From assembly GCA_013203465.1 (NCBI GenBank), contig JABMNR010000036.1, forward strand, positions 1 through 44,489: DNA of 44,489 bases. Direction: 5' to 3'. Positions 1 through 44,489 of this stretch are shown here, piece after piece. Numbering within the stretch: position 1 is the stretch's first letter; each line of letters begins with the position of its first letter. Both the position numbers and the translations under genes were made by a program. The notes beneath the pieces were generated by a model. It was not told the origin of the DNA, did not search any database, and saw nothing but the letters and a program-made list of their open reading frames with translations. The DNA is from Alphaproteobacteria bacterium (GTDB lineage Bacteria > Pseudomonadota > Alphaproteobacteria > Thalassobaculales > Thalassobaculaceae).

Positions 1-175
1 GAGCTGGCGTCAAATGAACGGAGCACATGGGAAATCCGGGTTAAAGCGTTAAAAAACCAGCACGCTTAAGATAATGCACGCGTATCTTTAGTAACGTCGC
101 CCGCTTTGTGTTGGGCATGAAAATTCACAGTGCGGTCGGCCGTGCCGGCGATCGTGCTCGGGTCGGAGAGCGCCT

Positions 176-1057
176 ATGAGCGTGACACGGCATGTGTCTT
201 CGCGGGATCTGCGTTGGTCGCCCACTAGCCTCCCGGCGCGGTCGGCGACATCCCAGCTGGGGATGGCCGTCGCGGATCGGCCGATGCTGATCATGATAGG
301 CCTGACCGGCAGCGGCAAAACCTCAACAGTCGAGCGTCTGGCGGAGCGTTTGCCGATCGCCGCTGTGCTTCCCGATCGGCGAGAGCTGACCGACGCGTTC
401 ATCATTCCGACCGTGCTCGGAGCGCGCTCTGGCCGGCTGCGCGATCGACGCGAACGGTTTGAGGCGACGGCGGCGTTTCGGAATCGGTATCCCGGGGGGA
501 TGGGGGAAATCTTGGCGGGACTGGAATGCCGCATAGACCTTCCCGAAGGCCTGTTGGTGTTCGACGGTCTGCGTGGAACGGCGGAAGTATCGTTCGCGGT
601 CGATAATCTCCCGCGTGCGCTGTTCGCCGCTTTTCGGGTTGGACCTGCGACCCGGCTGTCACGGCTCTGCGGACGTGACGATGCCTTCGACGAGATGGCG
701 GTCGATGGCTCGGCGGCGGGGCCTCAGGGTGGCGATCGGGATTACCTTCAGAGAATCCGGGACATCCTTATCAACCAGGGTTTCCGGGAACTGGTTGGCG
801 ATGCGGACATGGACCGCACGGTCAACGGTTTGTCGGACGCGCGCGTGCCGCTCGACACGATTGCGCGGCATGCGGCGATTGTGGTCGAGGAATCGCGGTA
901 TTACGATCTCGACACCACCCTTGCGGTTTTGCAACGGCACGCGGTTGAACGAACCACAGTGGTCGATGCTGAAGCGCTTAGCGTGGACGGCTTAGCCGAA
1001 GCCGTCGCCGCCTATGCGCGCCGGACGATCGCGCCGGACGATGCGCCGACGGCTTAG
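176..1057 (+). CDS. P-loop (AAA/kinase-like) NTPase of unknown function
   Basis: Protein of 293 residues with a clear Walker A, GLTGSGKTS at residues 42-50, placed right after a hydrophobic beta strand (PMLIMI), as in P-loop kinases and AAA_33-type ATPases. The rest is mixed alpha/beta without a domain I recognise. The start at 176 has a GGAGAG ribosome site about 6 bases upstream. An internal Met at residue 30 (MAVADRP) would also give a compact P-loop protein, so the first 29 residues may be dispensable or mis-called. It stands alone: nothing upstream in the window, and about 230 bases before the next gene. It could be a small-molecule kinase or an NTPase; I assign no substrate. Confidence 0.8.
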   Translation: MSVTRHVSSRDLRWSPTSLPARSATSQLGMAVADRPMLIMIGLTGSGKTSTVERLAERLPIAAVLPDRRELTDAFIIPTVLGARSGRLRDRRERFEATAAFRNRYPGGMGEILAGLECRIDLPEGLLVFDGLRGTAEVSFAVDNLPRALFAAFRVGPATRLSRLCGRDDAFDEMAVDGSAAGPQGGDRDYLQRIRDILINQGFRELVGDADMDRTVNGLSDARVPLDTIARHAAIVVEESRYYDLDTTLAVLQRHAVERTTVVDAEALSVDGLAEAVAAYARRTIAPDDAPTA

Positions 1058-1286
1058 TGCATATACCCCGCACCATGTGAACCGGAGATAGCTGCTGTTT
1101 GCGCCAGGGCCGGTGAAGGCAGGCATGGCCACGCGATCAATGCCGCGGTCAAAGCCGCCGGGAGCATTCGAGTTGGTACAATTTCCCTGGCGGTTGGATG
1201 CCAACAGGGTTGCTTGACAGCGACTTTATGCCAGTTTGATATTGCCGTGCGCGTTTCGACGAGCACCCGATCTGGAGGATAACGAC

Positions 1287-1721
1287 ATGAAATACAGCGT
1301 GATTCCGGCGTGTCTTGTCGTGCTCGGCGGTGTGGCCCTGGCGTCAGCCTCGGTGGCGGCGCAACCCGACCAGTATGTCGCGTCGATCAATCCGGCGCAG
1401 GCCGCCGGCAAACAGGCGATGCCGCCGATCGCTGCGGCCCCTACATCGCCGACGCCAAGCACCGCGCCCCTCGTGGCTCCGCGCCTTCTTACTCAAATAC
1501 AGGCTTCTCCCGTCGCGGCCTCTTCTGCGGGAGGCCATGGCGAATCAGCCGGCGACGACGTCGCGATGCGCGCCATGTATGTCGCAATGGGAGCGATGGC
1601 CGGGTTCGTGATCGCCACCATGCCGGTGACGGTGACAACGGTAACCACGGCGGTCGCGGCCGGCACCGTCACCATGTGGGCATATGATTATTTCAACTAT
1701 CCGGCGCTGCCGGTTGAATAA
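1287..1721 (+). CDS. Small exported protein with hydrophobic C-terminal half
   Basis: Protein of 144 residues. The start at 1287 follows a good GGAGG site (1274-1278) and exposes a classic signal peptide (MKYSVIPACLVVLGG, cleavage near ASVAAQ). The in-frame ORF runs further upstream but would bury that signal. The mature part is Ala/Pro-rich, then has a Met/Ala/Gly/Val/Thr-rich hydrophobic stretch (about residues 100-135), which looks like one long or two short membrane helices, and an aromatic tail. A strong terminator follows at 1770. Its plan (signal peptide plus small-residue hydrophobic helices) resembles the two proteins encoded on the opposite strand just downstream. Function unknown. 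Confidence 0.75.
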   Translation: MKYSVIPACLVVLGGVALASASVAAQPDQYVASINPAQAAGKQAMPPIAAAPTSPTPSTAPLVAPRLLTQIQASPVAASSAGGHGESAGDDVAMRAMYVAMGAMAGFVIATMPVTVTTVTTAVAAGTVTMWAYDYFNYPALPVE

Positions 1722-1769
1722 GTCACGGCCGTAACCCGCCCTGACGTCCTGCATCGATACCGATAAACA

Positions 1770-1810
1770 GATGGCTACGGATCGGGGTCCCGATCCGTAG
1801 CCATCTTTTT
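1770..1810 (+). terminator. Strong intrinsic terminator
   Basis: A perfect 16-bp inverted repeat (1770-1785 with 1790-1805) around a 4-base loop, followed at once by TTTTT (1806-1810). It lies 48 bases after the exported-protein gene ending at 1721 and is oriented to end its transcript. It also insulates the convergent gene ending at 1845. Confidence 0.93.
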
Positions 1811-1844
1811 GTTCAGCACGCTCTCGTGAGCGTCGCCGAGATGC

Positions 1845-2237
1845 TTACGACCCCAGGTACCAGCTGTCGGCGTAGAAGCCACCGGCGATCGCGCCGAGAA
1901 GCCGCATGCTGCCACGGAAGAACCTGTAGCTTTGTTGACCGTAGGTCATCAGACCGCCGCCACCCGCCCCAGCACCGCCCATGCCGAGTGTGGCGCCGAT
2001 GCCGCCCATCTCTGCGCCGGTTGTGAAGGCGTACACCGGAATGATAAGACCGTCGGTCACCACGGCCGCCACCGCGGCGCCACCGATCACGCCGGCGGTC
2101 ACGGCCAGCGCCCGGTATCCATCGAAGCCTAATCCGTCAGCGGCGGGCGCCGCCTGTTGAGCTTGCGCGCCGGTCGCGGCAACCGCAAAGCCCACGACGA
2201 GTACGAGAGCCTTTGCCAAAGTCATGAACTTACGCAT
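1845..2237 (-). CDS. Small exported Gly/Ala-rich hydrophobic protein
   Basis: Protein of 130 residues with a typical signal peptide (MRKFMTLAKALVLVVGFAV, cleavage near TGAQAQ). The mature part has a hydrophobic stretch rich in GxxxG-like spacing (AVTAGVIGGAAVAAVVTDG, about residues 45-65), then a Gly-rich loop (GIGATLGMGGAGAGGGG) and an aromatic, Arg-containing segment. A GGGGAG site lies just upstream of 2237. It is probably a periplasmic or membrane-inserted hairpin protein. The gene at 2377-2715 has the same architecture and strand and could be a divergent paralogue. I know no function for such proteins. Confidence 0.78.
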   Translation of the reverse strand: MRKFMTLAKALVLVVGFAVAATGAQAQQAAPAADGLGFDGYRALAVTAGVIGGAAVAAVVTDGLIIPVYAFTTGAEMGGIGATLGMGGAGAGGGGLMTYGQQSYRFFRGSMRLLGAIAGGFYADSWYLGS

Positions 2238-2376
2238 CTGAAGTTACTCCCCAAGATTTTTGTCGACAGAAGTTCGGCCTATCATACGAAACTAGCCCGC
2301 AGAAACGGGATTAACAAGTTTACGACATAACGAGGCTTTGGTCACACCTCGTCACTTCGGTGTTGTGAAACTTTGG

Positions 2377-2715
2377 TTATTGGGCGCCAATCCAGTAACC
2401 AAGACCCGCGCCGACCACCGCACCGGCCAGTAGGGTCGACGTACGATACAACGCCTGTTGCGCCCCGGCCGACAAGGCCATTGGGCCGAGCCAAGCGCCG
2501 CCGATCATGCTCGAGGCCGCCTACCCGACCATCGGGGCCAGCATCGCGCCGCCGGTCACCGCGTTGACGGCGACGACACCCGCGACGGCGCCACCGACAA
2601 CCCAGGGATTGCTAATCGAAAATGCGCTTTCGCTGGGCGCGGCCGACTGCGCGAATGCGGTGCCTGGCGCGGCAAGCATGCCCACCACCGTGAATGCCAA
2701 CATGATCCGACGCAT
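2377..2715 (-). pseudogene. Small exported hydrophobic protein interrupted by an amber codon
   Basis: The start at 2715 has an AAAGGAG site 7 bases upstream and a signal peptide (MRRIMLAFTVVGMLAAPG, cleavage near AFAQS). After 64 codons the frame meets TAG (2521-2523). Past it the same frame stays open for 47 more codons to TAA (2377-2379) and still encodes a plausible partner segment: a Gly/Ala/Leu-rich region, then a second hydrophobic helix (TLLAGAVVGAGLGYWIGAQ) ending naturally. The intact protein would have 111 sense codons with two hydrophobic segments, like its neighbour at 1845-2237. It is either a fresh nonsense pseudogene, a sequencing error, or a truncated but expressed 64-residue protein. 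Confidence 0.7.
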
Positions 2716-2924
2716 TGCTCGTCTCCTTTGCATGCGAGTTTATTGAACGTATTTATTTTATGATGATGCCATAGATTAAAGCGTGTGCCTATGTGGTGAT
2801 TGACGTCCGACGCGGTTAGTATCGGCCGATCCGAGGCCGCCTCCACATACAACAGCGATGATCCGCTGCCCGTTTGCTTGGATTTCGTCGGCTCGATCGG
2901 ATGCCGATCATCCGGAGCCCCGCC

Positions 2925-3770
2925 GTGACACCCCATAAACCCCACCGTGTATTGATCACCGGCGCCGCCGGCTCGGTCGGCGGGCAGCTCCGCGCCGAAC
3001 TGCAGGGCGTTTACCCGATCCTCCGGCTGTCCGACCGGATCGACATCGAGCCCCGTCCGGGTGTTGAGGAATTCGTCAAGGCCGATGTGACCGATCCCGC
3101 CGGGCTTGAGCGGGCCTGCGCTGGTGTTGACGGGCTCGTCCATCTCGGCGGCATTCCGATCGAGCGGCAGTGGGAGGACATCCGGGCGGTCAACATCGAC
3201 GGCGTCCACAATCTGTTCGAGGCGGCGCGGCGACAGGGTGTGCGCCGGGTGGTGTTCGCCTCTTCGCACCATGTGATCGGTTTCTATCCGCGATCGCGCC
3301 GCATCGGTGTCGAGGTGGTGCCTCGGCCCGACACCCGTTACGGCGTGAGCAAGGCGTTCGGTGAGGCGCTCGGAGCGTTCTACGCCGACAAGTTCGGACT
3401 GGGCGTGTTGAGCATTCGAATCGGCAACGTCGCTCCCCGGCCGGTTGATCACCGGCGACTCAGCAATTGGATCTCGCCGACGGATTTCGCCCAGCTCGTG
3501 CGGATTGGATTGGAGCATCCCGATCTGGGCTACGAGGTAGTGTACGGCGTCTCCGGCAACACCCGCGGCTGGTGGGACAACGAGGCGGCGTTTCGGCTTG
3601 GCTATCGACCACGCTCGAACGCCGAGGATCACGCGGCTGACGTGTTGGCCGATCACCCAGTGGATCCGTCGGGTCCGATCGCCAAGCGCTATATGGGCGG
3701 GGAGTTCGCTGCCTTGGATTACGCCGGGGATTACACCAGCTCGGGCGGCCTGACTCAGGAGCCGGAATAG
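2925..3770 (+). CDS. udh: Uronate dehydrogenase family, NAD-dependent epimerase/dehydratase (extended SDR)
   Basis: Protein of 281 residues, close in plan to bacterial uronate dehydrogenase (about 265 residues), which oxidises glucuronate or galacturonate to the aldarolactone with NAD. Visible features: the Rossmann motif TGAAGSVG (residues 12-19), the family signature VHLGGIP (about 72-78), FASSHH (111-116, catalytic Ser), YGVSK (Tyr139, Lys143), the RIGN substrate strand, and GWWDN near the C-terminus. The GTG at 2925 has GGAG 7 bases upstream and puts the motif at a normal distance; an ATG at 2901 is the alternative. It stands alone, with no other uronate gene in the window. The family call is firm; substrate range is inferred. 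Confidence 0.85.
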   Translation: MTPHKPHRVLITGAAGSVGGQLRAELQGVYPILRLSDRIDIEPRPGVEEFVKADVTDPAGLERACAGVDGLVHLGGIPIERQWEDIRAVNIDGVHNLFEAARRQGVRRVVFASSHHVIGFYPRSRRIGVEVVPRPDTRYGVSKAFGEALGAFYADKFGLGVLSIRIGNVAPRPVDHRRLSNWISPTDFAQLVRIGLEHPDLGYEVVYGVSGNTRGWWDNEAAFRLGYRPRSNAEDHAADVLADHPVDPSGPIAKRYMGGEFAALDYAGDYTSSGGLTQEPE

Positions 3771-3839
3771 GCGGCGTCGCGCCAGCCCGCCGCCCACCTG
3801 ACTGGCGCCTGGTCTTATTCGTCTTCATTTCTCAGGTCG

Positions 3840-3973
3840 ATCACTGGCTCTGACGAGCATTAACCATATAAAAAAATAAACGTTTCACGACGCATAAAAA
3901 TTGATACTTCTCCAAGTTGAGGTTACTCTTTTTCGTGGAGAATTGGTATCCGTAACGCAAAGATGAGTCGCCA
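3840..3973 (+). promoter_or_regulatory. AT-rich promoter region of the receiver module
   Basis: A sharp drop in GC in an otherwise GC-rich window, with A-runs (ATAAAAAAATAAA near 3868-3880, GCATAAAAATTG near 3891-3902) upstream of the receiver operon at 3974. No open frame worth calling. It most likely holds the promoter and possibly a curved-DNA or regulator site. I could not pick a single -35/-10 pair with confidence. Confidence 0.45.
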
Positions 3974-4519
3974 GTGACCAATACCTTGCAATTAAAGGGC
4001 ACTAGCATCCTGGTCGCGGATGCTAGCAAGCACATACAAAACGTCGTAAAAGGCATCCTACGGCAGTTTGGTTGTGCGGATCCGGTCGCGGTATCCGATG
4101 GGAGTGCGGCGCTTTCCGCCTATAGAGAACGGCTGTTCGACGCGGTCATCTGCGAGAGTTTGTTGCCGGAACTAAGCGGTTTCGATTTCGTGCGTGCGGT
4201 TCGGCGGCTGGACGACCCGGTAACGGCGTTCAATCCGATTATTTTGCTGACGAGCCACACGCAAAAGGAAAATATATTTACGGCACGCGACGCCGGCACG
4301 ACGGCGGTACTGGCGAAGCCGATATCGCCAAAGCTACTATTCGAGCGTCTTATGTGGGTTTCCAATGACGGGAGGTCTTTTGTACGTACACCGAACTACA
4401 TCGGACCGGACCGCCGCTTCCACGATGTCCCCGTACCCGCCGAGCAAGAGCGTCGCTCTGACTGGCTGCGGGCTGTGGAGGACAAAGAACGTACGACCGC
4501 GGCGAACCATGGAGATTAG
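3974..4519 (+). CDS. Atypical receiver-domain protein lacking the phospho-acceptor Asp
   Basis: Protein of 181 residues: a CheY-like receiver (about 10-130) plus a 50-residue basic tail with a GPDRR motif (144-148), which I associate with alphaproteobacterial single-receiver proteins. The conserved Thr (93, LLTSHT) and Lys (115, AKPIS) are present. The phospho-acceptor position at the end of beta-3 is Glu61 (VICESLLPELSG), not Asp, and the acidic pocket has one Asp (Asp16, VADAS) instead of two. It should therefore not be phosphorylated normally; Glu may mimic the active state. The start is GTG at 3974; the ribosome site is weak. It heads a three-gene set with the orphan protein at 4562 and the canonical receiver at 5137. 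Confidence 0.82.
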   Translation: MTNTLQLKGTSILVADASKHIQNVVKGILRQFGCADPVAVSDGSAALSAYRERLFDAVICESLLPELSGFDFVRAVRRLDDPVTAFNPIILLTSHTQKENIFTARDAGTTAVLAKPISPKLLFERLMWVSNDGRSFVRTPNYIGPDRRFHDVPVPAEQERRSDWLRAVEDKERTTAANHGD

Positions 4520-4561
4520 TTCGTTGTCGGTGTGGCTTGGCGGACACACGTTGGAGCCGGA

Positions 4562-5098
4562 ATGAGCAAGGATGACGAAAAGCCAGAGGTCGTTGCCCCA
4601 GAGGGCGGCTCCGTCGAAATATTCAAGGTTGAAAGCCGATTTGCGCGCCTTGCGAAACGATCGGGCGGCATAGACCTCAAACAAGCCGTCGACGCGGGGC
4701 AGCAGGCGATCGACAAGATGGCGGAAGCCTACCCAGATTGGCTCGCTTCGGATCTTGAGACATTGGTCTCACAAGTCGGCGAACTCGCCACTGGCGATGC
4801 CGATTCAGCGAACGAAGCGGTCTACCGGACGGCAATGTCAATTCGCGACCTTGGCTCCACCTTTGGCTATTTCCTGGTGACACAAAGCGGTGACTTGTTG
4901 TGCGAACTCTTGGTTCGTAAGCGCCGGGCCGGCAACGTCGACGCGACGGATATTCAACCCTTCATAGATGCCATCCGGTTGGTGGCAACACCCCGGTTCA
5001 AAGGAATCGAGGCAGGCGAATCGCGCGGATTGCTTGACGGGCTGCGCCAGATCATCGCGCGGTATCCGGGACCGACGGTCGCTCGCAAAACCGATTAG
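4562..5098 (+). CDS. Conserved-looking helical protein between two receivers, function unknown
   Basis: Protein of 178 residues; the start at 4562 has GGAG about 8 bases upstream. No signal peptide or membrane helix. After an acidic N-terminus it is predicted largely helical, with amphipathic stretches (IDLKQAVDAGQQAIDKM, DLETLVSQVGELATG, AVYRTAMSIRDLGSTFGYFL). This suggests a cytoplasmic adaptor, phosphotransfer or phosphatase-like partner, but I see no histidine-phosphotransfer motif. It sits 42 bases after the atypical receiver gene and 38 before the canonical one, so the three are probably cotranscribed. A role in receiver signalling is inferred only from this position. Confidence 0.72.
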   Translation: MSKDDEKPEVVAPEGGSVEIFKVESRFARLAKRSGGIDLKQAVDAGQQAIDKMAEAYPDWLASDLETLVSQVGELATGDADSANEAVYRTAMSIRDLGSTFGYFLVTQSGDLLCELLVRKRRAGNVDATDIQPFIDAIRLVATPRFKGIEAGESRGLLDGLRQIIARYPGPTVARKTD

Positions 5099-5136
5099 AC
5101 GGTCTCAGCCGGGTTTTCTTGAGAGGACGTTACTCC

Positions 5137-5520
5137 ATGCGCATTTTGGTGGTCGACGATGACCCCTTGTTCTGTGAACTTCTGACGCTCTACCTGGCGA
5201 ACAAGGCCGATCAGGTCGATGCGGTAAGCGATGGCGAAGCCTGCCTCGAAAATGTACGGCAAGAACCGACGGATATGGTTTTCCTCGACCTCAGGATGCC
5301 CGGAATGGATGGTTATGCGACGGTGCGTGAGCTGAAGGCCCAGTGGCCCAGCTTGGCGATCGTTGGGGTCACGGCCGAGACGCGGCCGACCCATATTCGA
5401 GCAGGCTTTGAAGCAGGATTCGATTTCTTTCTCACCAAGCCCGTTGACCCGGAGCAAGTGCGCGCGTTGGTCGAGGCTACGCGGATCGGCCGCCCGCCCA
5501 TCAGCGCCCTGCAAACCTAA
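5137..5520 (+). CDS. Single-domain response regulator (CheY-like)
   Basis: Protein of 127 residues consisting only of a receiver domain with the full catalytic set: acidic pair Asp7/Asp8 (VVDDD), phospho-acceptor Asp51 (FLDLRMPGMDG), Thr79 (GVTAE) and Lys101 (TKP). The start at 5137 fits a GAGAGGA site and places the first beta strand normally. No output domain, so it should act through protein contacts or as a phosphate sink. No histidine kinase is encoded nearby. It is the third gene of the set starting at 3974 and could be the phosphorylatable counterpart of the Glu61 receiver. Confidence 0.9.
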   Translation: MRILVVDDDPLFCELLTLYLANKADQVDAVSDGEACLENVRQEPTDMVFLDLRMPGMDGYATVRELKAQWPSLAIVGVTAETRPTHIRAGFEAGFDFFLTKPVDPEQVRALVEATRIGRPPISALQT

Positions 5521-5649
5521 ATCGTTGTCCGATATGCGCTTAGGTTCACGAGATAGGCGCGCCGCTGATGTCCCGTCGCGGATCTATTGATCGTCTGTTT
5601 GACCTGCCAGCGATGACACTCGCGGTGGCCGGAGCCGGCTGACAGGACA

Positions 5650-6642
5650 CTAACCGCCTACTGTCACGGCGTTTCCGGTGCGAACGGATTGCACCGCGGC
5701 ATCGGCGAGCACCAGCGCCCGCAACCCGTCGGCGCCGCCCGGCTCGGCGGCGGCACCGGTTTCCAGGCAACGCACGAAAGCGTCGAGTTCGAGCCGGTAG
5801 GCATCGGCATAGCGTTCGAGGAAAAAATCCTCGGCCGGATCCTGGGTGTACCCATCGGCGCCGGCGCGCACGACCGTCGTGGCGCGGCGGTTATCGGTCA
5901 GCAACATACCGGTCGATCCGTGCGCCTCGATCCGCTGGTCGTAGCCATAGACCGCCCGGCGGGAGTTCGAAATCTGACATATCGTCCCCGAGGCGGTCTT
6001 CAGGAGCACCGCCGCCGTGTCGACGTCGCCCGCCGCGCCGATGGCCGGATCGACCAGCGCCGAGGCCGTGGCGTAAACCTCGACCGGTGTTTCGCCCAAC
6101 AGCCAGCACGCCATGTCGAAGTCATGGATCATCATATCCCGGAACAGCCCGCCCGACCGGGCGATGTAGGCCAATGGTGGTGGCGAGGGGTCCCGGCTTG
6201 TGATCGTCAGGATTTCAAGCGTGCCGATTTCACCGTTCCGCAGTCTGTCCCTCAATGTGGAAAAACTCGGGTCGAACCGTCGGTTGAAGCCGACAAACAG
6301 GGTGGTGCCGGCCCGATCGACGACGGTCAGGCAGGCCCGAACCCGTATCGTGTCCAGATCGATCGGCTTCTCGCAGAACACCGCTTTGCCGGCAGCTGCC
6401 GCTTGTTCGGTCAGATCGGCGTGGGTGTCCGTGGGTGTGGCGACGATCACCGCGTCAATCCGCTTATCGGCAAACACCGCGTCCACGCTCGCAACCCGCG
6501 CGCCGGTCTCCGCCGCGAGGGTTTGGGCGGTCACTGCCACTGGGTCGGCGATGGCGACCAGGTCGATCAACCGATGCGCCGCCGCGTTACGCGCATGAAC
6601 CGTACCGATCCGCCCGGCACCAAGAACCGCCAATGTGACCAT
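5650..6642 (-). CDS. iolG: Inositol 2-dehydrogenase, Gfo/Idh/MocA family
   Basis: Protein of 330 residues, the usual IolG length. It oxidises myo-inositol to 2-keto-myo-inositol (scyllo-inosose) with NAD. The N-terminal Rossmann motif is GAGRIG (8-13); CEKPIDLD (90-97) holds the family Lys of the EKP motif; GGLFRDMMIHDFDMA (164-178) carries the Asp/His catalytic pair (Asp169, His173). The start at 6642 places the dinucleotide motif at the very N-terminus; an upstream in-frame extension of 68 codons has no such logic. It is divergent from iolD-iolE, the next two enzymes of the pathway, across 178 bases. Chiro- or scyllo-inositol are possible alternative substrates. Confidence 0.9.
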   Translation of the reverse strand: MVTLAVLGAGRIGTVHARNAAAHRLIDLVAIADPVAVTAQTLAAETGARVASVDAVFADKRIDAVIVATPTDTHADLTEQAAAAGKAVFCEKPIDLDTIRVRACLTVVDRAGTTLFVGFNRRFDPSFSTLRDRLRNGEIGTLEILTITSRDPSPPPLAYIARSGGLFRDMMIHDFDMACWLLGETPVEVYATASALVDPAIGAAGDVDTAAVLLKTASGTICQISNSRRAVYGYDQRIEAHGSTGMLLTDNRRATTVVRAGADGYTQDPAEDFFLERYADAYRLELDAFVRCLETGAAAEPGGADGLRALVLADAAVQSVRTGNAVTVGG

Positions 6643-6820
6643 GATCGTTCGCTCGAACCGGTGAGGTGGTATCCAGGCACACAGAAAGGGTATTTTTCGT
6701 CTCGAAGCAAGTCGAAGAGCACGCGGCGGCGCGGCGCGCGAATAGGCCCGGGGACCATCGGTCGTATGGGATATTATCGAGACGGATCGCACGGCGTGAA
6801 GCCCGAGGAGGCACCCAACG
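6643..6820. promoter_or_regulatory. Divergent iolG / iolDE promoter region
   Basis: This 178-base gap must hold promoters for both directions. On the plus strand a TATTAT box (6772-6777) could be a -10 for iolD, and GAGGAGG just before 6821 is a strong ribosome site. I found no clear regulator palindrome; an inositol regulator (for example of the IolR/RpiR type) is not encoded in the window. Confidence 0.45.
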
Positions 6821-8671
6821 ATGATGGCAACCGTCCGACTCACCATGGCGCAAGCCCTGGTCCGCTACCTGACAGCACAGACCACGCGGCTCGACGGAGA
6901 GACCGTGCCTCTGTTCGCCGGTATGTGGGCAATTTTCGGTCATGGAAACGTCGCCGGCATGGGCGACGCGCTGTGGCATGGGCGCGAGGCGCTGCCGACC
7001 TATCGCGCTCACAACGAACAAGCCATGGCGCACGCCGCCATCGCCTACGCCAAGGCGATGAACCGCCGCCGCATGATGGCGTGCACCACCTCGATCGGCC
7101 CGGGGGCGACCAACATGGTGACGGCCGCCGCCTTGGCCCATGCGAACCGGCTGCCGGTGCTGTTGCTGCCAGGCGACGTGTTCGCCAACCGGCATCCCGA
7201 CCCGGTTTTGCAGCAGATCGAGGATTTCGCCGACGGCACCGTCAGCGCCAACGACTGTTTCCGCCCGGTCTCGCGCTTCTTCGATCGCATCCAGCGCCCG
7301 GAGCAATTGTTAACGGCGTTGCCGCGCGCGCTGGCGGTTCTGACCGATCCGGCGGAGTGCGGACCGGTGACCCTGGCCCTGTGCCAGGACACCCAAGCCG
7401 AGGCGTATGATTTCCCCGCGAGTTTTTTCCAGCCGCGCCTGTGGACACCGCGCCGCGCGCGGCCCGACGAGGACGAGTTGGCGGCCGCCGCGCATGCGCT
7501 GTCCGGGGCGGAGAAGCCCCTCATCGTGGCGGGGGGTGGGGTGCACTATTCCGGAGCGGGCGAGCGGCTTCGCCAGTTCGCCGAGGATCATGGCGTTCCC
7601 GTCGCCGAAACCCAGGCGGGCAAGAGCGCGCTGGTCTGGGATCACCCGATGAACCTTGGCTCCATCGGCGTCACCGGCAGCAGTGCGGCCAACGCCTGTG
7701 CCGAGGAGGCCGACGTGATTCTGGCGGTCGGCACCCGCCTGCAGGATTTCACCACCGGGTCCTGGGGGTTGTTCAAGCACCCCGGCCGGCGGATCGTCAT
7801 ACTCAATGCCCAGCCGTTCGACGCGCACAAGCACCATGCGATCCCGCTCGTCGCCGATGCCAGGGCCGGCCTGGACGAACTGGCGAAAGCCCTCGGCGCC
7901 TACCGGTCTCCGGCATCATGGACCGAGGCCGCCGGACGCCGCCTTGGCGACTGGGCTCAGGCGGCCGAGGCGGTCTTGGCGGATACCGGCGCCGCGTTGC
8001 CAAGCGACGCCCAGGTCATCGGCGCGGTCAACCGGTCATGCGCGGCGAGCGACATCGTGGTCTGTGCCGCCGGCGGTCTGCCCGGCGAGTTGCACAAGCT
8101 GTGGCGCGCCGGTCGGCCGAACGGATACCACGTGGAATACGGCTACTCCTGCATGGGTTATGAGATTGCCGGGGGGCTCGGGGTGAAACTCGCCCAGCCC
8201 GACCGGGAGGTCATCGTCATGGTCGGCGATGGCAGCTACCTGATGATGAACTCCGAGATCGCCACCTCGGTCATGCTGGGTCTCAAGCTGACGATCGTGG
8301 TGCTCGACAACCAGGGCTTCGGCTGCATCAACCGTCTGCAGCAGGGCACGGGGAGCGCGCCGTTCAACAACCTGCTCAAGGACACGACGCACGCGACGCT
8401 GCCGGCGATCGACTTCCGGGCGCATGCGGAAAGCCTGGGTGCGATTGCCGAGAAGGTGTCCGGCATTCCGGCGCTGGCGGCGGCGTTGGCCGGCGCGCGA
8501 TCGTCCGCCACCACCCATGTCATCGTCATCGATACCGACCCGCTGGTCTCCACCGAGGCTGGCGGCCATTGGTGGGACGTGGCGGTGCCCGAGGTGTCCG
8601 AGCGGGCGGAGGTCCGCGACGCGCGCGCGGTGTATGACGGCAACCGCCGGCAACAGAAACTGGGGGTCTAG
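6821..8671 (+). CDS. iolD: 3D-trihydroxycyclohexane-1,2-dione hydrolase (ThDP-dependent)
   Basis: Protein of 616 residues with the three-domain ThDP fold. IolD opens the ring of 3D-(3,5/4)-trihydroxycyclohexane-1,2-dione to 5-deoxyglucuronate in myo-inositol breakdown. Family-typical segments include FAGMWAIFGHGNVAGMG near residue 32, the cofactor-activating Glu66 (AHNEQAMAHAA), PGATNMVTAAALAHANRLPVLLLPGD, and the ThDP/Mg motif GDGS (469-472) running to Asn497 (LDNQGFG). ATG 6821 follows GAGGAGG. iolE begins 3 bases after its stop, so the pair is one transcript. Confidence 0.95.
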   Translation: MMATVRLTMAQALVRYLTAQTTRLDGETVPLFAGMWAIFGHGNVAGMGDALWHGREALPTYRAHNEQAMAHAAIAYAKAMNRRRMMACTTSIGPGATNMVTAAALAHANRLPVLLLPGDVFANRHPDPVLQQIEDFADGTVSANDCFRPVSRFFDRIQRPEQLLTALPRALAVLTDPAECGPVTLALCQDTQAEAYDFPASFFQPRLWTPRRARPDEDELAAAAHALSGAEKPLIVAGGGVHYSGAGERLRQFAEDHGVPVAETQAGKSALVWDHPMNLGSIGVTGSSAANACAEEADVILAVGTRLQDFTTGSWGLFKHPGRRIVILNAQPFDAHKHHAIPLVADARAGLDELAKALGAYRSPASWTEAAGRRLGDWAQAAEAVLADTGAALPSDAQVIGAVNRSCAASDIVVCAAGGLPGELHKLWRAGRPNGYHVEYGYSCMGYEIAGGLGVKLAQPDREVIVMVGDGSYLMMNSEIATSVMLGLKLTIVVLDNQGFGCINRLQQGTGSAPFNNLLKDTTHATLPAIDFRAHAESLGAIAEKVSGIPALAAALAGARSSATTHVIVIDTDPLVSTEAGGHWWDVAVPEVSERAEVRDARAVYDGNRRQQKLGV

Positions 8672-8674
8672 CCG

Positions 8675-9565
8675 ATGCCCGTCCGTCTCGGGGTCAACCC
8701 GATCGCCTGGTCGAACGACGACCTGCGCACCCTCGGCGGCAACACGCCGCTTGAGATCTGTCTGTCCGAGGCGCGCGCCGCCGGGTTCGCGGGCATCGAG
8801 CTGGGCCACAAATTCCCGCGTGATCCCACCGTGCTCCGGCCAATTTTGCAGGCCCACGGTATCGAGCTGGTCTCGGGCTGGTATTCCACCGAATTGCTGC
8901 GCCGGGATGTCGCCGCGGAGATCGAGGCGATACGTGAGCACATGACGCTGCTCAAGGCGCTCGGCTGCGCCGTCATCATCCTGGCGGAAACCTCGAACGC
9001 CATTCACGGCGACCGAAACACCCCGTTGTCGCGATCGCCACACCTCACGGATCGGGAGATGACGGCGCTTGGCGCCCGCCTGACCGAACTGGCCGACTAT
9101 CTGGCCGATCAGGGACTTCGGGTGGCCTACCATCACCATATGGGCACGGTGGTCGAAACCCGGGACGAGATCGACGCGCTGATGGCGGCGGCGGGGCCGT
9201 CGGTGGGGCTTTTGCTCGATACCGGCCACGCCCTGTTCGGGGGCGCCGACCCGCTCGATCTGGCGCGCACCTACAAGCACCGGGTGACGCATATCCACGG
9301 CAAGGACATCCGCGCCGACGTCATGGCGGACGTACGCGCCCGCGACCTGAGCTTTCTCGATGCCGTGGTGGCGGGGGTGTTCACGGTGCCCGGCGATGGC
9401 TGCGTCGACTATCCGCCGGTGCTGCGCGAGGCGGCGTCGATCGGCTACGACGGATGGCTCGTGGTCGAGGCCGAGCAGGACCCGGACAAGGCCAACCCGA
9501 TGGAGTATGCCGCCCTTGGTTTCGGCAACCTGTCGCGGTTGGCCAAGAACGCTGGGTTGATGTGA
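8675..9565 (+). CDS. iolE: Inosose (2-keto-myo-inositol) dehydratase
   Basis: Protein of 296 residues of the xylose-isomerase-like TIM-barrel family. IolE removes water from 2-keto-myo-inositol to give the dione used by IolD. Family markers: GVNPIAWSNDDLRTLGG at the N-terminus, GIELGHKFP, and the metal-site regions AYHHHMGT, LLDTGHA and HIHGKD, followed by GDGCVDYPPV. It starts 3 bases after iolD, and together with iolG it completes the first three steps of the pathway. The kinase, isomerase and aldolase genes (iolC, iolB, iolJ) and iolA are not in this window. Confidence 0.94.
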   Translation: MPVRLGVNPIAWSNDDLRTLGGNTPLEICLSEARAAGFAGIELGHKFPRDPTVLRPILQAHGIELVSGWYSTELLRRDVAAEIEAIREHMTLLKALGCAVIILAETSNAIHGDRNTPLSRSPHLTDREMTALGARLTELADYLADQGLRVAYHHHMGTVVETRDEIDALMAAAGPSVGLLLDTGHALFGGADPLDLARTYKHRVTHIHGKDIRADVMADVRARDLSFLDAVVAGVFTVPGDGCVDYPPVLREAASIGYDGWLVVEAEQDPDKANPMEYAALGFGNLSRLAKNAGLM

Positions 9566-9631
9566 CGCAGGGATGAACGATGTGCCGCAACGATCCGGCC
9601 AATAGCGAGTGATCCTCACAGGGCCGTCCCG

Positions 9632-10600
9632 TCAGAGTTGGCGCCCGGGAAGGGACCGGGCTCCGAACTGGGTGTCCCAACGGCGCTGCGCCGCATCGAG
9701 AATGCGCATGGCGGGCAGGACCGAGCGGCCGGTGACGGCCGGCTCACGCCCGTCTCTGACGGCGGCGATGAAATCCTTGGTCACCAGGGCGAGGTTGTCT
9801 TTCTCGGGCAGTATCCCGACCGAGCCGTCGCCGGTGTAGAGCCGGTTGTTGAGGATATCGACGCGATAGGAATCCCTGTCGGTAATCACCAGGGAATCAT
9901 AGACGCGTTCGCGCGCGTGGTAGGAACCGGAAACCAGCAGCGTCTGGTTCGCCTGGGTTTCGACCGCCAGGATGCATTCCATCGGAATGCCGGTCTTCTC
10001 GTGAACCGGACCAAGGAAGCTGTAGGCAAGCTCACCCTGGAAATCGAGAAGCCAGAGGCCAAGATCGAGGAAGTGCGTGAAATGGTGCCAAAGGATATTG
10101 TCGGTCCAACTGCGCTGATAGCCGGTGGCCCCAACATTCGACAGCCGGTGAATGAAGAAGCGACCCTGGATGTGGCGGATAGCCTCCTCACCTGCCGCGA
10201 TCCGGTCGCGCATCGGCCCCCGCTCCGAGCGCAGGCGCATCGGGTGACATAGACCGAAGGTGACACCGCTCTTTTCGGCGGCGGCGGCCACCCGCTCGGA
10301 CTCCTCCAGGGTCATCGCGATCGGAATCTCCAGCAGCGTGTGTTTTCCCGCCTCGACCGATCGGATTCCGTACTCGGCATGGGTCTCGCTGGGGGTGGCG
10401 ACGATCACGACGTCAATCTCGGGATCGGCCAACGCTTCGTCGAGATCGACGGTCCATCGGCGGTAGCCGTAGCGTTTGGCGAAAACCTCAGTCGCCTCCT
10501 CGCGGCGGCCCACGACCGTGTGCAGGGTGCAGCCCTCGTCCTGCAGGGCATCGCTGTGCCACACCCCCATCATGCCGTAGCCGACCATGCAGATGTTCAT
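9632..10600 (-). CDS. Gfo/Idh/MocA oxidoreductase resembling LigC (CHMS dehydrogenase)
   Basis: Protein of 322 residues. The start at 10600 follows AGGAG at good spacing; a 16-codon upstream extension has no such site. N-terminal dinucleotide fold MVGYGMMG. The usual EKP motif is replaced by EIP (LLEIPIA), and the middle reads RSWTDNILWHHFTHFLDLG. From memory, both features match the 4-carboxy-2-hydroxymuconate-6-semialdehyde dehydrogenase LigC better than sugar or inositol dehydrogenases. It lies convergent to iolE and downstream of a LysR gene (gap 127 bases). An inositol-stereoisomer role fits the neighbourhood; an aromatic-semialdehyde role fits the motifs. Substrate left open. Confidence 0.78.
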   Translation of the reverse strand: MNICMVGYGMMGVWHSDALQDEGCTLHTVVGRREEATEVFAKRYGYRRWTVDLDEALADPEIDVVIVATPSETHAEYGIRSVEAGKHTLLEIPIAMTLEESERVAAAAEKSGVTFGLCHPMRLRSERGPMRDRIAAGEEAIRHIQGRFFIHRLSNVGATGYQRSWTDNILWHHFTHFLDLGLWLLDFQGELAYSFLGPVHEKTGIPMECILAVETQANQTLLVSGSYHARERVYDSLVITDRDSYRVDILNNRLYTGDGSVGILPEKDNLALVTKDFIAAVRDGREPAVTGRSVLPAMRILDAAQRRWDTQFGARSLPGRQL

Positions 10601-10727
10601 CCCGCGTCTCCTGTTGCTAGTGGTGCGATCGGAACGGATGGGGTCCACTCGTTTCGTGAATCGCCCACCAGATCCGGCTCTAATTCAATACCTTAGAGAG
10701 CGATTGACGGCACCATGCATGCTCACG

Positions 10728-11663
10728 CTAAGCGACGCGCTCGGCGACGGCCGCACCCGTCTGGCGCCCGCCCGGCATTTGACCCTCGATTTCCGTCCGG
10801 CAAGCGCGGAACAGCTGCGCCAGCGCGTCCATGACGATCCGGATTCGAGGGACGTGACGGAGGTCGGCGTGGACCAGCAACCACTGATCGGCCCGTGCCT
10901 CATCCAAGATCGATGTAAGGCGAACCAGTGCGGGGTCGGCATCGCCGAGGAAGCAGGGCAGCACGCCAATACCGTTGCCGCCTCGGATCGCGTTGGCGAG
11001 TACGATGCCGTTGTTGGTGCGCACCACGGGCCGTTGGTTGCCGAGGAAACTGGTCTGCCAGGTTTGGCCGGGCATGTAGGAATGCTCGTCATCGAAACCA
11101 ACCCAGGGCAGCGCCTTCAGCGCGTAGTCGGTGCCGTCAATCTGCTCGGCGAACGTGCCGGTGCCGTAGACCGCGTGGGCGAAGGTGCCGAGCTTGCGGC
11201 CGACGATACTCGCCAGATCCGGCACGCGCGAGCGGATGAGCAAATCGGCTTCGCGCTTCGACAAATTGGCCGAGATATGCGCGACGGCGATCTCGAACTC
11301 GATGCATTGATGGTTCTCGCGCAACCGCCGCAGGTGACGGCCGAGGAAGTCCGCCATGGTTTCGTCGACCGAGATGCGAACCGTGCCGAGGTGCGAGCCG
11401 GAGAGCCCGGCGGCGCGCCGACCGATCGATTGTGAGGCGCGTTCCATTTCCTTGACGTCGTGCAACAGCTCGAGCGCGGTTTCGGTCGGTTGAAAACGGT
11501 CGGGCAGGCGGTCGAACAGCCGGGTTCCAACCGCGTCTTCGAGCGCCTTGATTCGCCGGGCCACGGTTGGGTGGCTAACCCGCAGCCGTTTGGCCGCCGC
11601 CGTCAGGCTGCCCTCCTCGGCCAGGGCCAAGAAGACACGCAGATTGTCCCAATCCCCGATCAT
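10728..11663 (-). CDS. LysR-family transcriptional regulator
   Basis: Protein of 311 residues with the N-terminal winged helix-turn-helix (about residues 5-62, including LTAAAKRLRVSHPTVARRI and LEDAVGTRLFDR) and a C-terminal ligand-binding domain (VRISVDETMADFLG onward). The start at 11663 is the normal LysR distance from the HTH. It is encoded just upstream of, and in the same direction as, the LigC-like oxidoreductase, which it may control; it is also divergent from the ABC exporter gene at 11809 (145-base gap). The effector is unknown. Confidence 0.9.
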   Translation of the reverse strand: MIGDWDNLRVFLALAEEGSLTAAAKRLRVSHPTVARRIKALEDAVGTRLFDRLPDRFQPTETALELLHDVKEMERASQSIGRRAAGLSGSHLGTVRISVDETMADFLGRHLRRLRENHQCIEFEIAVAHISANLSKREADLLIRSRVPDLASIVGRKLGTFAHAVYGTGTFAEQIDGTDYALKALPWVGFDDEHSYMPGQTWQTSFLGNQRPVVRTNNGIVLANAIRGGNGIGVLPCFLGDADPALVRLTSILDEARADQWLLVHADLRHVPRIRIVMDALAQLFRACRTEIEGQMPGGRQTGAAVAERVA

Positions 11664-11808
11664 GAGGCCAGGATACCGTCTTTCGCGACAGTTTTCCTGT
11701 ACATTTTTCTACACTCGATCTTTAAATTCGTCTGCGGACGAACAGCAACGTTCGGCGGTAGGATTCGCTGGTCGCTTGTGTCACGCCGAATCCCTGGGAG
11801 TTGGATGG

Positions 11809-14800
11809 ATGCATTTCGAACCGCGTCTCTGGGTCTTCACCAAAGGGGTGCGTGGGCGCATCGCCTATGCCGTAATCATCGGGCTGATCGCCGTGACGCT
11901 TGGGGTGGCGCGGCTGGCGCTGCTTGGTTGGCTGATCGCCCAGGTATTCGCCGGCGCCGCTGTTACGGAGTTGGTGTGGCCCGCCGCGGTCGTCGCGGCG
12001 GTGATAATCCTGCGTGGGGTGTTCGAACAGTGGCGTGCCATGATCGCCCATGAGACCGCCGCCATTGTCCAGAAGCATCTTCGGCGCGCGTTGTTCGAAA
12101 AACTGACCGAGCTTGGCCCAGCCTATGTCGGCGGCCAGCGGTCCGGTGATTTGACCCTGGCGATGATCGACGGGGTCGAGCAGCTTGAGACCTATTTCGG
12201 CAAATATCTGCCGCAACTTCTGATCTCCCTGCTAACTCCAATACTCATCTTCGCCTTCGTCGTCTGGCTCGACCTGCCGGTGGCTATCGTCTTGTTGGTT
12301 TTCGCCTTGATCGCCCTCCTCGCGCCCGCCGCCTGGCACAAGCGTGACTGGCAGAACGCCAAGGATCGCCAGGAGGCCTATGGCGCCTTTGCCGCTGAGC
12401 TGTTGGATTCGATTCAGGGATTGGCGACGCTCAAGGCGTTCGGCCGCTCACGCGAACGCGCCGTCGTGCTGGCCGAGAAGGCGCGTCATCTGTTTCGCAC
12501 CACCATGTGGGTGCTCGGCACCAACACATTGGCCCGCGGCATCACCGACGCGTCGATCGCCATTGGTGCCGCCGCCGCCCTCGCGCTCGGCGCCTACCGG
12601 GTCGAGGCCGGCGCGATGGAGCTGTCGGCGTTGCTGGTCATCCTAATGATGGGGGTCGAGATTTTCCGGCCGATGCGCGACCTGCGCACCGTGCTGCACG
12701 AGGGCATGGTCGGCATGTCGGCGGCTCAGGGATTGTACCGGTTGCTTGACGCGCCCTCGCCGGTGCTGGACGCGCCGCCGCGCGTGGTCACCGGCCTGGC
12801 GCCAAGTGTGATTTTCGAGGGCGTGTCATTCTCCTATCCCGGCTCCAAGCGGATCACCCACAGCGGCCTTAGCTTCCACGTCAAGCCGGGTGAGCGGGTT
12901 GGGGTGGTCGGCTCTTCAGGGGTTGGTAAATCCTCGATCGTGCGTCTGCTTTTGCGGTTCTACGATCCGGATCAGGGGACCATTCGGATCGGTGGCGAGA
13001 ATCTTCATGACCTGCCGTTCGCGGACATCCGCTCCCGGATCGCGGTGGTGCAACAGGATGCCTTCCTGTTCCACGGGACGATCGGCGAGAACATCCGCCT
13101 CGGTCAGCCCGACGCCACCGACGAGGAGGTGATCGCCGCCGCGACCGTGGCCAACATCCATGGCTTCGTCAACGAGTTGCCCCAGGGCTACGACACCCAG
13201 GTTGGTGAGAAAGGCATCAAGTTATCCGGTGGTCAGCGCCAACGGGTGGCGATCGCGCGTGCGGTGCTGCGTAATGCCCCGATCCTGGTATTGGACGAGG
13301 CGCTGTCGGCCGTCGATGCGGAGAACGAGGCGATCATCCGGACGGCACTCGACCGGCTGATGCGGGACCGCACCACCCTTATTTTGGCCCACCGGCTCTC
13401 CAGCGTGGTCGACTGCGACCGCATCCTGGTGCTGGACGAGGGTCGGGTGGCCGAAGAGGGCCGCCATGCCGAACTCATGGCTCGGCGCGGCGTTTATGCC
13501 GGGCTGATGGCCGAGCAGGCGCGCGACGCCACCAAGGCTTCCGACGATATCGACCTCTATGTCCCGCCGGCCGGCCGTAGCGAGGAGTCCGGCTCGGCCG
13601 CGCTTGAGGCGCTGGTTGCGCCGACCGAGGGGATCGTCGCCGCGGCAGGATTAAGCTGGAGCCGGCTGGTGGCGATCCTGTTCGCCATGATCGCACCCTG
13701 GAAGATCAGGATGACGGTGACCTTCGTGTTCGGTGTGTTGCGGGTGCTGGCGTTTATCGGCGTCGGCGTGATTAGCGCGCTTATCGTGCTGGCTCTGAAG
13801 GAAGGGCGGGATTTCACCTCGCTACTGCCGTGGCTGTTCGTGGCGGCGCCGCTTGCTGGCATTCTGCACTGGGCGGAATCCTGGCTCGCCCATGACGTGG
13901 CTTTTCGGCTTCTGGCGGAGATGCGGATCGCGTTGTTCGACAAACTCGACAAGCTGGCGCCGGCTTATTTGGTGCGGCGGCGAACCGGTGATCTGATGGG
14001 TATCGCGACGCAAGATGTCGAGCTCGTGGAATATTTCTTCGCCCACACGGTCGCCCCTGCCTTCGTGGCCATGCTGGTCCCAGCCTTGGTTCTCGCGACC
14101 CTGGCCTGGGCCGATATCTGGCTGGCCGTTGCCTTGTTGCCGTTCCTGTTGACGGTGGGGTTGAGCCCCTGGCTGATGCGCGGTCGTGTCGACCGGCTCG
14201 GCTCGCAGGCGCGCGAGGCGGCGGGTGAGCTGGCGGCGCACGCGGTCGACTCCATCCAAGGACTTGGCGAAGTGGTGTCCAATCGCCAGGAACGGCGCCG
14301 GGCCGAGGATCTCGACCGATTGACGGACTGGCACATCAGGTTGCGTCTGCCGTTTTTCCGTGAGCTGACGGCTCAGCATTCGATTCTGGAAGTGCTGACC
14401 GGACTCGGCGGGTTGGCGGTGGTTACGGTCGGCGCCCTACGGGCATCCACGGGCGCGATCGATTCGGGCCTGCTGCCGCTGTTGACCCTGCTGGCGCTGG
14501 CGGCCTTCCTGCCGGTCTCCGAAATTGCCCAGATCGGCCGGCAGCTGGCCGATACTCTCGGCGCTACCCGGCGGGTGTACGCCATCGAGACCGAGCGGCC
14601 GACGGTTGAGGACGGCCTCGGCGTGACGGAGCCAGGGACGAAAGCGTCCGGCGCGACCCTTTCGGTTGAAGGCGCGGTGTTCCGCTATCCCGGCACCTCC
14701 CGCCCAGTGCTTGCCGATGTGTCATTCCAGGCCGCCCCGGGTGAGACCGTCGCATTGGTTGGTCCGTCCGGCGCCGGCAAAACCACGACGGCCCAGCTAC

Positions 14801-15402
14801 TGATGCGGTTCTGGGACCCGGAAGCCGGGCAGATCCGTTTGGATGGCCATGACCTGCGCGACTACGGGCTTGATCAGCTGCGCGAGCGCGTCGCTCTGGT
14901 GGCCCAGGACACGTACCTGTTCAACGATACACTGGAAGCCAACATCCGCATGGCCCGACCCGACGCCAGCGTCGCCGACTTGCGCGCGGCGGTCGAGCAC
15001 GCAGCCCTTGGTGATTTGGTCGACATGCTGCCAGACGGCCTCGCCACCTCGGTCGGCGAGCGCGGAGCCAGCCTTTCCGGTGGCCAGCGTCAGCGTGTGG
15101 CGATCGCCCGAGCCTTCCTGAAAGATGCGCCTCTGCTGATCCTGGACGAGGCGACCTCGCATCTCGACGCGGTGAACGAGCGGCTGGTGCGCGGCGCGCT
15201 GGATCGGCTGCAGCGGGGGCGGACCACGGTGGTGATCGCCCACCGGCTCTCCACGGTGCGCGAGGCCGACCGCATCGTGGTGTTGGACCAGGGTCGCGTC
15301 GTTGAGACCGGACGCCACGCCGACCTGACGGCGCGCCGTGGGCTTTACGCCCGGCTGGTCCGTCGCCAACAGGAAACCGGCCGCGCCTCGGCGGCGGAGT
15401 GA
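11809..15402 (+). CDS. Fused double ABC exporter (TMD-NBD-TMD-NBD), CydDC-like
   Basis: One polypeptide of 1197 residues carrying a whole exporter. First half: membrane domain (about 15-300), then an ATPase with Walker A GSSGVGKSS (near 368), LSGGQRQR (near 471) and Walker B/D-loop LVLDEALSAVD. Second half: another membrane domain (about 620-900), Walker A GPSGAGKTT (985-993), LSGGQRQR (near 1089) and LILDEATSHLD. Both sites keep their catalytic Glu and switch His (LAHRLS, IAHRLS), so both should hydrolyse ATP. The start at 11809 has GGGAG 8 bases upstream; the open frame extends 87 codons further but over the LysR promoter side. Parts recall CydD and CydC (thiol export), but no cytochrome bd genes are nearby, so the substrate is open. 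Confidence 0.9.
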   Translation: MHFEPRLWVFTKGVRGRIAYAVIIGLIAVTLGVARLALLGWLIAQVFAGAAVTELVWPAAVVAAVIILRGVFEQWRAMIAHETAAIVQKHLRRALFEKLTELGPAYVGGQRSGDLTLAMIDGVEQLETYFGKYLPQLLISLLTPILIFAFVVWLDLPVAIVLLVFALIALLAPAAWHKRDWQNAKDRQEAYGAFAAELLDSIQGLATLKAFGRSRERAVVLAEKARHLFRTTMWVLGTNTLARGITDASIAIGAAAALALGAYRVEAGAMELSALLVILMMGVEIFRPMRDLRTVLHEGMVGMSAAQGLYRLLDAPSPVLDAPPRVVTGLAPSVIFEGVSFSYPGSKRITHSGLSFHVKPGERVGVVGSSGVGKSSIVRLLLRFYDPDQGTIRIGGENLHDLPFADIRSRIAVVQQDAFLFHGTIGENIRLGQPDATDEEVIAAATVANIHGFVNELPQGYDTQVGEKGIKLSGGQRQRVAIARAVLRNAPILVLDEALSAVDAENEAIIRTALDRLMRDRTTLILAHRLSSVVDCDRILVLDEGRVAEEGRHAELMARRGVYAGLMAEQARDATKASDDIDLYVPPAGRSEESGSAALEALVAPTEGIVAAAGLSWSRLVAILFAMIAPWKIRMTVTFVFGVLRVLAFIGVGVISALIVLALKEGRDFTSLLPWLFVAAPLAGILHWAESWLAHDVAFRLLAEMRIALFDKLDKLAPAYLVRRRTGDLMGIATQDVELVEYFFAHTVAPAFVAMLVPALVLATLAWADIWLAVALLPFLLTVGLSPWLMRGRVDRLGSQAREAAGELAAHAVDSIQGLGEVVSNRQERRRAEDLDRLTDWHIRLRLPFFRELTAQHSILEVLTGLGGLAVVTVGALRASTGAIDSGLLPLLTLLALAAFLPVSEIAQIGRQLADTLGATRRVYAIETERPTVEDGLGVTEPGTKASGATLSVEGAVFRYPGTSRPVLADVSFQAAPGETVALVGPSGAGKTTTAQLLMRFWDPEAGQIRLDGHDLRDYGLDQLRERVALVAQDTYLFNDTLEANIRMARPDASVADLRAAVEHAALGDLVDMLPDGLATSVGERGASLSGGQRQRVAIARAFLKDAPLLILDEATSHLDAVNERLVRGALDRLQRGRTTVVIAHRLSTVREADRIVVLDQGRVVETGRHADLTARRGLYARLVRRQQETGRASAAE

Positions 15403-15521
15403 GGTGCCGGCCAAAACTCGTCGGATGGCTTGGTTTGCGCTAACGTAGGGGCCGCTGCGAAGAGGCGCTTGGGATAGTCGGCTCCAACGACGCGGTGTGC
15501 TGGCTTTTTTGGAGTTGACCG

Positions 15522-15734
15522 ATGGTTCTGTTGCCCCAGTTGCCCGGGTCGCATCCCGATCGCCATCGCACCCAAGTCGCCAAAGGACCACCGAGCGAAG
15601 ACCAACAGCTTAGATGGGCCGGCCATGGTCACGTTGTGGCGTTCCTGGTCCAGTTGGGGGTCTTGATCGCTGTCAACCTCGCCTTGTGGGGGTTGGTCTT
15701 CTTGATGGCGCTAAAATATGCGGGTCGCGTCTGA
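15522..15734 (+). CDS. Small single-span membrane protein
   Basis: Protein of 70 residues: a polar, Pro/His-rich N-terminal 38 residues and one strong membrane helix near the C-terminus (VVAFLVQLGVLIAVNLALW and on). ATG 15522 has GGAG 8 bases upstream. It follows the ABC exporter by 119 bases on the same strand and could be cotranscribed. No family recognised. The good ribosome site and clear transmembrane segment support it as a real gene. Confidence 0.55.
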   Translation: MVLLPQLPGSHPDRHRTQVAKGPPSEDQQLRWAGHGHVVAFLVQLGVLIAVNLALWGLVFLMALKYAGRV

Positions 15735-15889
15735 GAAGTGCGGTCACCGTTCTGGCAAGATCGGCGGCGTTGGCGCGCCTCGAGAGCCGGCCTTTCGCCC
15801 AAATGCCGCCCGGCCCGAGACCCTCGTCCAAACGTTCGCTGACACGGTGCCTCTGGCGCCGCAGCGAACGGGTGTCGAGCAAGGAAAAC

Positions 15890-15923
15890 TCAAGAAAAAC
15901 CCCGCCGAACGATCGGCGGGGTT
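15890..15923 (-). terminator. Intrinsic terminator after the solute-binding-protein gene
   Basis: Eleven-bp stem (15898-15908 with 15913-15923) closed by an ACGA tetraloop. Read on the minus strand it is followed by TTTTTCTTG. It lies 64 bases past the stop of the gene at 15988 and marks the left end of the catabolic island. Confidence 0.9.
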
Positions 15924-15987
15924 ACGGTAAATCAAAGAGACCCCCTCGGTTTCCTGTATTGTCGCATCGACGACAGCATTCTTATTG

Positions 15988-16821
15988 TCAGGGTGCGAAG
16001 GAAACCGTATCGGGAATTTCCTTGATGTCGCTGTATTTCAGCATGGCCTCTTTCATCCGCCTCTCATTGTGCCCAAGCAAGTTGTTCCATTCGGCCCACC
16101 AATTGAGAAAATTCTTAAAGGCCGGGTCCTGTTCGGAACGAATGCCAAAATATCCGGGCAGCGCGGCGCGCGGCTTGGGGTTGTTGAAGGTTCCCAAACC
16201 TGGGTTTTTCTCCTTGGCGATCATGCTCGACAGAACGGTGGTGGTAAATGCGTCGGCACGACCGGAAGAAACCGCGAGAATGATTTGTGACAGTTCCTTG
16301 AACTGGACCTGGGTCGCCTTTGGTGCCCATTTTTCCAACAGAAGTTGGTCCGACGTCCCGGTCATGACCGCGACCTTGACGCTCGGATCATTGTAATCCG
16401 ACCAGTTCTTGCCTTTGAATTTCGGATTGTTCACCGTCACCCATTCGATCCAATAGATCGGACCGGCGAAATCGATCGCCGTGGCACGGACAGGCGTCGC
16501 CTGCATACCGGCGGCGAAATCGACCTTTCCGGATGCAATCGAGAGGACCAGTTCGCTCCAGCCGCCGACTTCGACCATGTTAAGCTTGACCTTCATCTCC
16601 TTGGCGACATCCTTCGCCATCTCGACTAGGGCACCACCCCACTCGTTGGTGCTCTTGTCCTTGACGAAATACGGTGCGTAGGAAAAGACAGCGAACTTAA
16701 CCTCGCCCTCGCGCTTGATGCGTTCCCAAGTCGACTCTTGCGCGTGGCTCACGCTTGAAGCCCCGGCGATGAGCATCACCGCCGCGAGTATCATTGCCAG
16801 CTTGCCAGCTAGATGTTTCAT
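15988..16821 (-). CDS. Periplasmic solute-binding protein, polar amino-acid ABC transporter (family 3)
   Basis: Protein of 277 residues. The start at 16821 has GGAGGTG 6 bases upstream and gives a standard Sec signal peptide (MKHLAGKLAMILAAVMLIAG, cleavage after SVSHA). The mature protein has the family-3 bilobed pattern: GEVKFAVFSYAPYFV, GGALVEMAKDVAKEM, GKVDFAAGMQATPVRA (binding-loop Arg), and VAVMTGTSDQLLL at the second hinge. It lacks a permease or ATPase beside it, but the matching polar-amino-acid permease and ATPase lie at the other end of the island (25521-26183, 24710-25531). It is downstream of the MmgE/PrpD gene on the same strand (225 bases) and ends in a terminator. Confidence 0.9.
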   Translation of the reverse strand: MKHLAGKLAMILAAVMLIAGASSVSHAQESTWERIKREGEVKFAVFSYAPYFVKDKSTNEWGGALVEMAKDVAKEMKVKLNMVEVGGWSELVLSIASGKVDFAAGMQATPVRATAIDFAGPIYWIEWVTVNNPKFKGKNWSDYNDPSVKVAVMTGTSDQLLLEKWAPKATQVQFKELSQIILAVSSGRADAFTTTVLSSMIAKEKNPGLGTFNNPKPRAALPGYFGIRSEQDPAFKNFLNWWAEWNNLLGHNERRMKEAMLKYSDIKEIPDTVSFAP

Positions 16822-17046
16822 GAAGCACCTCCATTTGTTGCACATAGGCACGATGGGCGTTTTTCATGCTGTGGCACTCCGAAACGCGCCACACCTCACG
16901 CCTACTAATTTAGGATCGAGATCACACCCGCCCCAACAAGGTGACGACCAGTCTCTCGACAACCCAGCCGCTCGACAACAACGTTGTCTGTGTCTCCGCG
17001 TTTGAGCGCCGACCGTTCCATGGGCAACAGCACGCGCGCTCATTTC

Positions 17047-18489
17047 CTATGCTTTCCGCGTTTCGAATTCGGTCTCGGCCCTCGTTTCCCCATCGTCCGT
17101 CCAGGCATCTGCAATCGGCCGATGAGCCAGGAGTTCCGCCAACCGTTGAACCCCATCCGCTTCGAACACCGTCGCTGCGGCGTCACCGAGCGACGCGCGT
17201 CGCTCCGCCGTTGCGACCGTGCCAACCAACTCGTCGAACTTCGTGCGAATTTCCGCCTCCGACAATGGTGACGCCGGATACCCTCTCGCGATATCGGAGC
17301 GCTCGGTGAGTTGACGCCCATCCCGGAGCGTCAAGGTGACCTCACCGGCGTAAAAATCAGGAAACAAGCGCTCAAGTTCCCCATGATCGCGAACCACACG
17401 GGTAACGCTCGCGAGCCTGGCGACTTCGGGATCCGTTTTCCTCCGGTCTTCGAACAGGTCAACGAACCGCAAGCCGCCACGGGCGACCCAGACCGGAAGC
17501 ACATATTGCGCGCAATGGCTTTTGAGGGGGTTGTCATCGACGCAATGGCTACCGGAATCGGCAAAGCGCAATTGCACCCCCGCGACCTCTGGCGATGTCA
17601 AATCGTTCTTTCGGATCAACGCGTCGAGGGCGTCCAGCGCCGGATGCAGGAATGAGACGCATGAATATGGCTTTATCGCCAACCCCATCACGCCGTCCCA
17701 TTTCTCACCCAACCCGTCCAGAAGCGGTTCGCTCGACGGCGCTCGGCTGAACGCGTTCAGAACATTGTGGCCGGCATCGAAAATTCGATCCGGGCCGCCG
17801 AATTCTTTCTGTGCGAGCATGGCGGCGGTTACGCCGTTGCGTGCCGCCATGCCCATCTGGAATGGACGCGCGTCTTCATTCGGGTCGTCCTGCCAAGCCA
17901 TCAATCCCGAAGCCTGAAGCGCCGCCAATCCCAAGGTGCGCACGGTTTGTTCGGTGTCGAGGCCAAGGAGATGCGCCGACGCGGCGGCGGCGCCGAACAC
18001 CCCGCAAACAGCCGAGGGGTGAAATCCAAGGCCATAAAGTTGCTTGGGATCCATGGCCATCGACACCCGATACGTAACTTCACAACCAAGCGCGACCGCG
18101 GCGATGAAATCCGGCCCGCGCCCGCCAAACGCCTCACACAGTGCCAATGCCGTTGGAACCATAATCGAGATGGGATGAAGTATGGCCTCCGGATGATGCG
18201 GTTCCATGTCGCAGGCGTACCCGAGCGTGCCATTGGCCAGGACCGCGTTGACAACCCCAACCTTCGTGTCGCGACCGATCAGCGTTGCCTGCTTCGGCCC
18301 GCCTTGGGATTCCGAAAAATCACCGATACGAGCACTGGAGGTGATCTTCGGATGCGTCGCCGCGGCTAAGGTCCCGATTCCATCATATGCCAACACCTCG
18401 GTGTACCGAACGACGTCCGACGGAAGATCGGCCGGCTGAAAATCGCTGATGAACCGGGCCAGTTTCTGCGTGATCGGTGCGCGTGACAT
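17047..18489 (-). CDS. MmgE/PrpD family protein
   Basis: Protein of 480 residues, the normal length for the family of 2-methylcitrate dehydratase, cis-aconitate decarboxylase and iminodisuccinate epimerase. Family marks: LAYDGIGTLAAAT at the N-terminus, AVLANGTLGYACDMEPHHPEAILHP (metal-free acid/base His region), GLGFHPSAVCGVFGAAAASAHLLGL, and KPYSCVSFLHPALDAL. These enzymes dehydrate, decarboxylate or epimerise di- and tricarboxylates. It starts 20 bases after the GntR gene ends, so the two are one transcript. Substrate unknown. Given the amino-acid transporter and aspartate-dehydrogenase-like enzyme nearby, an amino- or iminodicarboxylate is plausible, by inference only. Confidence 0.88.
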   Translation of the reverse strand: MSRAPITQKLARFISDFQPADLPSDVVRYTEVLAYDGIGTLAAATHPKITSSARIGDFSESQGGPKQATLIGRDTKVGVVNAVLANGTLGYACDMEPHHPEAILHPISIMVPTALALCEAFGGRGPDFIAAVALGCEVTYRVSMAMDPKQLYGLGFHPSAVCGVFGAAAASAHLLGLDTEQTVRTLGLAALQASGLMAWQDDPNEDARPFQMGMAARNGVTAAMLAQKEFGGPDRIFDAGHNVLNAFSRAPSSEPLLDGLGEKWDGVMGLAIKPYSCVSFLHPALDALDALIRKNDLTSPEVAGVQLRFADSGSHCVDDNPLKSHCAQYVLPVWVARGGLRFVDLFEDRRKTDPEVARLASVTRVVRDHGELERLFPDFYAGEVTLTLRDGRQLTERSDIARGYPASPLSEAEIRTKFDELVGTVATAERRASLGDAAATVFEADGVQRLAELLAHRPIADAWTDDGETRAETEFETRKA

Positions 18490-18509
18490 GCTACCGGCAG
18501 CGCTCCATA

Positions 18510-19202
18510 TCAGGCTGTTAGCTGGGGTATATAAATTCTGGAATAACCTTCACGGACGACGGTGGCGATCTGCTCGGCGCGGCGTTCGACGTGACTGGTT
18601 ATCAACGCCGTGACCTTGCCGACATTCCGCTCAAGGATCGCATCCACAATCGCCAAGTGTTCGCCGAAGGTGACTTGCCGGCGGTTTTCCATGTCGATCC
18701 AGCGGACAAATCGGATTCGCGCCTGAATACTTTCCAGCATCCGGCCCAACTCCATGTTGCCGGAAAGCTGTGCCAGCCCAAGATGAAACGTTTCGTCGAA
18801 ATCAACCAGATCCTTCACCTCATGGCGTGCTTTGCCAGGTCGCACACCTTCGAGTGATGCCCTCAATTGTTCCACATCCTTGGCCGACGCTCGGGCGCAG
18901 GCCAGCCGTACGGTTTCCTTCTCGACCGCCAATCGGGCTTCATAGAGATCGAAAATCAAGTCGGGCTGCAGCGGGCGACAGAAAAATCCCTTGCGCGGCC
19001 GGTACACCAACAACCCTTCGGCAACCAAACGGTTAAGCGCTTCCCGCAACGGCGTGCGGCTGGCGCCCAATCGTTCTGACAGCTCACTTTCGTTGATACG
19101 CTGGTCTGGCTTGAGTTCGAAGCCGACAGCCATGAACTTTAACTCACGATAGAGTCGATCGACAAACCCAGCCGCACCTGTATCGGTTATCATCCAGTTC
19201 AA
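18510..19202 (-). CDS. GntR-family regulator, FadR/FCD subfamily
   Basis: Protein of 230 residues: winged helix with the family signature INESELSERLGASRTPLREA followed by LVAEGLLVYRPRKGFFCRPL (about residues 38-80), then an all-helical FCD ligand domain containing the metal/ligand residues (FDETFHLGLAQLSGN, FGEHLAIVDAILERN, ITSHVERRAEQ). Start 19202; an ATG at 19193 is also possible. It is divergent from the ThDP-enzyme operon across 149 bases. The palindrome CTGTATACAG there, and a second copy upstream of the DadA-like gene, fit the TTGTATACAA-type operators of this subfamily, so it is the probable local repressor of the island. Confidence 0.92.
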   Translation of the reverse strand: MNWMITDTGAAGFVDRLYRELKFMAVGFELKPDQRINESELSERLGASRTPLREALNRLVAEGLLVYRPRKGFFCRPLQPDLIFDLYEARLAVEKETVRLACARASAKDVEQLRASLEGVRPGKARHEVKDLVDFDETFHLGLAQLSGNMELGRMLESIQARIRFVRWIDMENRRQVTFGEHLAIVDAILERNVGKVTALITSHVERRAEQIATVVREGYSRIYIPQLTA

Positions 19203-19249
19203 ATCTCACAGTAAATTGTCGCCGCGGGCCCGCTAATTTCAATCGGTCA

Positions 19250-19277
19250 TTGACCTTGAGTGCAAGTCTGTATACAG
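19250..19277 (+). promoter_or_regulatory. Promoter with palindromic GntR operator (left copy)
   Basis: TTGACC (19250-19255), 15 bases, then TATACA (19271-19276) embedded in the perfect palindrome CTGTATACAG (19268-19277; TCTGTATACAGA counting flanks). It drives the ThDP-enzyme operon, whose GTG start is at 19352. A bound regulator would cover the -10 box. The identical arrangement recurs at 27567-27594 on the other strand. Confidence 0.7.
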
Positions 19278-19351
19278 ATACGCACACAGAATGTCAATTT
19301 AAAATCCCAGCACCACGCTCACATCATGCTGTCAGAACAGGAATTCACGCT

Positions 19352-21058
19352 GTGCAGAACAAACAGACGGAGAATACCTTCAATGGCGCCGAAGCCTTGG
19401 TCCGCATGCTGGAAGCTCACGGCGTGCGGCACGTTTTTGGCCTGTGCGGCGACACGACGTTGCCGTTCTATGACGCGCTCTACCGGCTCGACCATAATAT
19501 CGAGCATATTCTGACCCGCGACGAGCGATCGGCCGCTTACATGGCGGACGGTTATGCGCGGGTCACGAAAAGAGTCGGTGTTTGCGAAGGGCCGTCCGGT
19601 GGCGGCGCCACTTATATCCTGCCGGGCCTGATCGAAGCGAATGAATCGTCGGTGCCCATTCTGGCCATCACGTCGGATGTGTCCGTCGGCTCGCGCGGTC
19701 ATTATCCGCTGACGGAGCTGGATCAGGACGGCTTGATGCGGCCGCTGACCAAATGGAATGCCGTCATTCCGAAATCCGACATGCTGCCCGACATGGTCCG
19801 AACGGCATTCAGAAAGATGACCACGGGACGCCCCGGGTCCGCGCACCTTGGTCTGCCGATCGACGTCCAGCGCGATCCTGTCGATCCGGAGCAAATCTGG
19901 GCGAACCCTCGGCATGGCACGTATCCGGCCTATCCCATGGGACCCGACCCCGTGGAAGTCGATGCCGCATTGGAAGCAATACTTTCGGCCAGATTTCCCG
20001 TTATTGTCTGCGGCGGCGGCATCGTGTTGGCCGGCGGCGAGGAAGAGTTTCGCAGGTTTGTCGAAAGCCTCGATATTGCGGTAACGACCACTGTTTCCGG
20101 TCAGGGATGCTTGCCGGAATCCCACCCGAACTGCGCCGGCGTCGTCGGATCGAACGGTGGAGTGGAGGCAACGCGGAATCTATTGATGAAGGCCGATCTC
20201 GTGGTTTTCATAGGATGCCGCGCCGGATCGGTCACGACCGAGCGCTGGCGGGTTCCGACCAAGCAAACACGCATCGTTCACATCGATTCCGATCCCGAGG
20301 TCATCTCTGCGTCCTATCAAACGGAAGTCGGCCTGATGTCCGATGCACGCCTGGCGCTGACCGCGTTAAACCGGCAACTCGGGCTTCGCGTGGAAGCGCC
20401 GGCGGGGTTTGGCGGCGCGGCCGCCGCCGCGACGGCGAAGCGGATGAAGTTGGCGGCCTTTCAACCGCTCGCCGAGAGTCTTGATCGGCCAATCAAGCCC
20501 GAGCGCACCATTGCCGCACTTCGGTCGGTGTTGGACGATGACGCCATCGTCGTGGCCGACCCCGGAACGCCGTGCCCGTATGTTTCGGCGTTTTTTGAGA
20601 TTCGGGCGCCTGGCCGAACCGTGTTCTCGAATCGCGCCCATGGCGCATTAGGCTACTCGATGTCCGCGGCAATCGGAGCTTGCGTCGGACGGCCGGGCAA
20701 GAAGGTCGTCTCGCTGATGGGGGATGGAAGTTTTGGGTTCACATGCGGCGAACTCGAGACGGTCGTGCGCATGAAGCTGCCGATAACCTTTATCGTCTTT
20801 TCCAATTCGGTGTTTGGCTGGATCAAGGCCGGGCAACGGGCCGGCTTCGGCGAGCGCTATTTCTCGGTCGATTTCAGCCGTTCCGACCACGCGGCCATCG
20901 CAAGCGCGTTCGGGGTCAAATCCTGGAAGGTGGAGGACCCGGATCGGCTCAAATCCGTGTTGAAGGAAGCCGTGGAACATGACGGGCCAACCCTTGTCGA
21001 CATCATCAGCCAGCCTCTCAACGAGGCGGCCGCGCCAGTCAGCGAGTGGATTGCATGA
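19352..21058 (+). CDS. ThDP-dependent enzyme of the acetolactate synthase / decarboxylase family
   Basis: Protein of 568 residues from GTG 19352, which has AGGA 8 bases upstream and lies after the promoter; the longer in-frame start at 19250 falls inside the promoter. Three-domain ThDP fold: activating Glu58 (RDERSAAYMADGYAR), PSGGGATYILPGLIEAN (replacing the usual SGPGATN), central Rossmann-like domain (PVIVCGGGIVLAGG), and the cofactor motif GDGS (457-460) ending in FSNSVFG. Enzymes of this plan decarboxylate 2-oxo acids and may ligate the product to an acceptor. It begins a tightly coupled operon: its stop overlaps the next start (ATGA). The reaction cannot be named from sequence; acetolactate synthase itself is unlikely in this setting. 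Confidence 0.87.
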   Translation: MQNKQTENTFNGAEALVRMLEAHGVRHVFGLCGDTTLPFYDALYRLDHNIEHILTRDERSAAYMADGYARVTKRVGVCEGPSGGGATYILPGLIEANESSVPILAITSDVSVGSRGHYPLTELDQDGLMRPLTKWNAVIPKSDMLPDMVRTAFRKMTTGRPGSAHLGLPIDVQRDPVDPEQIWANPRHGTYPAYPMGPDPVEVDAALEAILSARFPVIVCGGGIVLAGGEEEFRRFVESLDIAVTTTVSGQGCLPESHPNCAGVVGSNGGVEATRNLLMKADLVVFIGCRAGSVTTERWRVPTKQTRIVHIDSDPEVISASYQTEVGLMSDARLALTALNRQLGLRVEAPAGFGGAAAAATAKRMKLAAFQPLAESLDRPIKPERTIAALRSVLDDDAIVVADPGTPCPYVSAFFEIRAPGRTVFSNRAHGALGYSMSAAIGACVGRPGKKVVSLMGDGSFGFTCGELETVVRMKLPITFIVFSNSVFGWIKAGQRAGFGERYFSVDFSRSDHAAIASAFGVKSWKVEDPDRLKSVLKEAVEHDGPTLVDIISQPLNEAAAPVSEWIA

Positions 21059-22179
21059 CACATGCTCAGAGAATCAAGGATATCCGGGTTCATGTAGTCG
21101 ATATTCCCGCGAAGACGGTGCATTCCCACGGCAGTGGCGATGTTGGTGGCATCAACAGCGCGATCCTCGAGATCGTCACGGACGGCGGCGTGACCGGGTG
21201 GGGCGAGGCGTCACCTTGGCCGGTCTTCACTGGAACCGTGGAGGCCAGCGCGGCGGCGCTTCATGTGCATCTCAGGCCACATCTGATCGGCGGCAACCCG
21301 CTGCATGTGGATAAGCACATGACGATGGCCGACAAGGTCATTGTCGGTTGTCCAGAAGCGAAAGCCGCGCTCGAAACGGCGTTGTTGGATATCGTCGGCC
21401 AGTTGGCGGGGCTGCCGATCGTCGAATTGGTGGGTGGCCGCCACCGCGACACGATCCCCATGAGTTTCTCGGTCGCAAACCCGGATTTCGATGCCGATCT
21501 CGAAGATGTTGCACGGCTCTACGAGGATGGTGTTCGGCTCTTCAAGCTCAAGACAGGCTTTGGTGAACACGCTTTCGATGTGATGCGCCTCGACAAACTA
21601 AGAAACCTGTACGGCGATACGGTCAGCTTGCGGATCGATTACAATCAGGGGCTCAGGGCCTATGATGCGATCCGCACGCTGCGGGATCTGGAAGCCTTTC
21701 GCCCGGCGTTCATCGAACAGCCGGTCAAGATGCATGAGCGGGCCGCCTTGGCGGAGATAACCCGCGCATTGGACACGCCGGTGATGGCCGATGAATCGGT
21801 GTTCAACCCGCGCGAGGCAATGGCGGGCGTGGAAATGCGCATGGCGGATATATTCGCGTTGAAAATCATGAAATCCGGCGGCATCCGCCGCGCGCTCGAG
21901 GTTGCGTCAATCGCCAGGGTCGGGGGCATAGACGTCTATGGCGGCTGCATGTTCGAGACCGGAATCGCCCATGCCGCGGGAACACATCTGATGGCGGCGA
22001 TACCGGATTTGCATCTCGGCTGCGAGTTCTACATGCCAACCTATTACATGCGAGAAGATATCCTTACCGAACCGTTCCCGGTTCGCGGCGGCCAGGTTCA
22101 TGTGCCAACATCGCCGGGTTTGGGGGTGGCGGTCGATCCCGGCAAACTCGCGAAATACCGCACCGAATTGTGGCAATGA
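21055..22179 (+). CDS. Enolase-superfamily enzyme, muconate-lactonizing-enzyme subgroup
   Basis: Protein of 374 residues. Complete MLE-type active site: KxK bases Lys164/Lys166 (FKLKTGF), metal ligands Asp195 (RIDYNQG), Glu221 (IEQPV) and Asp246 (ADES), second base Lys270 (LKIMKSGG), and Glu301 in MFETGI. The subgroup includes cycloisomerases, dipeptide and N-succinylamino-acid racemases, hydroxyproline-betaine epimerase and some dehydratases. The start overlaps the stop of the ThDP gene (ATGA at 21055), and its own stop overlaps the start of the next gene, so translation is coupled. In this operon a racemase/epimerase or dehydratase role on an amino-acid-like compound is more likely than muconate chemistry. 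Confidence 0.88.
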   Translation: MTHAQRIKDIRVHVVDIPAKTVHSHGSGDVGGINSAILEIVTDGGVTGWGEASPWPVFTGTVEASAAALHVHLRPHLIGGNPLHVDKHMTMADKVIVGCPEAKAALETALLDIVGQLAGLPIVELVGGRHRDTIPMSFSVANPDFDADLEDVARLYEDGVRLFKLKTGFGEHAFDVMRLDKLRNLYGDTVSLRIDYNQGLRAYDAIRTLRDLEAFRPAFIEQPVKMHERAALAEITRALDTPVMADESVFNPREAMAGVEMRMADIFALKIMKSGGIRRALEVASIARVGGIDVYGGCMFETGIAHAAGTHLMAAIPDLHLGCEFYMPTYYMREDILTEPFPVRGGQVHVPTSPGLGVAVDPGKLAKYRTELWQ

Positions 22180-22994
22180 GACAAAAAACCAAGATCGCCC
22201 TCGGCGGGTTCGGCAACGTCGGACAGCAATTGGCCCGCGCCATTCTCAAGGAACCTGATGGCAACATTGAAATTGTTGCGATCTCAGCACGAAATCTCGA
22301 CGCCGCTTTGAAGAATGCGGCACGGCTGGGTCTGGATGTTCCGGTCGTTCCAGCATCTCAGGCACCGGACTATGCAAGGGTCGTCGTTGAATGCGCGACC
22401 TATGAAGGGTTCCGCGAGGTTCTAGAGCCGGCGATCAAAACGGGCTGTCACGTGATCGCGGTCAGCGTCGGCGCGCTCGCGGTAAATCTCGATCTGATCG
22501 ACCTGGCGGAGGAACATGGCGCGACAATTCAAATTGGCAGCGGCGCGATGCCGGGCCTCGACATTCTGCGCTCGGCACGGGAAGGCAACATTCAATCGGT
22601 CAGGCTGGAATCCCATATTTTTCCGAGATCCCTCGCACACGAGACCTACGTAATTGATCAGGGCATCGACCTGGAAAGCGCCGAAACGGAGCCGGTGCGG
22701 GTTTTTTCCGGAACGGCCCGCGAAGCCGCGCGGCACTTTCCGCGTCATTTCAATGTCGCGGTCGCGCTCAGCCTAGCGGGTATCGGATTGGACCGCACCG
22801 AGATCGACATTTTCGCCAATGGCACCCTCCCCGGTGCCCGCCACACGGTCAGGGTGACATCCGATGTCGTCGACCTCGAAATGACCGCGCAGAATTTCCC
22901 GTCATCGGACAACCCTCGAACCAGCCGCATCGTCGCCCCGAGCATCTTGGCGGCGTTACGTGAGTTGAATTCTCCAATTCGTATCGGGAGTTAG
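22176..22994 (+). CDS. L-aspartate dehydrogenase-like NAD(P) oxidoreductase
   Basis: Protein of 272 residues of the NadX/aspartate dehydrogenase family. Dinucleotide motif GGFGNVGQ (near residue 10); SVGALAVNLDLIDLA; then IGSGAMPGLDILRSAREGNI, the substrate-domain signature; and a C-terminal region with HFPRHFNVAVALSLAG and SSDNPRTSRIVAPSILAALR, both very typical of aspartate dehydrogenase. The family interconverts an amino acid and its imino/oxo acid. Here it is the third gene of a catabolic operon and not next to nadA or nadC, so a catabolic, perhaps modified, substrate is likely. ATG 22176 overlaps the previous stop. Confidence 0.88.
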   Translation: MRQKTKIALGGFGNVGQQLARAILKEPDGNIEIVAISARNLDAALKNAARLGLDVPVVPASQAPDYARVVVECATYEGFREVLEPAIKTGCHVIAVSVGALAVNLDLIDLAEEHGATIQIGSGAMPGLDILRSAREGNIQSVRLESHIFPRSLAHETYVIDQGIDLESAETEPVRVFSGTAREAARHFPRHFNVAVALSLAGIGLDRTEIDIFANGTLPGARHTVRVTSDVVDLEMTAQNFPSSDNPRTSRIVAPSILAALRELNSPIRIGS

Positions 22995-22998
22995 CGCA

Positions 22999-24258
22999 AT
23001 GCGTCTTTCCGCACGCGACAAGGCATTGTTGGACGGCGCGGATGGCGACGTTAATCGCCAAGCCATGGATGCGCTCGTGCAACTGGGGGAAGCCTTCGAT
23101 GCCGAAGATATGGTCGATATCGGCTATGCTCATGTCCATGCCGGGATGGCGATGTATCTGGGCGACGTGGAACTGATGGAAGAGTTGGCTGAACGCGGGG
23201 CGCGGATGTCAGTGCCCGCGTCCACCAATATCGCTAACGCCGACATGGAAAATTGGCAGGCAACCAAGGCGCCGGAAAGCCTGGTTCGCTTGCAGAAACG
23301 CGCCGAGACCGCCCACCTATCCATGGGAACCGGCGGCTGCTTCACCTGCACGCCGTATTGGGCCGGTCATTGGCCGACCTGGAATACCCACATGGCGTCG
23401 ATTGAATCCGGCGTCACGATCTTCAGCAATTCCATATTGGGCGCGCGTTCCAACCGCGATGGATTTTTCGCTGTCTATGCCGGAATGACAGGGCGCTATC
23501 CGAGGTTCGGGTTGCATCTGGACGAGAATCGAACGCCGACACATCGGGTCGTGGTCGAGGCCGCGCCAAGCGGGACCGCCGATTTCACGGTGCTTGGATA
23601 CGCCATCGGCGCCCATGTCACCAACGCCGTGCCGCTCGTTACCGGCCTCGGGAGGCGCCCCAATCTCGATGAGCTTGACGCGCTCGGTGTTGGAATGGCG
23701 ACGTCGGGCGGCGTTGCCATGTTCATTTTACCGGGCGTCACGCCGCCCTATACCGATAAGGACGAGACGTTGGGTGACAGACTGCCGTCGATCCTGGTTC
23801 GCGAACGTGATCTTCGAGCGGTCTACGATGATTTCTGCACCGGCGAGGAGAACGGTTTCGACATCGTCCATCTCGGATGCCCGCACGCCTCGTTCGAGGA
23901 AATGAAGCACTACGCCCAATTGCTTGACGGCAAGACGGTGAAATCGGATGTCGAATTGTGGATCACCACCAATCGAACGGTTCGCCAGATGGCGCGCGAT
24001 TCCGGCTTGCTGAAACCGATACAGGCATCCGGCGCCAAGGTTATATCCGATACCTGCCCGATCTCCTGCCATTTCGCGCGAACCTGTTCGCCGGACCCGA
24101 GCCTCGGCGTCGAGCCGCCAAAACTGCGTACCATTGTCGTCGATTCCGCAAAACAGGCGCGCTACATCCGCGACATGATCCACTGCCCGACACTCCTAAC
24201 CACCACGGAAAAGGCCGTCGAGACAGCGGTTTCGGGAACCTTTGTACCACGGTGGTAG
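22999..24258 (+). CDS. Aconitase X catalytic (large) subunit
   Basis: Protein of 419 residues, the large subunit of the AcnX (DUF521) family. Known members are cis-3-hydroxy-L-proline dehydratases in bacteria and mevalonate-5-phosphate dehydratase in archaea; both use an Fe-S cluster. Visible features: VPASTNIANADMENW near residue 72, GGCFTCTPYW (Cys114, Cys117), LGCPHAS (Cys294) and SDTCPISCHFARTC (Cys353, 357, 363), which supply candidate cluster ligands and active-site residues. GGGAG precedes ATG 22999, 4 bases after the previous stop. The small subunit is encoded next, as a separate protein. The dehydration substrate here is unknown. Confidence 0.92.
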   Translation: MRLSARDKALLDGADGDVNRQAMDALVQLGEAFDAEDMVDIGYAHVHAGMAMYLGDVELMEELAERGARMSVPASTNIANADMENWQATKAPESLVRLQKRAETAHLSMGTGGCFTCTPYWAGHWPTWNTHMASIESGVTIFSNSILGARSNRDGFFAVYAGMTGRYPRFGLHLDENRTPTHRVVVEAAPSGTADFTVLGYAIGAHVTNAVPLVTGLGRRPNLDELDALGVGMATSGGVAMFILPGVTPPYTDKDETLGDRLPSILVRERDLRAVYDDFCTGEENGFDIVHLGCPHASFEEMKHYAQLLDGKTVKSDVELWITTNRTVRQMARDSGLLKPIQASGAKVISDTCPISCHFARTCSPDPSLGVEPPKLRTIVVDSAKQARYIRDMIHCPTLLTTTEKAVETAVSGTFVPRW

Positions 24259-24268
24259 GGGATCGAGG

Positions 24269-24697
24269 ATGGTGGGCGTGAAAGACTTTGAAGGACGCGG
24301 CATTGTCAAAGGGGTCGCCTCGGGTCCCGCCCTGGTATCAAGGACGCCATTTTCATTTCTCGGCGACGTCGACATCCGCACAGGTGACGTCATTGGAGAA
24401 TTGAGCGATCTGCGCGGGCAAAATATCGCCGGGCGCGTTCTCGTGGTGCCCGCGACACGCGGGTCGGCGGGGGCTTGGCGTTTTCTCTATCAGTTGAAAC
24501 AGCACGGCACCCATCCCGTGGCCATCATCACCGGCGAGCTGCCAGATCCATCGGTCGTGCAAGGCGCGATTTTGTCTGGAGTGCCGATCGTATCCGGCCT
24601 AGCGGATCGGATCGGCAACGCCATCACCGACGACACAATTCTGCGGGTCGATGGTCAAACTGGCCTGATCGCGGTTGTTGACGATCAGCAACCATAA
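24269..24697 (+). CDS. Aconitase X swivel (small) subunit
   Basis: Protein of 142 residues matching the DUF126/AcnX small domain: FEGRGIVKGVASGPALVS at the N-terminus, DVIGELSDLRGQNIAGRVLVVP (the swivel signature), TRGSAGAWRFLYQL (residues that close on the large-subunit active site), and HPVAIITGELPDPSVVQGAI. Start 24269 has GGGGA upstream and lies 10 bases after the large-subunit stop; GTG 24278 is also possible. Separate large and small genes are the heteromeric arrangement familiar from archaea and some bacteria. It ends the operon, 12 bases from the convergent ABC ATPase gene. Confidence 0.92.
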   Translation: MVGVKDFEGRGIVKGVASGPALVSRTPFSFLGDVDIRTGDVIGELSDLRGQNIAGRVLVVPATRGSAGAWRFLYQLKQHGTHPVAIITGELPDPSVVQGAILSGVPIVSGLADRIGNAITDDTILRVDGQTGLIAVVDDQQP

Positions 24698-24709
24698 CCA
24701 CCCATCGCC

Positions 24710-25531
24710 TTACTTCTCCGCGACCTCGCCTGCGCTCCTATGGAAGCGCGTTAAGAATGACTGGGTTCTGGGATTTTGCGAGTTGACCATGACATCCTGC
24801 GCGGTCCCTTCCTCGACGAATTGGCCTTGATCCATGACAATGACCCGGTCGGCCACATCGCGTGCAAATGCCATTTCGTGAGTTACCACGATCATCGTCG
24901 CGCCTTCCTTGGCAAGATCCCGCATCACCTCTAGAACCTCGCCAACCAATTCCGGATCAAGCGCGGACGTCACCTCGTCGAACAGCAACACTTCCGGCGA
25001 CATCGCCAGCGCCCTTGCGATCGCCACCCTTTGCTGCTGTCCGCCGGACAATTCGCGGGGCAATCGATCTTCCATTCCCGAGAGGCCGACCCGATCAAGA
25101 TAGTCGCGTGCGATCTTCCTGGCCTGCTCGACCGGCGTCTTTCTCACAACGACTTGACCGATCATGATATTTTCAATGGCCGTCTTGTGTGAGAACAGAT
25201 CGAACTGTTGAAACACCATGCCAAACCGGGAGCGGAACCGGGCAAGTTCTCGACCGACCGGCAAGCTTTTCTTGTTGCTGAAATCCATCGTGCGATCCCC
25301 GACACGAAGAATTCCCGACGTCGGCTCCTCCAAGAGATTTATGCAACGCAATAATGTGGACTTGCCGCAGCCAGACGGGCCAATGATCACGACGACCTGG
25401 CCGGGCCGCACATCCAAGGACACGCCTCGAACGGCCTCGACAGAACCATAGCTTTTCCTCAACGCCTCCAGCTGGACCATCGACTTTTCGGTCACGGCGT
25501 TAGCGGCTGCGGCCGGTGTATTACTGGTCAC
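24710..25531 (-). CDS. Polar amino-acid ABC transporter ATP-binding protein
   Basis: Protein of 273 residues of the GlnQ/HisP class. Walker [10 protein letters not shown] (51-59), Q-loop region [11 protein letters not shown], signature [14 protein letters not shown], Walker [20 protein letters not shown], switch His in [11 protein letters not shown]. Start 25531 overlaps the permease stop by 11 bases; an internal Met at residue 18 would remove an Ala-rich leader. It powers uptake with the permease upstream and, by inference, the solute-binding protein at 15988-16821. Confidence 0.94.
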
Positions 25532-26183
25532 TGCGAGCCTCCAGGCGTTTACCCCATTGGGTCAAAGGGTAGAGAAGGACGAAATAAGCGGCTCCGACAC
25601 TCGTATAAACTTCAAGCGGTCGGTAGGTATCCGCGACCACGAGGTAGCCGGTATACATCAGATCAGGAACGGCCACGACGTAGAGGAGAGCGGTGTTCTT
25701 GAACTGAATGACCGATTGATTGACGAAAGGCGGTACCATGCGACGGATCGCCTGAGGCAGGATGATATGGCGCATCAGTTCGGGATAGGTCATCCCGATC
25801 GCGCGCGCGGCCTGCCATTGGCCCTTGTCGATCGAGATGATGCCAGCACGAAATATCTCCGTCGAGAAACAGCCCATGTACAGCGTCAACCCGATTCCAG
25901 CCGCCAACCACCCCGGCAGCGAGATGTCGAGAATGATCGGTAACGCGAAGAAAAACCAAACGATCTGCACCAGAACCGGAGTGCAGCGGAACACTTCGAC
26001 ATAAACGTGAATGGGCGCGCTCAGCCACCAGCGGTTCGCCAGAAGCCCCATCCCGCAGAAGATGCCGATAATCAGCCCGCCGAGCACGGTTCCCGAAGCA
26101 TAGGCAAGCGTGACGAGTATTCCCTTGAACCACCAGACCTCGAATCCGTTGGTTATGGCGAGAAAATCCCAATTGTGATTCAT
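25521..26183 (-). CDS. Polar amino-acid ABC transporter permease
   Basis: Protein of 220 residues of the HisMQ/GlnP family with about five membrane spans. The EAA-type coupling loop is [30 protein letters not shown]-terminal [14 protein letters not shown] and [18 protein letters not shown] are typical. Only one permease gene is present, so it probably works as a homodimer. It starts 38 bases after the DadA-like gene ends and overlaps the ATPase gene by 11 bases. Confidence 0.93.
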
Positions 26184-26221
26184 GGCTGTTCCTTTTTAGG
26201 CAACGGCGGCGCCCATGCCGA

Positions 26222-27466
26222 TCAGAACCGGTCGGGCCGGAACGGTTCAAGATCGACACACGGCGTCTTTCCGGAAACCAGCTCCGAGATCAATTTGCCG
26301 GTGATGCCGCCCATCGTAAGGCCGAGATGGTCGTGTCCGAAGGCGAAAAAGGCGTTCTTGTGCCGTGGGGAACGCCCGATGACGGGTTTGGAATCGGGAT
26401 GGGATGGACGCGGCCCCATCCATTCCGAAATGCTCTGGCTCTTCAACGTGGGGAACAGCGCCTCGGCCTGACGTCTCACCATGCGGGCGTGGACGAAGTT
26501 CGCCGCCGCGTCCGGCGCGGCGAATTCCGCTACGCCGCCCGCACGGATGCCATCCATCATTGGCGTCACGGAAATGTAGCGATCCACCGATAGGACCGCG
26601 CCGTGCATTGGCATGTCGGCCCCATGGAACATGGTGTGGTATCCACGCTCCGCTTCCAGTGGAACCGGGGTACCCAACTGTCCCGCAAGCGGCCGGGACC
26701 AGACGCCCGCCGCGATGACTACATTGTCGACATCGAGTGCGCCATCATCGGTCCGGATCGCCCGCACACCGTCCGGGCCGATGTCGAAACCACGGACACT
26801 GCGATGGACCAGCCGACCGCCGCGCCGCTCAAATAGAGCAGCCAGTGCTTGCACCAGGCGGAGCGGGTCAACCGTGTGCGTGAGATTGGCGACCCTGATG
26901 CCGCGAACGACATTCGGCGTCAGCATCGGCTCGATCTGCCGCGCCTCATTGCCGTCCAACAAATCCATTTTGACACCGTTTTGGCGCCGGAGTTCAAACG
27001 CATATGACGCGCCCTGATAGGCTTCCTCGCTCTCGAAGGTGAATAGAAGTCCGGTCTGGCTTAACAGATGCTTTGCATCAGCGTCGGCCACCAGCGGGTC
27101 AATTCCATCATGGGCCCGGTTCAGGAGGGTTTGACGTGCCTTTGCGATCGCTTCGACCCGGTCTCGGCGAGAGGCCGCGATGAACCGTAGGAACCAGGGC
27201 AACGCCTTCGGCGCATGCGCCCACCGCAACTTCAAGGGCGCCTTCGGATTCAACAGCATCGCGGGCACTTTTTTGATCACCCCGGGCATGGCCGCGGGCA
27301 CGCAGGACGCGATGCCAAAACACCCGAGGTTTCCCGACGAAGCCGCCTCTCCGGGCCCGTTTCGGTCGATCAGCGTAACGTCATAGCCTTCGTTTTGCAG
27401 GTGAAGCGCACAGCAGGTCCCGACCATGCCCGCGCCGATGACCGCTATGCTGGGTTTGTGCGTCAT
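26222..27466 (-). CDS. DadA-like FAD-dependent amine/D-amino-acid dehydrogenase
   Basis: Protein of 414 residues of the DAO superfamily. FAD motif VIGAGMVGTCCALHLQ (8-23) with GNLGCFGIASCVPAAMPG, as in D-amino-acid dehydrogenase, and the C-terminal FAD clamp PVIGRSPRHKNAFFAFGHDHLGL. The family oxidises D-amino acids, hydroxy-D-proline, or N-alkylated amino acids and opines to imino acids, passing electrons to the respiratory chain. It is first in an operon with the permease and ATPase, so its substrate is probably the imported compound or an early product. The CTGTATACAG promoter-operator lies about 100 bases upstream. Confidence 0.9.
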   Translation of the reverse strand: MTHKPSIAVIGAGMVGTCCALHLQNEGYDVTLIDRNGPGEAASSGNLGCFGIASCVPAAMPGVIKKVPAMLLNPKAPLKLRWAHAPKALPWFLRFIAASRRDRVEAIAKARQTLLNRAHDGIDPLVADADAKHLLSQTGLLFTFESEEAYQGASYAFELRRQNGVKMDLLDGNEARQIEPMLTPNVVRGIRVANLTHTVDPLRLVQALAALFERRGGRLVHRSVRGFDIGPDGVRAIRTDDGALDVDNVVIAAGVWSRPLAGQLGTPVPLEAERGYHTMFHGADMPMHGAVLSVDRYISVTPMMDGIRAGGVAEFAAPDAAANFVHARMVRRQAEALFPTLKSQSISEWMGPRPSHPDSKPVIGRSPRHKNAFFAFGHDHLGLTMGGITGKLISELVSGKTPCVDLEPFRPDRF

Positions 27467-27566
27467 TGTGTGCGTCTGCTTCCACCTTCAAAGGATATTG
27501 GACCATCGAACATCGCTGGCACGTGACCAGAATCGTTCGGTGTGGTATTTTAACCTGAGCACCGAA

Positions 27567-27594
27567 CTGTATACAGGCAAGCGGTAAACGACAA
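27567..27594 (-). promoter_or_regulatory. Promoter with palindromic GntR operator (right copy)
   Basis: On the minus strand: TTGTCG (27594-27589), 15 bases, then TATACA (27573-27568) within the perfect palindrome CTGTATACAG (27567-27576). This copies the geometry of the left operator at 19250-19277. It drives the DadA-permease-ATPase operon, starting at 27466. Confidence 0.7.
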
Positions 27595-27614
27595 GCGTCA
27601 TTCGCCGGCGTCGG

Positions 27615-28679
27615 TCATCGGGCCCATGAACCTTCCGTCTGGCTGTCGGCGCAACAATCCGGCTGAGAATTCGTGTACGCCACCACCGCCGCCGCCACGT
27701 CCTGGATGCCGGTGCCGGTCGAATCGAAAATGACGATCTCGTCGTCCGCCGTACGGCCCGGACGCGCACCCGCCGCCAATTGGGCGAGGGTGGCGGCGAC
27801 CGCGTCGGTGGTGGCGGTGCCAGCGCGGATGGCGTGGGCGAGGTCGCCGCCCTCGGCGCATTGCGCCACATCGTCAACCAGGATACGGGCGGTGGTGAAC
27901 AGGCCGGGATCGAGTTCCTGCTTGTCCGGGTTATCGGCGCCAACGGCGGCGATGAAGCTCCCGGCGGAAACCATGTCGGGGGTGATAATGGCCCGTGTCG
28001 CCGTGGTGCAGGTCACGATGACATCGCCGTCGCCGACGGCGTCGGCGATGCTGCTGGCGACCGTGGCCTGAAGGCCGAGTGTGTCGACGGTCCACGCGGC
28101 GAAGGCCTCGGTGCGAACGGTGTCGCGGTCGGCGGCGACGACACGCCGGATCGGCAAGATATCGGCCAGGGCCGCCGCCTGGTGGCGGGCTTGGGCACCG
28201 CCGCCGACGATCGCCAGCGTGGCAGCGTCGGACCGGGCACCGTGCCGGGCCGCCAACGCCGTCGCGGCGGCGGTGCGGCGGCCGGTCAGTTCGCCCGAAT
28301 GCAGGATGGCGACGGGACGGCCGTTGGCGCCATCGCAGAGCACGATCAGCCCTTGGATGGTCGGCAAGCCGAAGCGCTCGGGATTGTCGGGAAAGTTGGC
28401 ATTCACCTTGGCGGCGAAGTAGTCATGGCTGCCGGGATAGAGCCCCGCTTTGACGTGGAATTTGCCGTCGGCCGTCTGAAAGCCGAGCGAGCGGCCGCCA
28501 TCCGCCGGGGCGGCATGCAGGCGGCGGTAGGCGTCCTCCAGCGCGGCAAGGCAACGCGCCGGGGTCAGGATTTCGCGCAGAGCCGCCGCACCCAGCATGA
28601 CGAGGTCGCGAGGATCGGCCACGTCACCGTGATCTGCTGTGGCGGCGTTCGAGGGTTTTTGATTTTTGCGTGTACCCAT
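27615..28679 (-). CDS. Ornithine cyclodeaminase / mu-crystallin family protein
   Basis: Protein of 354 residues. Start 28679 has GGAG 6 bases upstream; an ATG at 28691 lacks a site. Family marks: KVNANFPDNPERFGLPTIQG (substrate Lys region), ILHSGELTGRRTAAATALAA, dinucleotide motif IVGGGAQARHQAAAL, and AAVGADNPDKQELDP. The family includes ornithine cyclodeaminase, Delta1-pyrroline-2-carboxylate (imino acid) reductase, alanine dehydrogenase and iminosuccinate reductase. The 40-residue N-terminal extension is unusual. It lies upstream of the DadA-like gene on the same strand but with its own position outside the operator, and is divergent from the carnitine genes. Imino-acid reduction would fit the island; membership is uncertain. 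Confidence 0.85.
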   Translation of the reverse strand: MGTRKNQKPSNAATADHGDVADPRDLVMLGAAALREILTPARCLAALEDAYRRLHAAPADGGRSLGFQTADGKFHVKAGLYPGSHDYFAAKVNANFPDNPERFGLPTIQGLIVLCDGANGRPVAILHSGELTGRRTAAATALAARHGARSDAATLAIVGGGAQARHQAAALADILPIRRVVAADRDTVRTEAFAAWTVDTLGLQATVASSIADAVGDGDVIVTCTTATRAIITPDMVSAGSFIAAVGADNPDKQELDPGLFTTARILVDDVAQCAEGGDLAHAIRAGTATTDAVAATLAQLAAGARPGRTADDEIVIFDSTGTGIQDVAAAVVAYTNSQPDCCADSQTEGSWAR

Positions 28680-28944
28680 GTTCATCTCCATGCGTAACGG
28701 AGCAGAACTTGGGCGGATTCGCCTGAGCGGGCGGCTGCGAAGGCCCGCGGGTAGACCCTAGGCGGCGCATGGGCGTCGCGTCAACCGGGCCGGGCGCCTG
28801 CTGGGGTCTCCGGTTGCATGCCCGCTTCTCGATGCGGCGCCACAATGTCGAATTCCGCCCACTCATCGACGGGATCGGGCCATTGATTCCGTAGGGTCGT
28901 GCGAGCCTGACGCCCAAGCAGCTGACGGTGGCGACGGAGGAGAC

Positions 28945-29838
28945 ATGCTGACGGATGTGTTCATTACCTGCGCGGTGACCGGGGCCGGGGACACCACGGG
29001 TAAATCGCCGCATGTGCCGGTCACTCCGACACAGATCGCCGAGGCGGCGATCGAGGCGGCCAGGGCCGGCGCGGCGATCGCCCATTGCCATGTGCGTGAT
29101 CCCAAGACCGGCGCTCCATCGCGCGATCCCGCTTTGTACCGCGAGGTGGTCGAGCGCATCCGTGCCGCCGAGGTCGACGTGATCATCAATCTGACCGCCG
29201 GCCACGGCGGTGATTTGGTGCTGGGCTCGGCCGAAGCACCGTTGCCGTTCGATGCCACCGGCACCGACCTGCCCGGCGTTGAAGAGCGGTTGGAGCACCT
29301 GCGGCTGTGCCGGCCGGAGATCTGCACCCTCGACTGCGGCACCATGAATTTCGGCGAGGGCGACTATGTGATGACCAACACCCCCGCCATGCTGCGCGCC
29401 CTGGCGACGCGGATGCGGGCGCTGGGTGTGAAGCCGGAAATCGAGGTGTTCGACACCGGCCACCTTGCCTTCGCCAAACAGCTGGTGGCCGAGGGGTTGA
29501 TTGACGAGCCGGCGATGATCCAGCTTTGCATGGGCATTCCCTGGGGCGCACCGGCCGACATGAACACCTTGGCTGCCATGGTGTCCAACGTGCCGAAGGG
29601 CTGGGTCTATTCCGGCTTCTCGATCGGTCGGATGCAATTGCCCTATGCCGGAGCAATGCCGGTGTTCGGCGGCCATGTCCGGGTCGGGCTGGAGGATAAT
29701 GTGTTCCTGTCCAAGGGTGTCTTGGCGACCAACGGACAATTGGTCGAGCGCGCGGTGACCATCCTGGAGGCTATGGGCGCGCGGGTCATGACCCCGGAGT
29801 CGGTGCGGGCCAGGCTCGGCCTGCGCAAGGGCGGCTGA
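28945..29838 (+). CDS. Beta-keto acid cleavage enzyme (BKACE, DUF849), probably 3-dehydrocarnitine cleavage
   Basis: Protein of 297 residues. BKACEs use acetyl-CoA and a Zn ion to split a beta-keto acid into acetoacetate and a new acyl-CoA. Zn ligands His47 and His49 sit in [10 protein letters not shown]; other marks are [42 protein letters not shown] and [15 protein letters not shown] strong GGAGGAG site precedes 28945. The next gene, 2 bases on, is L-carnitine dehydrogenase, so the likely substrate is 3-dehydrocarnitine, giving betainyl-CoA. Symbol not given because names vary. Confidence 0.92.
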
Positions 29839-29840
29839 GC

Positions 29841-30881
29841 ATGGTGTCGCCCGACATTACGCCCGACAGCGCGCCCGACGGCGCGCCCGACATCACGGCG
29901 GTCGCCTGCATCGGCGGTGGGGTGATCGGCGGCGGCTGGGCGGCTCGGTTTTTAATATACGGCGTCGATGTGGTGCTGCACGACCCGCACCCCGACGCCC
30001 GTCGCGCGATCGACGATATCATTGCCAATGCACAACGAGCCAATACAGCGCTTGGTATCACGACGGATGTGATCCCGGGCCGCCTCACGTTCGCGTCCTC
30101 GATCGCCGAGGCTGTCTCGGACGCCTCCTATGTCCAGGAAAGCGTGCCCGAGCGGTTGGAGCTGAAGCACCGGATTTTCGCCGAAATCGAGACCGCCGCC
30201 GCGCCGGATACGCTGATCGGCTCCTCGACCTCGGGCTTCACGCCGTCGGCGCTACGGGACGGACTGCGGCATCCAGAACGGTTGATCGTGGCCCACCCGT
30301 TCAACCCGGTTTATCTGCTGCCGCTGGTCGAGCTTGTTGGTGGCCCCGGTAGTGATCCGTCGTTGGACCGGGCGGCTCTGCTGCTGGAGCGGGTCGGTAT
30401 GTTTCCGTTACGGGTGCGGCGGGAGATCGACGCCCACATCGCCGATAGGCTGCTGGAGGCCGTCTGGCGCGAGGCGTTGTGGCTGGTGAAGGACGGCGTC
30501 GCCACGACTGCTGAGATCGACGACGCCATCCGCATGGGCTTTGGGTTGCGCTGGGCTCAGATGGGGTTGTTCGAGAGCTACCGCATCGCCGGGGGCGAGG
30601 CCGGCATGCGGCATTTTCTTCAACAGTTTGGCCCGGCGTTGAAATGGCCGTGGACCAAGCTCATGGATGTTCCGGAGCTCGACGATTCGTTGATCGACAC
30701 CATCGTGGAGCAATCGGACGCGCAATCGGGTGGGCTGTCGATTCGCGCGTTGGAGCGGGTGCGTGACGACAATCTGGTCGCCATTCTGCAGGCCTTGCGA
30801 CTGGCGCAAGACGGTGCTGGATGGGGCGCGGGGGCGGTACTCAACCGAACGGCACGGCGGGCGACGCGGACCGGCGACTGA
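29841..30881 (+). CDS. L-carnitine 3-dehydrogenase
   Basis: Protein of 346 residues of the 3-hydroxyacyl-CoA dehydrogenase superfamily; oxidises L-carnitine to 3-dehydrocarnitine with NAD. Dinucleotide motif GGGVIGGG (25-32), catalytic pair His152 (VAHPFNP) and Glu164 (VELVGG), and the highly typical carnitine-dehydrogenase segment GLRWAQMGLFESYRIAGGEAG with LKWPWTKLMDVPEL. It has no C-terminal thioesterase domain, which many alphaproteobacterial versions carry, so betainyl-CoA hydrolysis must be encoded elsewhere. The first 18 residues are a low-complexity PDxxP-like repeat; a later start is possible. Coupled to BKACE (2-base gap). Confidence 0.93.
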   Translation: MVSPDITPDSAPDGAPDITAVACIGGGVIGGGWAARFLIYGVDVVLHDPHPDARRAIDDIIANAQRANTALGITTDVIPGRLTFASSIAEAVSDASYVQESVPERLELKHRIFAEIETAAAPDTLIGSSTSGFTPSALRDGLRHPERLIVAHPFNPVYLLPLVELVGGPGSDPSLDRAALLLERVGMFPLRVRREIDAHIADRLLEAVWREALWLVKDGVATTAEIDDAIRMGFGLRWAQMGLFESYRIAGGEAGMRHFLQQFGPALKWPWTKLMDVPELDDSLIDTIVEQSDAQSGGLSIRALERVRDDNLVAILQALRLAQDGAGWGAGAVLNRTARRATRTGD

Positions 30882-31078
30882 CCGGCCGCCGACAGGCATA
30901 TCACCCGGAATACCGCATCAGTGATACGCTATGGCGTTGTGCGAGCGGTTTTTGATCGGCCGCAGCCTGCGGCGGCTCAATCGCCCCCGATCACGTCGGG
31001 CAAAAAGAACAACCCGATGGGCCACTAGAAAGCGGTCTGGCGCTCCATAATCCGCATCACGAGTGTAGGGAGGGAGTT

Positions 31079-32773
31079 GTGTCGGAAAACGGAACAAATA
31101 GAGACAATCTGATTGCGAAGTCAGGTTTTTTCACGGGATTGCATCCCGGCATGGGAATCGCGGCCAAGGCCATGGTGGCGTCTTTCGTCGTCTTCACCGT
31201 TCTGAACGTCGAATACGCCGGTGAACTGTACGGCGCGGTCCGCGGCTGGATCGAGAGCGGTCTCAGTTGGTACTACATCACCGCGATGACGGTGATGCTG
31301 TTCATCTGCCTTTATCTGATGTTCTCGCGGTTTGGAACCATCAAGCTTGGCGACGACGACAGCAAGCCGGAGTTCAGCAATTTCTCTTGGTTCGCCATGC
31401 TGTTCTCGGCCGGCGTCGGCATCGGTATCCTGTTCTTCGGGGTGGCTGAGCCGATCTTCTACTTCGATAACTCCGGGGCCTTCGGGTACCCGAACAACCC
31501 GCACGCCGATCTCCAAGGCCATGGCGAGATGGACGTCCAGCGTGCTGTCGACGCCATGCGGGTCACCTATTTCCACTGGGGTCTGCATGGTTGGGCGGTC
31601 TACGTCATGATCGGCCTCTGTCTGGCCTATTTCGGCTTCCGTAAGAAATTGCCGCTGACCCTACGCTCGGCGCTTTATCCAGTACTCGGTGAGCGGATCT
31701 ATGGCCCGATCGGCCATGCCGTCGACCTTCTGGCCGTTTTCGGCACGGTGTTCGGCGTCGCCACCTCGCTGGGTTTGGGCGTCACCCAGATGGCGACCGG
31801 GCTTAACGTCTTGTTCGGCATCGACCCGGGTATTACGACTCAGTTGATTTTGATCGCCGTGATCTCGGTGATCGCCACGCTCTCGGCGGTATCGGGGGTC
31901 GGTAACGGCATTCGCATCATTTCCGAGTGGAACATCTGGCTGTCGATCGTGCTGCTTGCCGCCTTCGTGGCGTTCGGTCCGTTCAAGTTCCTGATGAGCT
32001 TCTTCATCACCTCGTTGGGTGACTACATCTGGAACGTCATTCCGATGGGGTTCTGGACCGCGTCCGAGCCGGGTAACGCTGCCTGGCAAGGGGGATGGAC
32101 CATTTTCTACTGGGGTTGGTGGATCTCCTGGGCACCCTTCGTCGGCATGTTCATCGCCCGGATCAGCCGTGGCCGCACCATCCGCGAATTCATGGTCGGC
32201 GTGATGTTCGTTCCGACAACGATCGCGTTCTTCTGGATCTGCATGTTCGGCGGCAGCGCCATCTGGCAGGAAATGAACGCGGTGGGCGGGCCGGGTGCCG
32301 CCGGCGGTGCCGGTATCATCGAGACGGTGCGGGCTTGGAACTTGCCGAACGCGCTCTACGGCACCATCGACAATCTGTTCCGGACCTCCTGGGCCGGCGA
32401 TATGTCGTGGATGATCTGGCCGATGTCGGCGTTGGCGACCATCCTGCTGGCGTCGTGGTTCATCACCTCGTCGGATTCCGGCACCCTGGTCATCACCACC
32501 ATGCTGTCCATGGGGGATGACGACCCGCCAAAGATGTTCCGGATCATCTGGGGCTTGGGTGAAGGGTTCGTGGCGGGTGTGCTGCTGCTCGCTGGCGGTC
32601 TCAAAGCGTTGCAGACGGCGTCGATTGCGGCGGCTTTGCCGATCTCCGTGATCATGCTGTTCATGGCGTATGGGCTGATCAAATCGCTTGTCGAGGACTC
32701 AAGCGCCGTGGCCGAGCCGTTGGTGGAATACGCCCCCGACGGTACCCACATCACGCAGGAATTGCGCTCCTGA
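31079..32773 (+). CDS. BCCT-family transporter (betaine/carnitine/choline)
   Basis: Protein of 564 residues from GTG 31079, which has an AGGGAGG site. Twelve membrane helices expected. Family marks: GVGIGILFFGVAEPIFYF, the Gly-rich/aromatic segment TM8-loop WGWWISWAPFVGMFIARISRG followed by RTIREF, and SWFITSSDSGTLVITTML. BCCT carriers move quaternary ammonium compounds with Na+ or H+, or exchange them. Its position 197 bases after carnitine dehydrogenase suggests carnitine or a related betaine. Short cytoplasmic tails, so probably not osmotically gated like BetP. Confidence 0.94.
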   Translation: MSENGTNRDNLIAKSGFFTGLHPGMGIAAKAMVASFVVFTVLNVEYAGELYGAVRGWIESGLSWYYITAMTVMLFICLYLMFSRFGTIKLGDDDSKPEFSNFSWFAMLFSAGVGIGILFFGVAEPIFYFDNSGAFGYPNNPHADLQGHGEMDVQRAVDAMRVTYFHWGLHGWAVYVMIGLCLAYFGFRKKLPLTLRSALYPVLGERIYGPIGHAVDLLAVFGTVFGVATSLGLGVTQMATGLNVLFGIDPGITTQLILIAVISVIATLSAVSGVGNGIRIISEWNIWLSIVLLAAFVAFGPFKFLMSFFITSLGDYIWNVIPMGFWTASEPGNAAWQGGWTIFYWGWWISWAPFVGMFIARISRGRTIREFMVGVMFVPTTIAFFWICMFGGSAIWQEMNAVGGPGAAGGAGIIETVRAWNLPNALYGTIDNLFRTSWAGDMSWMIWPMSALATILLASWFITSSDSGTLVITTMLSMGDDDPPKMFRIIWGLGEGFVAGVLLLAGGLKALQTASIAAALPISVIMLFMAYGLIKSLVEDSSAVAEPLVEYAPDGTHITQELRS

Positions 32774-32783
32774 CCTGTATCCC

Positions 32784-32818
32784 CGCGGAGGACCGCCATA
32801 TATTGGCGGTCCTCCGCG
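32784..32818 (+). terminator. Hairpin after the BCCT gene, no U-tract
   Basis: Perfect 15-bp stem (32784-32798 with 32804-32818) and a 5-base TATAT loop, 11 bases after the BCCT stop. No T-run follows on either side, so it may stabilise the 3' end or pause polymerase instead of being a classic intrinsic terminator. Confidence 0.65.
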
Positions 32819-32949
32819 CATGTCACGATGTTTGCGATTGGGCGAACCGGTCGTGACAAACTAACTAAAATCCATCACTATTTGTTTCGGGAGAGGGCTA
32901 TTATCGGCCCGTGAAGACGTCGGACTGCAACTGGACGGAGCGGCGCCGC

Positions 32950-33582
32950 ATGGCTGATGATGACGATCAACTAAGCGACGTCGACCGTAAGAGTCTGCGG
33001 ATTCTTGCTTCCACCACCAAGGCAAGTGGTGTGAACGCGCGGTTGGCGGAACGGTTGGAGCGGGCCGCGGGCACAGGACATCGCGCCGACTACGAGAAGG
33101 CCGAAAACGTTTTCAACGCGTTGGAACCCGAAAGCCGGCGCGGTATTGGCATGCGCGCCGAGAAACAGGCGGAAACCGAAAAGGTTCTGATCGCGCGGCG
33201 GCGCAAAGCGTCCAAGCCGGTCTCCGCGCCCACGGCGGAGGGAGCGCCACTCGATTGGGCGCCGCTGAGCGGCGATGTTCCGCCGCCGCCACCGGTTAAA
33301 AAGCCGAAGCCGGCATCGACGAGCAAAAACCCCGACGGCGTGGAATGGGAACTCGGGCGAATTCCCCGCGGCTCGGAGTTTCCGCCACCTCCCGTGCCCA
33401 AACCACGCGCCAAACTCACCGCAAGGCCTACGGTGACGCCGCTGGACGAGCCGGGCATGGCCTGGGACTTTGGTAAGATGCCGGAAGATCCGGTAACGCG
33501 GTCGCGGCGAGAGCGGGCGGATGCCAAAAATCCATTCGCCGAACTGCGGCGCCAAATGCTCGGCCCCGACGCGGATACGTAA
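32950..33582 (+). CDS. Pro-rich, probably disordered protein with three W-x-x-G motifs
   Basis: Protein of 210 residues; ATG 32950 has GGAG about 9 bases upstream; GTG 32911 is an alternative. The first 75 residues are charged and helical (ILASTTKASGVNARLAERLERAA). The rest is Pro/Lys-rich and built round three similar motifs: LDWAPLSGDVPPPPP, VEWELGRIPRGSEFPPPP and MAWDFGKMPEDP, separated by basic PKP linkers. No signal peptide or membrane helix. The repeated Trp-acidic/hydrophobic-Gly pattern looks like a set of short linear binding motifs. No family recognised. Confidence 0.68.
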   Translation: MADDDDQLSDVDRKSLRILASTTKASGVNARLAERLERAAGTGHRADYEKAENVFNALEPESRRGIGMRAEKQAETEKVLIARRRKASKPVSAPTAEGAPLDWAPLSGDVPPPPPVKKPKPASTSKNPDGVEWELGRIPRGSEFPPPPVPKPRAKLTARPTVTPLDEPGMAWDFGKMPEDPVTRSRRERADAKNPFAELRRQMLGPDADT

Positions 33583-33605
33583 TCTCTGTCGCGGTTTCTG
33601 TTCGT

Positions 33606-34424
33606 TTAGCCCACCGTTTCCACCAGTAGCTCACCCAACGCCCGATCGAGCCAGGTCTTCGGTATCCAGTGACCGCCGGGATGCAGGTCGAGAGAAACCG
33701 GGGGTCCATTGACGCACCCCCGCCATATACGCCGGTCGAAGCCGTTCTGTTGCCTGTGGCTTACCTGATCAAGCGCACAACCATTTTCTCTTAGCCAATA
33801 GGCGACGGTGCGCCAGGGCTCCTGCGCGGTTCCAGCTGGCGGGTCCATAACGGTGTCCGTGAGGCCATGGACATGGACCATGCGGGCCGGCCCGCCCTGG
33901 CATTTCAACCGATCCTGATTCCATAGCGTGCCGGCGATTGTGAGATACCCAGCGAACGCCGGTCCCCGCGAACAGGCGAGCCGCCAGGCCATGGCCGCGC
34001 CGTAGGAGAAGCCGGAGATGAACACCCGATCCCGGTCAATTGGCCACCGCTGGCCGACATCGGCAAGCACACGGTCGATGAACGGCACGTCGCGCGAGTC
34101 CTCGTCCCAGAAATCCCAGCTCCGACCGATACCATCCGGCGCGATCAGCAACACGCCATGACGGACGGCGGCATCGGCGATACGAGGGTTGCGCAAAACT
34201 TGTCCGCCCCGCCGACCCCAGCCATGGAGATGGATCAACACCGGCAAGCGATCCTCGCCGTTCCAATCCGGTGGCGGCGCGGCGTGATAGCTCCGATCAC
34301 CAACCAGACACGGCGCCAGCCCGCCGCAGGCTAAAAACCCGGCCTGCGCGTCTCCGTCCCACAGCAAGAGCGCGAGAATGAACCATCGAGGCCGACAGAG
34401 CGCCTTGTGAAGGGCAATGTGCAC
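33606..34424 (-). CDS. Secreted alpha/beta hydrolase, PHB-depolymerase/feruloyl-esterase-like
   Basis: Protein of 272 residues with an N-terminal hydrophobic signal segment (WFILALLLW, cleavage near DAQAG). Fold marks: oxyanion-loop LPVLIHLHGWG, LIAPDGIGRSWDFW, nucleophile Ser140 in GFSYG, Asp190 (HVHGLTDTV) and His252 (HPGGHW). This matches the LpqC/polyhydroxybutyrate depolymerase-like esterases, which cleave extracellular polyesters or feruloyl esters. Several Cys could form disulfides in the periplasm. It converges on the W-G repeat gene (23-base gap) and is transcribed alone or after the YtoQ gene. Substrate not assignable. Confidence 0.85.
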   Translation of the reverse strand: MHIALHKALCRPRWFILALLLWDGDAQAGFLACGGLAPCLVGDRSYHAAPPPDWNGEDRLPVLIHLHGWGRRGGQVLRNPRIADAAVRHGVLLIAPDGIGRSWDFWDEDSRDVPFIDRVLADVGQRWPIDRDRVFISGFSYGAAMAWRLACSRGPAFAGYLTIAGTLWNQDRLKCQGGPARMVHVHGLTDTVMDPPAGTAQEPWRTVAYWLRENGCALDQVSHRQQNGFDRRIWRGCVNGPPVSLDLHPGGHWIPKTWLDRALGELLVETVG

Positions 34425-34463
34425 GGAACCACCCTATCGGTCACCGGCGCGCGGTGAGCGCCA

Positions 34464-34919
34464 TCAACCAAGCGAACCCGTCATCACGTAGCGTAGAATG
34501 CCGACCACCTGCGCGGGTGTGTCGGCGACCGCGAGGGCGGCGGCATCGACCTCCTTCAACGGATGGGTCAGAGCCGGATCATGCTGCACGATCAACGGCG
34601 TGCCCAGGGCAGCCGCGTAACCGGCGTCGAAGGCGGCGTTCCATTGTTTGTACTTGTCGCCGAAACGGACCACCACCACATCGGCCTGCTCGATCAACGT
34701 GCGGGTACGGATAGCGTTCAGCTTGGCGCTCTTGTGGTCGTGCCAGAACGCGCGGTCCTCGGCGCCCAGGATGGTGACGCCGCAATCGTCGCTGGCATCA
34801 TGATCGGTGACTGGAGCCGTGAAAGTGATGTCGAGCCCGGCCGCCCGGCAACCGTCTTCGATGGTGGCACGCCAATCGGTATGAATCTCGCCCGACAGAT
34901 AGACGATCAGCCCGTTCAC
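34464..34919 (-). CDS. ytoQ: YtoQ family protein
   Basis: Protein of 151 residues that follows Bacillus YtoQ closely from memory: VYLSGEIHTDWR at the N-terminus, FTAPVTDHDASDDCG, RTRTLIEQADVVVVRFGDKYKQWNAAFDAGYA, and HPLKEVDAAA. The fold resembles nucleoside 2-deoxyribosyltransferase, but its reaction is not established. It is encoded 39 bases upstream of the secreted esterase on the same strand, which is probably coincidental cotranscription. Confidence 0.9.
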   Translation of the reverse strand: MNGLIVYLSGEIHTDWRATIEDGCRAAGLDITFTAPVTDHDASDDCGVTILGAEDRAFWHDHKSAKLNAIRTRTLIEQADVVVVRFGDKYKQWNAAFDAGYAAALGTPLIVQHDPALTHPLKEVDAAALAVADTPAQVVGILRYVMTGSLG

Positions 34920-35001
34920 GGCTCTCTCCTCGTTCGATGATGCCGGTCGTTGGTGTGGACGACCATTGCACGCATCGCCGGAGGAGAGCCAGCCCTGGCC
35001 G

Positions 35002-35223
35002 TCAACTCCGGTCGTTCACGCAGCGCACGGGGCGGTCGAAGTAGGTTGAGTCAGAGCAACGGCGGCCGAAGTATTTGTCGATGTTGTAGAACGTGTTCTT
35101 ACCGGTCACGGCCTGTGGGACAGTGAGGGCGGCGGCCGTGCCCCAGACATAAGGATTGCACCCCGCCAACCCGACAAGCATCAGGGCGGCGGCCAGACTA
35201 ATTTTTGCAATGCGAGGGATCAT
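35002..35223 (-). CDS. Small lipoprotein
   Basis: Protein of 73 residues. Signal with lipobox LAGC (IAKISLAAALMLVGLAGC), so it should be lipidated and membrane-anchored. The mature part is about 50 residues with two further Cys near the C-terminus (RRCSDST, VRCVNDRS), possibly a disulfide. The start at 35223 fits GGAGG 6 bases upstream better than the ATG at 35229, which directly abuts that site. No family recognised. Confidence 0.8.
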   Translation of the reverse strand: MIPRIAKISLAAALMLVGLAGCNPYVWGTAAALTVPQAVTGKNTFYNIDKYFGRRCSDSTYFDRPVRCVNDRS

Positions 35224-35470
35224 CGTCATCCTCCGAACTTCTTTCGGACATCATCGTCTTTTAGACGGAACCGGTGCAGATTACCGCAGAGTGCGGAAAT
35301 TCGCCAGAATTTCGTCGATGGTGTGATTCTCGGCCGGCACGTTCATGGTAGCCAGTGATGCCCAATGCCGCTCTCGGGCGGCGGTAAGCCAAGACCGCTC
35401 CGGCGTATCGAGCCGTTGATCGGTTCGTATGAAGCCTTATGTTCCCGAGAGCACCGTCCGGAGAATGTCT

Positions 35471-36049
35471 ATGTACACCCTCGATCTGCTGCTGACACGT
35501 CGCTCCGTTGTCGCCAAGAACCTGAGCGAGCCGGGTCCGAGCGACGTCGAGCTTGAAGTCATCCTGCAAGCCGGCATCCGAGTGCCGGATCACGGCAAGC
35601 TCGGCCCTTGGCGTATACAGGTGTTGAAGAAGGCGGGCCAAGCGGCGTTGGGTGAGGTGTACGCACGCCTGTTCGCGGCTGACCATCCGGAGGCCGAGCC
35701 CCGGTTGATCGAGGTTGAGCGGCAACGTCCGCAACGGGCGCCGGTGCTGTTGGCGGTCACCGCTCGGATTGATCCGCTGCATCCGAAAATTCCAGAGTTG
35801 GAACAGCGCATGTCCGGCGGCGCGCTGTGCCAGAACATTCTGATCGCGGCCCACGCCTCGGGTTACGCCGCGCAATGGCTGACCGAATGGCCGGCCTTCC
35901 ACCCAGGCGTGAAACAGGCCCTTGGCCATGACGCCGAGGCCGACATCATCGGCCTGATCTATATCGGTACCCCAACCGAACCACCGTCCGAACGCAACCG
36001 GCCGACCCTCGACCAAGTGGTGAGCGAGTGGACCGGGCCACAGGGGTAA
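35471..36049 (+). CDS. Nitroreductase family protein, YdjA-like
   Basis: Protein of 192 residues. FMN-binding motif TRRSVVAKNLSEPGPSD at the N-terminus, GIRVPDHGKLGPWRIQVL (a hallmark of the YdjA branch), MSGGALCQNILIAAHASGYAAQW and IGLIYIGTP. It is a short single-domain flavin reductase working as a dimer; physiological substrate unknown. The start at 35471 has CGGAG 7-8 bases upstream; in-frame Mets at 35465 and 35429 are less likely. It converges on the Lon-like gene with a 6-base gap. Confidence 0.88.
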   Translation: MYTLDLLLTRRSVVAKNLSEPGPSDVELEVILQAGIRVPDHGKLGPWRIQVLKKAGQAALGEVYARLFAADHPEAEPRLIEVERQRPQRAPVLLAVTARIDPLHPKIPELEQRMSGGALCQNILIAAHASGYAAQWLTEWPAFHPGVKQALGHDAEADIIGLIYIGTPTEPPSERNRPTLDQVVSEWTGPQG

Positions 36050-36055
36050 ATCGCC

Positions 36056-38443
36056 TTAATCCTCAGCACGAAGTGAGAACCGCCGCCGAGCCTCGGCGAA
36101 GGCCTGGAGCCGGGCCTCGACGGCGGTGTCGACGACCTCGGCGGACTGCCCCGTAAGCAAGGCGATCCCTTCCGCCACCGTGCGCACCGTCCAGATTCGG
36201 AAGGCACCCTTGTCAACCGCGGCGCGCACCTCCGATTTCAGCATCAAATGGACGGTGTTGGCGGCCGGGATGAGTACTCCCTGATCGCCGGTCAGACCGC
36301 GCGCCTCGCAGAGGTCGAAGAAGCCTTCGATCTTTTCGTTCACGCCGCCGATTGCTTGAACGGCGCCCATCTGGTTGATCGAGCCGGTGACCGCGAGGCC
36401 TTGGCGGATCGGAATGTCCGACAGTGCCGAGAGTAGGGCGTAAAGCTCGGTCGAGGACGCGCTGTCGCCGTCGACCCCGCCATAGGATTGCTCGAACACC
36501 AAGCTGGCCTGTAATGACGTGGGGGCCGAGATCGCGTAGCGCGAGGCGAGGTAGCCTTGCAGAATCAGCACGCCCTTGGAGTGCAGTGGGCCTCCGAGAT
36601 CGACCTCGCGCTCAATGTCGATGACCCGGCCGGTGCCGACCCGAACGCGGGCGGTGATCCGCGTCGGCCGGCCAAAGGCATGGGCACCGATTTGCAGGAC
36701 GCTCAGGCCGTTGACCTGGCCGACCGCCTCACCCTCGGTGTAGATGAGGACCGTCTCCCGCAAGATCTGCTCGCGCGCCTGACGCTCGATCCGGTCGACC
36801 CGGCGTCGCTGCGCATCGAGCGCGTCCTCCACGTCGTTGGCGCGGATTACCTTGTGATTGCGTTCGCGGCCGACATAGTCCGCCTCGCGCAACACGTTGG
36901 CGATCCGACCGACCCGGGTGGTGAGCTTCTCGGCATCAGACACCAGACGCGAGCAATGCTCGATCACCCGCTCCACCGCCTTGCGGTCGAACGGACGCAG
37001 CCGCTCGCGGCGTTGTATGGTGGCAATCAGCCGAGCGTAGAGTTGGTCGTGTTCCGGATCGCGCGCCAATACCTCGTCGAAATCGGCCGCCACCTTGAAT
37101 AGGTCGCCGAAATCCGCATCCATTGAGGACAATAGGAGATGAATGCGATGATCGCCGAACAGCACCACCTTGACATCGAGGGGTACCGAGGATGGTTGAA
37201 TCGAGACCGCCAGAGCCGTGGCGGCGGCCTCGTCGGGGCCTTCGATGGTGATCTTTCCGGAGTACAGCGCGCGTTTGAGCGCGTCCCAGGCATGCGGTTG
37301 TGTGACCAATTTCTGGGCATCGAGCAGCAAATAGCCGCCATTGGCCGCATGCAGCGCGCCATGGCGGATCAGCGTAAAATCCGTGATCATCGCCCCTTGC
37401 TGCGCCCGGTGCTCAATCCGGCCGATTAGCCGGCCCAAGGTGGGATGATCCTCCATCACCACGGGCGCGCCGCGATCCACCTCATGGGTCACCAGCACGT
37501 TCACCTCATAGCGCCGTCGTGACGTGCTGCCGGGGGCCGGTGGTCCGGACCGTGACTGTGTATTAACAGGGTTGTCGTCCCGGGCGAATAGCTGGATATG
37601 GGTGACCAGATCAGCGCGCATCGCGTCCAGCCAGGTGCTCAGGACCGGTATCTCGGGCAATGCCGCGCGCGCCTCGTCCACCACCACCTGGATCAGGGCC
37701 TCGGCCACCGATTGGTCGAGCGCGCCGATCGTTTCCTGGCGCTCGCGTTCCAGGATCGGCGCGTGGCGCATCACCTCTTGGAGTTGCCCTTGGACTTCCA
37801 GAATCGCTTTCTGCAAACGCTCGCGGTCGGTCTGAGGCAAGGCGGCGAACCGCTCCTGCGGCATGGGCTTGCCGTCCTCGACGGGGGCGACGGCCAGGCC
37901 ATGTTCGGTCCGCAGCAGGGCAAGGCCATGTTTCGCCGCTTCCTCGGCGACAATCTTGAAGGCCGCTTCCCCACGCCCGGCGAAGGATTTATCGATGGCC
38001 TGACGCCGCAGCCGGTAATCCTCGCCCTCAAACACCGACGGTACGGTGGCCGTCAGATCGGCGATCATCTTATCCATGGCCCGCGCCAGGATCGGTCCGG
38101 CAGCGGTGGGCAACGTCAGGGCGATTGGCCGGTGCGCGTCGGCAAAATTGTGGACGTAGACCTGGTCTTCGGGCGACGGGAAATTTCGGGCGCGTTCCTG
38201 CAGATAGCGGCGGACCGCGGTGTGCTTGCCGGAGCCTTTCGGCCCGATTACGAACAGATTGTAACCACGGGCCCGCATCCGCGCGGCGAAGCGGACCGCC
38301 TCCAACGCGCGTTCCTGGCCGACCAGGGTCTCAACATCTTCAAGATCCTTGGTGGTCTTGAAGCCGGGCGATGAGAGATCGCTGTGACGGTAGAGTGCCG
38401 CGCTGGGCAGCGGCTCGACCGGGGGCGTGGCTTCCGTCGGCAT
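36056..38443 (-). CDS. Lon-like (YcbZ/LonC-type) AAA protease
   Basis: Protein of 795 residues: N-terminal ATPase-like region with P-loop GPKGSGKHT (67-75), a helical insertion (about 150-260), the AAA body with AANGGYLLLDAQKLV (Walker B region), and a C-terminal S16 protease domain with catalytic Ser661 (GDSASS) and Lys704 (NEKIEG). The length and the lack of a LAN domain fit the YcbZ/LonC branch, not classic Lon. In the P-loop the Ser/Thr after Lys73 is His74, so nucleotide binding may be altered. No signal peptide; cytoplasmic. Confidence 0.9.
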   Translation of the reverse strand: MPTEATPPVEPLPSAALYRHSDLSSPGFKTTKDLEDVETLVGQERALEAVRFAARMRARGYNLFVIGPKGSGKHTAVRRYLQERARNFPSPEDQVYVHNFADAHRPIALTLPTAAGPILARAMDKMIADLTATVPSVFEGEDYRLRRQAIDKSFAGRGEAAFKIVAEEAAKHGLALLRTEHGLAVAPVEDGKPMPQERFAALPQTDRERLQKAILEVQGQLQEVMRHAPILERERQETIGALDQSVAEALIQVVVDEARAALPEIPVLSTWLDAMRADLVTHIQLFARDDNPVNTQSRSGPPAPGSTSRRRYEVNVLVTHEVDRGAPVVMEDHPTLGRLIGRIEHRAQQGAMITDFTLIRHGALHAANGGYLLLDAQKLVTQPHAWDALKRALYSGKITIEGPDEAAATALAVSIQPSSVPLDVKVVLFGDHRIHLLLSSMDADFGDLFKVAADFDEVLARDPEHDQLYARLIATIQRRERLRPFDRKAVERVIEHCSRLVSDAEKLTTRVGRIANVLREADYVGRERNHKVIRANDVEDALDAQRRRVDRIERQAREQILRETVLIYTEGEAVGQVNGLSVLQIGAHAFGRPTRITARVRVGTGRVIDIEREVDLGGPLHSKGVLILQGYLASRYAISAPTSLQASLVFEQSYGGVDGDSASSTELYALLSALSDIPIRQGLAVTGSINQMGAVQAIGGVNEKIEGFFDLCEARGLTGDQGVLIPAANTVHLMLKSEVRAAVDKGAFRIWTVRTVAEGIALLTGQSAEVVDTAVEARLQAFAEARRRFSLRAED

Positions 38444-38570
38444 GGTTGGCTCTCCGTCGTTAAGCTCCCCGGCATTCGACCCGAGAAGCCCTCGGCTGTC
38501 GAGGCAGGCGATACACCGCTCGCGCGTCCTTGATCACGGCTTGATCTGCGCGCGCTGATCCCCGTCTAAT

Positions 38571-38610
38571 GCGGGCCGGTCCAAAGTGGGCCGGTCCAAA
38601 GCGGGCCGGT
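38571..38610 (+). repeat. 15-bp tandem repeat, 2.7 copies
   Basis: GCGGGCCGGTCCAAA, GTGGGCCGGTCCAAA and GCGGGCCGGT in a row (period 15) in the gap between the divergent Lon-like and PcaD-like genes, ending 18 bases before the PcaD-like start. It may be slipped-strand variation in the 5' leader. Confidence 0.85.
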
Positions 38611-38628
38611 GATGGAAGGAGGACGGTG

Positions 38629-39414
38629 ATGCCCTACGCGTCGATCAACGGCACCCAGCTGTATTATGAGGTCTCGGGCCGCGAGGACGGCGCGGCGCTC
38701 CTGTTGTCGAATTCGCTCGCCTCCAACCTGCACATGTGGGACCCGCAGATGCCGGCGCTGGAGCCCCGGTTCCAGGTTATCCGTTATGACAGCCGGGGCC
38801 ACGGCCGGTCGGACGCGCCGGTGGGGCCATACACGATCGAGATGCTGGTGAACGATGCCGTCGGTCTGCTCGACCATCTGGGCATCGAGAAAACTCACTA
38901 CTGCGGTCTATCGAAAGGCGGGATGGTCGGCCAACGGTTGGCCACGCTGCATCCCGATCGGGTCGACCGTGTCGTGTTATGCGATACCGCCGCCTACATG
39001 GGACCGCCGGAGTTGTGGGAAGGCCGGATCGAAACCGCCGAGGCCAAGGGCCTGCCCGGCGTGGTCGACGCCACCATCGATCGCTGGTTCACCAAGCCGT
39101 TCCACACCACGGGTGCGGACGCGGTCGCCCAGGTGCGGGGCATGATCCTGAGCACACCGGTTCAGGGGTTCGTCGGTTGTTGCCGCGCCATCCAGGCGAT
39201 GGATCAGCGCGAGACCATCGGCGCCATCACCGCGCCGGTGTTGGTGATCGTCGGCGCTGATGACCCAGGGACCACGCCCGATATGGCCCGTGACATCCAG
39301 CAACGCATCGCCGGCGCCCGATTGACGGTGCTACCGGACGCGGCGCACCTGTCCAACATCGAGCAGCCGGCGCTGTTCAACGCGGCGGTGTTGGGATTTC
39401 TCGACGCCGGGTGA
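38629..39414 (+). CDS. pcaD: 3-oxoadipate enol-lactonase-like alpha/beta hydrolase
   Basis: Protein of 261 residues, normal for PcaD, which hydrolyses 3-oxoadipate enol-lactone in the beta-ketoadipate pathway. Start 38629 has GGAAGGAGG at good spacing. Features: INGTQLYYEVSG, SNSLASNLHMWDPQM, YDSRGHGRSDAP, nucleophile Ser95 in GLSKGG, acid region GADDPGTTP, and base His in AAHLSNIEQP. No other protocatechuate genes are in the window, so it could serve another lactone or ester; the family call is firmer than the substrate. Confidence 0.85.
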   Translation: MPYASINGTQLYYEVSGREDGAALLLSNSLASNLHMWDPQMPALEPRFQVIRYDSRGHGRSDAPVGPYTIEMLVNDAVGLLDHLGIEKTHYCGLSKGGMVGQRLATLHPDRVDRVVLCDTAAYMGPPELWEGRIETAEAKGLPGVVDATIDRWFTKPFHTTGADAVAQVRGMILSTPVQGFVGCCRAIQAMDQRETIGAITAPVLVIVGADDPGTTPDMARDIQQRIAGARLTVLPDAAHLSNIEQPALFNAAVLGFLDAG

Positions 39415-39421
39415 TCACACA

Positions 39422-40423
39422 TCAGAATCGCCAACCGACGCTAAGGCCGCTGAACACGCTGGGTCCGGCCTGTCCTTCGAACTCCTGGGTTCGTAGCGCG
39501 TGGATGTAGGCGAGGCGCAAATTGCCGATGACAACCACCGCACCGGCCGATGCATCCATCACGAAGGGGTTTTTCTCGACACTGGCTGAGTCGCCGAAGG
39601 TGTTGCCGTCGAGAAAAATATTGCGCGCGACCGCGCGGCCCTCGATTCCGGTGAACACATACCAGTTGAACGACGCGCCGTCCGTGGCCGGGGCGAAATA
39701 CTCCGAGCCCGGCGTGTGTGGTTGTATCCGGGGCGGGCCGTAATCGCCGTTCGGCGGCTCACCGAAGCGCAGGGTCATGCCGGCCGCCGCGTGGGTGAAC
39801 ACATTGCCAAGTGCCAGACCGGCGTGCGGCGCCAGGTCGGCACGCAAACCCGAGATTATCTCACGTGACGGCACCACCCAGCGCCGCTCAACGGTGAGCA
39901 ACAGCGCCGGCTCATTGTCCAGTTGGGAGTCCCAACCCTGCGGATCCTGCGAGCCGATCAAGTCATGCACGAAATCCTGGGTCTGCTCGCCCAACGCCGC
40001 CGGCCCGACCACGCCGAGCGACAGCAAGACGCTGGTCTGGCGGCTATGGCCATCGAGGGTCACATCGTTGATCAAGCCCACCGTACCGTACAGCCACGCG
40101 GCGTAGGGTTGATCCGTTGGGTTGGGCGTTTCGCGATCGATCTCGGTTGGGGTGTAGAGTGACTGACCCAGGCCGGCCCGCCAGCGCACGTCGCCGATCG
40201 GCCCAAGCACAGACGACGCGGCGTCGATCATGACTGTCGGCACGTCGTTCAAGGCACTGGTCCGGCCGATGCGGAAGCCGTTGGTGTAGTATCGATCCGT
40301 GTCGGCCGGCAGGTCGTTTTCCAGGGTAAACGTCCAGACGGGACGATCCAGAGGTTCCGCCGAAACCGGGTGTATGGCCAGCGACCAGATGATCGAGGCT
40401 ATGAATAAGAACCGCCGGTGCAT
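39422..40423 (-). CDS. LpxR-family outer-membrane lipid A deacylase-like protein
   Basis: Protein of 333 residues. The start at 40423 exposes a signal peptide (MHRRFLFIASIIWSLAIHP, cleavage after VSA); an upstream 24-codon extension would hide it. Beta-barrel character throughout and a C-terminal Phe (VGWRF), the outer-membrane insertion signal. Family marks: FTLENDLPADTDRYYTNG (active-site Asn-Asp and Ca region), PYAAWLYGTVGL, and GVVGPAALGEQTQDFVHDLIG (His/Glu region). LpxR removes the 3'-acyloxyacyl group from lipid A. Activity is inferred. It converges on the PcaD-like gene (7-base gap). Confidence 0.88.
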   Translation of the reverse strand: MHRRFLFIASIIWSLAIHPVSAEPLDRPVWTFTLENDLPADTDRYYTNGFRIGRTSALNDVPTVMIDAASSVLGPIGDVRWRAGLGQSLYTPTEIDRETPNPTDQPYAAWLYGTVGLINDVTLDGHSRQTSVLLSLGVVGPAALGEQTQDFVHDLIGSQDPQGWDSQLDNEPALLLTVERRWVVPSREIISGLRADLAPHAGLALGNVFTHAAAGMTLRFGEPPNGDYGPPRIQPHTPGSEYFAPATDGASFNWYVFTGIEGRAVARNIFLDGNTFGDSASVEKNPFVMDASAGAVVVIGNLRLAYIHALRTQEFEGQAGPSVFSGLSVGWRF

Positions 40424-40506
40424 GACGAACGCATATAGAGGTTGCGCCACATAGACACCAGAACTGCTTGACCCCACCGGCCGCTTGTGGCTCAACTCTT
40501 AACACC

Positions 40507-40566
40507 ATGATGTTTGGAACCTTGACGCTAGGCCTCGGTCTACGACTTATGAACCCGGCTCTCTGA
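40507..40566 (+). CDS. leuL: Leucine leader peptide of the leuA attenuator
   Basis: Short reading frame of 19 codons, MMFGTLTLGLGLRLMNPAL, with six Leu codons (TTG, CTA, CTC, CTA, CTT, CTC), ending 257 bases before leuA on the same strand. No ribosome site precedes it. A TTGACC box (40468-40473) and a weak -10 (TCAACT, 40492-40497) would put the transcript start at about 40504, so the mRNA may begin at or next to its ATG, as known for alphaproteobacterial trpL. Stalling at Leu codons under leucine shortage would change folding downstream. A hairpin (40554-40578) overlaps its end. Confidence 0.72.
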   Translation: MMFGTLTLGLGLRLMNPAL

Positions 40567-40823
40567 GGAGAGACCGGGACAGAGTCCGTCGCGCAGTGCG
40601 TCCACCCCGTAGGTTCCGGAGCCGGCAATGATCGGCGTGTATTCTTACGAAATCCCTGGCACCACATTCCGTCATCGCCGGACCCGTGTGTCTTGCGTTG
40701 AGGCGAATTCGGTGACGGACGTGCCGACGGCCATCATCACCCGAGACACCACGATACGACGAGGCGCCCCGGCCCGACCACGTTCGGGCCGGATCTGATC
40801 GTCCGGCGCCACAGGAGAGTCCC
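40567..40823 (+). promoter_or_regulatory. leuA leader RNA with candidate attenuation hairpins
   Basis: Transcribed leader between the Leu-rich peptide and leuA. Hairpins seen: 40554-40578 (CCCGG/CCGGG plus TCTCT/AGAGA, one bulge) overlapping the peptide stop, and 40769-40792 (9-bp stem, 6-base loop) flanked by GGCGCC repeats, 19 bases before the AGGAGAG ribosome site. No U-tract follows the second hairpin, so control could be by Rho, by blocking the ribosome site, or by a terminator I cannot see by eye. The strong terminator in the neighbourhood is after leuA, not here. Confidence 0.5.
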
Positions 40824-42500
40824 ATGCCGCATACCATGTCCCCTTTGCAGTACCGCCCCTATCCGACAGTCGATCTGCCCGACCGAACCTGGCCGAGCAA
40901 GGTTATCGACAAGGCGCCAATCTGGTGCTCGGTCGATCTGCGCGACGGCAACCAGGCGCTAGTCGACCCGATGGACGGGCCGCGCAAGCGCCGGATGTAT
41001 GATACTTTGGTCAAGATGGGCTTCACCCAGATCGAGGTTGGTTTTCCCTCGGCCTCCGACACGGATTTCAGCTTCGTCCGGCAGTTGATCGAGGAGGATC
41101 TGATCCCCGACGGCGTGACGATCCAGGTGTTGACCCAAGCCCGCGAGCCACTGATCGACCGTACCTTGGAAAGCCTGGTCGGCGCCAAGAGCGTCATTGT
41201 CCATCTGTACAACTCGACCTCGGAGTTGCAGCGTCGCGTGGTGTTCCAGCAGGATCAGGCCGGCGTGAAGAAGATCGCCACCGACGGTGCCGAGATGATC
41301 CGGGATCGTCTCGGCGTGCTGAAAGGCACCGATGTTCAGTTGCAATACTCGCCGGAGAGCTTCACCGGGACCGAACTCGATTACGCCTTGGAGGTTTGCG
41401 AGGCGGTGATGGACGTTTGGATGCCGATCACCGACAACAAGATAATCATCAATTTGCCGTCCACGGTCGAGACGTCGACGCCCAATATCTTCGCCGACCA
41501 GATCGAGTGGATGCACCGCCACTTCACCCGGCGTGATCGCATCGTGCTGTCGGTGCACCCGCACAACGACCGGGGTACCGGCGTGGCGACGGCCGAGTTG
41601 GCGGTGATGGCGGGCGCCGAGCGGATTGAGGGCACGTTGTTCGGTAATGGCGAACGCACCGGCAACGTCGATTTGGTGACCCTGGGGCTGAACCTGTTCA
41701 CCCAGGGTGTCGACCCCGGGTTGGATTTCTCCGACATCAACGCGTTGATGGAAACCGCCGAGTACTGCAACCAGCTGCCGATCCACCCCCGCCATCCCTA
41801 TGCCGGTGAGTTGGTGCACACCGCGTTCTCGGGCTCGCATCAGGACGCCATCAACAAGGGCATGAAGGCGATCAAGGAGTCGAACAAGGAGATTTGGGAG
41901 GTGCCATACCTGCCGATCGATCCAGCCGACATCGGCCGGGATTACGAGGCGATCATTCGGGTCAACTCGCAGTCGGGCAAGGGGGGGATCGCCTACATCC
42001 TGGAGACCGACCACCATATCCGCCTGCCCAAGCAGTGGCAGGCACAGTTTAGCCAGGTGATCCAACGGCTGACCGATGCCTCCAGCAAGGAGATCAACTC
42101 GGCCGAAATCTGGGAAGCTTTCGAAACCGAATACGTGACCCAGCCGAGTGGCCGCTTCGCATTACAATCCTTCGAGGTAAACCGGGTGGTGGGATCGACC
42201 AAAGTGGTGCGCGTTCGGGCGGAAGTGATCTGTGACGGCGAGGCCCATGTTCTGGAGGCCGAGGGTAATGGGCCGGTCAACGCGTTTTCCAAGGCGATGC
42301 GTGATGCTTTTGGGCTGACGTTCAAGCTCAAGGACTACGCCGAACACACCCGCTCGGTCGGTTCCGACGCCGAGGCCGCCGCCTATATCGAGCTCAAGGC
42401 ACCGGATGAGAACGGCGAGAGCGTGTTCGGCGTCGGCATCGACACCGACATCACCATGGCCCCGGTCAAGGCGGTGATCAGCGCCTGCAACCGCCTGTAA
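40824..42500 (+). CDS. leuA: 2-isopropylmalate synthase
   Basis: Protein of 558 residues of the long (actinobacterial-like) LeuA type. It condenses acetyl-CoA with 2-oxoisovalerate, the first step of leucine synthesis. Catalytic barrel marks: WCSVDLRDGNQALVDPM (metal Asp), EVGFPSASDTDF, SVHPHNDRGTGVATAELA (metal His pair), EGTLFGNGERTGNVD. The C-terminal regulatory domain for leucine feedback begins near residue 440 (FALQSFEVNRVVG). AGGAGAG lies 6 bases upstream of ATG 40824. Preceded by a Leu-rich leader and followed by a terminator, so probably a single-gene transcript. Confidence 0.95.
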   Translation: MPHTMSPLQYRPYPTVDLPDRTWPSKVIDKAPIWCSVDLRDGNQALVDPMDGPRKRRMYDTLVKMGFTQIEVGFPSASDTDFSFVRQLIEEDLIPDGVTIQVLTQAREPLIDRTLESLVGAKSVIVHLYNSTSELQRRVVFQQDQAGVKKIATDGAEMIRDRLGVLKGTDVQLQYSPESFTGTELDYALEVCEAVMDVWMPITDNKIIINLPSTVETSTPNIFADQIEWMHRHFTRRDRIVLSVHPHNDRGTGVATAELAVMAGAERIEGTLFGNGERTGNVDLVTLGLNLFTQGVDPGLDFSDINALMETAEYCNQLPIHPRHPYAGELVHTAFSGSHQDAINKGMKAIKESNKEIWEVPYLPIDPADIGRDYEAIIRVNSQSGKGGIAYILETDHHIRLPKQWQAQFSQVIQRLTDASSKEINSAEIWEAFETEYVTQPSGRFALQSFEVNRVVGSTKVVRVRAEVICDGEAHVLEAEGNGPVNAFSKAMRDAFGLTFKLKDYAEHTRSVGSDAEAAAYIELKAPDENGESVFGVGIDTDITMAPVKAVISACNRL

Positions 42501-42750
42501 CAACAATCGCCCTCGACGACCTGGGGGTAGACCGCGCATGAACACGGACGCCTCACGTCTCCGTGTCCGCGTGGGAGCGGCTTGTGACTGGTGTTTGCTT
42601 GGCCACCACGCCACTTTCAGGGAAGAGTTCGGATCAAGGTGTCGGCGCACCGCCCCGCGCGCCGCGACCAACCCCGGTCGAACCCATACCGGTTCGGTCG
42701 GGCTGTCCTCTGGATGATCCGGGCTGCTTGGCAGGCTGCCCCAGCTTGCC

Positions 42751-42814
42751 GAACGAGAAGGGCCGGCCCTCACCGCCCCCCGGACGGGCCGGCCTGCTCT
42801 CGTTCCAGTATTTT
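42751..42814 (+). terminator. Terminator after leuA
   Basis: Long imperfect hairpin: 42751-42769 pairs with 42786-42805 (8 bp, a two-base internal bulge, then 10 bp with one bulged G), followed by CAGTATTTTCC, a weak T-tract. It lies in the 381-base gap between leuA and the phosphatase gene. The rest of the gap holds a small ACACGGA/TCCGTGT stem near 42542-42566 and no convincing gene. Confidence 0.75.
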
Positions 42815-42881
42815 CCACCGAAGCGTCACTCACATTCCGACCATCCTTGCCAACAAAGCCGCCATCCGGTTTCGTGGCGGC

Positions 42882-43664
42882 ATGGCACGTATTGAACGCG
42901 GACCGTGGCGCAACACGCCGAAGCCGGCCGATACCGATCATTTCATCGCCGCCATCGGCGATGTTCATGGCCGGGCGGATCTTCTGGAACCTCTGCTGGA
43001 GGCGCTGGCCGAGGATGCGATCGGCCCGGGGATCGATCGTGCGAGCTGCATTTTTCTCGGTGATTTGATCGATCGCGGGCCGGATGTGGTCAACGCGCTC
43101 GGCCTGGCCGCCGGTGGGCTCGGGATGTTTATCGGCGACCGTTTGCCGGTCGAGGATGTGCTGCTTCTCGGCAACCATGATGGCTGGTTGCGGGCGGCGT
43201 TGGACAATCGGCTGACCGCCGATGAGCTCAACCTCTGGCGCACCAACGGCGGGGGCGAGACCTGGGCGGCGTTCGGCATCGCCGCGGCGCAACGTCCGGA
43301 CGCCATCGTCGACGCCCTTCGACGCGCGGTACCGCTGTTCGTCCAGGACGCGGTGCGCGCCATGGTCCCGATCCACCGGATCGGCGACTGGATGTTCGCC
43401 CATGCCGGCCTCGATCCGCGCCGCCCGCTTCAGGATCAACCGCTTGGGGTGGTGAGCTGGATTCGCGACCCCTTCCTGTACCCCGAGAGGCCGTGGCCGT
43501 TCCCGGTCGTCGTGGTGCACGGCCACACGCCCGAGGAACCGTTCGAGGAGCCGACGATCATGCGCCACCGTATCAATCTCGATACCGGTGCCTTTTTCAC
43601 CGGCGTGCTGACGGCGCTGGAGCTGCGCAACGACCAGATGCGGTTCGTGCAGGCAAAGGGGTGA
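42882..43664 (+). CDS. PPP-type metallophosphoesterase (Ser/Thr phosphatase 1-like)
   Basis: Protein of 260 residues with all PPP-family metal motifs: GDVHGR (Asp27, His29), GDLIDRG (60-66), GNHD (97-100), AHAGLDP and VHGHTP. These form a two-metal site that hydrolyses phosphoesters, in this family often phosphoprotein or diadenosine polyphosphates. The start at 42882 puts the first motif at a normal distance; the open frame continues 97 codons upstream across the leuA terminator, which argues against using it. The ribosome site is weak (GGCGG). It converges on pheT. Confidence 0.88.
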   Translation: MARIERGPWRNTPKPADTDHFIAAIGDVHGRADLLEPLLEALAEDAIGPGIDRASCIFLGDLIDRGPDVVNALGLAAGGLGMFIGDRLPVEDVLLLGNHDGWLRAALDNRLTADELNLWRTNGGGETWAAFGIAAAQRPDAIVDALRRAVPLFVQDAVRAMVPIHRIGDWMFAHAGLDPRRPLQDQPLGVVSWIRDPFLYPERPWPFPVVVVHGHTPEEPFEEPTIMRHRINLDTGAFFTGVLTALELRNDQMRFVQAKG

Positions 43665-43695
43665 GGCTACTCTTTACCCTTATCTCCACTCACCC

Positions 43696-44489
43696 TTACC
43701 CCCGCAACACTCCACCGGTGTGTTTCTCGACCGCCGCGACGATCTTCGCCGAGACCGTCTCGATCTGCTCGTCGGTCAGCGTGGCTTCGCGCGGCTGCAG
43801 GATGACCTCAATGGCGATCGACTTGCAGCCGCCTTCGACGCCAGGACCTCGGTATTCATCGAACACATGGACGCCGTCGATCAACGCCTTATCGGCGCCG
43901 GCGGCGGCGCGGACGATCTTCTCGGCGACCACCGCCTCGTCCACCACGAAGGCGAAGTCGCGGACCACCGGCTGATAGGCGATGCGTTCCAGCAGCGGGC
44001 GTTGCGAACCCTTGCGCTTGGGCATGGGGACCGCGTCCAGCAACACCTCGAATGCCACCGCCGGACCCTTGAGGTCGAAGGCGCGCAGGATGCGGGGATG
44101 CACCTCGCCAAACCGGGCCAGCACCTTCGGTCCCAGCCGCAGGCAGCCGGAGCGGCCCGGGTGATACCAAGCCGGCGCGTCGGTCGAGACCTGCAGGTTG
44201 GCGGTCGGCGCCTCCATGGCGTCCAGCAGGGCGATCGCATCAGCCTTGGCGTCGAACAGATCGACCGGCCGGTCCGACTTGCGCCAGTCGCGTGGTCCGC
44301 TGCGGCCAGCGCGCAGACCGCTCGCCACCCAGGCCTGGTCCTCCGGCCGGTCGCCGGCGTATTCCGGGCCGACCTCGAACAGGCCGAGATCGGGAAAGCC
44401 CTGATTGGCGTTACGCGCGGCGGCGGCCAACAGGTTCGGCAGGATCGCCGGGCGCATGACATCGAGATCGGCGCTGATCGGGTTGACCA
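43696..44489 (-). CDS. pheT: Phenylalanine-tRNA ligase beta subunit, partial (3' part)
   Basis: The last 264 codons of pheT; the gene runs off the right edge. It opens with VNPISADLDVMRPAILPNLL, a strongly conserved segment of the B5/catalytic-like core. It ends in the anticodon-binding FDX-ACB domain (YQPVVRDFAFVVDEAV, DVH-like GVHVFDEYRG, KSIAIEVILQPREATLTDEQI). The beta subunit acts with PheS in a heterotetramer to charge tRNA-Phe. No frame damage seen in the visible part. Confidence 0.95.
   Translation of the reverse strand, partial: VNPISADLDVMRPAILPNLLAAAARNANQGFPDLGLFEVGPEYAGDRPEDQAWVASGLRAGRSGPRDWRKSDRPVDLFDAKADAIALLDAMEAPTANLQVSTDAPAWYHPGRSGCLRLGPKVLARFGEVHPRILRAFDLKGPAVAFEVLLDAVPMPKRKGSQRPLLERIAYQPVVRDFAFVVDEAVVAEKIVRAAAGADKALIDGVHVFDEYRGPGVEGGCKSIAIEVILQPREATLTDEQIETVSAKIVAAVEKHTGGVLRG

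Follow-up and report, generated by a model that had tools for sequence, protein, structure and literature searches.

The window, that is, the whole analysed stretch of 44,489 nt from an alphaproteobacterium of the Thalassobaculaceae, carries on its forward strand leuA for the long form of 2-isopropylmalate synthase (40824–42500, 558 aa; PRK03739, TIGR00970, LeuA_dimer), preceded by the Shine-Dalgarno sequence AGGAGAG at 40813–40819. Further upstream on the same strand lies a candidate leaderless leader ORF (40507–40566), which starts with ATG at 40507, runs for 19 codons, encodes the peptide MMFGTLTLGLGLRLMNPAL and ends with TGA at 40564–40566. This is the mini-ORF to which the preliminary description of the locus had drawn attention, and its six Leu codons are indeed of four kinds with CTA used twice (TTG, CTA, CTC, CTA, CTT, CTC). 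An equal Leu fraction is reached by only 2 of the 416 ATG mini-ORFs of 12–40 codons in the window. Two CTA among six Leu codons is unusual, since the share of CTA among the Leu codons of 21 long, G+C3-rich ORFs in the window (some of them possibly spurious) is 2.7%. The weight originally laid on this codon can be kept only in part: CTA is rare in the window, but CTA codons vary among relatives, so their rarity is not an essential feature of the leader, and the invariant codon is CTT at 40546–40548. Compared with aligned relatives, the window's leader has six additional bases at 40531–40538 (one extra Leu-Gly pair).

A -35 box TTGACC lies at 40468–40473 on the forward strand, 39 nt 5' of the leader ATG, and its TTGAC is aligned in the family. 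It is followed, with a 17-nt spacer, by a weak -10-like CTCAAC (40491–40496, forward strand); because this -10 is poor, a sigma-70 scan called no promoter. In a wider set, 62 of 137 leaders have TTGAC at -35 to -39 relative to their ATG, and it is rare elsewhere, the exact TTGAC being seen in only about half of leaders. As described before, there is no Shine-Dalgarno sequence at the leader, and the mean anti-Shine-Dalgarno energy of the 137 leaders is -1.5 kcal/mol, compared with -2.1 for a control 30 nt upstream and -4.8 for the downstream genes. The constant spacing of TTGAC and the lack of a Shine-Dalgarno sequence support the earlier proposal of a leaderless start near the ATG; the leaders are probably translated in this mode, with AUG at or near +1.

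The untranslated spacer to leuA (40579–40812, forward strand) shows little conservation past ~60 nt. The leuA start is 246 nt and its Shine-Dalgarno sequence ~235 nt past the hairpin around the leader stop. No intrinsic terminator was found between this hairpin and leuA, where the longest T run is 2, in line with the lack of a U-tract remarked on earlier. A terminator scan of the leader strand returned a single candidate at 40621–40636, whose stem is 5 bp long and whose T stretch is interrupted, and a generic scan gave two weak terminator-like sites in all. Throughout the leuA family no U-tract follows any conserved hairpin.

Heptamer, hairpin and long stem of the leuA leaders

For the window's family, we traced LeuA through 60 relative genomes and a set of named genomes, Thalassobaculum litoreum, Nisaea and SAR116 bacteria among them. 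Most relatives have a mini-ORF ending in LxLRLxxPAL, or near it, ~110 to 290 nt 5' of the leuA start codon, and the ending LxLRLxxP is kept down to ~67–70% LeuA identity, so the Leu codons whose loss in relatives would have spoken against the leader are in place. The preliminary description had missed what is best conserved here: the heptamer CGA-CTT-A at 40543–40549 (forward strand), identified from alignments A1 and A2 and a key-codon census, whose CTT (40546–40548) we call the key codon; a hairpin that begins 4 nt 3' of it at 40554–40578 (forward strand; CCCGGCTCTC-TGAG-GAGAG-A-CCGGG) and encloses the leader's stop codon within its loop; and a second element in the same genome, considered below. 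In family alignments the outer CCCGG/CCGGG of the hairpin is nearly invariant and the inner pairs covary.

The family alignment has a constant order: TTGAC and, near the ATG, a -10; then CGACTTA with hardly any variation; then four free bases; and lastly CCCGG...CCGGG, whose loop holds the stop or lies close to it. Among the leuA leaders recovered from the window's family the hairpin is present in 27 of 27, CTT-A in 26 and a CGA preceding CTT-A in 24. The codon 5' of CGA is Leu in 29/32 de-duplicated leuA leaders and is written with five synonymous codons, so that leucine itself appears to be selected at this place; the key codon, in contrast, is always CTT in leuA leaders, which points to an added constraint on RNA or decoding. 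Some relatives of the SAR116 type keep CAA-CTT-A and the hairpin while most of the other Leu codons are lost, and in one of them (G006, L102) CTT itself is lost. Two CTT elements precede a short-form leuA (L207 in G099 and L200 in G165, the latter by blast match only); their hairpin differs (CCCCTGA...TCAGGGG) and has the stop codon in the 5' arm.

Outside the hairpin, the fold of the window has a long basal stem in which a 5' arm inside the leader ORF (40513–40522) pairs with a 3' arm at 40611–40620. Two further blocks of this stem join 40524–40528 with 40598–40602 and 40544–40548 with 40582–40586, all on the forward strand. To assess it across genomes, the 5' arm of each leader was set against its own 3' region and the pairing energy was compared with that of shuffled partners. 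Matched pairing was stronger, with z -6.5 in the leuA class and -10.7 in the class of an AHAS-like gene described below, z-scores that sequence relatedness inflates. By this comparison the coding arm of the leader is predicted to pair with downstream RNA. The folding energy of the whole 337-nt leader is no better than that of shuffles (z -0.85), so the case rests on comparison and not on folding energy. RNAalifold on plain alignments returned the hairpin alone in most subsets, and the long stem in the Thalassobaculum-like subset. When the helix termed P4 is forced into a single common register, it pairs in 51–68% of cells with a fit uneven across classes, partly because the classes seem to use differing registers.

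The element before other branched-chain amino acid genes

A covariance model (R1) built from 25 leuA leaders only gave further matches within the family and the class. Among them were elements beyond leuA, in which CGA-ATT-A replaces CGA-CTT-A, before ileS and before a gene whose product has ~100 residues. These ATT elements were found despite the model, as it came from leuA leaders alone. A second model (R2), made from the 65-row alignment A2, matches 99 of 385 sampled genomes of the class. Outside the class it matched 0 of 47 genomes of the same phylum, and in a 299-genome sample of the phylum all matches were in Alphaproteobacteria. In general plan the element is a short ORF that contains CGA-NTT-A-N4-hairpin. 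In 136 of 144 elements an ATG no more than 60 nt upstream can be read through to CGA, in its frame, without meeting a stop; each other frame gives 9/144. From such conservation we infer that the leaders are translated. A frameshift reading of the heptamer was rejected, since neither a slippery pattern nor a stop recurs consistently.

The key codon varies with the gene it precedes. In a census of 195 matches, which are not independent, CTT stands before leuA in 47 of 47 cases, and ATT stands before ileS in 62 and before the gene for the ~100-residue protein in 68; leuA with ATT and ileS with CTT do not occur. After removal of near-duplicates 29 leuA, 56 ileS and 54 AHAS-like cases are left, and dozens of families show the pattern. 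In two instances (L256, L266) ATT seems to precede leuA; the gene there is best taken for that of a citramalate synthase, downstream of an AHAS-like gene, as checked for L256. ATT was also found before ilvA, cimA and a ribF-type gene, which were counted as isoleucine genes. Upstream of one ilvA (threonine ammonia-lyase) there are two ATT elements 200 nt apart (L380, L335; G086). The preliminary description suspected an unusual mechanism; the lack of a U-tract terminator, together with a heptamer and hairpin common to the whole class, bears this out.

An open-codon pattern search in 58 genomes gave 24 matches with T at the second codon base, nearly all of them ATT, CTT or GTT; the control, the same pattern reversed, gave a handful. 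The remaining second bases yielded 29 scattered matches, 11 of them from one genome, and no recurring codon. Key codons for other amino acids were accordingly rejected, as no codon recurs outside the branched-chain set. No Rfam family, Leu_leader and T-box included, matches at the element at permissive thresholds, and R1 gave no match on the actinobacterial leuA loci tested. In two genomes tandem modules, CTT then GTT in one reading frame, stand before the AHAS-like gene (L205 and L154 in G194, L190 in G064); the census lists these three as GTT twice and CTT once, and it is possible that such a tandem senses Leu plus Val. A variant hairpin, CCCGGCCTGA...GGCCGGG after CGA-ATT-A, was seen in L388, L302, L285 and L379 (G068, G196, G077) and in L366 (G072); the genes that follow are, by eye, a small P-loop kinase-like gene (L388, L379) or a SnoaL-like gene (G072).

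At normal thresholds neither Pfam nor NCBIfam gives a match for the ~100-residue protein. The best of its weak matches are to ACT domains and acetolactate synthase small subunits, which leaves the label 'AHAS-small-subunit-like', here AHAS-like, tentative. Next downstream of these genes (L145–L202) there is often a Nudix-like gene (by eye) or cimA. The second element of the window's genome (L236; G000:C31:15616-15683) has the key codon ATT and belongs to this class; its leader sequences TCTCCA and ATCGGT are complementary to TGGAGA and ACCGAT at the AHAS-like start site. Across the class, pairing of the leader arm with the Shine-Dalgarno region has z -5.3 and -5.8, and when a ribosome is modelled at the key codon the openness of the ribosome-binding site rises from 0.34 to 0.47 (up in 26 of 38 leaders, down in 6). 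This suggests that the AHAS-like leader masks the Shine-Dalgarno sequence and may act by translational attenuation, through a ribosome stalled on a hungry codon. Many leaders of this class (L150, L165, L172 and similar) have no stop in the hairpin, and their ORF runs ~20–30 nt past the downstream start codon, an overlap that suggests translational coupling or blocking. In the ileS class the leader pairing reaches 18–40 nt 5' of the start (z -4.6).

A putative leucine sensor and its possible routes to leuA

We consider it quite likely that the leader senses leucine through the ribosome translating it, in that stalling at the key codon would lead to alternative RNA structures and raise leuA expression in starvation, and that it belongs to a modular family. 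Transcription would start at the leader ATG or a few bases from it, and the ribosome would load at the 5' end without a Shine-Dalgarno sequence. When charged tRNA-Leu is short, the ribosome would halt at the Leu cluster, the decisive halt having CGA in the P site and CTT (40546–40548) in the A site, ~8 nt 5' of the hairpin. Thus placed it would cover the 5' arm of the long stem and prevent its pairing with RNA past the hairpin. When leucine is plentiful, the ribosome would translate as far as the stop, within the loop of the hairpin, and leave, and the long stem would close. The two outcomes would be two RNA structures, with higher leuA expression in the starved cell. The key codon would name the amino acid sensed: CTT for leuA, ATT for ileS and the AHAS-like gene, and GTT as a second module.

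The sensor role at leuA is well supported by what can be read from the compared sequences, namely the ORF and its frame, the promoter distance, the heptamer, the hairpin, the match of codon and gene and the covarying stem; from these we infer that the ribosome stalls, which way regulation runs and by what route the signal reaches leuA. A broader proposal, that the class has modular leaderless leaders in which one NUU codon after CGA and before a standard hairpin sets Leu, Ile or Val, that modules may stand in tandem and that the output, partly start-site unmasking, works without a U-tract, seems to us reasonably probable.

For the output at leuA, Rho-type termination would be the likeliest, mRNA stability would come next and translation last. 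A sensor that works through Rho-dependent termination in the naked 230-nt spacer, where a stalled ribosome would alter fold or coupling so that RNA polymerase passes, is plausible, if short of an even chance. The long untranslated spacer of the leuA class (median 238 nt), which has no U-tract terminator, fits it, and tna and the mycobacterial cys leaders are precedents or proposals for leaders without a terminator (PMC1262725). The rut-like mark of such termination, a C-over-G bubble, does not, however, rise above shuffled sequence in 24 leuA spacers, and in two genomes the spacer is only 46–47 nt long. The sensor could also act on mRNA stability, the ribosome parked at the 5' end and the long stem protecting the transcript from RNase E or RNase III or exposing it to them; we regard this as rather unlikely. 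It is suggested by the strictly common parts lying at the very 5' end, while the distance from element to gene varies in the whole family from about 40 to >300 nt, which would fit an output for which the 3' side does not matter. Against it, the AHAS-like class shows Shine-Dalgarno pairing instead.

That architecture makes translational attenuation at leuA worth weighing, with the leader arm masking the leuA Shine-Dalgarno sequence and stalling setting it free. We hold it to be improbable, as ~235 nt lie between this sequence and the hairpin, it takes part in no conserved pairing with the leader and its predicted openness in the leuA class is 0.48 both free and with a stalled ribosome. The long stem of this class ends ~200 nt 5' of leuA. 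Pairing of the leader or of the 3' arm with the leuA start was rejected as well, only borderline values having been obtained among 356 tests.

An attenuator of the classical transcriptional kind, its terminator and antiterminator hairpins like those of the enteric leu and rhizobial trp leaders, is slightly less probable still. Clustered Leu codons before the first gene of leucine synthesis are what it would have, and the stop-codon hairpin resembles a pause hairpin, but the conserved hairpins of the family are not followed by a U-tract and the Leu_leader family of Rfam does not match. In some 30 of the 108 Ile-type leaders no Ile codon other than the key ATT occurs up to that point. Classical attenuators are not built on one lone regulatory codon. 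The same 30 or so leaders, without any other Ile codon before the key one, together with a single fixed specifier-like codon and a conserved purine in a structured RNA, would agree with direct binding of tRNA or amino acid by the RNA, as in a T-box or a riboswitch, the ORF being a by-product. We find this very improbable, given a key codon in frame with ATG in 136/144 elements, neighbouring Leu synonyms that vary and no match to the Rfam T-box. Chance or a compositional artefact, to which a leader fold no better than shuffles might point, is refuted by the conservation and the match of codon and gene, with model matches before pathway genes besides, and keeps a negligible probability.

Relation to known systems

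With the trp, leu and his attenuators the present leaders have in common a short translated leader with codons of the product amino acid and a hairpin around the leader stop. They differ in that no U-tract terminator was found, in having one position-fixed key codon after CGA, in a heptamer and hairpin common to leu, ile and val genes, and in the lack of an Rfam match. Of the general marks of attenuators, the short ORF whose codons specify the amino acid under control is present, while a U-tract terminator with an antiterminator is not. Within Alphaproteobacteria, the Sinorhizobium meliloti trpL (peTrpL/rnTrpL) is leaderless, with AUG at the transcript start (PMC7298713). The present leaders resemble it as amino-acid leaders of the same class with AUG at or near +1 and without a Shine-Dalgarno sequence, as judged here by promoter distance and Shine-Dalgarno energies; trpL, in contrast, has Trp codons in direct succession and, besides, a transcription terminator. 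A further mark of the trpL type is a terminated leader sRNA that works in trans. We know of no sequence element common to trpL and the leuA leader. Another alphaproteobacterial leader, uORFC-8-2 before cysS in Rhodobacterales, has tandem Cys codons and an intrinsic terminator (PMC8632094). As a synthetase leader with hungry codons it is similar, and these tandem codons and this terminator set it apart.

In the actinobacterial LEU element, Leu codons pair with the leuA Shine-Dalgarno sequence and a pseudoknot has been proposed (Seliverstov 2005, PMC1262725). Like our leaders it has Leu codons before leuA, a base stem formed by the leader and no clear terminator; its base stem, however, reaches the leuA Shine-Dalgarno sequence, which in our case is not reached. 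Translational attenuators of the erm type, in which a ribosome stalled on the leader opens the next Shine-Dalgarno sequence, are a fitting parallel for the AHAS-like class but not for leuA, with the difference that the inducer here would be a hungry codon and not a drug. T-box leaders also have one specifier codon that names the amino acid and are found at synthetase and biosynthesis genes, whereas here the ORF would be translated and no Rfam T-box matches. In effect, the leader family would do for branched-chain amino acids what the T-box does, with the ribosome as reader.

In the literature searched, neither this element nor one common to leu, ile and val genes is described, and some leuA, ilv or ileS members may be among the predictions of Vitreschak 2004 (FEMS Microbiol Lett). 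If our reading is true, Alphaproteobacteria own a branched-chain amino acid control element, absent from Rfam, in about a quarter of 385 genomes. The element also helps to annotate numerous leader ORFs that lack annotation, as well as a small protein resembling an AHAS subunit. One known RNA may be touched by it: the Brucella sRNA BASRCI27 (RF02600) has a sub-threshold match directly 3' of the ileS elements L319 and L322, outside the element itself and in hosts that are presumably rhizobial, and since the match adjoins these elements, the sRNA may be an ileS leader region.
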